From Pseudomonas paeninsulae (lineage in GTDB: Bacteria; Pseudomonadota; Gammaproteobacteria; Pseudomonadales; Pseudomonadaceae), in contig NZ_CP141799.1 of NCBI RefSeq assembly GCF_035621475.1, forward strand, positions 900,001 to 964,000: a DNA stretch of 64,000 nucleotides, given 5' to 3'. Position numbers and translations under genes: made by a program. Under the pieces are notes generated by a model, which was not told the origin of the DNA, searched no databases, and saw only the letters and a program-made list of their open reading frames with translations. Every line of letters starts with the position of its first letter. The first letter of the stretch is position 1. Of this stretch, positions 1-64,000 are shown one piece after another.

Positions 1-2
1 GC

Positions 3-332
3 CTGGGTTTGCTGGTGTTCCCGCGCCTGGCCGAATGCCGCAGGCTGGCTGAGTTGGCGGCAACGGCAAGCGATGCCCAGGTGCTGGCCAGTGATGCGGT
101 GCGCGCCTGGTTTGCCGAGTGGCTGCGTCAGTTGAACAGCCAGGCCACCGGCAGCGCCAATCGCGTGGAGTGGCTCAGTCTGCTGGAGACGCCAGCGTCA
201 ATTGATCGAGGTGAGATCACCGACAAGGGCAGTATCAACCAGCGCGCAGTACTGCAGGCCCGCGCGACTCAGGTGGAGGCACTGTACGGCGACTGTGCAC
301 CGCAGATTATTCGCTACGAGGCGGTGTCATGA
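3..332 (+). CDS. Feruloyl-CoA synthetase-like acyl-CoA ligase, C-terminal part
   Basis: Partial gene entering from the left edge, 109 residues in frame to the stop. The C-terminal stretch GEITDKGSINQRAVL is typical of the extreme C-terminus of feruloyl-CoA synthetases, AMP-forming ligases that activate hydroxycinnamates to CoA thioesters; the AMP-binding core lies outside the window. It overlaps the next gene by 4 bp (ATGA), so the two are translationally coupled, and a ketothiolase beside fcs is a known arrangement in Pseudomonas ferulate clusters. The substrate is inferred from the C-terminus and the neighbours only; another aryl-CoA ligase is possible. Confidence 0.65.
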   Translation: MGLLVFPRLAECRRLAELAATASDAQVLASDAVRAWFAEWLRQLNSQATGSANRVEWLSLLETPASIDRGEITDKGSINQRAVLQARATQVEALYGDCAPQIIRYEAVS

Positions 333-1567
333 GTCAGGCGCAGGGGCTGTACTCGGCCTTTGTCGACACTGCAATCCTGGACGCCGTGCGCACGCCTTGG
401 ATCGATTGCGGCGGCGCGCTGGCGCAAGTCTCGCCCATCGATCTGGGGATCAAGGTCGGCCGCGAAGTGCTGGCGCGTGCCGCCATCGACGCAGCTTCGG
501 TGGACTGCGTGCTGGCCGGATCGATGGGCCAGGCCAGTTTTGACGCCTATATGCTGCCGCGCCACATCGGCCTTTATAGCGGTGTGCCGCAAAGCGTGCC
601 GGCTTTGGCCGTGCAGCGGATCTGTGGTACCGGCTTCGAGCTGCTGCGCCAGGCCGGCATGGAGCTCGCCAACGGTGCCGAGTTGGCCCTGTGTGTGGCC
701 GCCGAGTCGATGTCACGCAACCCCATCGCCGCCTACACCCATCGCAATGGCTTTCGCCTGGGCGCGGCGGTGGAGTTCAAGGACTTCCTCTGGGAGGCCC
801 TGTATGACCCTGCGCCCGGTATCGACATGATCGCCACGGCCGAGAACCTGGCTCGGCGCTATGGCATCACGCGCGAGCAGGTCGATGCCTTCGCTCTGGC
901 CAGTTTCGAGCGAGCGCTGGCGGCGCGTCAGCAGAGCTGGTACGTGCAGGAGTTGGTTGCGGTAAGCAACGAACGCTTTGCGTTGCCCGGCTATCACGAG
1001 CGCGCCATTGAGTTGCCGCGCGGTGTTGAGCGGGTCGAGCAGGACAGCCATCCGCGGGCCACCAGTCTCGAAGCCCTGGCGCGCTTGCGCCCGGTGCATG
1101 CCGGTGGTGTGCAGACGGCGGGCAACAGTTGCGCGGTGGTCGATGGCGCGGCGGCGGTGCTGGTTGGACGCGAGTCGACTGCCAGGCAGCCCGTGCTGGC
1201 GCGGCTGTTAGCCGTTAGCGCGGTGGGCGTGGCCCCCGAAGTGATGGGCATTGGCCCGGTCGACGCCATCCGCCTGCTGCTGAGCCGCAGTGGGCTGCAA
1301 CTGGCTGACATCGACTTATTCGAAATTAATGAAGCCCAAGGCGCGCAAGTGTTGGCCGTGCAGCAGACGTTAGAGCTCGATGACGCGCGTCTCAATCGCT
1401 GTGGCGGCTCGATTGCCCTGGGCCACCCGCTAGCAGCCACAGGCTTGCGCTTGTGCATGAGCCTGGCCCATCAATTGCGCCAGGGTAATTTGTGCTATGG
1501 CGTGGCCTCGGCCTGTATCGGCGGGGGGCAGGGGATGGCGGTGCTGATCGAGAATCCGCAGTGCTGA
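329..1567 (+). CDS. Thiolase family protein (beta-ketothiolase of aromatic side-chain catabolism)
   Basis: 412-residue thiolase. Cys99 in RICGTG is the acyl-accepting nucleophile, His366 in GHPLAATG the base and Cys396 in CIGGGQG the second cysteine, so the catalytic set is complete. The usual NEAFA motif reads NEAQG, one departure from the biosynthetic-thiolase consensus. It starts inside the stop of the upstream ligase gene. By family and position it should cleave a 3-ketoacyl-CoA formed during degradation of a hydroxycinnamate-type side chain, like the ketothiolase encoded near fcs in other pseudomonads. Exact substrate unknown. Confidence 0.85.
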   Translation: MSQAQGLYSAFVDTAILDAVRTPWIDCGGALAQVSPIDLGIKVGREVLARAAIDAASVDCVLAGSMGQASFDAYMLPRHIGLYSGVPQSVPALAVQRICGTGFELLRQAGMELANGAELALCVAAESMSRNPIAAYTHRNGFRLGAAVEFKDFLWEALYDPAPGIDMIATAENLARRYGITREQVDAFALASFERALAARQQSWYVQELVAVSNERFALPGYHERAIELPRGVERVEQDSHPRATSLEALARLRPVHAGGVQTAGNSCAVVDGAAAVLVGRESTARQPVLARLLAVSAVGVAPEVMGIGPVDAIRLLLSRSGLQLADIDLFEINEAQGAQVLAVQQTLELDDARLNRCGGSIALGHPLAATGLRLCMSLAHQLRQGNLCYGVASACIGGGQGMAVLIENPQC

Positions 1568-1711
1568 TGGCTTGCATGGTCGGTTTTGACACTCGCATAG
1601 GCGCCGCATGCGCAGCCAGGGACTCGGTTTACTGGTTAAAGCAGTGTCGCAGTTGACGGATCGATACACCCGCAGTCTGAGCCGTCGGCAGGACATTTTG
1701 CTGTCGGTGAT

Positions 1712-1719
1712 AACAACAA
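1712..1719 (+). promoter_or_regulatory. Possible Crc/Hfq (CA) motif in the DUF3237 leader
   Basis: AACAACAA fits the AAnAAnAA consensus bound by Hfq-Crc during catabolite repression in Pseudomonas. It lies 42 nt upstream of the chosen start of the DUF3237 gene, farther than most proven sites, so function is uncertain. Confidence 0.35.
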
Positions 1720-1760
1720 TACCTAGAACAATTATTGATCATTTGATGGGAGTACAGCTT

Positions 1761-2375
1761 ATGAGACTTCACCGTAAAAACCCTCTTGCGCGTCGTACGT
1801 TGCTCAAGATAGTCGACAGCTTGATCAGCGTATCCAGTGTGATGGCGCTACTGGTTATCAGCGCTGGGGCCGCCGCTACAGAGCTGCAGGAAACCAAGCC
1901 GAAGCGCATCGACAGCGAGTTGATCATGCAGATCAAGGTAAAACTGGGGACGGAGGAAGATATGGGTACGGGGGCCGACGGTTATCGTATCAACTACCCG
2001 ATCATTGGCGGCACCTTCGTCGGTAAAGGCATGCGCGGCACCGTGGTGCCCGGTGGTGCCGATCTGGCTGTGGATCGCAACGATGGAGTAACCCTGATCG
2101 ACGCGCTGTATCGCCTGAAAACCGATGACGGCCAGATCATCATCATCCATAACGCCGGCATCTGGCGCCTCAATGAGGCGGGCCTGGCCAAGCAGGCCAA
2201 AGGCATTGCGCTGGAGGATATGTTGGACAGCGACTCCTACTGCCGCACTGTACCGTCGTTCAAGACCCAGCCGGGTAAATACGCCTGGCTGAGCGACTAC
2301 ATCTTCGTCGGTAGCATCGATTACACCAGTGAAAGCGAAGTGCTGATTGGCGTTTACCGCGTCAACGGTGTGTGA
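1761..2375 (+). CDS. Exported DUF3237 (UPF0311) family protein
   Basis: 204 residues from the ATG preceded by GGGAG with 8 nt spacing. An earlier in-frame start at 1608 would put a long charged tail before the signal peptide and was rejected. Residues 1-37 form a signal peptide: basic start RLHRKN, hydrophobic core VMALLVISAGAAA. Residues about 50-203 are DUF3237, with the family patterns YPIIGGTF, VPGGADLAVDRNDGV and YAWLSDYIFVG. The family is a small beta-barrel fold without a firmly assigned activity and often sits in aromatic degradation loci, as here between a ketothiolase and an aromatic-acid transporter. Function unknown. Confidence 0.8.
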   Translation: MRLHRKNPLARRTLLKIVDSLISVSSVMALLVISAGAAATELQETKPKRIDSELIMQIKVKLGTEEDMGTGADGYRINYPIIGGTFVGKGMRGTVVPGGADLAVDRNDGVTLIDALYRLKTDDGQIIIIHNAGIWRLNEAGLAKQAKGIALEDMLDSDSYCRTVPSFKTQPGKYAWLSDYIFVGSIDYTSESEVLIGVYRVNGV

Positions 2376-2420
2376 TTGTCCTGGTCGTATGCCAGCAGCC
2401 TGCTGACATGCAGCCAGGTG

Positions 2421-2431
2421 AATAACAATAA
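2421..2431 (+). promoter_or_regulatory. Crc/Hfq (CA) motif before the MFS transporter
   Basis: AATAACAATAA contains two overlapping matches to AAnAAnAA, just before the purine-rich ribosome-binding region (cgagg) of the transporter gene that starts at 2446. This is the classical place for Hfq-Crc repression of translation. Assigned from consensus and position only. Confidence 0.55.
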
Positions 2432-2445
2432 GAGTCGAGGTCTTC

Positions 2446-3630
2446 ATGCATGCTGCAAATGTTCCGACGGCGTCCCCCCTGCGCACCATCCTGCTCTGTT
2501 TTATCGTGGCCATTCTAGAAGGTCTTGATCTTCAAGCCGTAGGGGTGGTAGCACCGGCTATGGCGGCAACCTTCCAACTGGACTCGGCAGCGCTTGGCTG
2601 GGTGTTCAGCGCTGGACTGATTGGTCTACTTCCTGGAGCGGTTTTTGGCGGCTGGTTGGCCGACCGATTCGGCCGCAAGAAGGTGTTGATCGGAGCGGTC
2701 ATCCTGTTCGGTCTTTTCTCCCTGCTTACCGCCTACAGTGCAAGTTACGAGCAGTTACTCGCGGCACGCTTGTTCACCGGCTTGGGCATGGGGGCTGCGC
2801 TGCCGATCCTGATTGCCCTATCGTCCGAGGTGGCCAGCGTAGGATTGCGCAATATGGCGGTTAGTCTTACCTATTGTGGCGTGCCGCTGGGCGGGGCGAT
2901 CGCCGCGCTAATCGGTTTGTTCTCGGTCTCTGGCGACTGGCGTTTTGTGTTTTATGTTGGCGGCGTGGCACCGCTGCTGATTGCCGTGTTGCTGATGCTC
3001 TGGCTACCGGATTCAAGGGCCTACCGCGATCAAGGGCTGCCATTGCGCGACACCTCGCAGGCGCTGATGGGGCAGGGTCGTGGTTTCTCTACCCTGCTCC
3101 TATGGTGCAGTTGCTTCTGCACACTGACCATTCTCTACATGCTGCTCAACTGGTTACCAACTCTGCTCATCGAGCGCGGTGTGAGTCACCTCGATAGCTC
3201 AGTGATTCAGGTGTTGTTCAATATCGGAGGAGTACTCGGCACCTTGCTGGCGGGCCGCTTGATGGACAAGGGTAGGGCGTTGATGGCTGTAGTGCTGGCT
3301 TACCTGGGGATGTTTGCCGCGCTGGCGGCGCTGGGGATGGTGGAGCAACTTCAGGGTCTCTACATGGCTGGTATGCTGGCGGGTGCCTGTGCCGTCGGTG
3401 GCCAATTGATTCTCTATGCTCTGGCTCCACGCATCTATCCGGCTAAGGTACGTGCCACCGGGGTCGGTGCCGCCGTTGCGGTTGGGCGTCTAGGTTCGAT
3501 GAGCGGTCCAATGCTGGCGGGCAAGCTGCTAGCTGCCGGGGCGGGTATGAGTGGACTATTGCTGGCTGTATCGCCGTTGGTAGCTATTGCTGCCCTGAGC
3601 GCAGCGACATTGCTCGGACGCGATAAATAA
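2446..3630 (+). CDS. MFS transporter, aromatic acid:H+ symporter (AAHS) family
   Basis: 394-residue inner-membrane protein with about 12 hydrophobic segments. The first segment carries the AAHS-type signature EGLDLQAVGVVAPAM, resembling the MhpT/PcaK branch that imports hydroxyphenylpropionate, benzoate-type or protocatechuate-type acids. The MFS loop 2-3 motif GWLADRFGRKK is intact (residues about 68-78) and RLFTGLGMG is the motif near segment 4. It follows the ligase, thiolase and DUF3237 genes on the same strand, so import of the aromatic acid catabolised by this locus is the likely role. Specificity cannot be fixed from sequence. Confidence 0.82.
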   Translation: MHAANVPTASPLRTILLCFIVAILEGLDLQAVGVVAPAMAATFQLDSAALGWVFSAGLIGLLPGAVFGGWLADRFGRKKVLIGAVILFGLFSLLTAYSASYEQLLAARLFTGLGMGAALPILIALSSEVASVGLRNMAVSLTYCGVPLGGAIAALIGLFSVSGDWRFVFYVGGVAPLLIAVLLMLWLPDSRAYRDQGLPLRDTSQALMGQGRGFSTLLLWCSCFCTLTILYMLLNWLPTLLIERGVSHLDSSVIQVLFNIGGVLGTLLAGRLMDKGRALMAVVLAYLGMFAALAALGMVEQLQGLYMAGMLAGACAVGGQLILYALAPRIYPAKVRATGVGAAVAVGRLGSMSGPMLAGKLLAAGAGMSGLLLAVSPLVAIAALSAATLLGRDK

Positions 3631-3736
3631 ATGGTCTAGTCTTAATTTGGTTGATTTAGAAACAGGGTAAACCCGTTATGCCGTGGCCGACTATCCGCAC
3701 AAAAGCCACCACGCGGATGTCCGTTAGAGAGCACAC

Positions 3737-3835
3737 CTCTAATTGCTGGACGAGCTGCGTCACGCTGGTTTTGCTCATTTGCATGGTGGCTGCGGCCTTG
3801 ATGAAACTTCCGGTTTCAACCACCCGGGCAAAGGC
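3737..3835 (-). pseudogene. LysR regulator remnant, N-terminal HTH fragment
   Basis: Read on the minus strand, 33 residues beginning AFARVVETGSF and continuing through AATMQMSKTSVTQLVQQLE match the winged-helix N-terminus of LysR-type regulators. The preceding IDAML, expected just before AF, is in another frame, and no LysR sequence follows after QLVQQLE. It is a fragment, not a working gene. The complementary C-terminal type fragment lies directly beside it on the opposite strand. Confidence 0.7.
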
Positions 3836-3840
3836 GGAGC

Positions 3841-3939
3841 ATGGCGTCGATGCCGATGTATGTGGCTTCCCCGCCGAACCGGCATGTTAGCGCCAAGCTG
3901 CGGGTATTTATCGACTGGGTCGATGGCGTTGATGGCCGA
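3841..3939 (+). pseudogene. LysR regulator remnant, C-terminal fragment
   Basis: The plus-strand frame reads PMYVASPPNRHVSAKLRVFIDWV, split here as PMYVASPPNRHV and SAKLRVFIDWV, the typical end of LysR effector domains (pattern PxxRxxSxKxRxFxDW). No LysR sequence precedes it in frame, and after DGVDG it runs into unrelated sequence up to a stop at 4168-4170. It is a decayed remnant. The rest of the 3631-4222 interval holds nothing else I can recognise. Confidence 0.65.
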
Positions 3940-4222
3940 GCATGCGCCTGTAGTTCAACGCGATTGATTGAGGCCACCTTCGGCCCATTGCGGCCTTTGA
4001 TGATTGGCAAAAATCTGCCAGCCGCGGGCGATTCAAATAGCATTAATCCAATAACCGTGTTTTTTCATGGTTATGCCAAGTTGGCCCAGCAAGTTTGGCA
4101 TGTTGAAACGCTGATCACAGCGTATCAATTACCTGATCGCGCCAACGCCTGGTTAGGCGGTTTCATATGACGCATGGGATAATCGTCCGCAACGAATCAA
4201 CCATGAGTCTGCGAACTGAACG

Positions 4223-4691
4223 ATGAGTTTTGAACAACTAGCTGAGCTACGCGACCGCCTGCGGGCCGAAAAAGAGCAGGTAAAAGCTGACATCAAGAAG
4301 CCGTACAAGCTGATGCCTTCCCGGCAAGTGAGTCCTCGTGAGCAAGATCCAGCGGTGGAAGCGATCTGGCGATTACAGAGGCACTTTCCATTGGCTTTTC
4401 CGCTCAGTCCGGCCCCAAAGGCTCCGCTTAAAGAAGGCATTCTTAAGGATGCGGAGCAGCATCTAGAGCTGCTCGGCATATCCGGTGAACAGCTCAAGCA
4501 GGGCCTCGCAACTTGGTGTCGGGGAAGCCGGTATTGGGCAAGCATGACAGAGAATGCGCAGCGTTTGGACTTGAGCGGCCAGTACCGTTGGTACTGTTAC
4601 TGCGTCGCAGGCGCTCCATGCGAAGCAGCAGGTCAAGCGGCAGCGCGTGGAAGCGCGACGCAACCAATTAAAACCGAAGGCTTTCGGGTAG
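4223..4691 (+). pseudogene. ProQ/FinO-family RNA chaperone, frameshifted
   Basis: Residues about 45-120 form a ProQ/FinO domain (AIWRLQRHFPLAF, LATWCRGSRYWASM). After DLSGQ the reading frame becomes unlike the family. Skipping one base at about 4583 restores the expected basic tail (ASQALHAKQQVKRQRVEAR, ending KPKAFG) and a stop at 4689-4691, giving about 156 residues. The uncorrected frame runs to 4738 with a meaningless tail. So one extra base, or a sequencing error, disrupts the gene. FinO/ProQ proteins bind structured RNAs and are common on mobile elements; this copy lies in the decayed accessory stretch. The N-terminal domain could still be made. Confidence 0.75.
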
Positions 4692-4980
4692 CCGAAATAA
4701 GCGCGAAGCGATTTGCTTGGCGCACAGCATACAAATAGGTATCTAATCTGGGGCTTGGAGGAGCCACGCAGGCCGGTGACCTTTTGAGAAAAAGGCATAC
4801 GACTTGAGGTTCAGCGAGAGGGGGCGATGTATTAAACATCGGCAGGAGAGCATTAGCATGCAAACCGGCTTGTAGTAATGCGGCCTATACAGGTCGTCTG
4901 ACACACTGGGGCCTGTTGAGACCCGCAGGGACGTCACTAGGCTACTCAAACGTCTGCTCGCTGGCAAGTCACTCCGCTCT
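4692..4980. other. Non-coding stretch left of the IS1595 element
   Basis: I see no gene here. Positions 4969-4980, read on the minus strand, are the last three codons and stop (RAE, TGA) of the P4-type integrase now separated by the IS. The remainder is low in coding character. Confidence 0.5.
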
Positions 4981-4988
4981 AAATTTTA
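4981..4988. repeat. Target-site duplication of the IS1595 element, left copy
   Basis: AAATTTTA, repeated exactly at 6021-6028. Eight base pairs is the expected duplication length for IS1595-family elements, and the exact match shows simple transposition without later rearrangement. Confidence 0.9.
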
Positions 4989-6020
4989 CCTGATTACGTA
5001 CCAAGCTCAGTTGCTTCATTGAAACCCCCTGCTACGGTTAACTGTATGAATAACCAGTAGTAGGTGTCCCATGGCCCGTAATCAGGTTCAATTCCAGCCC
5101 GGTCTTTCGCTCACTAACTTCCTTAAGCGCTACGCAACCGAGGAGCAGTGTCGCGAAGCGCTCTTCAAGCTACGTTGGCCAGCCGGTTTCATCTGCCCCG
5201 AGTGTGGCCATCAGGGCGCCTGCTGCCAATTGGCGCGGCGGCTGTATCAGTGCAACCGCTGCCATCATCAGGCCTCGCTGACCGCGCGGACGATTTTTGA
5301 CAGTACCAAGCTCCCTCTGACCACCTGGTTCCTGGCGATCTACCTGCTGACTCAACGCAAGAACAGCTTGTCGGCCTTGCAGCTCTCGCGTGAACTGGGC
5401 GTGAGCTACAACACGGCCTGGCAGCTCAAGCACAAGATCATGCAGGTGATGTTCGAGCGTGAACGGAACACGGTGCTCAGTGGCCGCATTGAAGTCGATG
5501 ATGCCTATCTCGGTGGTGAGCGGCCGGGAAAGCGCGGTCGCGGCTCGGAGAACAAGGTTCCCTTCATCGCGGCGGTGCAGACCAGCGCAGAAGGTCACCC
5601 TCAGTATTTGCAGATACGCCGTGTACGGGCCTTCACGCTCAAGGCGATCGGCAGTTACGCGCAGCAGTCGGTGGCGCCGGGAAGCACCGTATTCAGCGAC
5701 GGTCTTGCATGTTTCCGGGCTTTCGATGCGCGGGAGTGCCAGCATTTGCCCATCGTGACAGGGAGTGGTCGGGCCAGTGCCCAGCATCCGACCTTCAAGT
5801 GGGTCAACACCCTGCTGGGCAACGTCAAAAACGCCCTGACCGGGACTTTCCATGCGTTCGATCTCAAGCATGCTCCGCGCTATCTGGCCGAGTTCGAGTA
5901 CCGCTTCAACCGGCGCTTCGACCTTGGTGCCATGATAGAGCGGTTCAGCTATGCCGCACTGAGGACACCGCCTATGCCTTACCGGCTCCTCAAGCTGGCT
6001 GAGGTTTATGCGTAATCAGG
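4989..6020 (+). mobile_element. IS1595-family insertion sequence, complete, 1032 bp
   Basis: Bounded by 22-bp imperfect terminal inverted repeats (18 of 22 matching). Both ends start CCTGATTACG reading inward (4989 onward, and 6020 backward). An exact 8-bp duplication flanks them. One transposase gene fills the element. It inserted into the last codons of the integrase gene encoded from 7223 leftward. Confidence 0.92.
5071..6015 (+). CDS. IS1595-family (ISXO2-like) transposase
   Basis: 314 residues, full length for the family. N-terminal zinc ribbon CPEC...CNRCHH at residues about 48-70 (ICPECGHQG, LYQCNRCHHQA), then a helix-turn-helix region (LSRELGVSYNTAWQLKHKI), then the DDE domain with first Asp in VDDAYLGGERPG and second Asp in VFSDGL. 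The catalytic strand HPTFKWVNTLLGNVK and the YRFNRRFD segment match the ISXO2-like group. It catalyses cut-and-paste movement of the element. Reading frame intact, element ends intact, so probably active. Confidence 0.93.
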   Translation: MARNQVQFQPGLSLTNFLKRYATEEQCREALFKLRWPAGFICPECGHQGACCQLARRLYQCNRCHHQASLTARTIFDSTKLPLTTWFLAIYLLTQRKNSLSALQLSRELGVSYNTAWQLKHKIMQVMFERERNTVLSGRIEVDDAYLGGERPGKRGRGSENKVPFIAAVQTSAEGHPQYLQIRRVRAFTLKAIGSYAQQSVAPGSTVFSDGLACFRAFDARECQHLPIVTGSGRASAQHPTFKWVNTLLGNVKNALTGTFHAFDLKHAPRYLAEFEYRFNRRFDLGAMIERFSYAALRTPPMPYRLLKLAEVYA

Positions 6021-7223
6021 AAATTTTATTTCATCGAGAAAGTCCGACCACTGCTGCATCATCTCGCGGCGCTCAGGCAGAAATGATGTTCGGTCATATG
6101 CGCGTCCTAGTGGATTTTTAACCGTGTGAGCAAGCTGGTGCTCTAGAAGGTCGGGGCGGAACCCTAGCACCTCTGCACCTATGGTTCTCGCTGTGGCGCG
6201 AAAGCCATGCCCGGTCATTTCATCGCCCCCGATATCCATGCGGCGCAGGGCGCTGAGAATCGCATTGTTGGACATCGGTCGATCACCTCCGCGTGCTGAT
6301 GGGAAGACATATCGATGCCGGCCGGTCAGTGGTTTTAGGTCGCACAGAACGGCGATGGCCTGTCGGCTGAGTGGGACCATGTGGTCTGGTCGATCGTGTT
6401 TGGCGATGGTTAGCCCTTTCATCTTGTGGCCAGGAATTACCCATTCGCCGGCATCCAGATTGATCTCGGACCATTCCATGTGCCGCAGATCTCCAGGCCT
6501 GCAGAACAGCAGCGGTGCCAGTTTTAACGCGCAGCAAACAGGGAGTGTGCCGGTGTAGCTATCCAGTGCCTTCAGAAGTTCGCCGAGCTTTTCAGGATCG
6601 GTCACTGCGGCAAAGTGTTTCACCCTCTTGGATGGGAGCGTGCGCGACAGATTGCCTATCTGGTTGGGCGGTGTGATGCCGGCAGCTTCGGCAAACTCGA
6701 AAATCTGTTTGTAGATTTGCGCGACACGCCGCGCCGTTTCGCGAGCACCGTGCTTGATGATGCGCTGCAGATTTTCGACCAGCATGGGCGTGCTAATGCT
6801 GCTGATGGGTAGCTTTCCCAGCCAGGGGTATGCGTTGAGTTCAAGGCGCTGCCGCACCGTGCGTGTGTACTCGGGGTCCCATGAGGACTCGCGAATACTC
6901 AGCCACTGAGTGGCAACCGACTCAAAGGTGTGCTGGTGATCGAGTTGGCTGACTACCTTGGCCATGCGTCTTTGCAGCGACGGGTCATGGCCACCTGCGA
7001 GCTGGACACGAGCATCATCACGTTTGCGCCGAGCTTCCAGTAAGCCGACCTCTGGGTAAACACCAAGCGCCAGGCGTTTTTCCTTTCCCAGAAAGCGGTA
7101 CTTCAAGCGCCAGTAACGGCCCCCGTTGGGCTGCACTTCCAGGTACAAACCCTGTTCGTCATACAGACGGTATGGCTTGTCCTAGGGCTTGGCATTGCGG
7201 CAATTGGTGTCTTTCAGGGGCAT
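6006..7223 (-). pseudogene. P4-type tyrosine integrase, amber codon near start and IS-rewritten C-terminus
   Basis: The natural start is the ATG at 7221-7223 (MPLKDTNCRNAKP), but codon 14 is TAG (7182-7184), followed in frame by DKPYRLYDEQGLYLEV, the normal arm-binding N-terminus of P4-like integrases. From 7148 there is an open frame of 380 residues containing the catalytic parts: Arg in RPGDLRHMEW, HGFRATART, HQLAH and Tyr in GRAYDRT. At the other end the IS1595 right terminus supplies the final codons PDYA and stop in place of RAE and stop. Readthrough, or an internal start after the amber, would still leave the catalytic domain. It normally excises or inserts an island at a tRNA-like site. 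Confidence 0.85.
6021..6028. repeat. Target-site duplication of the IS1595 element, right copy
   Basis: AAATTTTA, identical to 4981-4988. In the integrase strand it reads TAAAATTT and encodes part of the ...EIKF end of the integrase. Confidence 0.9.
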
Positions 7224-7261
7224 TGGGGGCACATCCTCTCCGAGCGAGCTGATGAGCGTTT

Positions 7262-7282
7262 TATGCCCCCATATATGCCCCC
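7262..7282. repeat. Direct repeats upstream of the first integrase, possible arm sites
   Basis: TATGCCCCC occurs at 7262-7270 and again at 7274-7282, a 12-bp period. GGGGGCA in inverted orientation lies at 7225-7231 next to the integrase start. Paired short repeats beside a P4-type integrase resemble arm-type integrase sites; the same 12-bp period is seen with a different sequence next to the second integrase. Confidence 0.4.
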
Positions 7283-7330
7283 GTCAAGCGTGGGATGCCC
7301 TGGGAAAAGGTGGGAATCGCTGGGTAATAA

Positions 7331-7372
7331 AAAAGCCGTAAAGCTTTGATTTCTCTAGGCTTTACGGCTTTT
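7331..7372. terminator. Strong bidirectional hairpin, terminator-like
   Basis: A perfect 14-bp stem, AAAAGCCGTAAAGC (7331-7344) with GCTTTACGGCTTTT (7359-7372), has A and T tracts at its feet, so it can work in either direction. It lies just right of the first integrase. Just beyond, at about 7397-7408, the minus strand reads TACCCCGGCACCA, like the 3' end of a tRNA, which may mark the old attachment site. The rest of 7373-7582 holds no gene. Confidence 0.6.
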
Positions 7373-7469
7373 CTGGTCCTTCCTGGGAAGGGTATTTGGT
7401 GCCGGGGTAATCTGAAACGATGTCTTAAGCGCATGAAAAATAACACAAAAGTGTGGTTAATAAATTTCA

Positions 7470-7489
7470 TGGAATACTGTTTGGAATAC
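7470..7489. repeat. Paired TGGAATAC repeats, left set
   Basis: TGGAATAC and GGAATAC are separated so that GGAATAC recurs every 12 bp. The same pair with the same spacing occurs at 12152-12171 beside the ssrA-linked integrase. This suggests a second set of arm-type sites of that integrase, marking the far end of its element. The sequence GGATTTGAAC follows at 7497-7506, also present in the ssrA 3' end. Confidence 0.5.
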
Positions 7490-7582
7490 GGTCGCAGGAT
7501 TTGAACTCGGGAACCTGAGCCTTGTTCCTGAGCCAGCTCTGCCAATCTCTTGCTGATGAATGAAGCCGTTCGTGTCTATTTT

Positions 7583-8290
7583 TCAAGCGTCGTCTAGGTA
7601 CATACCAATCTCGGACTCCATCGTTATCAGGCGTTCCAAGACTTGGGCCCGTTTCAGGCGGTGAGTGTCACCTAGCTTATCTAGTAGATCGATCGTCTTT
7701 ATCGTCAGCATGACGTTGCACTGCTTTTTGTCTGGAGCTCGTTCGTCGAACTGCTGGCGATTCCAGCGCTTCTTGATCTGTTGGATGATGGCTTTCTGCT
7801 CATTTTGACCTAAATTCGCTCTATCGAAGTATATGAGAAGCTCTTCGTAATTGCTGATAGGCAGCTGTCGGATCGATATGGATTTTTGGTTCTTCTCCAG
7901 CCACTCCCAGGCGCAACTGCAGCGTTTGGCCCCTTCCTTTTTGTCTGCGAACCACTCGAAGGCACTGTCTTTTGCCTTGTGACTAAGCCAGTTGTTATGA
8001 AGATGTTCGATTTCGTGTGCTTTCTCTGTGCTACCTAGGGTCCAGAAATCAAGCATGGCGATCAGGTGCGTCCTGCCTGTCAGATGCCCCGAGCGCCGAA
8101 GTTGCCCTCGAAGAGATCTAAATTCAGTTATGTCTTCAATCCTTTTACGTAGCCATTCGTACTGTCGCTTATTCCTCTTTTCAATCCAGCTTAAGTAGTC
8201 GTCATCAACAAGGTGGCGGTCTTTCTCCAAGGCTAGGCGTCCAATGATGCGAGACCTGCCTTTCAGATACCGGGCGATCTCTTCCCGCAT
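7583..8290 (-). CDS. MatP-like protein with C-terminal ribbon-helix-helix, possibly 5'-truncated
   Basis: 235 residues from the ATG at 8290. I do not know this gene. The last 110 residues resemble MatP of enteric bacteria in layout: a helical stretch with CAWEWLEKNQ (residues about 126-135), a basic linker IKKRWNRQQFDER, then a ribbon-helix-helix-like segment (VMLTIKTIDLLDKLGD, RAQVLERLITME). MatP organises the chromosome terminus by binding matS sites. The N-terminal 95 residues are charged, helical and unrecognised. The IS21 element begins only 8 bp upstream of the ATG, no ribosome site precedes it, and the frame continues open into the IS, so the native start may have been cut off. Confidence 0.5.
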   Translation of the reverse strand: MREEIARYLKGRSRIIGRLALEKDRHLVDDDYLSWIEKRNKRQYEWLRKRIEDITEFRSLRGQLRRSGHLTGRTHLIAMLDFWTLGSTEKAHEIEHLHNNWLSHKAKDSAFEWFADKKEGAKRCSCAWEWLEKNQKSISIRQLPISNYEELLIYFDRANLGQNEQKAIIQQIKKRWNRQQFDERAPDKKQCNVMLTIKTIDLLDKLGDTHRLKRAQVLERLITMESEIGMYLDDA

Positions 8291-8404
8291 GGTAAAGCTG
8301 TTGCCGCTGACCGAAAACTGACCCAGTAGAGGCTGTTCTGCCGACTGAAAACTGACCCAGGTGTTCAACTGCTCCTGCTCAATTTTTGAGCAGGAGAACA
8401 CAGG

Positions 8405-9913
8405 GTGATCAGTATGGAAATGATGGGCAAAATTCGCCGGATGTACTTCCGCGACAAGCTGTCGCTGCATGAGATAGCCAAGCGCACGGGGTTGGCGCGC
8501 AACACGATTCGCAAGTGGGTCAGAGCACCGGAGGCGAAGCAGCCGGTGTACCTGCGTAAGGCCATTTTCAACAAGCTGAGTGCTTTTCACTCCACGCTGG
8601 AGCAGGCGCTAAAAGCCGATTCGCTGCGGCCCAAGCAACAGCGGCGCAGTGCCAAGGCGCTGTTGGCGCAAATCAAAGCCGAGGGGTACGACGGTGGCTA
8701 TAGCCAGCTCACCGCGTTTGTCCGTGCCTGGCGTGGTGAGCAGGGCAAGGCGTTGCAGGCCTTTGTGCCGCTGACCTTTGCCTTGGGCGAGGCGTTTCAG
8801 TTCGACTGGAGCGAAGAGGGTTTGCTGATCGGCGGCATTTACCGGCGCATGCAGGTGGCGCACCTGAAGCTGTGCGCCAGCCGTGCGTTCTGGCTGGTGG
8901 CATATCCGAGCCAGGGCCACGAGATGCTGTTCGACGCCCATACGCGAGCGTTCGGCGCGTTGGGTGGCGTGCCGCGCCGGGGCATCTACGACAACATGAA
9001 GACCGCCGTCGACAAGGTCAACAAGGGCAAAGGCCGCACGGTGAATGCGCGCTTCGCGGTGATGTGCGCGCATTACCTGTTCGACCCGGACTTCTGCAAC
9101 GTCGCCTCGGGTTGGGAAAAGGGCATCGTTGAAAAGAACGTGCAGGACAGCCGCAGGCGTATCTGGTTAGACGCCCAAGATCATCAATTTCACTCCTTCG
9201 AAGAACTCAATGCCTGGCTGGGCCAGCGCTGCCGGGCACTCTGGAGCGAGCTGGCGCACCCGCAATACGGCGGCCTGAGCGTGGCCGAGGTGCTGGAGTT
9301 GGAGCGGGCCGAACTGATGCCTATGCCTGCGCCCTTCGATGGTTACGTCGAGCGGGCGGCACGGGTTTCCAGCACCTGCCTGGTCAGCGTCGGGCGCAAC
9401 CGCTACTCGGTGCCTTGTGAGTACGCAGGTAAGTGGGTCAGCAGCCGTTTGTATACGACCCGAATCGAAGTAGTCGCGGATGACGCACTGATCGCCAACC
9501 ACGGGCGTTTGCTGGACCGCGACCAGGTCAGCTATGACTGGCAGCACTACATCCCGCTGATCGAGCGCAAGCCCGGCGCGCTGCGTAACGGCGCGCCCTT
9601 TGCCGATCTGCCAGCGCCGCTGCGTCAGCTCAAGCACGGTTTGGGCCGGTATGCCGGCGGTGACCGGATCATGGCGCAAGTCCTGGCTGCCGTACCGGTC
9701 GCCGGTCTCGATGCCGTGCTGGTGGCCGTTGACCTGGTACTGGAGAGCGGCAGCCTGAGCGCCGAACATATCCTCAATGTCGTGGCGCGCCTGACAGCGG
9801 CTGAGCCACCGCCCAGCGTCGAAACCCACTTGTCGCTCAAAGAAGCCCCCGTCGCCAACACGGCGCGCTACGACCGCCTGCGTGGCCAGACCGAGGAGAT
9901 CGGTCATGCGTGA
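8405..9913 (+). CDS. istA: IS21 transposase IstA
   Basis: 502 residues from GTG at 8405 (an ATG at 8414 is the alternative). Helix-turn-helix near residues 15-40 ([20 protein letters not shown]), then an integrase-type DDE domain: Asp in FQFDWSEEG (about 136), Asp in [11 protein letters not shown] and Glu in [12 protein letters not shown]-terminal beta-barrel region with [10 protein letters not shown] follows. It catalyses strand transfer together with IstB and is intact. Confidence 0.95.
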
Positions 9914-10709
9914 TTTGATGGCGGAACTCAAGGAGCTTCGCCTGCACGGCATGGCCACTGCCTGGGCGGAGTTGACTGCGCAGGGTGAGTCGAACACAGC
10001 CTCGTCCAAGTGGCTGCTCGAACACCTGCTGGAACAAGAGCACACAGATCGTGCCATGCGATCGGTGAGCCACCAGATGAACATGGCCAAGCTGCCGATG
10101 CACCGCGACCTGGCCGGCTTCGACTTCAGCGCCTCCAGCGCAGACGCCCGTTTGATCAGCGAGCTGGCCAGCCTAGCCTTTACCGACACCGCGCAGAACG
10201 TGGTACTGATCGGTGGGCCAGGCACCGGTAAAACCCACCTGGCCACCGCGCTGGCCGTGTCCGGCATCACCCGGCACGGCAAGCGCGTGCGCTTCTACTC
10301 CACGGTCGATCTGGTCAATCTGCTGGAGCGCGAGAAGCACGACGGCAAAGCCGGGCGGATCGCTCAGGCCCTGCTGCGCATGGATCTGGTCATCCTCGAC
10401 GAGCTGGGCTATCTGCCGTTCAGCCAGGCCGGCGGCGCCCTGTTGTTTCACCTGCTGTCCAAGCTGTACGAACACACCAGCGTGGTGATCACCACCAACC
10501 TGAGCTTCGCCGAATGGTCGAGCGTGTTCGGCGACGCCAAGATGACCACCGCCCTACTGGATCGGCTAACCCACCACTGCCACATCGTCGAAACCGGCAA
10601 CGAGTCCTATCGCTTGCAACACAGCAGCTTGGCGGCCCAGGCAAAGATCAAATCACGGGAACGAAAACGTAAGGCTGGCCAGGAACCGGAGGACGACGAA
10701 CCGTTTTGA
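9906..10709 (+). CDS. istB: IS21 helper ATPase IstB
   Basis: 267 residues from the ATG at 9906, overlapping the istA stop by 8 nt, the usual arrangement in IS21. Walker [12 protein letters not shown] (residues about 107-117) and Walker [14 protein letters not shown] identify the AAA+ fold related to DnaC. It directs target selection and stimulates the transposase. Basic C-terminal tail [13 protein letters not shown]. An upstream in-frame start at 9882 lies inside istA and was not chosen. Confidence 0.95.
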
Positions 10710-10880
10710 CCATGCCGAACGAGTGGCCTGCTGCATGACAGCATGCGGCAGGTTTTCAACAACTGAACTGGGCTAACGAAAGAGGGGGATCAAGAGCAGC
10801 TGCGTTGATAGACTTATCCACAGTTGCTGGTAAAGAAATCAGCAATCCGCCCTGGGTCAAATTTCAATCGGCAGGGTGGG

Positions 10881-12101
10881 TCAATTTTCCATCAGCGCCA
10901 ACATTCCTGTAGCAGCTTCCTGGATGTGTTCGCTCCACCAGACCATCATCGGTCGTCTGCGCTCGATATAGTCCGCTCTGTTGTAGGCGCTTCGCACTTC
11001 GTCCTTGTCGACGTGGGCAAGCGCTACCTCAATCAACTCCGGATCCCAACCTTGTTCGTTGAGGATGGTGCTGGCCATTGAGCGCATGCCATGACTGACC
11101 AGCCGCCCTTCGAAGCCCATACGCTTTAGCGCCATGTTGGCGGTCTGGCTGTTGCAATGGGTTCGAGGGTTACGATCTGCGGGGAACACATACTCCCGGT
11201 GCCCGCTGTAGGGCTTGATTGCTTCCAGGAGAGCCAAGGCTTGCTCCGTGAGCGGGATAATGTGCGTGCGGCGTTTCTTCATGCGTTCCGCAGGAATCGT
11301 CCAGATCCCCTTGTCGAAGTCGATATCCGCCCAGCGGGTGGTGGCCGCCTCTGCAGGGCGGGTCATGGTGTTGAGCTGCCATTCGATCAGGCACCGCGTA
11401 GTTCTTTTTATGCTGGCATTGGCAATTGCCACCATGAGCTCTTTCAGCTCTTCGGGAGCAAGTGCCGCCATGTTCTTCTTTTTCGGCTTCTTGAAGACGG
11501 AGCGAATCCCACTGAGCGGGTTTGCGTGAATAAGTCCCGAGTTGACCCCGTAAGTCATGATCTCGTTGAGCCGCTGCGACAGCCGTTTAACTGTTTCAAG
11601 GCTGCCTTTGGTTTCGAGTGGCCGGAGCAGGTTGATGACCTTAGGGGCACTGATGGATGAGATCGGTGTAGTGCCTAGGTCCGGAAAAATGTGCAGAGTG
11701 AGGGAGCGCCAGATGTCCTCGGCGTAGGCCGGGGTCACCGAATCCTTTTTCAGCTCATACCACGCGGTCGATACGTTTTGGAAAGTGTGTTCTGTGGCTG
11801 CTTTTTGCGCTTGTCGATCAGCGTCGCGCCTCTCTTTCGGGTCTAGTCCCTGCGCGACGAGTTCCCTGGCCTCAACGGTCCGCTTGCGCGCTTGGGCCAG
11901 GCTCACCTCGGGAAAGGTGCCTAGCCCCATGTTGATCCGCTTTTTGGTTACGGGATGGATATAGTTGAAATTCCATAGCTTAGAGCCATTGATTCGCACT
12001 CGCATTTGAAGACCGTTGCCATCAGTAAGCGTGTAGTCCTTTTCTTTAGGCTTTGCGGCTTTGACTTTGAGGTCAGAAAGGCGCGTGGCTTGGGCACCCA
12101 T
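10881..12101 (-). CDS. P4-type tyrosine integrase of an ssrA-targeted island, C-terminus rewritten by IS21
   Basis: 406 residues from the ATG at 12101 (MGAQATRLSDLKVKAAKP), the normal start for the family; the frame is open to 12173 but upstream residues are not family-like. N-terminal arm-binding domain (DUF4102), central SAM-like domain, then the catalytic domain with Arg in RPAEAATTRW, HGMRSMAS, ALAH and Tyr in SAYNRADY. The final residues from the Met onward (MLALMEN and stop) are encoded by the IS21 right end, so the native tail is lost; the core is intact. It lies 185 bp from the tmRNA 3' end, the usual position for integrases that use ssrA as attachment site. Confidence 0.85.
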   Translation of the reverse strand: MGAQATRLSDLKVKAAKPKEKDYTLTDGNGLQMRVRINGSKLWNFNYIHPVTKKRINMGLGTFPEVSLAQARKRTVEARELVAQGLDPKERRDADRQAQKAATEHTFQNVSTAWYELKKDSVTPAYAEDIWRSLTLHIFPDLGTTPISSISAPKVINLLRPLETKGSLETVKRLSQRLNEIMTYGVNSGLIHANPLSGIRSVFKKPKKKNMAALAPEELKELMVAIANASIKRTTRCLIEWQLNTMTRPAEAATTRWADIDFDKGIWTIPAERMKKRRTHIIPLTEQALALLEAIKPYSGHREYVFPADRNPRTHCNSQTANMALKRMGFEGRLVSHGMRSMASTILNEQGWDPELIEVALAHVDKDEVRSAYNRADYIERRRPMMVWWSEHIQEAATGMLALMEN

Positions 12102-12104
12102 GGT

Positions 12105-12171
12105 GTATTCCAGTGCTGATTGTGTATTCCAAAAATTACCAGCTGAGAGCTTGGAATACCACTTGGAATAC
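12105..12171. repeat. Arm-type repeats between integrase and ssrA
   Basis: GTATTCCA occurs at 12105-12112 and 12124-12131, and in inverted orientation as a TGGAATAC pair at 12152-12171 with 12-bp period. This lies at and just before the integrase start. Most likely integrase arm-binding sites. The matching pair at 7470-7489 is the only other copy I found. Confidence 0.55.
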
Positions 12172-12246
12172 ATAATTACATAGATGTCCGTGGACGCTCA
12201 TGGATCTCTATAGCGCTGAAAGCCCCGTACTTGCTGGGTTTCAGGC

Positions 12247-12274
12247 ACAAAAAAAGACGTCCGTGGACGTCTTT
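12247..12274 (-). terminator. ssrA terminator
   Basis: On the minus strand, stem AAAGACGTCC / GGACGTCTTT with a 2-nt centre is followed by a run of seven to nine T. It begins about 12 nt beyond the tmRNA 3' end. Confidence 0.8.
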
Positions 12275-12285
12275 AGATGTATAGG

Positions 12286-12673
12286 TGGTGGAGCCGGGGG
12301 GATTTGAACCCCCGTCCGCCAGTACTCCGCTGTCGGTTCTACATGCTTAGCCGTGTCTACTGAGTTAACCCTTGGCCGCCCGACGGGCAGGGTGCTTTGG
12401 GCGAGTTGTGTAATTTTTAGCCACTTCGTCCACAACGTACTACGCGGCGATTCTGTTCTATATGACAATCATTTCGGGTTTACAGACATCCCCTAATGAT
12501 TGCTGGAGCCGAAGCTACCAGAAGTGCGACTAGGCTGCTTACGCAGCTAGTTGAGCACCGTAATTGTCATCATTGGCAATTATGGATTTTTGCAACAGTT
12601 TATTTACGAGTTCTGTTACCAACTCGGCATGCCCCTCGAGTTTTGCAACCGGCGTCGAATCCTAATCGGCCCC
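12286..12673 (-). ncRNA. ssrA: tmRNA (10Sa RNA)
   Basis: Read on the minus strand the RNA begins GGGGCCGATTAGGATTCGAC at 12673 and ends with the T-arm GGGGGTTCAAATCCCCC and GGCTCCACCA at 12286, the two halves forming the tRNA-like domain. The tag reading frame lies at 12539-12577 and encodes ANDDNYGAQLAA followed by TAA, a Pseudomonas-type degradation tag. Together with SmpB (encoded about 11 kb to the right) it rescues stalled ribosomes and tags the nascent protein. The 3' end serves as an attachment site for the neighbouring integrase element. Confidence 0.97.
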
Positions 12674-12831
12674 AAAACTGTCTTGGATGAAGCTCTCGCA
12701 AGCTTCACGCGTAGTGTACGGCAAAGGTTGCGTAGCGTCGACCAGGCAATATCCAGGCGGACGCTGCCAGTCATGTGCAGCTATGCTTGCTGCTTGAAGT
12801 GGGTGCAATGTCTTTGGGAAGAGACCTGATT

Positions 12832-15747
12832 ATGCCGCGAGTATCGCGTTACCCCGTGCGCCAGTGGATTTGGCGCGCCTTTGTGCAGAGTGCCTTGATT
12901 CCGCTGATCCTGGTGGAGACGGTGTTGATCACCGTGTATTTGCTGAGCAATGCAGCCATTCGCGATGCGCAAATCGGTCATTTGCAGCAGAGTGCCCTGG
13001 AGGATTTGTCCACGGCGGTGGCGCGTGAGGGTCAGGTGATCGACAGTCGGTTACGCTCGGTCGAGGCGCAGGTGCGGATTTTTCGTGATACAGCGAGTCA
13101 TGCGCTGCAAAGTACCGGCTTCCAGCCCGATGCACTGGAACTCAAGCGGCATGTTTCGACCAGCAATGGGGTGTTTTACAGCCGTAGCGACGATGGCCGC
13201 GCAGCGTCTTTCTACGCCAACAGCACGCCACCGGCGCTGCAGGATCACGTCAAGGCCTTGCGCTTGTCGCAAATCGACCCACTGATGCGTTCGATTCGAG
13301 ACGCCAACCCGTTGGTCAGCGCGCTCTATTTCAACAGCTGGGACAGCTATAACCGGATTTACCCATTCTTCATGACCCCCGAGCAGTATCCCCATGACAT
13401 GGTGATACCCGATTACAACTTCTATTACTTGGCCGACGCACGCCACAACCCGGCACGCGATGTGGTGTGGACCGATGTCTATCTCGATCCGGCAGGGCAA
13501 GGCTGGATGATGTCGGCGGTGGCCCCGGTATACCGCGGTGACTTTCTCGAGGGCGTGGTCGGCCTGGATATAACGGCGGGCCAGATGCTCAGCGAGATAG
13601 GTGAGCTGGATGTGCCTTGGCAGGGCTATGCCATGTTGGTCAGCCGTGACAACAACATCATGGTGTTGCCGCAGGCCGGCGAGGAGGACTTCGCGTTGCA
13701 CGAGCTTACCGAGTATTCCTACGCCGAGGCGGTACGTCGTGAGGTGCTCAAGCCTGCGGATTTCAGCCTTGAGTCGCGTTCTAGCATGCAGCCGCTGTTG
13801 CAGGCTATGGCATCGGGTCAGGGCCGTGTGCAGGAGGTGATGCTCGGTGGGCGCAAGCAACTGGTGGCCTGGAGCGAGATCCCACAAACAGGCTGGCGTC
13901 TGATGCTGGTGGTTGATGAGGAAAACATCTACCGCGAGACTAACCGCCTGGCCGAGCGCTACTTGCAGATCGGCTACCTGTTGATCGTCGGTCTGGGCTT
14001 GTTCTACCTGTTATTTTTTGCCTGGATGTGGCTGCGCTCGCGGCGCTTGAGTGATCAACTGGCTCAGCCGATTGCCGGTATCGTCGGCATGATGCGTCGG
14101 CTCGGTCAGGGCGATTACCACCCCAGTGCGCCGTCCAGTCAGATCGATGAGTTGGTCAGCATGGCCCAGGCCGTGCAGCAGACCGGCGAGCAGTTGCAGG
14201 CCAGCGACAGCGAGCGGCATGAGGCGCAGCGGATTCTGCAACTGGTGCTGGAGAGTACTACGGAGAGTCTGTGGGAGGTGGATGCGCCGAACATGGCGAT
14301 CAAGGTCAGTGACCACTTCGTCAAACGTTTCGGCCTGCGAGCCGAGAGCATGAGTTTCAGCGAGTTCAACCTGCGTGTGCACCCGGATGACCTGGAGCGC
14401 ATCCGCCATCTGCGGCAGCTCTTCGTGGTCAGCGGTGAGGATCAGTTCGAGGCGGAGTATCGCTATGCCGATGCCAGTGGCGAATATATTTGGTTGCTCA
14501 GCCGCGGCAAGGTACTCGAGCGCGATAGCAACGGCGGCGCCCTGTGCATCGCCGGTACGCATGTCGACATTACCCGGCTCAAGCAGGTGCAGGAGGAGTT
14601 GCGCCGCGCCAGCTTGCAAGCCCAGGCTGCCAGCCAGGCCAAGAGCCGTTTCCTGTCGAGCATGAGCCATGAGCTGCGCACGCCGCTGAATGCCATTTAT
14701 GGCTTTGGCCAGTTGATCGAACTGGAGACGCAAGGCAAGCCGGAGGTCCAGCAGGAAGCAGATTATGCCCGCGAGATCGTGAACGCCAGTCGCCACCTGA
14801 CGTCGTTGGTCGATGACATCCTCGATCTGTCGAGCATCGAGAGCCGCCGCCAGCAGTTGCAATTGCAGGCGGTGGAAGTCGGCGCGCTGCTCAATGGTTG
14901 CGCCGAACTGGTACTCCCGGAAGTCCAACAGCGGCGTCTGCAGTTGCAGGTACTGGCGGAAGTCGATGCCGGCTTGTACGTGCAGGCCGATATGCGCCGT
15001 TTGCGCCAGGTGATACTCAATCTGCTGTCCAATGCGATCAAATACAACAGCCCGCAAGGGCTGATCAGTCTGGGCTATGACGTACGCTCGAACTGCGTAC
15101 GCTTGTGGGTCGAGGACAGCGGTCCAGGTTTGACCCCCGAGCAGCAGGCCCAGTTGTTTCAGCCGTTCCAGCGTCTGGGTCGAGAGAACTCGAGCATTCC
15201 TGGAACCGGTATCGGCTTGGTGTTGTGTCGCGAACTGGCCAGCCTGATGAGCGGCGAAATGGGTTTTTGCAGCACGCTCGGCGGAGGTAGCCGTTTCTGG
15301 GTCGACTTGCCCAGCGCCGCGGCACCCGAGATAGCCGTCACCACTGCGCCGCCGGTCGAGGTGGCAGAGCCGAAGCGTAAAGCCGAAGTGCTGTGCGTCG
15401 AGGATCACCCCGCATCGGTGAAGGTGGTGCAGGAAGCGCTACGCGAGTTCGCCGATGTGCGCGGGGTCGGTTCGGTGCAGGGGGCGTTGGCCGAACTGGA
15501 GAACCGCACGCCGACCTTGCTATTGCTTGATCTGGACTTGCCCGACGGTGACGGTTTGCAGGTGCTGGATGCCATGCGCCGCAATCCGCGTCTGCGCGCG
15601 GTGCCTGTATTGGTAATCAGTGCTACGGCCGATGAGACGGTGTTTAGCGAGGCGCGTCAGCGCGGCGCACAGGCGTGCCTGGCCAAACCTATCGATTTGG
15701 CTCAGGTGCGCCGATTAGTCCTGACCCTGTTGGGACAAGGCCACTGA
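12832..15747 (+). CDS. Hybrid sensor histidine kinase with periplasmic Cache domain, PAS and receiver
   Basis: 971 residues from the ATG at 12832, preceded by GGAAGAG at 8 nt. An upstream in-frame ATG at 12808 has no such site. Transmembrane segments at about 17-39 and 378-401 flank a dCache-like periplasmic sensor region with YFNSWDSYNRIYPFF and GVVGLDITAG. A PAS domain follows at 467-590. HisKA contains His613 in MSHELRTPLN, and the ATPase has NLLSNAIKY, EDSGPGL and GTGIGL. A receiver domain (855-970) has phospho-acceptor Asp900 in LLLLDLDLPDGDG and Lys in AKPID. Probably a phosphorelay sensor for a small ligand; no output partner is encoded nearby. Confidence 0.9.
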   Translation: MPRVSRYPVRQWIWRAFVQSALIPLILVETVLITVYLLSNAAIRDAQIGHLQQSALEDLSTAVAREGQVIDSRLRSVEAQVRIFRDTASHALQSTGFQPDALELKRHVSTSNGVFYSRSDDGRAASFYANSTPPALQDHVKALRLSQIDPLMRSIRDANPLVSALYFNSWDSYNRIYPFFMTPEQYPHDMVIPDYNFYYLADARHNPARDVVWTDVYLDPAGQGWMMSAVAPVYRGDFLEGVVGLDITAGQMLSEIGELDVPWQGYAMLVSRDNNIMVLPQAGEEDFALHELTEYSYAEAVRREVLKPADFSLESRSSMQPLLQAMASGQGRVQEVMLGGRKQLVAWSEIPQTGWRLMLVVDEENIYRETNRLAERYLQIGYLLIVGLGLFYLLFFAWMWLRSRRLSDQLAQPIAGIVGMMRRLGQGDYHPSAPSSQIDELVSMAQAVQQTGEQLQASDSERHEAQRILQLVLESTTESLWEVDAPNMAIKVSDHFVKRFGLRAESMSFSEFNLRVHPDDLERIRHLRQLFVVSGEDQFEAEYRYADASGEYIWLLSRGKVLERDSNGGALCIAGTHVDITRLKQVQEELRRASLQAQAASQAKSRFLSSMSHELRTPLNAIYGFGQLIELETQGKPEVQQEADYAREIVNASRHLTSLVDDILDLSSIESRRQQLQLQAVEVGALLNGCAELVLPEVQQRRLQLQVLAEVDAGLYVQADMRRLRQVILNLLSNAIKYNSPQGLISLGYDVRSNCVRLWVEDSGPGLTPEQQAQLFQPFQRLGRENSSIPGTGIGLVLCRELASLMSGEMGFCSTLGGGSRFWVDLPSAAAPEIAVTTAPPVEVAEPKRKAEVLCVEDHPASVKVVQEALREFADVRGVGSVQGALAELENRTPTLLLLDLDLPDGDGLQVLDAMRRNPRLRAVPVLVISATADETVFSEARQRGAQACLAKPIDLAQVRRLVLTLLGQGH

Positions 15748-15754
15748 TACGGGG

Positions 15755-16000
15755 CTATTCGCTGGCCTCGAGCAACAACAGGGCTTCGTCGAGCACTTGC
15801 ACGGACTGGCTGTGGTTGCCAGCCTTGTGCAGCTCTTCGCCTTCGGCTCGGAGCTTTTGTACTTGTGCCAGTACGGTCGCGTCGCTGGGCGGATTGCTTT
15901 GCAGCATGGCGTCGATTTTCGCCATATCCGCTGGGCACTGTGAGGCCCAGAGCGAAGTGCTGAGTAGTGCTGTGATGAAAAAGACGGCTAGACGGCGCAT
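15755..16000 (-). CDS. Small exported protein, unknown function
   Basis: 81 residues. Residues 1-19 are a signal peptide (MRRLAVFFITALLSTSLWA, cleavage probably after WAS), then a short helical protein with a single Cys, LQSNPPSDATVLAQVQKL and a C-terminal leucine-rich helix. A good ribosome site, AAAGGAG, lies about 7 nt upstream. It converges with the sensor kinase gene, whose stop is only 7 bp away. I do not recognise a named domain; it looks like a short periplasmic helical-hairpin protein. Confidence 0.65.
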   Translation of the reverse strand: MRRLAVFFITALLSTSLWASQCPADMAKIDAMLQSNPPSDATVLAQVQKLRAEGEELHKAGNHSQSVQVLDEALLLLEASE

Positions 16001-16116
16001 GGAGGTGCTCCTTTAAACGGCTGGAGATCTCAGTATAGAAAGCACCCCTGGCGGCCCTGAGGCCGTTGGTCTGATTTGCCTCCGGGATAAAAGTCCCGCA
16101 GGGCGGGGCAAAGTAC

Positions 16117-18924
<2,808 letters not shown>

Positions 18925-19020
18925 GGGCGCTCCGGATTATTTTCAGTACGTTGGGCGGCGCGTCGGGATTGCTGGTGCCGCGGCGCTGTTGTGGGAGTGG
19001 CCGGGTAGCATTCCGCTCCG

Positions 19021-19051
19021 CCGCGAAAATCGCGGATAAATCCGCTCCTAC
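19021..19051. repeat. REP-like palindromic element between lldD and dld
   Basis: Overlapping inverted repeats CCGCGAAAATCGCGG and GCGGATAAATCCGC followed by TCCTACAA, the form of common Pseudomonas repetitive extragenic palindromes. It may stabilise or limit the lldPD part of the transcript. Confidence 0.65.
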
Positions 19052-19068
19052 AAAAGAGGGGCTGCTGC

Positions 19069-20214
19069 TCAGCGGCCCAGTTCGCGCACCAGCGACTCGG
19101 CGCTGATTTCGCTGATCGACTTGGCGCCGGTCAGGACCATGGCCACGCGCATCTCTTTCTCGATCAGCTCGAGCAGGTTGCTCACGCCCGCGCCGCCGGC
19201 TACGGCCAGCGCGTAGATGAAGGCGCGCCCGAGCAGTACTGTGTCGGCCCCCAAGGCGATCATCCGTACTACATCCAGGCCGGTGCGAATGCCCGAGTCG
19301 GCCAGGATTGCCAGCTCGCCCTTGACCGCATCGGCGATGGCCGGCAGTGCGCGCGCGCTCGACAGCACGCCGTCGAGCTGGCGGCCACCGTGGTTGGAGA
19401 CGACGATGCCGTCGGCGCCAAAACTCACCGCGTCCTTGGCGTCCTGCGGATCGAGGATGCCCTTGATCACCATCGGGCCGTCCCAGAATTCGCGGATCCA
19501 CTCCAGGTCCTTCCACGAAATCGACGGGTCGAAGTTGGCGCCGAGCCAGCCGATATAGTCCGCCAGGCCGGTGCGGCTGCCGCGGTAGGCGGAGATATTG
19601 CCCAGGTCATGGGGGCGGCCGAACAGGCCGACGTCCCAAGCCCAGCTAGGGTGAGTCATGGCCTGCAGCATGCGCCGTAGCGGCGCGTTCGGTCCGCTCA
19701 TGCCGGAGTGGGCGTCACGGTAGCGGGCGCCCGGTACCGGCATGTCGACGGTGAACACCAGGGTGGTGACGCCGGCGGCCTTGGCGCGCTCCAGCGCATT
19801 CTTCATGAAGCCGCGATCCTTGAGCACGTAGAGCTGGAACCACATCGGTCGGTCGATCGCCGGCGCCACTTCTTCGATCGGGCACACCGACACCGTGGAC
19901 AGGGTGAAGGGAATGCCCTTGGCTGCAGCTGCCTGGGCCGCTTGCACTTCGCCGCGGCGGGCGTACATCCCCGTCAGGCCGACGGGGGCCAGCGCCACGG
20001 GCATCGCCAGGGTTTCATTGAACAGGCGGGTTTCCAGACTCAACTCGGACATGTTGCGCAGAACCCGCTGACGCAGGGCGATGTCGGCCAGATCCTCGAC
20101 GTTGCGCCGCAACGTGTGTTCGGCGTAGGCGCCGCCGTCGAGGTAGTGGAACAGGAACGGCGGTAGCTTGCGTTGCGCCGCTGCGCGGTAGTCGGTAGAA
20201 GCAGAAATGATCAT
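19069..20214 (-). CDS. lldD: L-lactate dehydrogenase, FMN-dependent, quinone-linked
   Basis: 381 residues from the ATG at 20214; the frame is open 18 codons further but those are not family-like. An alpha-hydroxyacid oxidase-type TIM barrel. Catalytic His275 lies in [12 protein letters not shown], substrate Tyr in FHYLDGGA, and the FMN phosphate region is [11 protein letters not shown]. The family oxidises L-lactate to pyruvate and reduces membrane quinones. It follows lldP by 108 bp and precedes the D-lactate enzyme, so both lactate isomers are handled by one operon. Confidence 0.95.
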
Positions 20215-20322
20215 CGGTTTCACCCTAGTGCCAGGAGTAGGCTGTTCTTGCCCAGGACGCGGCCCCATAAGTGCTGCGGGGCCGACCTGTCTGGGTTATA
20301 CGGGAGTCGTAAATGGAGCCTG

Positions 20323-22017
20323 TCAGCCAGCGGCCAGGGGGTCGCTAACGCCCAATACATAGATCGCGATCATGGCGATCGCGCCGGTGAAGAGCACGTA
20401 GTACAGCGTAGGCCATATGGTTTTGCGCAGGATGCTGCCTTCGCGACCCAGCAGACCGACCGTGGCAGAGGCGGCGACCACGTTGTGGATGGCGACCATA
20501 TTCCCTGCGGCGGCACCAATGGCCTGTGCCGCGACAACCAATGCGCCGGAGATGCCCAGGTTAGTGGCCACGCCGAACTGGAACTGGCTGAACATCATAT
20601 TGCTGACCGTGTTGGAGCCGGCGATAAAGGCCCCCAGGGCGCCAATGCTCGGTGCCAGCAGCGGGTAGATGCCACCGACGCTGTCAGCCACCCAGCGCGC
20701 CATGAGGATCGGCATGCTGGCCAGGTCGGCGCCGTTGACGCCCGAGTTGATCAGGATGCGCACCATCGGCACGGTGAACAGCAGGACGAAACCGGCGCTG
20801 AGCAGCACGCCGGAGGATTCCTTGACCGCCGAGCCCAGATCGCGCAGCTTCATGCCGTGGAAGAAGAAGGTGGCGATGACGACCGCAACCAAGATGCCGC
20901 CGGGCAAATACAGCGGCATGAAGTTGGCGCTGACCCCGGTCTCACCAAGCAGGTCGGGGAAGTTCACCACCACAGCCTTTAGTGCAGCACTGACTTGCGG
21001 CACGACCCGGCTGATCACCAGCAGGGCACCGACCAGCACATAGGGCAGCCAGGCGCGCAGGGAGCTCATTGGCTTGGCGGTCAGTTGGTCCAGCTTCATT
21101 TCTATGGTGCCCAGCCATTCGCTCGGCCACTTGTCCGCCGGGGCAAAGTCCCAGGTGGTTTTTGGCAGCAGAAAGCCCAGGCGCGCTGCGCTGGTGACAA
21201 TCGCCAGACCGATCAGGCCGCCGGCCAGCGATGGAAATTCCGGACCGAGGAATACCCCGGTGAGGGCGTAGGGGATGGTGAAGGCCAAGCCGGCGAAAAT
21301 TGCGAACGGCAGGACTTCGAAGCCGGCTTTCCAGCTTTTTTCGGTGCCGAAGAAGCGTGTCAGCATCAGCACCATGATCAGCGGCATCACAGTGCCGACG
21401 ATGGCGTGAATGATCGCCACTTCACTGGTGATCAACTGTAGGAACTGCGCCCAGGAAGAGCCTTGCTCAAGCAGTTGCGCGCCGAGGGTGGCCGAATCCA
21501 GGCCGGTATTGACCCCGACTATGATGGGCGTGCCCACAGCACCGAAAGACACCGGTGTGCTCTGTACCAGCATACCCATCAGTACCGCGGCCATGGCCGG
21601 GAAGCCGATGGCCACCAGCAGCGGTGCGGCAATCGCCGCTGGCGTACCGAAGCCGGAGGCGCCTTCGATAAAGCAGCCGAACAACCAGGCAATGATGATC
21701 GCCTGAATGCGCCGATCAGGGCTGATGGTGGCGAAGCCAGCGCGGATCGCGGTGATGCCGCCGGAGTGCTTGAGGGTGTTGAGTAGCAGAATGGCGCCGA
21801 AGATGATCCACAGCAGACCGAGGGTAATCAGCAGGCCTTGCAGGGTCGAGGCGAGTACGCGGTTGACGCTCATCTCCCAGGCGAACAGACCAATGGCGGC
21901 GGTTACCAAGTAGACCAGCGGCATGGCGTGCTTGGCCGGCCAGCGCAGGCCGACCAGCAGGATGGCTGCGAGCAGGATCGGGGAAAAAGCGAGTAGAGCC
22001 AGAAGACCAGATGACAT
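20323..22017 (-). CDS. lldP: L-lactate permease
   Basis: 564 residues, highly hydrophobic with about 12-14 membrane segments, of the LctP family (signature [16 protein letters not shown] at about 115-130, and [25 protein letters not shown]). Symports lactate, probably also glycolate, with protons. Ribosome site AAGGAGAG precedes the ATG at about 8 nt. First gene of the lldP-lldD-dld operon; its promoter region contains the LldR operator at 22143-22163. Confidence 0.95.
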
Positions 22018-22142
22018 GTTGGTCTCTCCTTAGCGGCGCGCGATGCGCATGGGTGAATGCGGATGCAGCGGTGCGGCAAGTGGTTTGGCGATGACCGGCA
22101 TGGCAGACCTCATAAGCTTCTTGGAATTGTTCTAGGTTTGGG

Positions 22143-22163
22143 TAAATTGGTAATACCAATTTA
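22143..22163. promoter_or_regulatory. LldR operator, perfect palindrome
   Basis: TAAATTGGTA-A-TACCAATTTA is a 21-bp perfect palindrome around one central base in the lldP-lldR intergenic region. TTGGTNNTACCAA fits the FadR/LldR-family consensus TNGTNNNACNA. It lies 126 bp from lldP and 169 bp from lldR. The remaining part of the 314-bp interval holds no gene. Confidence 0.8.
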
Positions 22164-22331
22164 CAATGTGGCGCGGCCAGAGTAAAAGTGGATGCTTGCT
22201 ACTGTCAATTAGCAGGCTTACTACTTTGGTCGAGTGTCCTTGTCTTGTAAGGGCTCCGGCGCCGCTATAGGCTTGCTCTACAGATGCCCGGGGAGGGCGT
22301 TGCAGGTGGTAAAACCAGTGAGGTTCGGGCT

Positions 22332-23114
22332 ATGGAAGTAGGGCAGGTGCGCCAGCGCCGTTTGTCGGACGATATTGTCAGTCAGCTGGAAACCATGATC
22401 TTGGAAGGTACGTTGAAGGCGGGCGAGCGACTGCCCGCCGAGCGTGCGCTGGCCGAACGGTTCGGCGTGTCGCGACCGTCGTTGCGCGAGGCAATTCAGA
22501 AACTGGCGGCCAGGGGCTTGCTAGTCAGCCGTCAGGGCGGCGGTAACTATGTCGCCGACTCGCTCGGCTCGACCTTCAGTGATCCGCTGTTGCAGCTGCT
22601 GGAGAGCAACCCGGAAGCCCAGCGCGACCTGCTGGAGTTTCGCCACACCCTGGAAGGTTCCTGTGCGTTTTATGCAGCCCAGCGCGCCACCGAGCTGGAC
22701 CGTCAGCGCCTGAGGGAGGCATTTGCCGCGCTGCAGGACTGTTACAGCCGTAGCGGCAAGGTGACCCGCGCTGAAGAGGGGGCGGCTGATGCGAGCTTTC
22801 ACCTGGCCATTGCCGAAGCCAGCCATAATGCCGTGCTGCTGCACACCATTCGCGGCTTGTTCGACCTGCTCAAGCGCAACGTGGTGACCAATATCGGCGG
22901 CATGTACGCCCAGCGCGACGAGACCCGCGACATGCTGATCGATCAGCATCGGGCACTTTATGAGGCGATCATCGAGGGGCGTGCCGAAGACGCGCGGCAG
23001 TTGTCCAATCGGCATATCGATTATGTGCAGGAAGTGCTCGCCGAAGTGCAGCAGCAAGCGCAGCGCGTGGCGCGGGCGCAGCGGCGCGGATCAGCCGCAA
23101 TCACTAAGCCGTAG
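22332..23114 (+). CDS. lldR: FadR-family GntR regulator of lactate utilisation
   Basis: 260 residues from the ATG at 22332; an upstream in-frame start at 22284 adds a non-family leader. N-terminal winged helix (LSDDIVSQLETMILEG, LPAERALAERFGVSRPSLREAI), C-terminal FCD domain (about 90-235) with the metal or ligand residues Asp/His in DASFHLAIAEASHN and His in DQHRALYEAI. Divergent from lldPD-dld with the operator between, as in LldR/LctR systems. Expected to repress the operon without L-lactate and to release or activate with it. Confidence 0.9.
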   Translation: MEVGQVRQRRLSDDIVSQLETMILEGTLKAGERLPAERALAERFGVSRPSLREAIQKLAARGLLVSRQGGGNYVADSLGSTFSDPLLQLLESNPEAQRDLLEFRHTLEGSCAFYAAQRATELDRQRLREAFAALQDCYSRSGKVTRAEEGAADASFHLAIAEASHNAVLLHTIRGLFDLLKRNVVTNIGGMYAQRDETRDMLIDQHRALYEAIIEGRAEDARQLSNRHIDYVQEVLAEVQQQAQRVARAQRRGSAAITKP

Positions 23115-23275
23115 AGGGGTAGGTTGGTCGCCGACAAGATTTCCGATCAAGTCCGGTGTCACCGGGCGGCGTAACCCAGCATGGCGATGAGTCTGCTGGC
23201 GCGGCGTGGTCAACTGAAGTGCTGCTCACATGAGCGAGGAGGAGCAATGAAGTTGACGCCTCCTTCCTCCGCCGA

Positions 23276-23758
23276 TCAATCGTCCTTGCCCTTGGTGCGC
23301 ATGGCGCGCTGGACTTCACGGTCGGCGTCACGCTCTTTTTCGGTGTGGCGCTTGTCGAAGTCCTTCTTGCCCTTGGCCAGGGCGATCTCGCATTTGATCA
23401 AATGCGCCTTCCAGTAAACCGCCAGTGCCACGCAGGTGTGACCCTTCTGCTGTACGGCGCCGAACAGTTTTTCCAGCTCGCGCTTGTTCAGCAGCAGTTT
23501 GCGCGTGCGGGTCGGGTCGGCAATCACGTGGGTGCTGGCAGTCTTCAGCGGGGTGATGTGGAAGCCCATCAGCCAGGCTTCGTTGTCCTTCAGCAATACA
23601 TAGCTGTCGACCAGCTGGGCCTTGCCAGCGCGCAGGCTTTTCACTTCCCAGCCGGCCAGGACCAGGCCCGCCTCGAATCTGGATTCGACGAAAAAGTCGT
23701 GCATCGCCTTTTTGTTCTGGGCAATGGTGCCTTGAGGGTGTTTCTTTTGTTTAGCCAT
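23276..23758 (-). CDS. smpB: SsrA-binding protein SmpB
   Basis: 160 residues from the ATG at 23758 ([10 protein letters not shown]). It contains the SmpB OB-fold core [20 protein letters not shown] and [14 protein letters not shown], and the basic C-terminal tail [15 protein letters not shown] that enters the mRNA channel of the stalled ribosome. It binds tmRNA and is required for trans-translation. It converges with lldR and diverges from the SNF transporter gene. The ssrA gene lies about 11 kb to the left. Confidence 0.97.
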
Positions 23759-23867
23759 AGGGCGCGCATTATAGGGAGTCGTTGGCCTGCTGGCGACAGC
23801 CTGATCTTGAGAGAGGTGGGCTAATCCCGGACAATGCGCATCTTTTGCATATATTTCGGGCGTATTC

Positions 23868-25271
23868 ATGGTGAGTGACAAGGTTTCGATTCACGGCGCC
23901 TGGGCCAGTCGTTGGGTGTTTATCCTGGCAGCAACCGGTTCCGCAGTGGGTCTCGGCAATATCTGGAAGTTTCCCTACATGGCCGGCATGTATGGCGGTG
24001 GGGCCTTTGTCATCATGTACCTGGTGTGCATTTTCCTGGTCGGCTTGCCGATCATGCTGGCAGAAACCCTGATCGGGCGCCGCGGCCGGCAGAGTCCGGT
24101 GAATTCTCTGCGAGCGCTGGCGCTAGAGTCAGGCGCTTCGCCACGGTGGTCGTGGGCCGCGCTGATGGGCATGATCGCCGCGCTGCTGATCCTGTCCTTC
24201 TACAGTGTCATCGCAGGCTGGTCGCTGGACTACATCATCGGCATGGGTGGCGGTCAGTTCGAGGGCATCAGTGCAGAGGGGGCGGGCGCTACGTTCGGCG
24301 CGCTGACGGCCGACCCTTGGCGTCTAACCCTGTGGCACACGCTGTTCATGCTGTTGACCGGCTTCGTTATCGCCCGTGGTGTCGTGGCCGGCCTGGAGCG
24401 CAGTTTGCGCATCATGATGCCGCTGCTGTTCATCTTGCTGCTGGTGCTGCTGGGTTACAGCATGACCACCGGACACTTTATGCAGGGCTTTCACTTCCTC
24501 TTCGATTTTCAGCCCGACAAGTTGCTCGACGGCGTGCTAGCAGCCATGGGGCATGCCTTCTTCACCCTCAGCGTTGGCGTCGGTTCGATCATGGTCTACG
24601 GCGCCTATATGCCCAAGCGCGCCTCGATCGGCTCGACGGTGTTGGCGGTCGGCATTCTCGACACCCTGGTGGCCTTGACGGCTGGTTTGGCGCTATTTCC
24701 TATCGTGTTTGCCGCCGGCATGGAGCCGGGCGCCGGCCCCGGGTTGATGTTCGTCACCTTGCCGGTGGCCTTCGGTAGTATTGCGTTCGGTCAGGTCATG
24801 GGTACGCTGTTTTTCGTATTGGTGCTGATCGCGGCCTGGACCTCGTCTATTTCCATGCTGGAGCCCGCCGTTGCTTACCTGGTCGAGCGTACCGAGCGCA
24901 GCCGGGGGCAGATTACCAGCGGGTTGGTGCTGGTGTGCTGGGTGGTGGGCATGGGCACGGTGTTGTCCTTCAATGTCGCTGCCGAGGCCAAGTTCTTCGT
25001 CTTCGCTGGCGACGGTTTTCACCTGTTTCAGTGGGGCGCCGAAGGCGGGCGAAACTTCTTCGACAGCATCGACTACCTGACCAGTCGCATTCTCTTACCG
25101 GCAGGTGGCCTGGCCTTCGTGCTGTTCGCCGGCTGGGTGCTCAAGCGCGAAGCGGTGCGCGAGGAGTTGGCGATCAACAATCCGCTGTTGTTCGGCGTGG
25201 TCTATTGGTTGATTCGTGTGGTGGCGCCATTGGGTATATTGATCGTGTTTGTCGCAGAGTTGACGAAATGA
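23868..25271 (+). CDS. Sodium-dependent transporter, NSS/SNF family
   Basis: 467 residues, about 11-12 membrane segments. The family signature [24 protein letters not shown] (positions about 22-45; core [10 protein letters not shown]) forms the sodium and substrate site in transmembrane helix 1. Bacterial members import amino acids or tryptamine-like compounds with Na+. Substrate not predictable. No obvious operon partner upstream; ratA starts 34 bp downstream on the same strand. Confidence 0.88.
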
Positions 25272-25305
25272 GTGCAGTCACCCTATTGAATGAAGTTGCA
25301 GGCTT

Positions 25306-25740
25306 ATGAGTACCCATATTCAGCGCTCGGCGTTGCTGCCGTACCCGGCTTCCGCCCTTTTCGAACTGGTTAATGACGTGGCGCGTTACCCCGAGTTCCT
25401 GCCCTGGTGTGCGGCCAGTGAGGTTCTGGACGCCAGTCAAACCCACATGCGCGCCAGTCTGGCAGTGGCCAAGGGTGGGGTTAGCCAGCGTTTCATTACC
25501 CGTAATGTGCTGGTCTGGGGGCAGTCGATCGAGCTGACTCTGGAGGAAGGGCCGTTCAGTCAGCTGCATGGCCAGTGGGTGTTCAAGGCATTGGGCGACA
25601 GGGCCTGCAAAATGAGTCTGGACCTGACCTTCGAATATGCTGGTCCCTTGGTGCGGGTCACGCTTGGACCACTGTTCAACCAGGCGGCAAACACCCTGGT
25701 GGACGCATTCTGTCAAAGGGCGAAGCAGCTATATGGATAG
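25306..25740 (+). CDS. ratA: RatA-like START-domain protein (polyketide cyclase/coenzyme Q-binding)
   Basis: 144 residues forming one START/SRPBCC domain. The N-terminal HIQRSALLPYPASALFELV and DVARYPEFLPWC and the C-terminal LFNQAANTLVDAFCQRAKQLYG are typical of the RatA/Coq10-like family. In E. coli RatA associates with 50S subunits; a coenzyme-Q-binding role is also proposed for relatives. Overlaps rnfH by 8 bp, the conserved ratA-rnfH pairing. Confidence 0.9.
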   Translation: MSTHIQRSALLPYPASALFELVNDVARYPEFLPWCAASEVLDASQTHMRASLAVAKGGVSQRFITRNVLVWGQSIELTLEEGPFSQLHGQWVFKALGDRACKMSLDLTFEYAGPLVRVTLGPLFNQAANTLVDAFCQRAKQLYG

Positions 25741-26053
25741 CAAGATGATCGTGGTCGAAGTGGTTTATGCCTTGGCGGATAAGCAGAAGCTGCTGCGTCT
25801 GAGTCTGCCTTACGGTACTACGGTGCGCCAGGCAGCCGAGCAGTCGGGCATGCAGGTGCATTTTCCTGACCTTGAACTGGCGAGCATTCCGCTGGGGATC
25901 TTCGGCAAGGCGGTAGCCAGGCCACAAGAGCGGGTGCTGGAGGATGGCGAGCGGGTGGAGATCTATCGGCCGCTGATCGCCGACCCGAAAGAGGTGCGCA
26001 AGCAGCGTGCGGCCAAGGCGGCAAAAGCCAAGGCTGATGAAGAGGGCGTTTGA
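25733..26053 (+). CDS. rnfH: RnfH family ubiquitin-fold protein
   Basis: 106 residues from the ATG at 25733, inside the end of ratA. Family pattern VVEVVYALADKQKLLRLSLPYGTTVRQAAEQSG, where the core VYALADKQKL to GTTVRQAAEQSG gives the beta-grasp fold, then GIFGKAV and ERVEIYRPLIADPKEVRKQRA. Function not settled; it pairs with RatA in a toxin-antitoxin-like gene order. Followed by a strong terminator. Confidence 0.92.
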   Translation: MDSKMIVVEVVYALADKQKLLRLSLPYGTTVRQAAEQSGMQVHFPDLELASIPLGIFGKAVARPQERVLEDGERVEIYRPLIADPKEVRKQRAAKAAKAKADEEGV

Positions 26054-26072
26054 CGTCAGATCGGCGCGCATG

Positions 26073-26101
26073 AAAAAGCCCGGAAATATCCGGGCTTTTT
26101 T
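26073..26101. terminator. Bidirectional terminator between rnfH and bamE
   Basis: Stem AAAAAGCCCGGA / TCCGGGCTTTTT with loop AATA, T tracts on both strands, between convergent genes. Confidence 0.9.
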
Positions 26102-26117
26102 GCGTCTGCCTGCCTGC

Positions 26118-26636
26118 TTACTGCGGCGAGCTGTCCAGCGGTTCGGGGGTCGGCACCGGTACGCTTTGTACCTCGTCAACTTCGCGCTGGATCTGCTCGA
26201 GCAGCGAGCCTGGCGCCGGTCGCTCTTCAGTTTGCGGTTGTGCAGTGGTTGGTGCCGCCGTGCTGGCGCCATCCTGGCCAAGAATGGCCTCATCGCGACT
26301 GACGCCCGGCATGAAGTCGCCCGACAGGCCGGCCAGTTGATCATTGCCATTGAAGATCACGCTGACGCGCTCTTGCAGGCGTTTACCACCGCCTGGTTGA
26401 ATGCTGTACAGGTAGTCCCAGCGGTTGGCATGGAAGGTATCGGTCAACAGCGGGTTGCCCATGATAAACCGCACTTGGCTGCGGGTCATTCCGGGGCGCA
26501 ACTGATCTATCATGTCTTGGCTAACGACATTGCCCTGTTGGACGTCGATTTTATAAACCCCGGGGAAAGAACAACCGGCGAGCGCGAGGAGTCCCACGAA
26601 GGTGAGACTGGTCAGCAGGAACTTGGTTTTTTGCAT
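26118..26636 (-). CDS. bamE: Outer membrane assembly lipoprotein BamE (OmlA/SmpA)
   Basis: 172 residues from the ATG at 26636 (MQKTKF). Lipobox LALAGC places the lipid-modified Cys at residue 22. The BamE domain follows: [45 protein letters not shown]. It stabilises the BamA-BamD complex that folds outer membrane beta-barrels. The C-terminal 50 residues are Pro/Ala/Glu-rich, longer than in enterics but usual in Pseudomonas OmlA. Divergent from fur, the conserved omlA-fur pair with about 97 bp between starts. Confidence 0.95.
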
Positions 26637-26733
26637 CGGCGGGTGACTTCCACTATCTTGGCTGGGCAACGTAAACCCCGATCATACCCGCAATAAAGGA
26701 AGCTGCGAAGCCGCTTCCGCGAGAAAGCAGACC

Positions 26734-27138
26734 ATGGTTGAAAATAGCGAACTACGCAAAGCTGGCCTGAAAGTGACCCTGCCGCGGGTCAAGATTCTGC
26801 AGATGCTCGATTCCGCCGAGCAGCGTCACATGAGTGCAGAGGATGTTTACAAGGCCCTGATGGAGGCGGGCGAAGACGTCGGCCTGGCCACCGTGTACCG
26901 CGTTCTGACCCAGTTCGAGGCTGCAGGATTGGTGGTGCGCCATAACTTCGATGGTGGTCATGCCGTGTTCGAGTTGGCCGATGGTGGTCATCACGACCAC
27001 ATGGTCTGTGTCGATTCGGGTGAGGTGATCGAGTTCTTCGATGCTGAAATCGAGAAGCGCCAGAGGGAGATCGTGCAAGAGCACGGCTTCGAGATGGTCG
27101 ATCACAACCTGGTGCTCTACGTGCGCAAAAAGAAGTAA
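26734..27138 (+). CDS. fur: Ferric uptake regulator Fur
   Basis: 134 residues. N-terminal winged helix (LKVTLPRVKILQML, GLATVYRVLTQFEAAGLV), then the dimerisation and metal domain with HAVFELADGGHHDHMVC carrying the His cluster HHDH. Only one Cys remains in that region; the CXXC pairs of the E. coli protein are absent, as in other Pseudomonas Fur. Represses siderophore and iron uptake genes with Fe2+. Ends KKK before a terminator. Confidence 0.97.
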   Translation: MVENSELRKAGLKVTLPRVKILQMLDSAEQRHMSAEDVYKALMEAGEDVGLATVYRVLTQFEAAGLVVRHNFDGGHAVFELADGGHHDHMVCVDSGEVIEFFDAEIEKRQREIVQEHGFEMVDHNLVLYVRKKK

Positions 27139-27157
27139 GCGCACAAGCGCGTCATGC

Positions 27158-27189
27158 ACAAAGGCGACCCTCGGGTCGCCTTTGTTGTT
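27158..27189. terminator. Terminator between fur and recN
   Basis: ACAAAGGCGACCC with GGGTCGCCTTTGT, a long stem ending in TTTGTTGTTT on the plus strand and A-rich on the other. Serves the convergent fur and recN genes. Confidence 0.85.
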
Positions 27190-27200
27190 TCAGAAACCCG

Positions 27201-28874
27201 TTAAGCCTCGGCGCTGCCGACCATCTGCCGGGCATGGGCCAAGGATTCCTCGGTCAGGTCGACGCCGCCCAGCATGCGGGCGATTTCTTCGACGCGCTGA
27301 TTTTTATCCAGCTTGCTCACGGCCGTGTGGGTTGCATCGCTGCCGCGCACCTTGTGTACGAACAGGTGCTGATGGCCCTGGGCGGCCACTTGTGGCAGGT
27401 GAGTGACGGCCAGCACTTGGCCGCGCTCGCCGAGACGGCGCAACAGTTGCCCGACCACTTCGGCGGTAGGGCCGCCAATGCCGACGTCGACTTCGTCGAA
27501 CACCAGGGTTGGCACCCGAGAGGTTTGCGCGGTGATCACCTGGATCGCCAGGCTGATGCGTGACAACTCGCCGCCAGACGCGACTTTGGCCAGGGTCTTG
27601 AGCGGTTGGCCGGGGTTGGCACTGACCAGGAACTCCAGCTGTTCGAGGCCGTTGGGCTGTGGTTCGCCGCTGTTATTAGCGCTCAGCGTGATGCTGAAAC
27701 GCCCTCCCGGCATGCCCAGATTCTGCATTTCCAGTTCTACCGCTGTGGCCAGTTCGCTGGCCGCTCGGTGGCGCAGGGCGCTGAGCTCGCCGGCCTTTTC
27801 CTGGTAGTGGCGCTCGAAGGCGGCCAGTTCATCGTTCAGGCGTTCGGCGGCCTGGTCGTCGGCGTTAAGGCTTTCCAGCTCATCGAATAGTTGCTGCTGC
27901 ATGGCAATCAGCTCGCCGGGCTGAATCCGGTGCTTGCGCGCCAGGGTATAGATTGCATCCAGTCGTTCTTCCATCTGCTGCAGGCGCTCGGGGTCGGCGT
28001 CGAAATGGTCGAGGAAACGATTGAGCTCGCCGACCGCTTCCTCCACCTGGATCTGTGCACTGGCCAGCAGGTTGGTCGCTTCGCTCAAGGCGCTCGGCTG
28101 GCCCTGGAAGGCGCCCAGGCGGTTGAGGCTACCGGACAGTGCCGAGAGCACGTTGCTGGCATCATTCTCACTGCACTGTTCGATCACCAGGCGGCAGGCG
28201 CTGAGCAGGCTTTCGGCATTGGTCAGGTTCTTGTGTTCCTGTTCCAGCTGTACCAGTTCATTTTCACCCAGAGCCAGGCTATCCAGTTCTTCCAGTTGGT
28301 AGCTGAGCAGCTGATGGCGTGAACGCTGCTCGTCGCCGAGGCTGGACAGGCGCTGCAGCTCATTCTTGGTCTGTTTCCAGCGCTGCGCCGCCAGTTGCAC
28401 CTGGCGCGCCAGTTCCTGGCTGCCGGCGTATTCGTCGAGCAGGCGGCGGTGGGTTTCGGCCTTGAGCAGGGATTGGTGTTCGTGCTGGCTGTGGATGTCG
28501 ATCAGTAGCTCGCCGATGGCCTTGAGGTCGCCCTGGGGGCAGGGCGAGCCATTAATGTAGCCGCGCGAGCGGCCTTCGGCGGTGATCACGCGACGCAGGA
28601 TGCACGGGCCGTCGCTATCCAGGTCGCGTTCGGCCAGCCAGGTGCGGGCTTCGGGGATGTCGCCAAGGTCGAAACTGGCCAGGATGTCCGCCTTGTCGGC
28701 GCCGGGACGCACCACGCCGCTGTCGGCGCGATCCCCCAGGCACAGGCCGAGGGCGTCGAGCATGATCGATTTGCCAGCGCCGGTTTCGCCGCTGATTACG
28801 CTCATGCCGCTATCCAGCTCCAGGTCGAGATGTTCAACGATGGCGTAGTTGTGTACGGACAGGTGCACCAGCAT
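27201..28874 (-). CDS. recN: DNA repair protein RecN
   Basis: 557 residues from the ATG at 28874 (MLVHLSVHNYAIVEHL); five upstream codons are open but not conserved. An SMC-like ATPase: Walker A GETGAGKS near residues 29-36, a central coiled coil (about 160-370), and the signature LASGGELSR-type (here VASGGELSRISLAI) before Walker B LVFDEVDVGIGG. Cohesin-like role in recombinational repair of double-strand breaks, usually LexA-controlled; a LexA-like box lies 25 bp upstream of the start. Confidence 0.97.
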   Translation of the reverse strand: MLVHLSVHNYAIVEHLDLELDSGMSVISGETGAGKSIMLDALGLCLGDRADSGVVRPGADKADILASFDLGDIPEARTWLAERDLDSDGPCILRRVITAEGRSRGYINGSPCPQGDLKAIGELLIDIHSQHEHQSLLKAETHRRLLDEYAGSQELARQVQLAAQRWKQTKNELQRLSSLGDEQRSRHQLLSYQLEELDSLALGENELVQLEQEHKNLTNAESLLSACRLVIEQCSENDASNVLSALSGSLNRLGAFQGQPSALSEATNLLASAQIQVEEAVGELNRFLDHFDADPERLQQMEERLDAIYTLARKHRIQPGELIAMQQQLFDELESLNADDQAAERLNDELAAFERHYQEKAGELSALRHRAASELATAVELEMQNLGMPGGRFSITLSANNSGEPQPNGLEQLEFLVSANPGQPLKTLAKVASGGELSRISLAIQVITAQTSRVPTLVFDEVDVGIGGPTAEVVGQLLRRLGERGQVLAVTHLPQVAAQGHQHLFVHKVRGSDATHTAVSKLDKNQRVEEIARMLGGVDLTEESLAHARQMVGSAEA

Positions 28875-28898
28875 GGCGAGGCCTCCCAAGGCTTAGGT

Positions 28899-28914
28899 GT
28901 GTATATTTATACAG
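28899..28914 (-). promoter_or_regulatory. LexA (SOS) box of recN
   Basis: On the minus strand CTGT-ATAAATAT-ACAC, one base from the consensus CTGT-N8-ACAG, 25 bp before the recN start. Confidence 0.65.
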
Positions 28915-28948
28915 TGTTTGTTTCTTGGCTGGCAATCCTTGTGCAGCA

Positions 28949-28976
28949 CTTGAAGCTGCAGAATTTGTCCCCATAT
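28949..28976 (+). promoter_or_regulatory. Heat-shock (sigma-32) promoter of grpE
   Basis: CTTGAAG, 13 bp, then CCCCATAT: very close to the RpoH consensus CTTGAAA-N11-16-CCCCATNT. It lies 54 bp before the grpE start, with the ribosome site GAGGAG at 29018-29023. Confidence 0.85.
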
Positions 28977-29029
28977 AGGCGGCAGACGCGCAAGTTTAGG
29001 CTTGCGTCGAATTTTTAGAGGAGAAACGC

Positions 29030-29599
29030 ATGGCTGACGAACAGACCCGCGATACCCAGCTGCCAGAAGCTGCACCTGGTGCCGAAATGGACTCGAGCGA
29101 TCAGTTGGACGCGCGCATCCAGGTGCTGGAGGAAGAGCTGGCTGCCGCTCAGGATCAGACCCTACGCATGTCGGCGGACCTGCAGAACGTACGTCGTCGC
29201 GCCGAGCAGGATGTAGAGAAGGCGCACAAGTTCGCCTTGGAAAAATTCGCCAATGACCTGCTGCCGGTCGTCGACAGTCTGGAGCGCGGTCTCGAGTTGT
29301 CGAGCCCGGATGACGAGGCGATCAAGGCGGTGCGCGAGGGCATGGAGCTGACGCTGAAGCTGTTCCACGACACCCTCAAGCGCTATCAGTTGGAAGCCAT
29401 CGACCCGCACGGTGCGCCGTTCAATCCGGAGCACCACCAGGCCATGGCCATGCAGGACAGCACCCATGTAGAGCCGAACAGCGTGCTCAAGGTGTTTCAG
29501 AAGGGCTATCTGCTCAACGGTCGACTGTTGCGTCCGGCGATGGTGGTGGTCAGCAAGGCGCCGGCCGAAGCACCGCCGTCCATCGATGAGCAGGCTTGA
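29030..29599 (+). CDS. grpE: Nucleotide exchange factor GrpE
   Basis: 189 residues: acidic N-terminus, long dimerising coiled coil (about 25-90; [21 protein letters not shown], here [12 protein letters not shown] to [18 protein letters not shown]), then the beta-domain with MTLKLF-like and [15 protein letters not shown] and [17 protein letters not shown]. Releases ADP from DnaK. First gene of the grpE-dnaK-dnaJ group, behind a sigma-32-type promoter. Confidence 0.97.
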
Positions 29600-29698
29600 A
29601 ATTCGGCGATCAGCCCCCATTTATGAGTCAAGCGTTTTAGTGCTACCGCGGCTGACACGGCGCAGCGGCGGAATTATCAAAGTTTCAGGAGAATGATG

Positions 29699-31615
29699 AT
29701 GGGCAGAATTATCGGTATCGACCTGGGGACCACCAACTCGTGCGTCTCCATTCTGGAAAACGGCAACGTCAAGGTCATCGAGAACGCCGAAGGCACTCGC
29801 ACCACGCCGTCGATCGTTGCGTATGCCAACGACGGTGAAATTCTCGTCGGTCAGTCGGCCAAGCGCCAGGCTGTGACCAATCCGCACAACACCCTGTACG
29901 CGGTGAAGCGCCTGATCGGTCGTCGTTTCGAAGAAGACGTCGTGCAGAAAGACATCCAGATGGTGCCGTACAAGATCGTCAAGGCTGACAACGGTGACGC
30001 CTGGGTTGAAGTGAACGGCCAGAAGATGGCGCCGCCACAGATATCCGCGGAAATCCTCAAGAAGATGAAGAAGACCGCCGAAGACTACCTCGGCGAGCCA
30101 GTTACCGAGGCGGTGATCACCGTACCGGCCTACTTCAACGACAGCCAGCGTCAGGCCACCAAGGACGCCGGTCGCATCGCCGGTCTGGACGTCAAGCGCA
30201 TCATCAACGAGCCGACCGCGGCTGCACTGGCCTACGGCATGGACAAGGCCAAGGGCGATCACACCGTGATCGTTTATGACCTGGGCGGCGGTACTTTCGA
30301 CGTTTCCGTGATCGAGATCGCTGAAGTCGATGGCGAGCACCAGTTCGAAGTGTTGGCCACCAACGGCGACACCTTCCTCGGCGGTGAAGACTTCGACATC
30401 CGTCTGATCGATTACCTGGTCGACGAATTCAAGAAAGAAAGCGGGATGAACCTCAAGGGTGACCCGTTGGCCATGCAGCGCCTGAAAGAAGCCTCTGAGA
30501 AAGCCAAGATCGAGCTGTCGTCCAGCCAGCAGACTGACGTCAATCTGCCGTATATCACTGCAGATGCCACCGGCCCCAAGCACTTGAACGTGAAGATTTC
30601 GCGCGCCAAGCTGGAGTCGCTGGTTGAAGACCTGGTGCAGCGCACCATCGAGCCGTGCCGTATCGCCTTGAAAGACGCCGGTATCGACGTGGCCAAGATC
30701 AACGACGTGATTCTGGTCGGTGGTCAGACCCGTATGCCGCTGGTGCAGAAGCTGGTAACCGATTTCTTCGGCAAGGAAGCGCGCAAGGACGTCAATCCGG
30801 ACGAAGCCGTAGCCATGGGTGCTGCTATCCAGGGCGCTGTGCTGGCCGGCGACGTGAAAGACGTGCTGCTGCTCGACGTATCGCCGCTGACCCTGGGTAT
30901 CGAAACCATGGGTGGCGTGATGACTGCGTTGATCGAGAAGAACACTACTATTCCGACCAAGAAATCCCAGGTGTTCTCCACTGCCGACGACAACCAGGGC
31001 GCGGTGACTATTCACGTGCTGCAGGGCGAGCGTAAGCAAGCTTCGCAGAACAAGTCCCTGGGCAAGTTCGATCTGGCCGAGATTCCACCAGCACCACGTG
31101 GTGTGCCGCAGATCGAAGTGACCTTCGACATCGACGCCAACGGCATTCTGCATGTCGGCGCGAAAGACAAGGCCACCGGTAAGACGCAGTCCATTGTGAT
31201 CAAGGCCAACTCCGGTCTGTCCGAGGAAGAAATCGAGCAGATGGTGCGTGACGCCGAGGCCAACGCCGAGGAAGATCGCAAGTTCGAAGAGCTGGCCACT
31301 GCCCGTAACCAAGGCGATCAGCTGGTGCACGCCTCGCGCAAGATGGTCACCGAGGCAGGCGATAAAGCCACCGCGGACGAGAAGGCCGCTATCGAAAAAG
31401 CGCTGGGCGAACTGGAAGTAGCGATCAAGGGTGATGACAAGGCCGCTATCGAAGCCAAGATCAATGCCCTCTCCGAAGCCACTACTCCGTTGGCGCAGAA
31501 GATGTATGCCGAGCAGCCACAGCCTGGTGCTGATGCTCAGCAGGCAGATGACACTCAAAGCGCGGGCGACGATGTGGTCGACGCGGAGTTTGAAGAGGTC
31601 AAGGAAAACAAATAA
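29699..31615 (+). CDS. dnaK: Molecular chaperone DnaK (Hsp70)
   Basis: 638 residues, the same length as E. coli DnaK, from the third of three consecutive ATGs; AGGAG at 29687-29691 is 7 nt from this one. ATPase signatures [31 protein letters not shown] and [15 protein letters not shown]; substrate domain from about 390; helical lid; acidic end [14 protein letters not shown]. Works with GrpE and DnaJ. Confidence 0.98.
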
Positions 31616-31636
31616 GCGCGAGCTTATGCCGCTCTG

Positions 31637-31696
31637 GCCGGGCGTGACGCGAGTCGCGCCCGGCATGATTCGTCGCGCGGGAGCTTGCTCCCGCGT
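31637..31696. repeat. Two hairpins between dnaK and dnaJ
   Basis: GCCGGGCG...CGCGCCCGGC (31637-31664) and CGCGGGAGC-TT-GCTCCCGCG (31676-31695). The second is the common Pseudomonas REP form. Neither has a T tract, so they are more likely transcript-stabilising or attenuating elements than terminators; dnaK is normally made in excess over dnaJ. Confidence 0.6.
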
Positions 31697-31737
31697 TGGC
31701 GTGTCTGGAGTAGACGATTTAAAGGTGTTGAAGACTT

Positions 31738-32865
31738 ATGGCTAAACGTGACTATTACGAGGTGCTCGGTGTCGAGCGCGGCGCCAGCGAAGCGGAGCTG
31801 AAAAAGGCCTACCGGCGCCTGGCGATGAAGCATCACCCGGACCGCAATCCCGACGATAAAGCGTCGGAAGATATGTTCAAGGATGCCAACGAGGCCTACG
31901 AAGTATTGTCCGATGCCGGCAAGCGCGCGGCCTACGACCAGTACGGTCATGCCGGTGTCGATCCGCAGATGGGCGGCGGCGGTGGTCCGGGCGGGGCAAA
32001 CTTTTCCGATATCTTCGGCGATGTGTTCAGCGACTTCTTTGGTGGTGCTGGCGGTCGTGGCGGCCAGCGTGGCGGCGCCCAGCGTGGCAGCGACCTGCGC
32101 TACACCCTGGAACTGGATCTGGAAGAGGCGGTGCGCGGTACCTCGGTCAACATCCGTGTGCCGACTCTGGTCAATTGCAAGATCTGCGAAGGCTCCGGGG
32201 CGAAGAAGGGCACTTCTCCGGTGACCTGTACCACCTGCGGCGGTATCGGCCAGGTGCGCATGCAGCAGGGATTCTTCTCGGTGCAGCAGACCTGTCCGCG
32301 CTGCCATGGCAACGGCAAGATGATTACCGATCCGTGCGGCTCCTGCCATGGTCATGGTCGGGTGGAAGAGCACAAGACCCTGTCGGTGAAAGTTCCACCG
32401 GGTGTCGATACCGGTGATCGCATTCGCCTGTCCGGCGAAGGCGAGGCGGGCGCGATGGGTGGCCCGGCAGGCGACCTGTATGTGGTGGTCAATGTGCGCG
32501 AGCACTCGATCTTCCAGCGCGATGGCAAGCATCTGTACTGCGAGGTGCCAATCAGCTTCGCCGATGCGGCGCTGGGCGGTGAGCTGGAAGTGCCGACCCT
32601 GGATGGTCGGGTCAAGCTGAAGATTCCAGAAGGCACTCAGACCGGCAAGCTGTTCCGTCTGCGCGGTAAGGGCGTGGCGCCGGTGCGCGGTGGCGGTGCC
32701 GGTGACCTGATGTGCCGGGTGGCGGTAGAAACGCCAATCAGTCTGGATCGGCGTCAGCGCGAACTGCTCGACGAGTTTCGCAAGACGCTGCAGGGCGATA
32801 CCCGGCATTCGCCGAAGGCCAGTGGCTGGTTCGAGGGTGTGAAGCGTTTCTTCGGCGATGTGTGA
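31738..32865 (+). CDS. dnaJ: Co-chaperone DnaJ (Hsp40)
   Basis: 375 residues. J domain with the His-Pro-Asp triad at 33-35 (KHHPDRN), Gly/Phe-rich linker ([18 protein letters not shown]), zinc domain with four CXXCXGXG repeats ([32 protein letters not shown]), then the two beta-barrel substrate domains. Stimulates DnaK ATPase and delivers substrates. Confidence 0.98.
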
Positions 32866-32898
32866 ATAAACGGCCAACAGCCGCAGGCGCTAAGTGAC

Positions 32899-32945
32899 AA
32901 GCTGCAAGAGGGCTTGCGCTCCGGCTCGCGGCTTGAGGCTTATAG
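32899..32945. repeat. Interspersed repeat, copy 1 (before dapB)
   Basis: AAGCTGCAAGAGGGC...GCGGCTTGAGGCTTAT; starts and ends like the copy at 39401-39448 (AAGCTGCA... GCAGCTTGAGGCTAT). The ends are inverted relative to each other (AAGCTGC/GCGGCTT). An intergenic palindromic repeat family of this genome. Confidence 0.5.
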
Positions 32946-33764
<819 letters not shown>

Positions 33765-33879
33765 TGCAGTTCGTCGGGGTTGCTGGTCAGGCTAGGAGTA
33801 AATCGCATCTGCCAGTGGACCAAAAAGGCACTTTCCTGTAGGCTGCCCGCTTTAGTGTGTCCACTAAAAGTTGCGCAGA

Positions 33880-33981
33880 ATGAATCATATAAGAAAGCGG
33901 GATGACGGTCGGTACGTCATCCCGCTTTTTTACAATCTGCGTTTGCTTCAAGCTTTGATCTACGGAGGTTTTCTTGAGTAA
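33880..33981 (+). CDS. Possible carA leader peptide, 33 codons
   Basis: ATG at 33880 opens a frame ([18 protein letters not shown]..., continuing to GGFLE) that runs through the whole terminator-like hairpin at 33894-33931 and stops at 33979-33981, overlapping the TTG start of carA by 8 nt. The upstream ribosome site is weak. Arginine, tyrosine and leucine codons are frequent. If translated, ribosomes would open the hairpin and deliver ribosomes to carA, consistent with translation-coupled attenuation. It is an inference; no known peptide family. Confidence 0.35.
33894..33931 (+). terminator. Terminator or attenuator hairpin upstream of carA
   Basis: Perfect 14-bp stem AAAGCGGGATGACG / CGTCATCCCGCTTT, 7-nt loop, six T at its foot. 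It is 43 bp before the carA start, so it either ends the dapB transcript or attenuates carA. Confidence 0.85.
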
Positions 33982-35122
33982 GCCAGCCCTTAAACCTGCC
34001 ATCTTGGCCCTTGCCGATGGCAGCATTTTTCGCGGCGAGGCCATCGGCGCCGATGGCCAAACTATTGGAGAGGTGGTTTTCAACACCGCCATGACTGGCT
34101 ATCAGGAAATCCTCACCGATCCTTCCTATGCCCAGCAAATCGTTACCCTGACCTATCCGCACATCGGCAACACCGGCACCACGCCGGAAGACGCCGAGTC
34201 CAATCGAGTCTGGGCTGCCGGTTTGATCATTCGCGATCTGCCGCTGATCGCCAGTAACTGGCGCAGCAAACAACCGTTGGATGAGTACCTGAAGGAAAAC
34301 GGTACGGTCGCCATCGCCGGCATCGATACCCGTCGCCTGACCCGCATCCTCCGTGAGAAGGGTTCGCAGAACGGCTGCATTCTGGTCGGCGACGACGCCA
34401 CCGCAGAGAAAGCCGTGGAACTGGCGCGCAGTTTCCCCGGCCTCAAGGGCATGGATCTGGCCAAGGTGGTCAGCTGTACCGAACCCTACGAGTGGCGCTC
34501 CACCGTGTGGAATTTGCAAGGTGACAACCACCTGGAGATCCCCGCCAGCGAGCTGAAGTACCACGTGGTGGCCTATGACTACGGGGTCAAATGGAACATC
34601 CTGCGCATGCTGGTCGAGCGCGGCTGTCGCCTGACCGTGGTGCCGGCGCAGACGTCCGCTGCCGAGGTGTTGGCGCTGAATCCCGATGGCGTGTTCCTGT
34701 CCAACGGCCCGGGCGATCCCGAGCCTTGCGACTACGCGATCCAGGCGATCCAGGACGTGCTGGAAACCGATATTCCGCTATTCGGTATCTGCCTCGGTCA
34801 CCAGTTGCTGGCTTTGGCCTCCGGTGCCAGGACTCTGAAAATGGGTCATGGTCACCATGGTGCCAACCACCCGGTGCAGGACTTGGACAGCGGCGTGGTG
34901 ATGATCACCAGCCAGAACCACGGTTTTGCCGTGGATGAAACCAGCCTGCCGAGTAACGTCCGGGCGATTCACAAGTCGTTGTTCGACGGCTCCCTGCAGG
35001 GCATCGAGCGTACCGACAAGGACGCCTTCAGTTTCCAGGGTCACCCCGAAGCGAGTCCCGGCCCAGCCGATGTGGCGCCGCTGTTTGACCGCTTCATTGA
35101 GGCGATGGCCAAGCGGCAATAG
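33974..35122 (+). CDS. carA: Carbamoyl-phosphate synthase small subunit (glutaminase)
   Basis: 382 residues from a TTG start with GGAGG at 33964-33968, 5 nt away; no better ATG exists. Class I glutamine amidotransferase: Cys273 in FGICLGHQ, catalytic His-Glu in [12 protein letters not shown]-terminal CPSase small-chain domain ([26 protein letters not shown]). Supplies ammonia to CarB for carbamoyl phosphate, used by both pyrimidine and arginine synthesis. Confidence 0.97.
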
Positions 35123-35295
35123 ACGAGTCGTCTGGAGCGTGTAGCGAGCGGCGTCTGGGCTAAGCGTCCGGAACGCAACGACGAGACAGTACATGCAGTA
35201 CGGCGAGACAGTGAGTGCCGCGCAACGCCGCCCAGGCGGCGCGCGGTAACCCTCAAGATGACTCGCCGACTGACCCAAGGATTCGAGTAGATAAC
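35123..35295 (+). other. Structured carA-carB intergenic segment
   Basis: 173 bp with no gene of notable size. It holds GC-rich near-inverted blocks (GGCGTCTGGGC at 35149-35159 and GCCGCCCAGGCGGCGC at 35228-35243) and two similar blocks ACGAGACAGT / GCGAGACAGT about 26 bp apart (35180-35189, 35205-35214). In P. aeruginosa this gap contains an extra gene; here it looks like a repeat element. Confidence 0.4.
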
Positions 35296-38513
<3,218 letters not shown>

Positions 38514-38517
<4 letters not shown>

Positions 38518-38990
38518 CTAAATACCCAATGACCGTCCAGGGCGCACGCGCCTTGGAAGAGGAGCTGGCTCACCTGACCAAGGTGATGCGGCCCAAGCTC
38601 AGTCAGGACATCGGCACCGCGCGTGAGCTGGGTGACCTCAAGGAAAACGCCGAATACCATGCCGCCCGCGAGCAGCAGGGCATGGTCGAGGCGCGTATTC
38701 GTGATATCGAAGGCCGCATGCAGAACGCCGTGGTCATTGATGTCACCAGCATTGCGCACACCGGCAAAGTGATATTCGGCACCACCGTGGAGATCGCCAA
38801 CGTCGAAACCGACGAAAGCGTGACCTATCAGATCGTTGGTGCAGACGAGGCCGATATCCGGCTCGGCAAGCTGTCGGTGGGTTCGCCTATCGCACGCGCG
38901 CTGGTCGGCAAGGAAGAAGGCGATGTGGTGGTGGTCAAGACCCCCAATGGCATCGTTGAGTACGAGATTGTCGAGGTTCGCCATATCTAG
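38514..38990 (+). CDS. greA: Transcript cleavage factor GreA
   Basis: 158 residues. N-terminal coiled-coil hairpin carrying the acidic tip ([21 protein letters not shown]; tip DLKENAEY) that reaches the RNA polymerase active site, C-terminal FKBP-like domain ([21 protein letters not shown]). Overlaps carB by 4 bp (ATGA); co-transcription of greA with carAB is known in P. aeruginosa. Confidence 0.98.
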
Positions 38991-39402
38991 GTCCGGCACG
39001 TTCAATGCTGGGGCGATAAGCTGGCTGCTGGCCCAGACCCTCTGGGTCGGCGGTCTGTGGTTGTTGCATTTTTTGCTGTTGCCGGCGATCGCCAAGCTGG
39101 GCTTGGCGCCGTTGCTGGTCGAGGAAATCGCCAACGTCGTTCGTCCGCTATTGGTGGGTCTGGCGGGGTTTTGTGCGGGGTTGCAGATTCTGGTGCTGAT
39201 CCGTGCCGAGCGTTTGGCCAGCCTGTGGCGCGATATTCGCGGGCAATTGCTATTGACGGTGCTGGTGATGGCAGTCAGTTACTTTGGCGTGCGCCATTTC
39301 TGGTCTGGTGGCGGGCTCTGGCTGATGTTCAGCTATCTGGTGATGGCGTTTTGCGGTTTGCTGCTGGTGCTGCAGTCGGTGCCCGGCAGCGGCAAGCGAT
39401 AA
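38947..39402 (+). CDS. DUF4149 membrane protein
   Basis: About 151 residues with four hydrophobic segments ([76 protein letters not shown]). Start uncertain: no ATG lies after the greA stop in this frame, so the ATG at 38947 or the TTG at 38968, both inside greA, must be used. Conserved at this place between greA and yhbY in Pseudomonas. Function unknown. Confidence 0.7.
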
Positions 39403-39448
39403 GCTGCAGGCTTCAAGTAAGGCAAGAAGCGTGCAGCTTGAGGCTATC
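39401..39448. repeat. Interspersed repeat, copy 2 (before yhbY stop)
   Basis: AAGCTGCAGGCTTCAAG...GTGCAGCTTGAGGCTAT between and partly over the ends of convergent genes. Partner of 32899-32945. Confidence 0.5.
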
Positions 39449-39758
39449 AGCCGTGATGGCGATGGACGTTGGAGAGGTTTTTATTGACCTTGGGGTTCTT
39501 GCGGTAGATCAGCGCCATCTTGCCGATGACCTGCACCAGGTCGGCATGGCCGGCTTTGCACAGCTGGTTAATGGCGGTAAGGCGGCTTTCGCGCTCGACG
39601 ACGCGCAATTGCACTTTAATCAGTTCATGGTCACTCAGGGCACGCTCCAGTTCGGCCAGCACGCCTTCGGTCAAGCCATTGTCAGCCACGATCAATACGG
39701 GCTTCAGGTGGTGGCCGATAGATTTGAATTGTTTCTTCTGCTCTTGAGTGAGCGGCAT
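39447..39758 (-). CDS. yhbY: CRS1/YhbY-domain RNA-binding protein
   Basis: 103 residues, a single CRM domain: LTQEQKKQFKSIGHHLKPVL, VADNGLTEGVLAELERALSDHELIKV, and the GxxG-like loop IGKMALIYRKNP. Binds pre-50S ribosomal particles in E. coli. Divergent from rlmE (start-to-start distance 104 bp), a conserved pair joining two 50S assembly factors. Confidence 0.95.
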   Translation of the reverse strand: MPLTQEQKKQFKSIGHHLKPVLIVADNGLTEGVLAELERALSDHELIKVQLRVVERESRLTAINQLCKAGHADLVQVIGKMALIYRKNPKVNKNLSNVHRHHG

Positions 39759-39861
39759 AATCTGATTCCTGCATTTAATCTGGTAAAAAACGGCGATCAG
39801 TTTACCCGAGCGCCTTGGTCGCCGCCCAGATATTCATGCTCTGCACAATTCGAGGTATTGC

Positions 39862-40485
39862 GTGGCCCGTTCCAAGACCAGCCAGCGTTGGCTGAAAGAA
39901 CATTTCGATGACCCTTACGTCAAAATGGCGCAAAAGGATGGCTATCGCTCGCGCGCCAGCTATAAGCTGCTGGAGATTCAGGAAAAGGATCGTATCCTGC
40001 GCCCGGGTATCACGGTGGTTGATCTGGGGGCTGCGCCAGGAGGCTGGTCGCAGGTCACCAGTCGGCTGATTGGCGACAAGGGAACCCTGATCGCCTCCGA
40101 TATTCTAGAAATGGACAGCATCCCTGATGTCACCTTCATTCAGGGCGATTTCACGGACGATGCGGTGTTCGCGCAGATCCTCGACGCGATTGGCGGTAAT
40201 CCGGTAGACCTTGTGATTTCCGATATGGCCCCCAATATGAGTGGAGTAAGGACTGCCGATCAGGCACGTGCCATGTACCTGTGCGAATTGGCGCTGGACT
40301 TGGCAGGGCGGGTACTGCGTCCGGGTGGGGATTTCCTGATCAAGATTTTCCAGGGCGAAGGTTTCGACCATTACCATAAGCAGGTGCGCGAAATGTTCGA
40401 CAAGGTACAAATGCGCAAGCCCTTGTCTTCGCGTGATCGCTCGCGTGAGCAATACATGCTCGGACGTGGCTTTCGTGGCGGCTAG
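39862..40485 (+). CDS. rlmE: 23S rRNA (uridine-2'-O) methyltransferase RlmE (FtsJ/RrmJ)
   Basis: 207 residues from a GTG start ([20 protein letters not shown]). S-adenosylmethionine loop [13 protein letters not shown], catalytic K-D-K-E set: Lys in [10 protein letters not shown], Asp in VISDMAPN, Lys in [11 protein letters not shown] and the following Glu. Methylates U2552 of 23S rRNA in the A loop, a late 50S assembly step. Upstream of ftsH as in most gammaproteobacteria. Confidence 0.97.
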
Positions 40486-40675
40486 ATGGATGCAACCAAG
40501 GGCTGGCGTGCCAGTCCTATGTCATATGGGTGCTGCGACCTAATGGGCGCCTAAAATAAAGGGTTACAGACGGCGCCTGCCAGGTGCGGGCGTAGTGTAG
40601 TAAGTTAGATCGGTACATAACTGGTCGTCATGCGAAGTGCGCTTCGGCACGGGGCCTGCTTCAGAGGGTAGCTAA

Positions 40676-42598
40676 TTGAACGACATGGCAAAGAATCTGA
40701 TCCTGTGGCTGATCATCGCGGCAGTCCTTGTGACGGTGATGAACAATTTCTCCAGTCCGAACGAGTCCACTAAGCTCAATTACTCGGAGTTTATCCAGCA
40801 GGTTCAAGATGGCGCGGTTCAGCGGGTCACTGTTGATGGTTTCATTATCAGCGGCGTGCGTGGCGATGGTTCCTCTTTTGAGACCGTACGTCCGGCAATT
40901 CAGGACAATGGCCTGATCAAAGATCTGATCGACAACAATGTGCAGGTAATCGGTAAGCAACCTGAGCAGCAAAGCATCTGGACTCAGTTGCTGGTGGCCA
41001 GCTTTCCGATTTTGGTGATCATTGCGGTGTTCATGTTCTTCATGCGCCAAATGCAGGGCGGTGCGGGCGGCAAGGGCGGGCCCATGAGCTTCGGCAAGAG
41101 CAAGGCGCGCCTGCTCTCGGAAGATCAGGTCAAGACCACCTTCGCTGACGTCGCCGGTTGCGACGAGGCCAAGGAAGAAGTCAGCGAATTGGTCGAGTTC
41201 CTGCGTGATCCGGGCAAATTCCAGCGCCTCGGCGGGCGTATTCCGCGTGGCGTACTGATGGTCGGTTCGCCCGGTACCGGCAAGACCTTGCTGGCCAAGG
41301 CGGTTGCCGGTGAAGCGAAAGTGCCGTTCTTCACCATTTCCGGCTCGGATTTCGTCGAGATGTTCGTCGGGGTGGGTGCGTCCCGCGTGCGCGATATGTT
41401 CGAGCAAGCGAAGAAACATGCGCCATGCATCATCTTTATCGACGAAATCGATGCCGTCGGTCGCCATCGTGGCGCCGGTATGGGCGGCGGTCATGACGAG
41501 CGTGAGCAGACCCTCAACCAGTTGCTGGTGGAGATGGACGGCTTCGAGGCGAACGATGGTGTCATCGTCATTGCCGCCACTAACCGTCCTGATGTGCTCG
41601 ATCCTGCGCTGTTGCGTCCCGGTCGCTTCGATCGCCAGGTGGTGGTCAGTCTGCCGGATATTCGTGGCCGCGAGCAGATTCTCAAAGTGCACATGCGCAA
41701 AGTGCCTATGGGCGAAAATGTCGAGCCTGCGATGATTGCTCGTGGGACTCCGGGGTTCTCCGGTGCCGACCTAGCTAACCTGGTCAATGAGGCCTCGTTG
41801 TTTGCCGCACGTTCCGGCAAGCGCGTGGTTGAGATGAAAGAGTTCGAGCTAGCCAAGGACAAGATCATGATGGGCGCCGAGCGCAAATCCATGGTCATGT
41901 CGGACAAGGAAAAGCTCAATACGGCGTTCCATGAAGCCGGCCATGCCATTGTCGGGCGCCTGGTGCCCGAGCATGACCCGGTCTACAAGGTGTCGATCAT
42001 CCCGCGCGGTCGTGCCTTGGGCGTGACCATGTTCCTGCCGGAAGAGGATCGCTACAGCCTGAGCAAGCGCGCCCTGACCAGTCAGATCTGCTCGCTGTTC
42101 GGTGGTCGTATTGCCGAAGAAATGACCCTGGGCTTCGATGGCGTGACCACTGGCGCATCGAACGACATCATGCGTGCCACCCAGCTGGCGCGCAACATGG
42201 TGACCAAGTGGGGCTTGTCCGAGAAGCTCGGTCCGCTGATGTATGCCGAAGAGGAAGGTGAAGTCTTCCTGGGCCGTAGCATGGGCAGTCAGCACACCAA
42301 TGTCTCGGCCGAGACGGCCAAGGTGATCGATCAGGAAGTGCGCAGCATCATCGATCAGTGCTACGGCACTGCCAAGCGTCTGCTGGAAGAGAATCGCGAC
42401 AAGCTCGATGCCATGGCTGAGGCCTTGATGAAGTACGAAACCATCGATGCCGAGCAGATCGAAGAAATCATGAATGGCCGTGTTCCACGTGAGCCGCGCG
42501 ACTGGAGCGGTGGTGGTGATGCCGGTACGCCAGCGGCCAGTCCCGACGAAACGGATCGTCCAGAGAAGCCTATCGGTGGCCCTGCTGCCGAGCATTAA
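40676..42598 (+). CDS. ftsH: ATP-dependent zinc metalloprotease FtsH
   Basis: 640 residues from TTG at 40676, which has GAGGG about 7 nt upstream; the ATG at 40685 (MAKNLILW) is the alternative. Two membrane segments ([18 protein letters not shown], and [19 protein letters not shown]) enclose a small periplasmic domain. AAA+ module: Walker A GSPGTGKT, Walker [12 protein letters not shown], second region of homology [20 protein letters not shown]. Zinc protease motif HEAGH at 419-423. Degrades membrane proteins, RpoH and LpxC in enterics. Confidence 0.98.
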
Positions 42599-42606
42599 GG
42601 ATCACG

Positions 42607-43458
42607 ATGTCTGAAGTGTGCCATCTGAACCGGCTGCCTTGTGGCAGCCGGTTTCTTGATTTAACCCGTCCACAGGTGATGGGTATCCTCAATGTCACTC
42701 CCGATTCCTTTTCCGATGGCGGTCGTTTCGGCCAGCGCGACGCGGCCTTGCGCCATGCCGAAGCGATGGTGCGGGCTGGCGCCAGCCTGATCGATGTCGG
42801 TGGCGAGTCCACGCGTCCCGGGGCGCGAGCGGTGTCGCCGGTTGAAGAGCTGGAGCGCGTTGCGCCAATTGTCGAGGCCATTGCTGCCGAGCTGGATGTG
42901 ATCATCTCGGTGGATACCTCGACGCCCGCGGTGATGCGTGAAACTGCACGTCTCGGGGCTGGCTTGCTCAATGATGTACGTTCGTTGCAGCGTGATGGGG
43001 CGCTGGATGCCGCCGCCGATAGCGGTTTGCCGGTGTGCCTGATGCATATGCGCGGCGAGCCGACCACCATGCAGCAGAGTCCTCAATATTCCGATGTACT
43101 GGTCGAGGTGCGCGACTTTCTGCTCGAGCGCATGGCGGCCTGTGCGGCGGCGGGGATTGCGCGCGAACGGCTGATTCTCGATCCGGGCTTTGGCTTCGCC
43201 AAGACTCAGGAGCACAATCTCAGCTTGTTCAAGGATTTGCAGTCGCTGCATGAGTTGGGTCGGCCGCTGCTGGTCGGCGTTTCACGCAAGAGCATGATCG
43301 GCCGGGTGCTCGGTCATGAGGTTGGTGGGCGTCTATACGGCAGTCTTGCCCTGGCGGCCTTGGCGGTAACCAAGGGGGCGCACATCCTGCGGGTTCATGA
43401 TGTGGCGGAAACCGTCGATGTGGTGCGTATGCTGGCTGCAGTCGAAGCAGCTGAATAA
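42607..43458 (+). CDS. folP: Dihydropteroate synthase
   Basis: 283 residues, TIM barrel. Signatures [16 protein letters not shown] (pterin and loop 1), [30 protein letters not shown] and GVSRKSMIG. Joins 6-hydroxymethyl-dihydropterin diphosphate with p-aminobenzoate in folate synthesis; target of sulfonamides. Starts 8 bp after ftsH and 20 bp before glmM. Confidence 0.97.
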
Positions 43459-43478
43459 GTAATCAAGGAATCGTGGTC

Positions 43479-44816
43479 ATGGCTAGAAAATATTTTGGTA
43501 CCGACGGTATTCGTGGGCGTGTCGGCGAGTTTCCCATCACCCCGGATTTTATGCTCAAGCTCGGCTGGGCCGCCGGCATGGCATTTCGCAAGCAAGGTAA
43601 GTGCCGAATTCTGATCGGCAAGGACACGCGGATTTCCGGTTACATGTTCGAGTCGGCGCTGGAGGCCGGCTTGTCCGCGGCGGGTGCCGATGTCATGTTG
43701 CTGGGGCCGATGCCGACACCGGCAATCGCCTACCTGACTCGTACCTTTCATGCCGAGGCCGGTATCGTCATCAGTGCCTCGCACAATCCGCATCACGATA
43801 ACGGCATCAAGTTTTTCTCGGGGCAGGGCACCAAACTGCCTGACGAGATCGAGCTGATGATCGAGGAGTTGCTCGATGCGCCGATGACCGTGGTCGAGTC
43901 CGGGCAGTTGGGCAAGGTGTCGCGGATCAACGATGCAGCGGGGCGCTATATCGAGTTCTGTAAGAGCAGTGTGCCGAGCAGTACCGATTTCGCCGGGCTG
44001 AAAATCGTGATCGATTGCGCCAATGGTGCGGCCTACAAAGTGGCGCCTAGCGTGTTTCGCGAACTCGGTGCCGAGGTTTTAGTGCTCTCGGCCCAGCCTG
44101 ACGGCCTGAATATCAATGATGACTGCGGTTCGACCCACGTCGAAGCCTTGCAGGCCGCGGTGGTGGCGCAGCAGGCCGATCTGGGCATCGCCTTCGATGG
44201 CGACGCGGATCGTGTGCTGATGGTCGATCACACGGGCGCTTTGGTTGATGGCGATGAGCTGTTGTTCATCATTGCGCGTGATCTGCAGGAGCGCGGCAAG
44301 TTGCAAGGCGGTGTGGTCGGCACCCTGATGAGCAATCTTGGCCTGGAGCTGGCGCTGGCCGACCTGGGGATTCCCTTCGTGCGGGCCAAGGTCGGCGATC
44401 GCTACGTGGTTGCCGAGCTGCTGGCGCGCAACTGGCAGATGGGTGGGGAGAACTCGGGGCACCTGGTGTGTTTTCAGCACACCACGACGGGGGATGCGAT
44501 CATCGCTGCGCTACAGGTGCTGCTGGCGCTAAGGCGTCGCGGGCAGAGCTTGGCAGAGGCGCGGCAGGGTTTGCGCAAGTGTCCGCAAGTGCTGATCAAC
44601 GTGCGTTATTCCGGTGGGGTCGACCCGCTCGAGCACCCTGCTGTGCGGGATGCCAGTGCGCGGGTGACCGAGCAAATGGCGGGCCGCGGTCGCGTTCTGC
44701 TGCGCAAATCCGGTACCGAGCCGTTGCTGCGGGTGATGGTCGAGGGCGACGATGAGGCCCTGGTGCGCGGCTATGCCGATGAATTGGCTAAGGTTGTTGC
44801 TGAGGTCTGTGTTTGA
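43479..44816 (+). CDS. glmM: Phosphoglucosamine mutase
   Basis: 445 residues from the ATG at 43479 ([13 protein letters not shown]); a GTG two codons earlier is less likely. Phospho-serine Ser101 in [13 protein letters not shown], metal loop [10 protein letters not shown], sugar loop GGENSGHL and phosphate loop [12 protein letters not shown]. Interconverts glucosamine 6-phosphate and 1-phosphate for UDP-GlcNAc. Confidence 0.97.
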
Positions 44817-44879
44817 TCGCTTGCCAGTCCCGGTGCCGTTGGGTAACATCTGCGCCCTCTTTGATCGATGAGGTAAAGC

Positions 44880-45635
44880 ATGCGTCGCCCCTTGGTAGCT
44901 GGTAACTGGAAAATGCACGGTACCCGCGCCAGCGTCGCAGAGCTGATCAACGGTTTGCGTCAGCAGGTGTTACCTGCTGACGTCGAGATGGCTGTCTTTC
45001 CGTGCTCTTTGCATGTCGCTGAGGTTTTCGGTGGTCTGGTGGGTACGGGTGTTACGGTCGGTGCGCAAGATTGTGCGGTCGATCCTGAACAAGGCGCTCT
45101 TACGGGTGAGGTCGCGGCCAGCCAGTTGCAGGATGTCGGCTGTGCCCTGGTGTTGGTTGGTCATTCGGAGCGGCGTTTGCTGCTTGGTGAGACCGATGCC
45201 GAGGTGGCGCGCAAATTTGCTGCTGCGCAGTCTTGTGGTTTGACGCCGTTGTTGTGCGTGGGTGAGACCCTTGCGCAGCGAGAGGCGGGCAAGACCCTCG
45301 ATGTTGTTGGTGCGCAGTTGGCCAGCGTTGTCGAAGCCCTGGGTATTGAGGCTTTTGCTCGGGCAGTCGTTGCCTATGAGCCGGTCTGGGCTATTGGTTC
45401 GGGTCTGACGGCGTCACCCGAGCAGGCGCAGCAGGTACATGCCGCTATCCGCGCGCAGTTGGCCGCGCAGAGTGCTGAAGTGGCGTGTGCGGTAAGAATT
45501 CTATATGGCGGCAGCGTGAAGGCCGCCAATGCAGCCGAGTTGTTCGGTATGCCAGATATCGATGGGGGGCTTGTTGGTGGGGCCTCTCTGAATGCGGATG
45601 AGTTCGGTGCGATTTGTCGCGCCGCAGGAAGCTGA
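44880..45635 (+). CDS. tpiA: Triosephosphate isomerase
   Basis: 251 residues. Catalytic Lys11 in AGNWKMHG, His in LVGHSERR, Glu in [11 protein letters not shown] (active-site loop follows), phosphate loop [12 protein letters not shown]. Interconverts dihydroxyacetone phosphate and glyceraldehyde 3-phosphate. Precedes secG by 4 bp. Confidence 0.98.
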
Positions 45636-45639
45636 CATA

Positions 45640-46020
45640 ATGCTGGAAACAGGCGTAGTAGTTATTCATCTGCTGGGTGCGATCGGTGTGGTTGCGCTGG
45701 TTTTATTGCAGCAGGGCAAGGGTGCGGATGCAGGTGCGTCTTTTGGTTCTGGTGCCTCAGGTACCGTTTTCGGTGGCCAAGGTACCTCTACCTTTTTGAG
45801 TCGCGTTACTGCTATACTCGCCACCGCTTTTTTCTTAACTAGCTTGGGCTTAGCGTTCTTTGCTAAAGAAAAGGCTGATGCGCTGACTCAGGTTGGTTTG
45901 CCTGATCCAGCGGTGTTGGAAGTGCAGCAGGTCAAGCCAGCTGTAGAAGATGTGCCCGTGCTCGAAGAGCAAAAGCCGGCTGTTGAAGCGGCTGACGTAC
46001 CTCAGGCTTCAGAGCAGTAA
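45640..46020 (+). CDS. secG: Preprotein translocase subunit SecG
   Basis: 126 residues from the ATG at 45640. Two membrane helices ([19 protein letters not shown] and [19 protein letters not shown]) separated by the conserved loop [21 protein letters not shown]-terminal tail rich in Val, Pro and acidic residues. Part of the SecYEG channel. Confidence 0.97.
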
Positions 46021-46045
46021 CAAGCAATGCGTAATATGTGATTTT

Positions 46046-46131
46046 GCCGAGGTGGTGGAATTGGTAGACACGCTACCTTGAGGTGGTAGTGGCCATAGGC
46101 TGTAGGGGTTCGAGTCCCCTCCTCGGTACCA
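46046..46131 (+). tRNA. tRNA-Leu (anticodon GAG)
   Basis: 86 nt, long variable arm, 3' CCA encoded. Anticodon loop TTGAGGT between CTACC and GGTAG; T-arm GGGGTTCGAGTCCCC; acceptor GCCGAGG/CCTCGGT. Class II tRNA reading CUC/CUU. Follows secG as in other Pseudomonas. Confidence 0.97.
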
Positions 46132-46136
46132 ATTTA

Positions 46137-46167
46137 CAAGAAAGCCCGCAGCATGCGGGCTTTCTTG
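46137..46167 (+). terminator. Terminator after tRNA-Leu
   Basis: CAAGAAAGCCCGC / GCGGGCTTTCTTG, 13-bp perfect stem, 5-nt loop; T-rich descending arm. Confidence 0.8.
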
Positions 46168-46182
46168 TTGCTGAAGCGCTGG

Positions 46183-46212
46183 TTGACCCTTGCGAGGGTT
46201 CGGTCGTATACT
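46183..46212 (+). promoter_or_regulatory. Sigma-70 promoter of the metY-rimP-nusA operon
   Basis: TTGACC (46183-46188) and TATACT (46207-46212) separated by 18 bp, followed after 16 bp by the initiator-tRNA-like gene. Close to consensus. Confidence 0.7.
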
Positions 46213-46228
46213 TCGGCCCCAGCTTTGA

Positions 46229-46307
46229 CGTGGGATGGGGCGGTCTGGTGGCTCGTCGGACTCATAATCCGAAGGTCGTTGGTTCAGCCAGAGTCCTCCC
46301 GCGACCA
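46229..46307 (+). tRNA. metY: Initiator tRNA-fMet-like gene (CAT), degenerate
   Basis: 79 nt in the metY position upstream of rimP. D-arm TCTGGTGGCTC and anticodon arm TCGGA-CTCATAA-TCCGA resemble tRNA-fMet (GTCTGGTAGCTCGTCGGG in the standard form). Departures: acceptor CGTGGGA/TCCCGCG pairs fully, giving C1-G72 where initiators have an unpaired 1:72; the third of the three G-C pairs in the anticodon stem is A-U; the T-arm segment after GTTGG is 14 nt (TTCAGCCAGAGTCC) instead of 12 and cannot form the normal 5-bp stem with 7-nt loop. Probably a pseudo-tRNA or a sequencing problem. Confidence 0.6.
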
Positions 46308-46312
46308 GCAGC

Positions 46313-46335
46313 AAAGCCCCTTTTCAGGGGCTTTT
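46313..46335 (+). terminator. Hairpin after the initiator tRNA gene
   Basis: AAAGCCCC / GGGGCTTTTT with a 6-nt loop. It separates the tRNA from rimP; it could terminate part of transcription or be a processing site. Confidence 0.7.
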
Positions 46336-46433
46336 TGCTAGCTGGGAGACAGATTTGCCGGTCTTTAGAGGTCGGTTAAAGGGATGGGCGTTTCGCCCAT
46401 TTTTCATTTGCACAGCATGCGCGAGGGGCTCAG

Positions 46434-46892
46434 GTGTCGAGCAAGCTAGAACAGTTGCAGGCCTTGGTGGCCCCGGTAGTCGAAGCACTCGGCTATGAAT
46501 GCTGGGGTCTCGAGTTCCTGTCGCAAGGGCGGCATTCTTTGCTGCGAATTTATATCGATCATGCCGATGGCGTTCTTATCGAAGATTGCGAGAAGGTCAG
46601 TCGGCAGATCAGTGGTGTCCTCGATGTTGAGGATCCGATCAGCGCGGAATACACCCTGGAGGTGTCTTCGCCCGGTATGGATCGGCCGCTGTTCACGTTG
46701 CAACAGTTCGCCAGCCATGCCGGCGAGCAGGTGAAAATCAAGCTGCGTTCGCCTTTCGAGGGGCGCCGTAACTTTCAAGGTCTCCTCCGTGGCGTGGAGG
46801 AACAGGACGTGGTGGTGCAGGTGGATGACCATGAGTTCCTGTTGCCGATCGACATGATCGACAAGGCCAATATTATCCCCAGGTTTGATTGA
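46434..46892 (+). CDS. rimP: Ribosome maturation factor RimP
   Basis: 152 residues from a GTG start. N-terminal alpha/beta domain ([48 protein letters not shown]) and the [21 protein letters not shown] signature (core [13 protein letters not shown]), then an Sm-like C-terminal domain. Needed for 30S maturation. First protein gene of the nusA-infB operon. Confidence 0.97.
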
Positions 46893-46939
46893 GACGCGGA
46901 TCCCGCGGATCCAATGGATTGCGAAAGGCGAGGCGTACG

Positions 46940-48421
46940 ATGAGCAAAGAAGTACTGCTGGTTGTTGAGTCGGTGTCCAACGAAAAGGGCGTACCGGCTA
47001 GCGTTATATTCGAGGCGCTGGAATTGGCCCTGGCCACTGCCACCAAAAAGCGTTTTGAAGACGAAGTCGAGTTGCGTGTGGCGATCAATCGCCAAACTGG
47101 CAACTATGAAACTTTCCGTTGCTGGACAGTGGTTGAAGAAGCCGATTTCGATGACCCTGCGCATCAAGTTACCGTTGATATGCCGCGGGCGATTGAAGCC
47201 AATGCGGCAGTCGGTGATGTGCTCGATGAAAAGATCGACTCCATCGAGTTCGGTCGTATTGCTGCGCAAACCGCCAAGCAAGTCATCGTGCAGAAAGTTC
47301 GCGAAGCCGAGCGTGCCCAGGTGGTTGAAGCCTACCGTGGGCGTTTGGGCGAAATCATCTCCGGCACTGTGAAGAAGGTGACTCGCGATAATGTGATCAT
47401 CGATCTGGGTAACAATGCCGAGGCGCTGCTGGCGCGCGAGGACATCATCTCGCGGGAAACTTTCCGCGTCGGTGCCCGGGTTCGTGCCTTGCTCAGGGAA
47501 ATTCGCACCGAGAACCGCGGTCCGCAGTTGATCCTCTCGCGTACCGCGCCGGAAATGCTGATCGAATTGTTCCGCATCGAAGTGCCGGAGATCGCCGAAG
47601 AGCTGATCGAAGTCATGGCTGCTGCGCGCGATCCTGGTTCGCGTGCCAAATTGGCCGTGCGCTCCAAAGACAAGCGTATCGACCCGCAAGGTGCCTGTAT
47701 CGGCATGCGTGGGTCGCGCGTGCAAGCAGTATCCGGCGAGTTGGCCGGCGAACGTGTGGATATCGTGCTGTGGGATGACAATCCCGCGCAGTTTGTGATC
47801 AACGCCATGTCGCCAGCGGAAGTTGCTGCAATCATTGTCGATGAGGATGCCCATGCCATGGACATCGCCGTCGGCGAAGACAACCTGGCGCAGGCTATTG
47901 GCCGTGGTGGTCAGAACGTTCGTTTGGCCAGTCAACTGACTGGCTGGACGCTGAACGTGATGACCGAAGCGGACATCCAGGCGAAGCAGCAAGCAGAAAC
48001 CGGCGACATCCTGCAGCACTTCATCGACGAGCTGGAAGTCGACGAAGAGCTGGCCCAGGTGTTGGTCGAAGAAGGCTTCACCAGCCTGGAAGAAATCGCT
48101 TATGTGCCGATGGAAGAGATGCTCAGCATCGATGGTTTTGATGAAGAAATCGTCAGCGAGCTACGGTCACGGGCAAAAGATCGCCTGTTGACCAAGGCCA
48201 TCGCCACAGAAGAAAAACTGGCAGACGCCCACCCGGCCGAAGACCTGCTCTCACTTGAGGGTATGGACAAAGGCTTGGCGCAAGAACTGGCAGTACGCGG
48301 TGTGGTTACCCGCGAAGACCTGGCCGAGCAGTCGATTGACGACCTGCTCGACATCGACGGCATCGACGCAGAGCGTGCCGGCAAGCTGATCATGGCCGCC
48401 CGAGCCCATTGGTTCGAGTAA
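46940..48421 (+). CDS. nusA: Transcription termination/antitermination factor NusA
   Basis: 493 residues from the ATG at 46940. N-terminal polymerase-binding domain, S1 domain (about 135-200; [18 protein letters not shown]), KH domains ([21 protein letters not shown] and [21 protein letters not shown] cores CIGMRGSR and IGRGGQNVR), then two acidic repeats at the C-terminus ([30 protein letters not shown]). Modulates pausing, termination and antitermination. Confidence 0.98.
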
Positions 48422-48447
48422 GTTTTACGGCCTGAGGAGAGAAGTGC

Positions 48448-50931
48448 ATGACGCAAGTCACGGTGAAAGAACTGGCCCAAGTGGTCGACACACCGGTAGA
48501 GCGCCTGCTGCAGCAGATGCGTGAGGCGGGTTTGCCGCACAGCAGTGCCGAGCAAGTTGTTACCGATAACGAGAAGCAGGCTTTGCTTGCCCATCTCAAA
48601 AGCAGCCACGGCGTGAAGGTTGAAGAGCCGCGCAAGATTACCTTGCAGCGTAAAACCACCAGCACCCTTCGGGTGGCAGGTAGCAAGACCATCAGCGTTG
48701 AAGTGCGCAAGAAGAAAACCTTCGTCAAGCGCAGCCCTGAAGAGATCGAGGCCGAGAAGCAGCGTGAGCTGGCTGAACAGCGTGCGGTCGCCGAAGCGGC
48801 ACGGGTGAAGGTAGAAGAAGAAGCCAAGCGTCGCGCCGCGGATGGCGCGCAGGCTCAAGTACCTGGCGCCAAAGCTGACGAGACGACTGCAGCTGTAGCG
48901 GTTGCGCCGGTCGAGTTGCCGGTGGTCGCTGCAGTGGTTGAAGAGCGCAAGAAAGACGAACCGCGCCGTCCCGACAAACCGCGTAATGAAGATGCCGATC
49001 GTCGTGGTGATCGCAAGACCACCCAGCATCGTCCTGCGGTCAAGGAAAAGGCTCCGGCACCCCGTGTGGCGCCGCGCAGCGTCGACGAAGAAAGCGACAG
49101 CCATCGTCGTGGTGGGCGTGGCAAGTCCAAGCTGAAGAAGCGCAATCAGCATGGCTTCCACAGCCCGACTGGTCCGGTCGTACGTGATGTCGCCATTGGC
49201 GAAACCATCACCGTCGGTGAGTTGGCTCAGCAGATGTCGGTTAAAGCGGCTGAAGTCATCAAGTTCATGTTCAAGCTGGGCACTCCGGTGACCATCAACC
49301 AGGTACTGGATCAGGAAACTGCCCAGTTGATCGCCGAAGAGTTGGGCCATAAGGTCAAACTGGTCAGCGACAACGCCCTGGAAGATCAGCTGGCCGAGTC
49401 GCTGAAGTTTGAAGGCGAGACCTTCTCCCGTGCGCCGGTTGTGACCGTAATGGGTCACGTTGACCACGGTAAGACCTCGCTGCTCGACTATATCCGTCGC
49501 GCCAAAGTGGCTGCAGGCGAAGCCGGCGGCATCACTCAGCATATCGGCGCTTACCACGTCGAAACCGATCGCGGCATGGTCACCTTCCTTGATACTCCGG
49601 GCCACGCGGCGTTTACCGCCATGCGTGCCCGTGGTGCCCAGGCGACCGATATCGTGATCCTGGTTGTAGCGGCGGACGATGGTGTGATGCCGCAAACCAT
49701 TGAAGCGGTTCAGCATGCCAAGGCCGCCGGTGTGCCGCTGGTCGTTGCCGTGAACAAGATCGACAAGCCGGGTGCCGATCTCGATCGCATCAGAAGCGAG
49801 CTGTCCGTTCACGGTGTTACGTCCGAAGAGTGGGGCGGTGATACGCCGTTCGTTTCGGTATCGGCGAAAGTCGGTACTGGTGTTGACGATTTGCTGGAAG
49901 CGGTCCTGCTGCAAGCCGAAGTACTCGAGCTTAAAGCGACCCCGTCCGCTCCTGGTCGTGGCGTCGTGGTTGAGTCGCGTCTCGACAAGGGTCGTGGCCC
50001 GGTTGCCACCGTGTTGGTTCAGGACGGTACGCTGCGCCAGGGCGACATGATTCTGGTCGGCTCGAACTACGGCCGTATTCGCGCCATGCTCGATGAAAAC
50101 GGCAAGGCCATCAAGGAAGCAGGTCCGTCGATTCCGGTCGAGATCCTCGGTCTGGATGGCACTCCGGAAGCGGGCGACGAGATGAGCGTGCTGACCGACG
50201 AGAAGAAGGCCCGTGAAGTGGCCATGTTCCGTCAAGGCAAGTTCCGCGAAGTCAAGCTGGCCCGTGCTCACGCCGGCAAGCTCGAGAACATCTTCGAGAA
50301 CATGGGCCAGGAAGAGAAGAAGACGCTCAATATCGTCCTCAAATCCGACGTCCGTGGTTCGCTGGAAGCCTTGCAAGGCTCGCTCGGCGGCCTGGGTAAC
50401 GATGAAGTGCAAGTGCGTGTGGTCGGTGGCGGCGTCGGTGGTATCACCGAATCCGATGCCAACCTGGCGCTGGCCTCCAATGCTGTACTGTTCGGCTTCA
50501 ACGTGCGGGCCGATGCTGGCGCGCGCAAGATCGTCGAGCAGGAAGGTCTGGATATGCGTTACTACAACGTGATCTACGACATCATCGAAGACGTCAAGAA
50601 AGCTCTGACCGGTATGCTCGGCAGCGATGTTCGCGAGAATATCCTGGGTATCGCCGAAGTGCGTGACGTGTTCCGTTCGCCGAAATTTGGCGCGATCGCC
50701 GGTTGCATGGTGCTCGAGGGTATCGTGCACCGTAACCGTCCGATCCGCGTCCTGCGCGAAGACGTGGTTATCTTCGAAGGCGAACTGGAATCCCTGCGCC
50801 GCTTCAAGGACGACATGTCCGAGGTGCGTGCCGGCATGGAGTGCGGTATTGGCGTGAAGAGCTACAACGACGTCAAGCCTGGCGACAAGATCGAAGTGTA
50901 CGAAAAAGTCCAAGTGGCTCGCAGCCTGTAA
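48448..50931 (+). CDS. infB: Translation initiation factor IF-2
   Basis: 827 residues. N-terminal IF2-N domain, a long charged Lys/Arg/Glu linker (about 90-240), second IF2-N-like domain, then the GTPase: P-loop GHVDHGKTS, switch [12 protein letters not shown], followed by the beta barrels and the C2 domain that binds fMet-tRNA. Delivers initiator tRNA to the 30S subunit. The initiator tRNA gene of the same operon looks damaged. Confidence 0.98.
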
Positions 50932-50962
50932 CAGGCATGTAGCAGCGAGTTGCAATATGCAG

Positions 50963-50995
50963 CGCCCGGCCCCGTTTTTGCGCGGCCGGGCGTTT
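50963..50995 (+). terminator. Hairpin between infB and rbfA
   Basis: CGCCCGGCC / GGCCGGGCG, then TTTGCCGCTTTT. T tract interrupted, so partial termination or processing is likely inside the operon. Confidence 0.55.
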
Positions 50996-51051
50996 GCCGC
51001 TTTTAGGTCCGGCGTTTTTCAGGACGTCGTGGCGAGTGGAAGGTAGTAGAA

Positions 51052-51459
51052 ATGGCCAAAGAATATAGCCGTGCCCAACGCATCGGCGACCAGATGCAGC
51101 GTGAGCTGGCGCAATTGATTCGTCTGGAAATCAAAGATCCGCGCCTGGGCGGGCTGGTGACCATTACCGCGGTGGAAGTCAGCCGCGACGCCAGTCATGC
51201 CAAGGTTTTCGTCACCGTGATGGGCGCTGAGCCAGAGGAAGGCGTCGATCGCGTGGCGCAAAGTGTCAAGGTCCTCAACGACGCCAGCGGTTTCCTGCGC
51301 ATGCAGTTGGGTAAGGCGATGAAGCTGCGCAGCGTGCCCAACTTGCGCTTCCACTACGATGAAAGTGTGGTGCGGGGTGCGCAATTGTCCGCGTTGATCG
51401 AGCGCGCTGTCAGTGAAGACAATTCGCATGGCGACGAAACAACCGAGGCCAAGGAGTAA
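51052..51459 (+). CDS. rbfA: Ribosome-binding factor A
   Basis: 135 residues with the KH-like RbfA fold: [58 protein letters not shown]. Cold-shock 30S maturation factor acting at the 16S 5' helix. Its stop is 4 bp before the GTG of truB. Confidence 0.97.
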
Positions 51460-51463
51460 GCGC

Positions 51464-52381
51464 GTGGCTCAGGTGAAACGTATTCGTCGTCCGGTCAATG
51501 GCATCATCTTGCTGGATAAGCCGCGCGGCTTCAGTTCCAACGCTGCGCTGCAAAAAGTCCGCTGGTTGCTCAACGCCGAAAAAGCCGGGCATACCGGGAG
51601 TCTCGATCCCTTGGCTACTGGCGTGTTGCCGTTGTGCTTCGGCGAGGCGACCAAGTTCTCGCAGTATTTGCTGGACGCCGATAAAGGCTATGAGACCCTG
51701 ATGCAACTGGGCGTCACCACCACCACCGCCGATGCCGAAGGCGAAGTGCTGGAGCGTCGCCCGGTGACCGTTGGTCGTGCCGATATCGAGGCCTTGTTGC
51801 CGCGTTTTCGCGGTGAAATCAGCCAGATACCGCCGATGTATTCGGCGCTCAAGCGTGATGGCCAGCCGCTGTACAAGCTCGCCCGTGCCGGTGAGGTAGT
51901 GGAGCGCGAGCCGCGTTCTGTTACTATTGCGCGCTTGGAATTACTGAGCTGCGAGGCGGAGCAAGCGTGCCTGGCGGTCGACTGCACGAAAGGCACCTAT
52001 ATACGCACTCTGGTCGAGGATATCGGCCACTTGCTCGGTTGCGGCGCCCATGTTGCGCAGCTAAGGCGTACCAAGGCGGGCCCTTTCGGGCTGGACCAAA
52101 CGGTGAGCCTGGAGGCGCTGGAACAGGCCCATGCCGAGGGTGGTCATGAGGCTGTCGATCAGTTTCTGCTGCCGGTGGACAGTGGCCTGCTGCATTGGCC
52201 GTTGTTGCAGTTTTCCGAGCACAGTTCGTTCTACTGGCTGCAAGGGCAGCCGGTACGCGCACCGGAAGCGCCGAAGTTCGGCATGGTACGGGTGCAAGAT
52301 CACAATGGTTGCTTCATCGGGATCGGTGAAGTGAGCGAAGACGGGCGCATTGCGCCGCGTCGTTTGATTCGGTCGGTATGA
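51464..52381 (+). CDS. truB: tRNA pseudouridine-55 synthase TruB
   Basis: 305 residues from a GTG with GGAG at 51452-51455; earlier in-frame starts lie inside rbfA. Catalytic Asp48 in [14 protein letters not shown]; motif GYE and [35 protein letters not shown]-terminal PUA-like region. Makes pseudouridine 55 in the T-loop of tRNAs. Confidence 0.98.
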
Positions 52382-52530
52382 CCGTGGCGTTGGTGGAGAG
52401 CTTCGGTTCTCGCCAGCGTATCGAGGGTGGCTGTTAATAGGCACGGTCATTCCTCACTTTAAAATCACGGGAAGCGATTCCCGGCCTATTGCAACTGTTT
52501 CGGCGGTTGCCTAACTGAGAGGACGCCCAC

Positions 52531-52800
52531 ATGGCACTCAGCGTTGAAGATAAAGCCCAGATCGTTAACGACTACAAGCAAGCTGAAGGCGACACCGGTA
52601 GCCCGGAAGTGCAAGTTGCACTGTTGACCTTCAACATCAACAAGCTGCAAGGTCACTTCAAAATCAACGGTAAAGACCACCACTCGCGTCGTGGCCTGAT
52701 CCGTATGGTTAACCAGCGTCGCAAGCTGCTGGATTACCTGAAGGGTAAGGATCTTGGTCGTTACAGCGCCTTGATCGGTCGCCTGGGTCTGCGTCGCTAA
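52531..52800 (+). CDS. rpsO: 30S ribosomal protein S15
   Basis: 89 residues. Signature of S15: [18 protein letters not shown] core [45 protein letters not shown] core [21 protein letters not shown]. Primary 16S rRNA binder at the central domain. Precedes pnp, with a terminator between. Confidence 0.99.
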
Positions 52801-52827
52801 GCAATGCTTATGCGTAGCTGACTGCCG

Positions 52828-52864
52828 AAGCTGGAAGTGGGGTGCGTCCCTGCTTCCAGCTTTT
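52828..52864 (+). terminator. Terminator between rpsO and pnp
   Basis: AAGCTGGAAG / CTTCCAGCTTTT, 10-bp stem with a 15-nt loop and short T tract, as the rpsO attenuator of enterics. Some transcription must continue to pnp. Confidence 0.8.
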
Positions 52865-52985
52865 GCGTTTCAGTCGTACGCATTTAACCGCCTGTTAGGA
52901 CAGTGTCGGGTTCGACTCCTGCAACTGCCCACGAATTCTGCAAGAAACCGCTTTCCCCAAAGGCAAAAAAGAGAAGGAAAACACC

Positions 52986-55091
52986 GTGAACCCGGTAATC
53001 AAGAAATTTCAGTTCGGTCAATCGACCGTTACCCTCGAGACTGGCCGTATCGCCCGTCAAGCCACTGGTGCAGTACTGGTCAGCGTTGACGACGACGTCA
53101 GCGTATTGGTGACGGTGGTCGGCGCCAAGACTGCCGACCCAAGCAAGGGCTTTTTTCCCCTGGCTGTGCACTACCAGGAAAAAACCTACGCTGCCGGCAA
53201 GATCCCCGGCGGCTTCTTCAAGCGTGAAGCCCGTCCGTCCGAGAAAGAGACCCTGACCTCGCGCCTGATCGATCGGCCGATCCGTCCGCTGTTCCCGGAA
53301 GGTTTCCAGAACGAAGTGCAGGTTCTCTGCACCGTGGTTTCCACTAGCAAGAAGACCGATCCGGACATCGCTGCAATGATCGGTACCTCGGCGGCCCTGG
53401 CGATCTCCGGCATCCCGTTCGATGGCCCTATCGGTGCTGCACGCGTAGCCTTCCACCCGGACTCCGGCTACCTGTTGAACCCGACTTATGAGCAGCAGAA
53501 AGCTTCCAGCCTGGACATGGTCGTGGCCGGTACCGCTGATGCCGTGCTGATGGTCGAGTCGGAAGCCAAAGAGCTGACCGAAGACCAGATGCTGGGCGCC
53601 GTGCTGTTCGCCCAGGAAGGCTTCCAGTGCGCGATCCAGGCAATTAAAGAGCTGGCTGCCGAAGCCGCCAAACCGACCTGGGATTGGCAGCCTAAGCCGG
53701 AAAACACCCAGCTGCTGGCTGCCATTCGCAGCGAGTTCGGTGCGGAAATCTCCAAAGCCTACGCCATCACCGTCAAGCACGAGCGTTATGCTCGTCTGGG
53801 CGAGCTGCGTGAGCAGATCGTCGCCAAGCTGTCTGGCGAAGAAGGTCAACCGACTGCCACCGAGGTGAAAGCAGCCTTCGGTGAAGTCGAATACCGCACC
53901 GTGCGCGAGAACATCGTCAATGGTCAGCCGCGTATCGACGGCCGCGATACCCGCACCGTACGTCCGCTGGCCATCGAAGTCGGCGTACTGCCGAAGACCC
54001 ATGGTTCGGCATTGTTCACCCGTGGCGAAACCCAGGCCCTGGTCGTCGCTACCCTGGGTACTGCGCGTGATGCACAGCTGCTCGACACCCTCGAAGGCGA
54101 GCGCAAAGACCCCTTCATGCTGCACTACAACTTCCCGCCCTATTCGGTCGGCGAGTGCGGTCGTGTCGGCTTTACCGGTCGTCGCGAAATCGGCCACGGC
54201 CGCCTGGCCCGCCGCAGCATCTCGGCGATGCTGCCGAGTGCCGACGAGTTTCCGTATACCATTCGTGTGGTATCGGAAATCACCGAGTCAAACGGTTCCA
54301 GCTCCATGGCTTCGGTCTGCGGTGCTTCCCTGGCGCTGATGGATGCCGGTGTGCCGATGAAGGCACCGGTTGCCGGTATCGCCATGGGCCTGGTCAAGGA
54401 CGGCGAGAAGTTCGCCATTCTGACTGACATCCTCGGCGACGAAGATCACCTGGGCGACATGGACTTCAAAGTAGCCGGTACCGCCAAGGGTGTGACCGCG
54501 CTGCAGATGGACATCAAGATCAAGGGCATCACCGAAGAAATCATGGAAATCGCCCTGGGCCAAGCCCTGGAAGCGCGCCTGAACATTCTCGGCCAGATGA
54601 ACCAGATCCTCGCCAGCTCGCGTAACGAACTGTCGGCTAATGCGCCGACCATGATCGCGATGAAAATCGACACCGACAAAATCCGCGACGTGATCGGCAA
54701 GGGTGGCGCGACCATCCGTGCCATCTGCGAGGAGACCAAGGCCTCGATCGACATCGAAGACGACGGCACCATCAAGATCTTCGGCGAAACCAAGGAAGCG
54801 GCAGAGGCTGCGCGTCAGCGCGTTCTCGGCATCACCGCGGAAGCCGAGATCGGCAAGATCTACGTCGGCAAGGTCGAGCGCATCGTCGACTTCGGCGCCT
54901 TCGTCAACATCCTGCCGGGCAAGGACGGTCTGGTGCACATCTCGATGCTGAGCGATCAGCGCGTCGAGAAGGTCACCGACATTCTTAAAGAAGGTCAGGA
55001 AGTGAAGGTATTGGTACTGGACGTGGACAACCGCGGCCGCATCAAGCTGTCGATCAAAGATGTGGCAGCCGCTGAAGCATCGGGCGCTTAA
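52986..55091 (+). CDS. pnp: Polyribonucleotide nucleotidyltransferase (PNPase)
   Basis: 701 residues from a GTG start ([20 protein letters not shown]). Two RNase PH-like halves (about 1-220 and 300-530; [44 protein letters not shown] cores TRGETQALV and [11 protein letters not shown]), KH domain ([17 protein letters not shown]), S1 domain ([26 protein letters not shown] core [17 protein letters not shown]). Phosphorolytic 3'-5' RNA decay, part of the degradosome. Confidence 0.98.
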
Positions 55092-55132
55092 TTACCCGCG
55101 AGCTTTACGCGTTAAAAGAACGCCCCTTAGGT

Positions 55133-55303
55133 CAAGCCGTTCAGTAACCGTGTTGATGAACTGAGCTGAAAGACTTGCCCCGCCTGGGCCGGAAATGAAA
55201 AACCCTCGGAAGATAATTTCTCCGGGGGTTTTTTGTTTCTAGTGGCCTGATCGGTTAATCCGTTTAGCCATGGGCTCAAGCCGGTCCATAACCGTGTAGA
55301 AGA
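55133..55303. repeat. Two related 30-bp repeats downstream of pnp
   Basis: CAAGCCGTTCAGTAACCGTG (about 55134-55153) and CAAGCCGGTCCATAACCGTG (about 55276-55295), each followed by GAA within 10 bp, 142 bp apart. In one minus-strand frame they give the repeated words SSTRLWTGL and SSSTRLLNGL. Likely a dispersed intergenic repeat. The rest of 55304-55799 shows no gene; it is AT-richer from 55650. Confidence 0.45.
55198..55234 (+). terminator. pnp terminator
   Basis: AAAAACCCTCGGA / TCCGGGGGTTTTTT, loop of about 10 nt, ends in six T. Strong intrinsic terminator, about 110 bp after the pnp stop. Confidence 0.9.
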
Positions 55304-55799
55304 AGGCCCCGCGAATGCAGCCCGCTGGGCTGCCAGGTTGTGCTGGCGCGGTGCAGGGCACACCGAGGTCGGGCCTCCCACAGATAAGACTCAAACCGGC
55401 GAATTTGAGTTAACCATCCAACCGTGCAAGCCACTAGATCCGGTGCTAGTTGGGCTTAACTACTCGGCATCAACACCTTAAGTGAGCGGCTTGCCTTCGG
55501 GCGCTGTTTTTTTGTGCGCCCGGCAGGGGGCACTCACTTGGAGGCGAAGGCCCTCTAAGTCGGCGGCTTTGCAGGTAGGTCGAGCGGGTGTGTTTGAGTT
55601 TAGTGTCGTGCAATTTGCCCGAGAATATTGGCCTGAGCATGCAGCCTGCATGGTTCAGGTTTTTTATTTTTTCGTTAAGTGCTTGATAAATAAAACTATA
55701 ACTGGGTTTTAGAGTTGGCGCATGGCTTGCAACCGTACAGGGGAGACTGCAGCTTGGAATGGCTTGCAGATTGTTTGCAACGTACAGGAGTCAATACCC

Positions 55800-56168
55800 A
55801 TGAAAAAGCCAATCAATACGTTCGCTTTTGCCGCTATCACCGCTACGGTTTTGAGCCTGTCGCTTGCAGGTACCGCCTTCGCCGATAGCCGCACTGCCGC
55901 GCAGCCGATCATGCTGGCTGCAAGCGCCACCATGGACAAGGCTGAAGAGGCTGTTTCCGATACCTGGATTACCAGCAAGGTGAAGTCGACCTTCCTTGCC
56001 GATGACAGCCTCAGCGGTCTGGATATAAAAGTTGAAACCAACAAGGGGGTGGTTTCCCTTTCCGGGGTGGTTGCCAGTGATGCCGAGCGTGACCTGGCGA
56101 TTGCTAAAACCAAGGAAATCAAAGGTGTTACTGCAGTGTCTGCCGACGGCCTGAAATCTGCCGACTAA
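55800..56168 (+). CDS. Periplasmic BON-domain protein (OsmY-like)
   Basis: 122 residues from the ATG at 55800. Signal peptide 1-29 (KKPINTFAFAAITATVLSLSL, core FAAITATVLSLSLAGTAFA), then one BON domain (about 50-120): SDTWITSKVKSTFLADDSL, LDIKVETNKGVVSLSGVVAS, AIAKTKEIKGVTAV. BON proteins bind membranes and protect the envelope in osmotic stress. Followed by a CsbD gene; the pair follows pnp in other Pseudomonas. Confidence 0.88.
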   Translation: MKKPINTFAFAAITATVLSLSLAGTAFADSRTAAQPIMLAASATMDKAEEAVSDTWITSKVKSTFLADDSLSGLDIKVETNKGVVSLSGVVASDAERDLAIAKTKEIKGVTAVSADGLKSAD

Positions 56169-56234
56169 ATCATGTGGGAAATCGCCCGGCTCATGCCAGT
56201 CGAGCCGGGCCTCGCCAACGAACGGGACAACCGC

Positions 56235-56432
56235 ATGAATGCCGATGTAATCAAAGGTAAGTGGAAGCAAATCAATGGTCGTATCAAGGAGCGTTGGGGC
56301 AATCTGACCGACGATGATCTGGATGTGCTAGAGGGCCATAGCGAATACCTGGCCGGCAAGCTGCAAGAGCGTTACGGCTGGACCAAGGAAAAGGCCCAGG
56401 ATGAGTTGCGCGACTTCAGCAGCAAGCTGTAA
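56235..56432 (+). CDS. CsbD family stress protein
   Basis: 65 residues from the ATG at 56235. Whole length is a CsbD domain: MNADVIKGKWKQINGRIKERWG, LTDDDLDVLEGHSEYLAGKLQERYGWTKEKAQDEL (cores KGKWKQINGRIKERWGNLT and AGKLQERYGWTKEKAQDEL). A small helical protein, general-stress induced in other bacteria; molecular role unknown. A short hairpin AAAGCC/GGCTTTT follows. Confidence 0.92.
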   Translation: MNADVIKGKWKQINGRIKERWGNLTDDDLDVLEGHSEYLAGKLQERYGWTKEKAQDELRDFSSKL

Positions 56433-56656
56433 GCGCAATCGCTAGACCAAAGCCTTGCGGGGCTTTTGTGTTTAATCTGGTCTGTGCTCAATACCGTTGT
56501 CAGGCTTGGCTTCTTGTCAGGACTGGGCAATCGAGACGATGTGTCCTCTATCGCACAGGTGGTATCGCGGCCCAGATGCGCAGCAGTTATGGGATTGACC
56601 GCGGCGGCTCTCAGGCCTGCAGATGTGGATGGCATCGCCGACGAGGTTGGTCTGCC

Positions 56657-56953
56657 TCAGTTGCCGCGCTTGCTGTCGATAGTGCGCAGGCGGTTACCCT
56701 CGAATCGCAGGAAATGGTACATGCCATTGCGCGGGCCGTAGGTCCATTCTTCCACCGACACTTCGCGACGAAAACCGTAGATGTCGATCACTTCGCGGTA
56801 GCCGATAAAGTCACGGCTCTTCGGTTCGCCGCATTTGCCGAGCACTTCGCTGCTGGCGTCGTCGGTGCTGATCAAGGCGCTGCCGCAGCGCAAGGTCGAG
56901 GCCTGGACGCTACCGGCCAACAGAATGAGCAGGGCAGTGAGGAGCACTTTCAC
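56657..56953 (-). CDS. DUF2845 family exported protein, copy 1
   Basis: 98 residues from a GTG at 56953, with a signal peptide (KVLLTALLILLAGSVQA). DUF2845 pattern: TLRCGSALISTDDASSEVLGKCGEP core LRCGSALIS...VLGKCGEP, two Cys probably disulfide-bonded, then VEEWTYGPRNGMYHFLRFEGNRL. Start uncertain because no ATG is available. Tandem paralogue of the next gene, about 50% alike over the domain. Function unknown. Confidence 0.75.
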   Translation of the reverse strand: MKVLLTALLILLAGSVQASTLRCGSALISTDDASSEVLGKCGEPKSRDFIGYREVIDIYGFRREVSVEEWTYGPRNGMYHFLRFEGNRLRTIDSKRGN

Positions 56954-57009
56954 GGGGTTAACCAGTTCGACAAGAATATGCCTCAGGCTACCGCGCGGGC
57001 AGGTGTTTG

Positions 57010-57309
57010 TCAGTGGCCGCGTCGGCGTTCGATGCGGGTCAGGCGGTTGCCCTCGAAGGTCAGGATGGTGAGCATGCCGTTGCGGGGTCCGTAGACCCAT
57101 TCCTCGATCTTGAACTCGCGCCGTTCGTATGACCCGAGGGTGTAGCCAACCAGATCACGGAAGGCCGGCTCACCGCATTTCTGCTCCACTTCAAAGGAGC
57201 GATCACCGACGCTGACCAGTTGGCTGCCGCAGCGCAGGGTATCGGCCCGGGCCGTAGCGGCGCAGCAACTGAGCGCCAAGGCTAGGAAAATGGGGCTAAA
57301 CAGTCTCAT
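57010..57309 (-). CDS. DUF2845 family exported protein, copy 2
   Basis: 99 residues. Signal peptide MRLFSPIFLALALSCCAATARA, then DTLRCGSQLVSVGD, EVEQKCGEPAFRDLVGY and IEEWVYGPRNGMLTILTFEGNRLTRIE (core EEWVYGPRNGMLTILTFEG). Two conserved Cys. Lies 13 bp downstream of the DUF748 gene on the same strand and 56 bp before copy 1, probably one transcript. Function unknown. Confidence 0.85.
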   Translation of the reverse strand: MRLFSPIFLALALSCCAATARADTLRCGSQLVSVGDRSFEVEQKCGEPAFRDLVGYTLGSYERREFKIEEWVYGPRNGMLTILTFEGNRLTRIERRRGH

Positions 57310-57322
57310 TGTGGACTCCGTC

Positions 57323-60238
57323 TCATCGGCTATCGAGGCTCAGCGACGTCGCTACTCGGCCGTCCGCTTGCGCCTGGCCGAAGCCGACATCCAGCAGATA
57401 GATGCGTTCGTCAGTCAGGCCGCCACGCTCGACCAGATAATCCTTGATGTTGGAGGCGCGGGTCTGGGCCAGCTGGCGTTGCAGTAATTGGCTTTTGCTC
57501 CAGAACTGGAGGACGGCATTGCGTAAATTGACGACCCGCTGTTGCTTGTCCAATTCGTTCCATGCAGCGGGTGGCTGCTGTTTCAGGCGGCGGCGGTAGA
57601 TGGCTTCGAGCAGCGGGCCTTTTTCGTCGTCCGCGACCTGTAGTTGGCTGGCATCGACCGGGACTGAGTCGCCGCGGCGCTGGAGAATCTTGTAATAAGT
57701 ATTCTGGTATTCGCGCTCTAGGCGCTGCTCGGCCAGCGGCAGGCCGTCGCTGCTTTGTGCGCTGGTGCCTTCGACCTCCAAGCTCAACGCCGGGCGCTCC
57801 TTCAGGGCTCTGGCGAGTAGGTCCAAGGCGGATTGGGCGCTGCTGTCGAGTTCGCTGCTGCCCGGGTTGAAGTGCACCGTGCTCAAGTCCATCTTAGAGC
57901 CGCCGCTGACCAAGCCACCAATAAACTTGAACGGCGCTTGAGCCGCGCGCAGGATCAGATTGCGCAGGGTTTTCCAGACAATTGGCATCACGCTGAATTG
58001 GGGGTTGTTGAGATCGCCCTGCACCGGCAGGCTAAGGGCAATCTTGCCGTCGCTATCCTTGAGCAGGGCGACCGCTAGGCGAATCGGCAAGTCGACCGCG
58101 CTGGGGCTATCGACTTTTTCACCCAGCTGCAATTGTTCGACCACCACGCTGTTCTCGGCATTCAGCTTGCCCTTGCTGATGCGGTAATGCAGGTCCAGAT
58201 TGAGTCGTCCCTTGCGGATGCGATAACCGGCGAATTTTCCAGAATAGGGCGTCAGAGTGGTTAGTTCGACCTGTTTGAACTGAGTGATGATGTCCAGACT
58301 GTCCAGCGGGTCGAAGGGGTTAAGGCTGCCCTTGATGCTGACCGGTGCGTAGCGGTCGATCTTGCCGACGATATCGACGTTGGCCGGCGCTTGCGTGCGG
58401 CTGTCGAGGGTACCGATGCTGCCGTTGAGCTGCTGGATGGCGGTGGCAAAATTTGGGGTCAGGCTGAAGTCTGCGAAATTGACCGAACCGTCGGCGAGGG
58501 TGACTTCGCCGATATGGATATTCAGCGGTTTGCTGGCCGGCTCGGACTTGGCAGCAGGGGCAGCGGATTCTGCGGGGCTGGCCGCTGGGGCGATTACCAG
58601 TTCGCTGGCGTTGGTAGTCAGGTCTTCATTGATGATAAAGCGTGCATAGGGCTGGCTGAGCTGCACTTTGTCGATATTCAGGCTGTCGCCGTGCTGGTAG
58701 TTCAGGCCGAGTAGGTCGAGCTGCTGCCAGCGCACGAAGTCGCGCTCCTTGAGGGTGTCGAGGGTATGCAACTGGTTGATCTGGGCCTTTCCTGTGACGC
58801 TAAAGGCCAGCGGTTCGGTAGCGCTCAGGGCGAGATCTAGGTCGCTATCGAGCAGGCCGCTGCGTAGCTCGATTCGCACAAAGGGGCTGAGGTAGGCCTG
58901 GGCCACGCGCAGGTCGATCGCACGAGTAGCGACTTGCAGGCTAGCGGTGGTCGGGTTCAGTTGTGCCTGACCTTCGGCTTGCAACTTGCCCTGTTTGCCC
59001 AGGCCGGTATCCAGTTTGAGCGTGAAGGGCGAGGTACCCAGGCTGTCGAAGTTCTGCAGGTCGAGGTCGAGCGGGCCCAGTTCGAGTGCAACATCCTGCT
59101 CTGGCATGCGGTCGACCAGGTGCACTTGGTAGTTACGCAGTTGCACATCGCGCAGCAGCACTTGCCAGGGTTTCCCTGGCGCCGCGGCTGTGTTTTTCTG
59201 CGGCGTACGGTTCTGCTGTGCGGTGTCGGGCCCCGCGCTGGCGAACAGTTTCTGCCAGTCCAGTTGGCCGTCGGCTTCACGGGCGGCCCAGGTTTCCAGT
59301 TGCTGGCTGCGTAACTTGCCGACCACCACCCGTTGTTTGACCAGATCCAGGCTGCTGTCGCTGATTTCCAGGTTAGCCAGTTTGACCAAATGGCGGCCGT
59401 CCGGCGCTTTGATGGCGAACGGGGCGATCTTGACCTGGATGTTGTGCAGCAGCAGTTGCGTGTTATCGGCCAGGCTCAGCGTGTAGTCGGTGGCCAGGTC
59501 GATACCCCCTTCCTCTAGTACCAGGGGCACGGCATCGCGTACATAGGGCCAGAGGGCTTTGATCTTGCCATCGCTGATTTTCAGGCTGCCACTGGAGCTG
59601 AGCGGTACCAGACTGATCTGTCCGTTCCAGTCGATTCGACCCCCATTTTGCCCGGTGGCGACCAGGGTCATTTCGGCATTGTCGTCGGGCAGGGTGCTGA
59701 GGTTGTACAGCTCGACGCTAAGGTCGTCGTAGAGCAACTCGATGGGCTCGCTCGGCCGCAGATCCAGGAAGTGCAGGTTGCCGCCGGCCAGTTTGATGTG
59801 GGCGATGCGTAGCGGGAATGGCTCGCTTGGCGGCTCCTCGGTGGCCGGCTCGGCACTGGCTGGTAGCTTGAACAGCTGGGTCAGGTTGAGTGTTCCGTCC
59901 TTGGCGAACTGCACCTGGGTATGTGGCTTATCCAGCTCGACAGTACTCAGGTGCAGAACGCCACGCCACAGGCTATCGAGTTGCAGGTTGGCATAGAGGC
60001 GCTCGAAGGCCACTTGTTCCTGGCCGGGTTCGCCAATGCGCAAACCCCAGAGACTGGCTTCCAGGCTGAAGGGGTTGAGTTGCACGCGTTCCAGCGTGGC
60101 GGGCGCGTTGGCGTATTGCGCAAATTGCTGGTTGGCGATACGCAGACCGATGCCGGGCAGGATCAGAAAGCCCAGCAGGCTATAGAGTGCAATGGCAATC
60201 AGCAGGGCGCCAGCGGCGCGCTTTATTCCTTTAAGCAT
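57323..60238 (-). CDS. DUF748 (AsmA-like) envelope protein with OmpA-like end
   Basis: 971 residues from the ATG at 60238 (MLKGIKRAAGALLIAIALY); 15 earlier codons are not conserved. One N-terminal membrane anchor (about 8-30), then a very long beta-rich periplasmic part with repeated DUF748 patterns (LNPFSLEASLWGLRIGEPG, INIGEVTLADGSVNFADFS-type, here IHIGEVTLADGSVNFADFSL core VTLADGSVNFADF, LNPFDPLDSLDI). The C-terminal 190 residues contain FNPGSSELDSSAQSALDLLARAL, an OmpA-like start. Long AsmA-type proteins bridge the envelope and move lipids; role here is inferred. Confidence 0.85.
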   Translation of the reverse strand: MLKGIKRAAGALLIAIALYSLLGFLILPGIGLRIANQQFAQYANAPATLERVQLNPFSLEASLWGLRIGEPGQEQVAFERLYANLQLDSLWRGVLHLSTVELDKPHTQVQFAKDGTLNLTQLFKLPASAEPATEEPPSEPFPLRIAHIKLAGGNLHFLDLRPSEPIELLYDDLSVELYNLSTLPDDNAEMTLVATGQNGGRIDWNGQISLVPLSSSGSLKISDGKIKALWPYVRDAVPLVLEEGGIDLATDYTLSLADNTQLLLHNIQVKIAPFAIKAPDGRHLVKLANLEISDSSLDLVKQRVVVGKLRSQQLETWAAREADGQLDWQKLFASAGPDTAQQNRTPQKNTAAAPGKPWQVLLRDVQLRNYQVHLVDRMPEQDVALELGPLDLDLQNFDSLGTSPFTLKLDTGLGKQGKLQAEGQAQLNPTTASLQVATRAIDLRVAQAYLSPFVRIELRSGLLDSDLDLALSATEPLAFSVTGKAQINQLHTLDTLKERDFVRWQQLDLLGLNYQHGDSLNIDKVQLSQPYARFIINEDLTTNASELVIAPAASPAESAAPAAKSEPASKPLNIHIGEVTLADGSVNFADFSLTPNFATAIQQLNGSIGTLDSRTQAPANVDIVGKIDRYAPVSIKGSLNPFDPLDSLDIITQFKQVELTTLTPYSGKFAGYRIRKGRLNLDLHYRISKGKLNAENSVVVEQLQLGEKVDSPSAVDLPIRLAVALLKDSDGKIALSLPVQGDLNNPQFSVMPIVWKTLRNLILRAAQAPFKFIGGLVSGGSKMDLSTVHFNPGSSELDSSAQSALDLLARALKERPALSLEVEGTSAQSSDGLPLAEQRLEREYQNTYYKILQRRGDSVPVDASQLQVADDEKGPLLEAIYRRRLKQQPPAAWNELDKQQRVVNLRNAVLQFWSKSQLLQRQLAQTRASNIKDYLVERGGLTDERIYLLDVGFGQAQADGRVATSLSLDSR

Positions 60239-60340
60239 AAAAACGCCATCAATCCCGACGAGAAATGCTTTGGAGTATGGCACGCGTGGGTAGTTCCAGA
60301 GGTAAGGCGGGCGGTGTTTTCTGTGCGGGCTCGGGTTGGC

Positions 60341-61357
60341 TTAGAACTGCAGGATCAGGGTTTTCAGCGGTGGTTGGCCGTCAAGTGAAGGAAAGTCCGG
60401 TGCTGGCGCCAGCACCTGACAGTCGCGTACCGGGCGGCCCAGCTTTTCCGCGCAGCGCAGCACGTGCGTGCGCCAGTCGCTGAGGGCGACCTTTGCCAAG
60501 TTGTTGCAGCAGATCAGCATGCCGTCCTCGGCGGTGGCGAGAATCGCCGGTTTGAGCAGGCTTTGGTAGTCGCGCAGCAGGTCGACGGTGCCGAAGGCAC
60601 TCTTGGCCCAGGCTGGCGGGTCGAGCAAGACCCGGTCGAACTGGCGCGGCTGCAGGCGTGGGTAATCGGGCAGCTTATGCCCGCGCCGCGCGCTGATTGG
60701 CAGTCCGGCCAATTGGCGAATCGCCGGAAAATAGTCGGACTGGATAAATTGCATGGGCGCCAGTTCTGGATTGAGCGCGGCGTTTTCGCGACCGACCGCC
60801 AGGTTGCCTTCGGCAAAATCCAGGTTGATCACTTCACGGGCGCCGCCAGCCGCCGCGCTGAGGCCGACGCCGCAGGTATAGGCGAACAGGTTGAGCACGG
60901 ATTTTCCGGCACTGTGCGCCTTGATCCAGCCACGGGTGTTGCGCAGGTCGAGAAACAGCAGCGGATCTTGTCCGGCATGGCGACCGCGCACACGATAGTT
61001 GAGGCCCCACTCGTGACCGATCTGGTCTTCCAGGGCCGCCGGTTGGGCCTGGTAGACCGGGTCGCTGCGATCGATCCGCGAATTGCCCTGGCAGCGGTCG
61101 TTGTAGACCAGCAATAGCGGCGTATCGAGGGCCTGCTTGCACTGCTCAGCCAGTTGCAGCAGCTCGTCATGACTGAGGCTCTGATGAAAGCTTTGCACCA
61201 ATAACTGCGGGCCGTAGCGGTCGATGGTCAGACCGCTGGCGCCTTCCTGGCTGCCGTGGAACAGCCGATAACAGTCGGTGCCTTGCTGGTGCAGTTCAGC
61301 GAGCAATGGCTGGCGATGGGCTAGTGCGGCGCGCAGCGCCTGTTCGAGAGTAGGCAT
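60341..61357 (-). CDS. RlmI-like SAM-dependent methyltransferase
   Basis: 338 residues. N-terminal part DCYRLFHGSQEGASGLTIDRYG, central linker with LDLRNTRGWIKAHSAGKSVLNLFAYTCGVGLSAAAGGA (SAM loop LNLFAYTCGVG), acidic loop VINLDFAEGNL and catalytic-type VLLDPPAWAKSAFG. This is the RlmI/RlmK class of rRNA cytosine methyltransferases; the target base is not known. P. aeruginosa has a methyltransferase gene at the same place next to acs. Confidence 0.82.
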   Translation of the reverse strand: MPTLEQALRAALAHRQPLLAELHQQGTDCYRLFHGSQEGASGLTIDRYGPQLLVQSFHQSLSHDELLQLAEQCKQALDTPLLLVYNDRCQGNSRIDRSDPVYQAQPAALEDQIGHEWGLNYRVRGRHAGQDPLLFLDLRNTRGWIKAHSAGKSVLNLFAYTCGVGLSAAAGGAREVINLDFAEGNLAVGRENAALNPELAPMQFIQSDYFPAIRQLAGLPISARRGHKLPDYPRLQPRQFDRVLLDPPAWAKSAFGTVDLLRDYQSLLKPAILATAEDGMLICCNNLAKVALSDWRTHVLRCAEKLGRPVRDCQVLAPAPDFPSLDGQPPLKTLILQF

Positions 61358-61427
61358 ACGCTGCGACTCGGAAATGGGGGCGCGCAGTTTATCAAGAAAA
61401 GCGCTGGAGCCTGCTATGCCAGCCAGT

Positions 61428-61471
61428 AGGGCGGGTGCAACCCGCCGATGGCTGCGGGTTGCACCCGCCCT
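61428..61471. repeat. Long palindrome with 18-bp perfect arms
   Basis: AGGGCGGGTGCAACCCGC and GCGGGTTGCACCCGCCCT with 8 nt between, in the gap of the two minus-strand genes, 17 bp downstream of the thiolase stop. REP-type element or transcript-end structure; no T tract. Confidence 0.75.
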
Positions 61472-61487
61472 GCACGGGGAGCGTTAT

Positions 61488-62669
61488 TTATCCGCGTTCA
61501 ATCGCCAAAGCCACGCCCTGACCGCCACCGATACACAGAGTGGCCAGGCCCTTGTGGGCATCGCGCTTGATCATCTCGTGCAGCAGGGTCACCAAAATCC
61601 GGCAGCCGGAACCACCGATCGGGTGGCCGATGGCGATGGCACCACCGTTGACGTTGACCTTGCTCGCATCCCACTGCAATTCCTTGCCAACGGCCAGGGC
61701 CTGGGCGGCGAAGGCTTCGTTGGCCTCGATCAGGTCCAGCTGCTCCAGGCTCCAACCGGCCTTGGCCAAGCAGCGCTGGGTGGCGGAGACCGGGCCGATG
61801 CCCATGATTGCCGGATCGACGCCGGCGTTGGCGTAGCCGGCGATGCGCGCCAGCACCGGCAGACCGAGGGCCTGGGCTTTGCCTGCGCTCATCAGCAGCA
61901 CCGCGGCGGCGCCGTCGTTGAGGCTGGAGGCATTGCCGGCGGTGACGCTGCCGTCTTTCTTGAACGCCGGCTTGAGCTTGGCCAATGATTCGGCGGTGCT
62001 GCTGGCGCGCGGCTGTTCGTCGGTGGCGAAGCTGAGCGGCTCGCCTTTGCGCTGGGGAATCAGAATCGGGGTAATTTCATCCGTGAAGCGGCCGGCCTCG
62101 ATGGCGGCGCAGGCCTTGCGCTGCGACTCGGCGGCGAAGGCATCCTGCTCCTCGCGGCTGATGGCGTACTTATCCACCAGGTTCTCGGCGGTGATGCCCA
62201 TGTGGTAGTCGTTGAAGGCGTCCCACAGGCCGTCTGTGATCATGCTGTCGACCAGCTGGGCGTGGCCCATGCGCAGACCGGTACGTGCGCCGGGCATGAC
62301 GTAGGGGGCCAGGCTCATGTTCTCCATGCCGCCGGCGATGATCACCTCGGCATCGCCGCAGCGAATCGCCTGGGCGCCCAGGTGCAGGGCTTTCAGGCCC
62401 GAACCGCAGACCTTGTTCAGGGTCAGCGCCGGTACCGCATGGGGCAAACCGGCGAGGATCGCCGCCTGGCGTGCCGGGTTTTGTCCGCTGCCTGCGGTGA
62501 GCACCTGGCCGAGGATCACTTCGTCGACCTCGGCGCCATTCAGGCCGGTTTGTTCCAGCAAGCGGCGGATCACCGCAGCGCCCAGTTCGGGGGCGGCGAT
62601 GCCCGCCAGCGAACCCTGGAAGCTGCCGACGGCGGTGCGGGTGGCGGCGACGATGACGACTTCTTGCAT
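61488..62669 (-). CDS. Acetyl-CoA C-acetyltransferase (thiolase)
   Basis: 393 residues from the ATG at 62669. Cys88 in [11 protein letters not shown], His349 in [10 protein letters not shown] and Cys379 in CIGGGQGVA are the classical catalytic residues, with NEAFAAQ intact. Closest to biosynthetic or AtoB-type thiolases joining or splitting acetoacetyl-CoA. Upstream lies an MpaB-type gene on the same strand; acs is nearby, so acetyl-CoA is a shared metabolite. Confidence 0.93.
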
Positions 62670-62803
62670 GATGGGGTTCCTCAAGAACGTGGGGGCGGTG
62701 AGTTGCAGCAAGGGCGCTATGGTTGCACAGGGGCTTGGTTTTGGGCCAGTGGGGGAACCGGCCGGTCAGGCGCAGGCGTGATAGACACCGGCCTGGCGCC
62801 GCA

Positions 62804-63679
62804 TCAAGCGGGCGGCAGGCCCAGGCGTTTGCGCGCGCGGTGGATGGCACCGTTGCGCACGGCCCAGCGCAACACGGGGGCCAGGCTGTGTACGCCGGCG
62901 TGAATCACTCGGCTGCGCACTGGGCCGATGGGTTGTTCGAGGATGTTCTGCGCCCAGGCCGGCAGCAGGTCGATGCCGGCCTGGGTCAGCAGTTTGCCCA
63001 CTGGGACGGCGAGGGCGCTGGGCGCCGGAGCGTTGAGCAGGATGCGCAGAATCTCTTGGGAGCGTTGTTCGCAGCGCAACTGCGGGCGGATGGCTGCCAG
63101 GTAGGCGCTGACTTCGTTGCGCGAGCGCGGCACCTGGCTGGCGCCGAGGCGCTCGGCGATCAGGGCGATCTCGGCGTAGTAGCGATCCTGGTCGGCCTCG
63201 CTCAGTCGGGGATTGCGGTAGCGCAGGTGCGCCTGGAGAAAGCTGTGCACCTCGGCCACGTGCACCCAGGTCAGCAGGGCGGGGTCGCTGGCCGCATAGG
63301 GGCGGCCATCCGGCGCCGTGCCGGTTACCTGCAGGTGGATGCGTGTGACCTTGTCGATTAGCCAGTCGGCATCGGCGCGGGCGCCGAAGGTGGTGCCGGA
63401 GATGAACTGGCCAGTGCGGCGCAGGCGGCCGAGCAGGTCGCTGCGAAAATTCGAGTGATCCCAGACCCCGGCCAGCGCCAGTGGGTGCAGCGCCTGCAGG
63501 AGCAGGGCGCTGATGCCGCCGACCAGCATGCTGGTGAAGTCGCCATGCACCTGCCAGCTCACCGAGTCGGGGCCGAACAGGCCGGGGTCGCCCTTGGGGT
63601 GTTCAAAGTCAATCTGACCCAAGGCGATGCCGCTGAGGCTGAATACCTGGGTTTCGATGTGGCGGCGGAGGAATTCCAT
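62804..63679 (-). CDS. MpaB/DUF2236 oxygenase-like protein
   Basis: 291 residues from the ATG at 63679 (a TTG directly before it is also possible). DUF2236 features: SVSWQVHGDFTSMLVGGISALLLQALHPLALAGVWDHSNF (core LLLQALHPLALAGVWDHS), FGARADADWLIDKVTRIH and TWVHVAEVHSFL, the last two holding conserved Arg/His residues that bind heme b in the family. Related proteins include rubber oxygenase Lcp and fungal MpaB. Substrate unknown. Confidence 0.85.
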   Translation of the reverse strand: MEFLRRHIETQVFSLSGIALGQIDFEHPKGDPGLFGPDSVSWQVHGDFTSMLVGGISALLLQALHPLALAGVWDHSNFRSDLLGRLRRTGQFISGTTFGARADADWLIDKVTRIHLQVTGTAPDGRPYAASDPALLTWVHVAEVHSFLQAHLRYRNPRLSEADQDRYYAEIALIAERLGASQVPRSRNEVSAYLAAIRPQLRCEQRSQEILRILLNAPAPSALAVPVGKLLTQAGIDLLPAWAQNILEQPIGPVRSRVIHAGVHSLAPVLRWAVRNGAIHRARKRLGLPPA

Positions 63680-63710
63680 CAACAGCTAATGCTCGGGTTG
63701 CAGGGACATG

Positions 63711-63740
63711 GAGGAGCCAGCTTGCCGGCTCCTCCCGCGA
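63711..63740. repeat. REP-like hairpin between MpaB-type gene and acs
   Basis: GGAGGAGCC-AGCTTGCC-GGCTCCTCC followed by CGCG, the Pseudomonas GGAGCxxGCTTGCxGGCTCC-type palindrome. It lies in the 177-bp gap after acs on the minus strand and may also end its transcript. Confidence 0.65.
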
Positions 63741-63856
63741 GGTTACAGGGTAGGGCGTATTCGCCAAGCAGTATGCCAGCCGAGGCAGCAGAAAACGCCA
63801 CGGCGGCGGACTGTTCGCTCCGGCCCTGAGCGGCCGCCGCTGGACCGCCATAGGTT

Positions 63857-64000
63857 TTAGCGGTTCAGGCGCTGCTCGATCAGGCTGTCCACCACGCTGG
63901 GGTCGGCCAGGGTCGAGGTGTCGCCGAGGGTGTCCAGTTCGTTGCAGGCGATCTTGCGCAGAATGCGGCGCATGATCTTGCCCGAGCGGGTTTTTGGCAG
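63857..64000 (-). CDS. acsA: Acetyl-CoA synthetase, C-terminal part
   Basis: The last 47 codons of a gene entering from the right edge. [18 protein letters not shown] carries the catalytic lysine (SGKIMRR) that is the target of reversible acetylation, followed by [18 protein letters not shown] and a stop (TAA at 63857-63859). AMP-forming activation of acetate. Which Acs paralogue cannot be told from this end. Confidence 0.93.

Follow-up and report, generated by a model that had tools for sequence, protein, structure and literature searches.

Upstream of three open reading frames that we take to be rimP, nusA and infB, the Pseudomonas paeninsulae genome carries a tRNA-like element at the metY position, preceded by an intact tRNA gene and a promoter sequence of its own and followed by two terminator-like hairpins (Table 1). 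The window analysed here is a 64,000-nt stretch of contig NZ_CP141799.1 (positions 900,001 to 964,000), and the locus was compared with its counterparts in other Pseudomonas genomes.

Table 1. Features at the head of the rimP-nusA-infB operon, numbered from the first base of the window
Feature	Position	Strand	Basis
tRNA-Leu(GAG), intact, upstream neighbour	46046..46131	+	ARAGORN; Rfam tRNA 53.2 bits
Sigma-70-like promoter of the metY-position element, TTGACC-18-TATACT	46183..46212	+	1 found, 0.1 expected in shuffles
Decayed initiator tRNA at the metY position (C1-G72, GGA/UCC, rearranged T-arm)	46229..46307	+	sequence, ARAGORN, Rfam, alignment
CAT anticodon, kept	46263..46265	+	sequence
Rearranged T-arm; possible TTGG-TTCAG-CCAG hairpin plus AGTCC	46278..46296	+	alignment, predicted folds
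Intrinsic-terminator-like hairpin GCCCC-GGGGC plus T-run, directly 3' of the element	46316..46336	+	1 found, 0.5 expected
Second hairpin ATGGGC-GCCCAT plus T-run, second stem of the rimP-leader match	46384..46405	+	Rfam alignment, sequence
rimP (presumed), GTG start	46434..46892	+	ORF; protein query in the relative search
nusA (presumed), MSKEV...	46940..48421	+	ORF, listed from 46889
infB (presumed)	48448..50931	+	ORF

The metY-position element and its surroundings

An earlier note on this DNA, made from the sequence alone, described a tRNA with the D-arm of tRNA-fMet and a CAT anticodon; in the sequence, the window copy retains this anticodon and an initiator-like body. The acceptor stem is fully paired, CGTGGGA (46229-46235) with TCCCGCG (46297-46303), hence position 1:72 is C-G as that note had it. 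A mismatch at 1:72 is a defining mark of bacterial initiator tRNAs, and the intact metY types have C1 or A1 with A72. The anticodon is flanked by GGA (46258-46260) and TCC (46268-46270), so the reported change from GGG/CCC is real, and the window copy lacks the full set of three anticodon-stem G-C pairs of a functional initiator. The A7-U66 pair is also found in 30 of the 143 metY genes called by ARAGORN and in four tandem fMet copies elsewhere in the genome, and therefore need not be damage. The element ends in ACCA (46304-46307), with the CCA encoded.

The T-arm was said to be 2 nt too long and unable to fold. Its net length is indeed +2 nt relative to the closest intact relative; in the alignment, bases have been both inserted and deleted, not just two added. 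A cloverleaf with a 5-bp T-stem and 7-nt T-loop could not be formed (ARAGORN, Rfam and alignment). A non-standard 4-bp/5-nt hairpin, TTGG-TTCAG-CCAG, is still possible in predicted folds. ARAGORN left 46229-46307 uncalled, its only calls over the 64-kb window being tRNA-Leu(GAG) and one tmRNA (12286-12673 on the minus strand, tag ANDDNYGAQLAA). The Rfam tRNA model (RF00005) gave 26.1 bits at 46229-46307, below its cut-off of 29. Judged by cloverleaf score, the element is not a normal variant.

The promoter, described beforehand as intact, was recovered in our scan, while the hairpin directly downstream of the element is weak as a scan hit (Table 1). A match to the Rfam rimP leader (RF01770) spans 46282-46405, beginning inside the T-arm of the element and including the first hairpin, but at 35.7 bits it falls below the gathering threshold of 47. 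Between tRNA-Leu and the metY promoter lies a perfect hairpin, AAGAAAGCCCGCA-GCA-TGCGGGCTTTCTT (46139-46170), with sub-threshold Thr_leader matches on both strands; most simply, it would be a bidirectional terminator of the tpiA-secG-tRNA-Leu unit.

Redundancy and close relatives

Four intact fMet genes of one identical sequence stand in tandem elsewhere in the genome (C1:1613410-1614091), each scoring 64.1 bits with Rfam and called Met(CAT) by ARAGORN. The window copy is thus redundant, which supports the suggestion of the earlier note that a pseudogene is tolerated here because other fMet copies exist. In the 38 genomes that we searched for fMet, each had at least one match outside the metY locus, and the 19 among them with a decayed metY had one to four further fMet genes each. 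Judged by eye over these 38 genomes, copy number separated no clear groups with and without metY, and extra copies were not discernible as a trigger. Diverged fMet-like sequences also occur away from metY (G243:C34:12961-13036; G004:C2:136763-136837; two copies at 92% on G096:C56), and these may be further copies in decay or remnants of tRNAs.

A second genome of the species, Pseudomonas sp. CC6-YY-74 (NZ_CP019947.1; locus L065), was the best match in the RimP search of named genomes, and the identical sequence under G402 is labelled as the same species. It carries the same T-arm rearrangement and the same A72G change as the window copy. The earlier note had raised an assembly error as one option; we reject it, since an independent genome shares both changes, and the chance that assembly or sequencing error explains the odd element is negligible. 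The CC6-YY-74 anticodon stem has a G-G mismatch: position 30:40 is G-G there and A-U in the window copy. We considered and dropped a compensatory change in the window copy, given this G-G in CC6-YY-74 and the occurrence of A7-U66 in intact genes.

The window and CC6-YY-74 differ at 45 of 3456 bases, four of them within the 79-nt element (binomial p=0.019). All four, a small number, fall in tRNA-stem sites and none elsewhere, the outcome that unconstrained decay would give. We first took the element for a cluster of rapid change in the species, on 4 of 89 element sites against 0 of 282 chosen flank and four-fold sites (p=0.003), but no longer rely on this, because the p-value over all 3456 bases is only 0.019 and other differences cluster upstream. 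Of the 45, 34 lie in the ~1.1 kb at 44972-46037, perhaps a recombined stretch.

In the nearest genomes listed (G245, G243 and G103; 95-96% identity over rimP-nusA), metY is intact, and its sequence there matches distant members at 100% identity and the tandem-array type at 95%. Such a pattern argues against metY having been restored in these three genomes by gene conversion from the array. The aligned relatives show no sign of integration at the locus. The window copy therefore shows two marks of a tRNA pseudogene, redundancy with four identical intact genes and an intact tRNA at the same position in relatives (G245, G243, G103 and others; Met at 143 of 181 loci).

Could the element still be an unusual but functional tRNA, either initiator or elongator? 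Its CAT anticodon, paired acceptor stem and encoded CCA are what such a tRNA would keep, but the absent ARAGORN call, the 26.1 bits, the missing standard T-arm and the G-G mismatch in the CC6-YY-74 anticodon stem make this very improbable. Because the standard T-arm fold is impossible, and both the C1xA72 mismatch and one of the three anticodon-stem G-C pairs are gone, we consider that tRNA function has been lost. Altogether, we read the window copy as a redundant initiator-tRNA pseudogene at the operon head, lying inside the operon leader (probability about 0.85). With the tandem array supplying intact copies, transcription from its own promoter would still make the element the structured beginning of the rimP-nusA-infB leader, and the majority of transcripts would presumably end at the first terminator. 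The locus would persist while the tRNA decays, since the promoter and terminators belong to the operon leader. In the window strain the element sequence appears to drift; residual function or structural selection is nevertheless possible, given that promoter, anticodon and acceptor pairing are kept and that A-U is restored at 30:40.

Recurrence and pattern of metY decay in Pseudomonas

We gathered 234 loci with a recognisable rimP start, of which 181 remained after duplicate removal; the RimP protein query alone returned at least 80 loci at 82-99% identity. ARAGORN called Met at the metY position in 143 loci and found no fMet in the other 38 (35 with no tRNA, two with "Thr-CGT" and one with "Asn-GTT"). 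The 38 of 181 is no frequency, as the sample is biased, being drawn from the nearest relatives, from named genomes found through RimP and from weak matches picked on purpose. Of the 398 genomes in the comparison of relatives, 60 are unscored; locus L223 had too little upstream DNA to be used, G244 was left out, and L103 and L239, whose contigs have equal length, probably represent a single genome. L058, L066 and L207, although called Met, are visibly decaying and stand outside the 38.

On a rimP-nusA tree, the 38 loci without an fMet call require 18 state changes. The tree comes from a quick method, and because support is low on some branches, such as the one placing P. xionganensis next to the P. 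peli group, the true number of losses may be somewhat lower. With 38 of 181 loci lacking fMet and 18 changes on the tree, metY loss appears easy in this genus. A lenient promoter pattern and a terminator-like pattern are present in all 38 decayed loci. In the P. fluvialis group (L091, L092, L096) and Pseudomonas sp. GOM6 (L103), metY is eroded to 59 and 55 nt; flanked by the same promoter and terminator, these elements would be late stages of the same decay.

Decay follows a recurrent pattern. T-loop length is altered in 10 of the 12 alignable lineages (the exceptions being G312 and G168/PA27), and changes recur most often at the two final positions of the anticodon loop, A37 in eight and A38 in seven of the 12. 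A G at position 38 can pair with C32, which would close the anticodon loop. Transitions dominate (70 against 13 transversions in nine early lineages), with A>G far above T>C on the sense strand: 38 against 4 in the early lineages, 41 against 5 at cloverleaf-unpaired sites of the 12 lineages (p=7e-7), and 16 against 1 at those that the present fold also leaves unpaired. Single changes within cloverleaf pairs kept the pairing 28 times and broke it 24 times.

This spectrum suggests that a strongly transcribed tRNA gene, once freed from selection, may simply gather sense-strand A>G and C>T changes, possibly through transcription-associated deamination of the non-template strand, and that these incidentally raise G-U pairing. 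The flanks are much more even. By parsimony over a 39-leaf clade, A>G against T>C is 30:31 upstream and 18:30 downstream, and transitions to transversions are 129:101 and 104:78. In E. coli mutation accumulation, the per-base substitution count of tRNA genes is described as roughly double that of other genes (PMC8510543), in line with such mutation-driven decay. Against it, A and T sites differ in their tRNA roles and the changes recur at few positions, the upstream flank leans slightly the same way (p=0.014), paired sites show no significant excess of C>T over G>A (p=0.10), the 12-clade counts cover only clades that could be aligned, and most of the tRNA indel excess is ascribed in that same source to four genes with long runs (PMC8510543). 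We regard this account as credible, with the odds somewhat against it.

Possible fold retention and relation to known systems

The other possibility is that the element is already a functional, structured leader RNA, the tRNA body having been exapted as the 5' part of a terminator-regulated rimP-nusA-infB leader under selection for its fold only. Most decayed elements have stable predicted folds (z-scores from -3.4 to +0.8, median -1.4), several of them as a long rod rather than a cloverleaf (e.g., L014, L054 and L222). Counter to plain pseudogene decay, the folds of several decayed lineages are better than those obtained when changes of matched spectrum are scattered at random; in these predicted energies, the combined p is 0.020 for 12 lineages, 0.0075 for the nine early ones, and 0.0009 when the flank spectrum is used. 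Among sites unpaired in the cloverleaf, 43 of the 72 that changed are now in a pair, against 185 of the 498 that did not change, uncorrected for the easier pairing of G and U. The promoter- and terminator-like sites at all 38 decayed loci also fit a retained leader.

The P. peli group argues for structure. Its nine sequences keep acceptor, D, anticodon and T stems with short loops, 97.9% of 234 pair cells are standard, and TTGA-like ends replace CCA in most of the nine. On the tree, 40 tRNA-stem sites took 10 changes and 37 other sites took 38, a rate about four times slower in stems (p=0.0007). Using one member's fold, the counts are 17/52 for paired and 35/37 for unpaired sites, with reference rates of 62/65 at rimP four-fold sites and 74/96 in the upstream spacer. 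In this group, stems appear constrained, loops free and the tRNA end lost, and the remnant is probably held under selection for its stems, as a structured leader RNA. Covariation does not exceed the shuffle control: one of 26 pairs changed on both sides, and shuffles equalled or exceeded this in 447 of 500 cases. With P. xionganensis added, two of 24 pairs changed on both sides.

Elsewhere the evidence runs against a leader role. For the window copy by itself, the predicted fold gains nothing over the same changes scattered at random (p=0.22), and each of the four differences from CC6-YY-74 falls at a stem site. In four other decayed clades pooled, the window lineage included, stem and other sites showed no contrast (10/160 versus 6/148, p=0.45), and the element shows no slowing relative to its flanks in the turukhanskensis-like and G351/G305 clades. 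In the latter clade (L222 and L219), the element folds as a long rod, with z=-2.6 in L222 and -0.05 in L219, and it changes faster than the upstream flank (14/89 versus 5/92). Together with the covariation result and the use of predicted energies in the fold test, these data leave the leader-RNA account arguable but short of probable. The earlier note's further option, a tRNA on the way to another role, thus finds no backing in the window copy but does so at the same locus in the P. peli group.

A broader proposal is that Pseudomonas operon-head initiator tRNA genes have repeatedly left translation and become structured leader RNAs that no longer decode. The T-loop would be deleted, the anticodon loop closed by a new 32:38 pair and CCA lost in one group, while the old tRNA stems, or a long rod-like hairpin of the same sequence, would be kept ahead of the terminators that control nusA and infB. 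We consider this rather unlikely; if true, it would be a recurrent, datable conversion of a tRNA to a regulatory RNA at one locus.

This one locus shows an initiator tRNA lost many times, apparently independently, at stages that range from a few changes to heavy erosion, alongside intact sister species. Two questions thereby become testable: which mutations, and with what strand bias, a strongly transcribed bacterial tRNA gene collects when it is no longer under selection, and whether the operon making NusA and IF2 can keep a dead tRNA as its structural leader RNA. In practice, fMet counts and metY annotation are not transferable between Pseudomonas species. In the literature searched, outside which most subscription papers fall, neither decay of metY in Pseudomonas nor a rimP leader derived from a tRNA is reported. 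Dead tRNA copies are commonplace; we know of no earlier description of an operon-head tRNA that is lost repeatedly and whose stems one group still keeps.

Work on other bacteria gives some context for such a loss. In E. coli, metY is described as a minor initiator gene that is not essential for growth (PMC6511841). Loss of an initiator gene copy is said to be able to help in poor media (PMC9981150, citing Samhita 2014), and deletion of metZWV is reported to impair growth (PMC11480407). The rimP leader of enterobacteria is characterised as attenuator-derived and ProQ-associated (PMC5391140), and thus a structured, metY-derived leader RNA is plausible.

Among the closest known systems is E. coli metY (tRNA-fMet2) in metY-rimP-nusA-infB, which resembles the locus described here in operon place, upstream promoter and terminators before rimP; there, t1 and t2 are described between metY and rimP, with RNase III sites in the transcript (PMC6511841). 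Further initiator genes lie in tandem elsewhere in both, but E. coli metY encodes a working initiator tRNA, whereas the window copy is broken. The RF01770 rimP leader likewise has two hairpin and T-run stems upstream of rimP; however, it excludes the tRNA part, and the window match is sub-threshold. Bacterial tRNA pseudogenes and fragments, such as the attR remnants of integrative elements, are described as similarly degenerate and as missed or flagged by tRNA finders (PMC9897764). Unlike those attR-type fragments, the element described here is a native tRNA that decays in place, within its operon.
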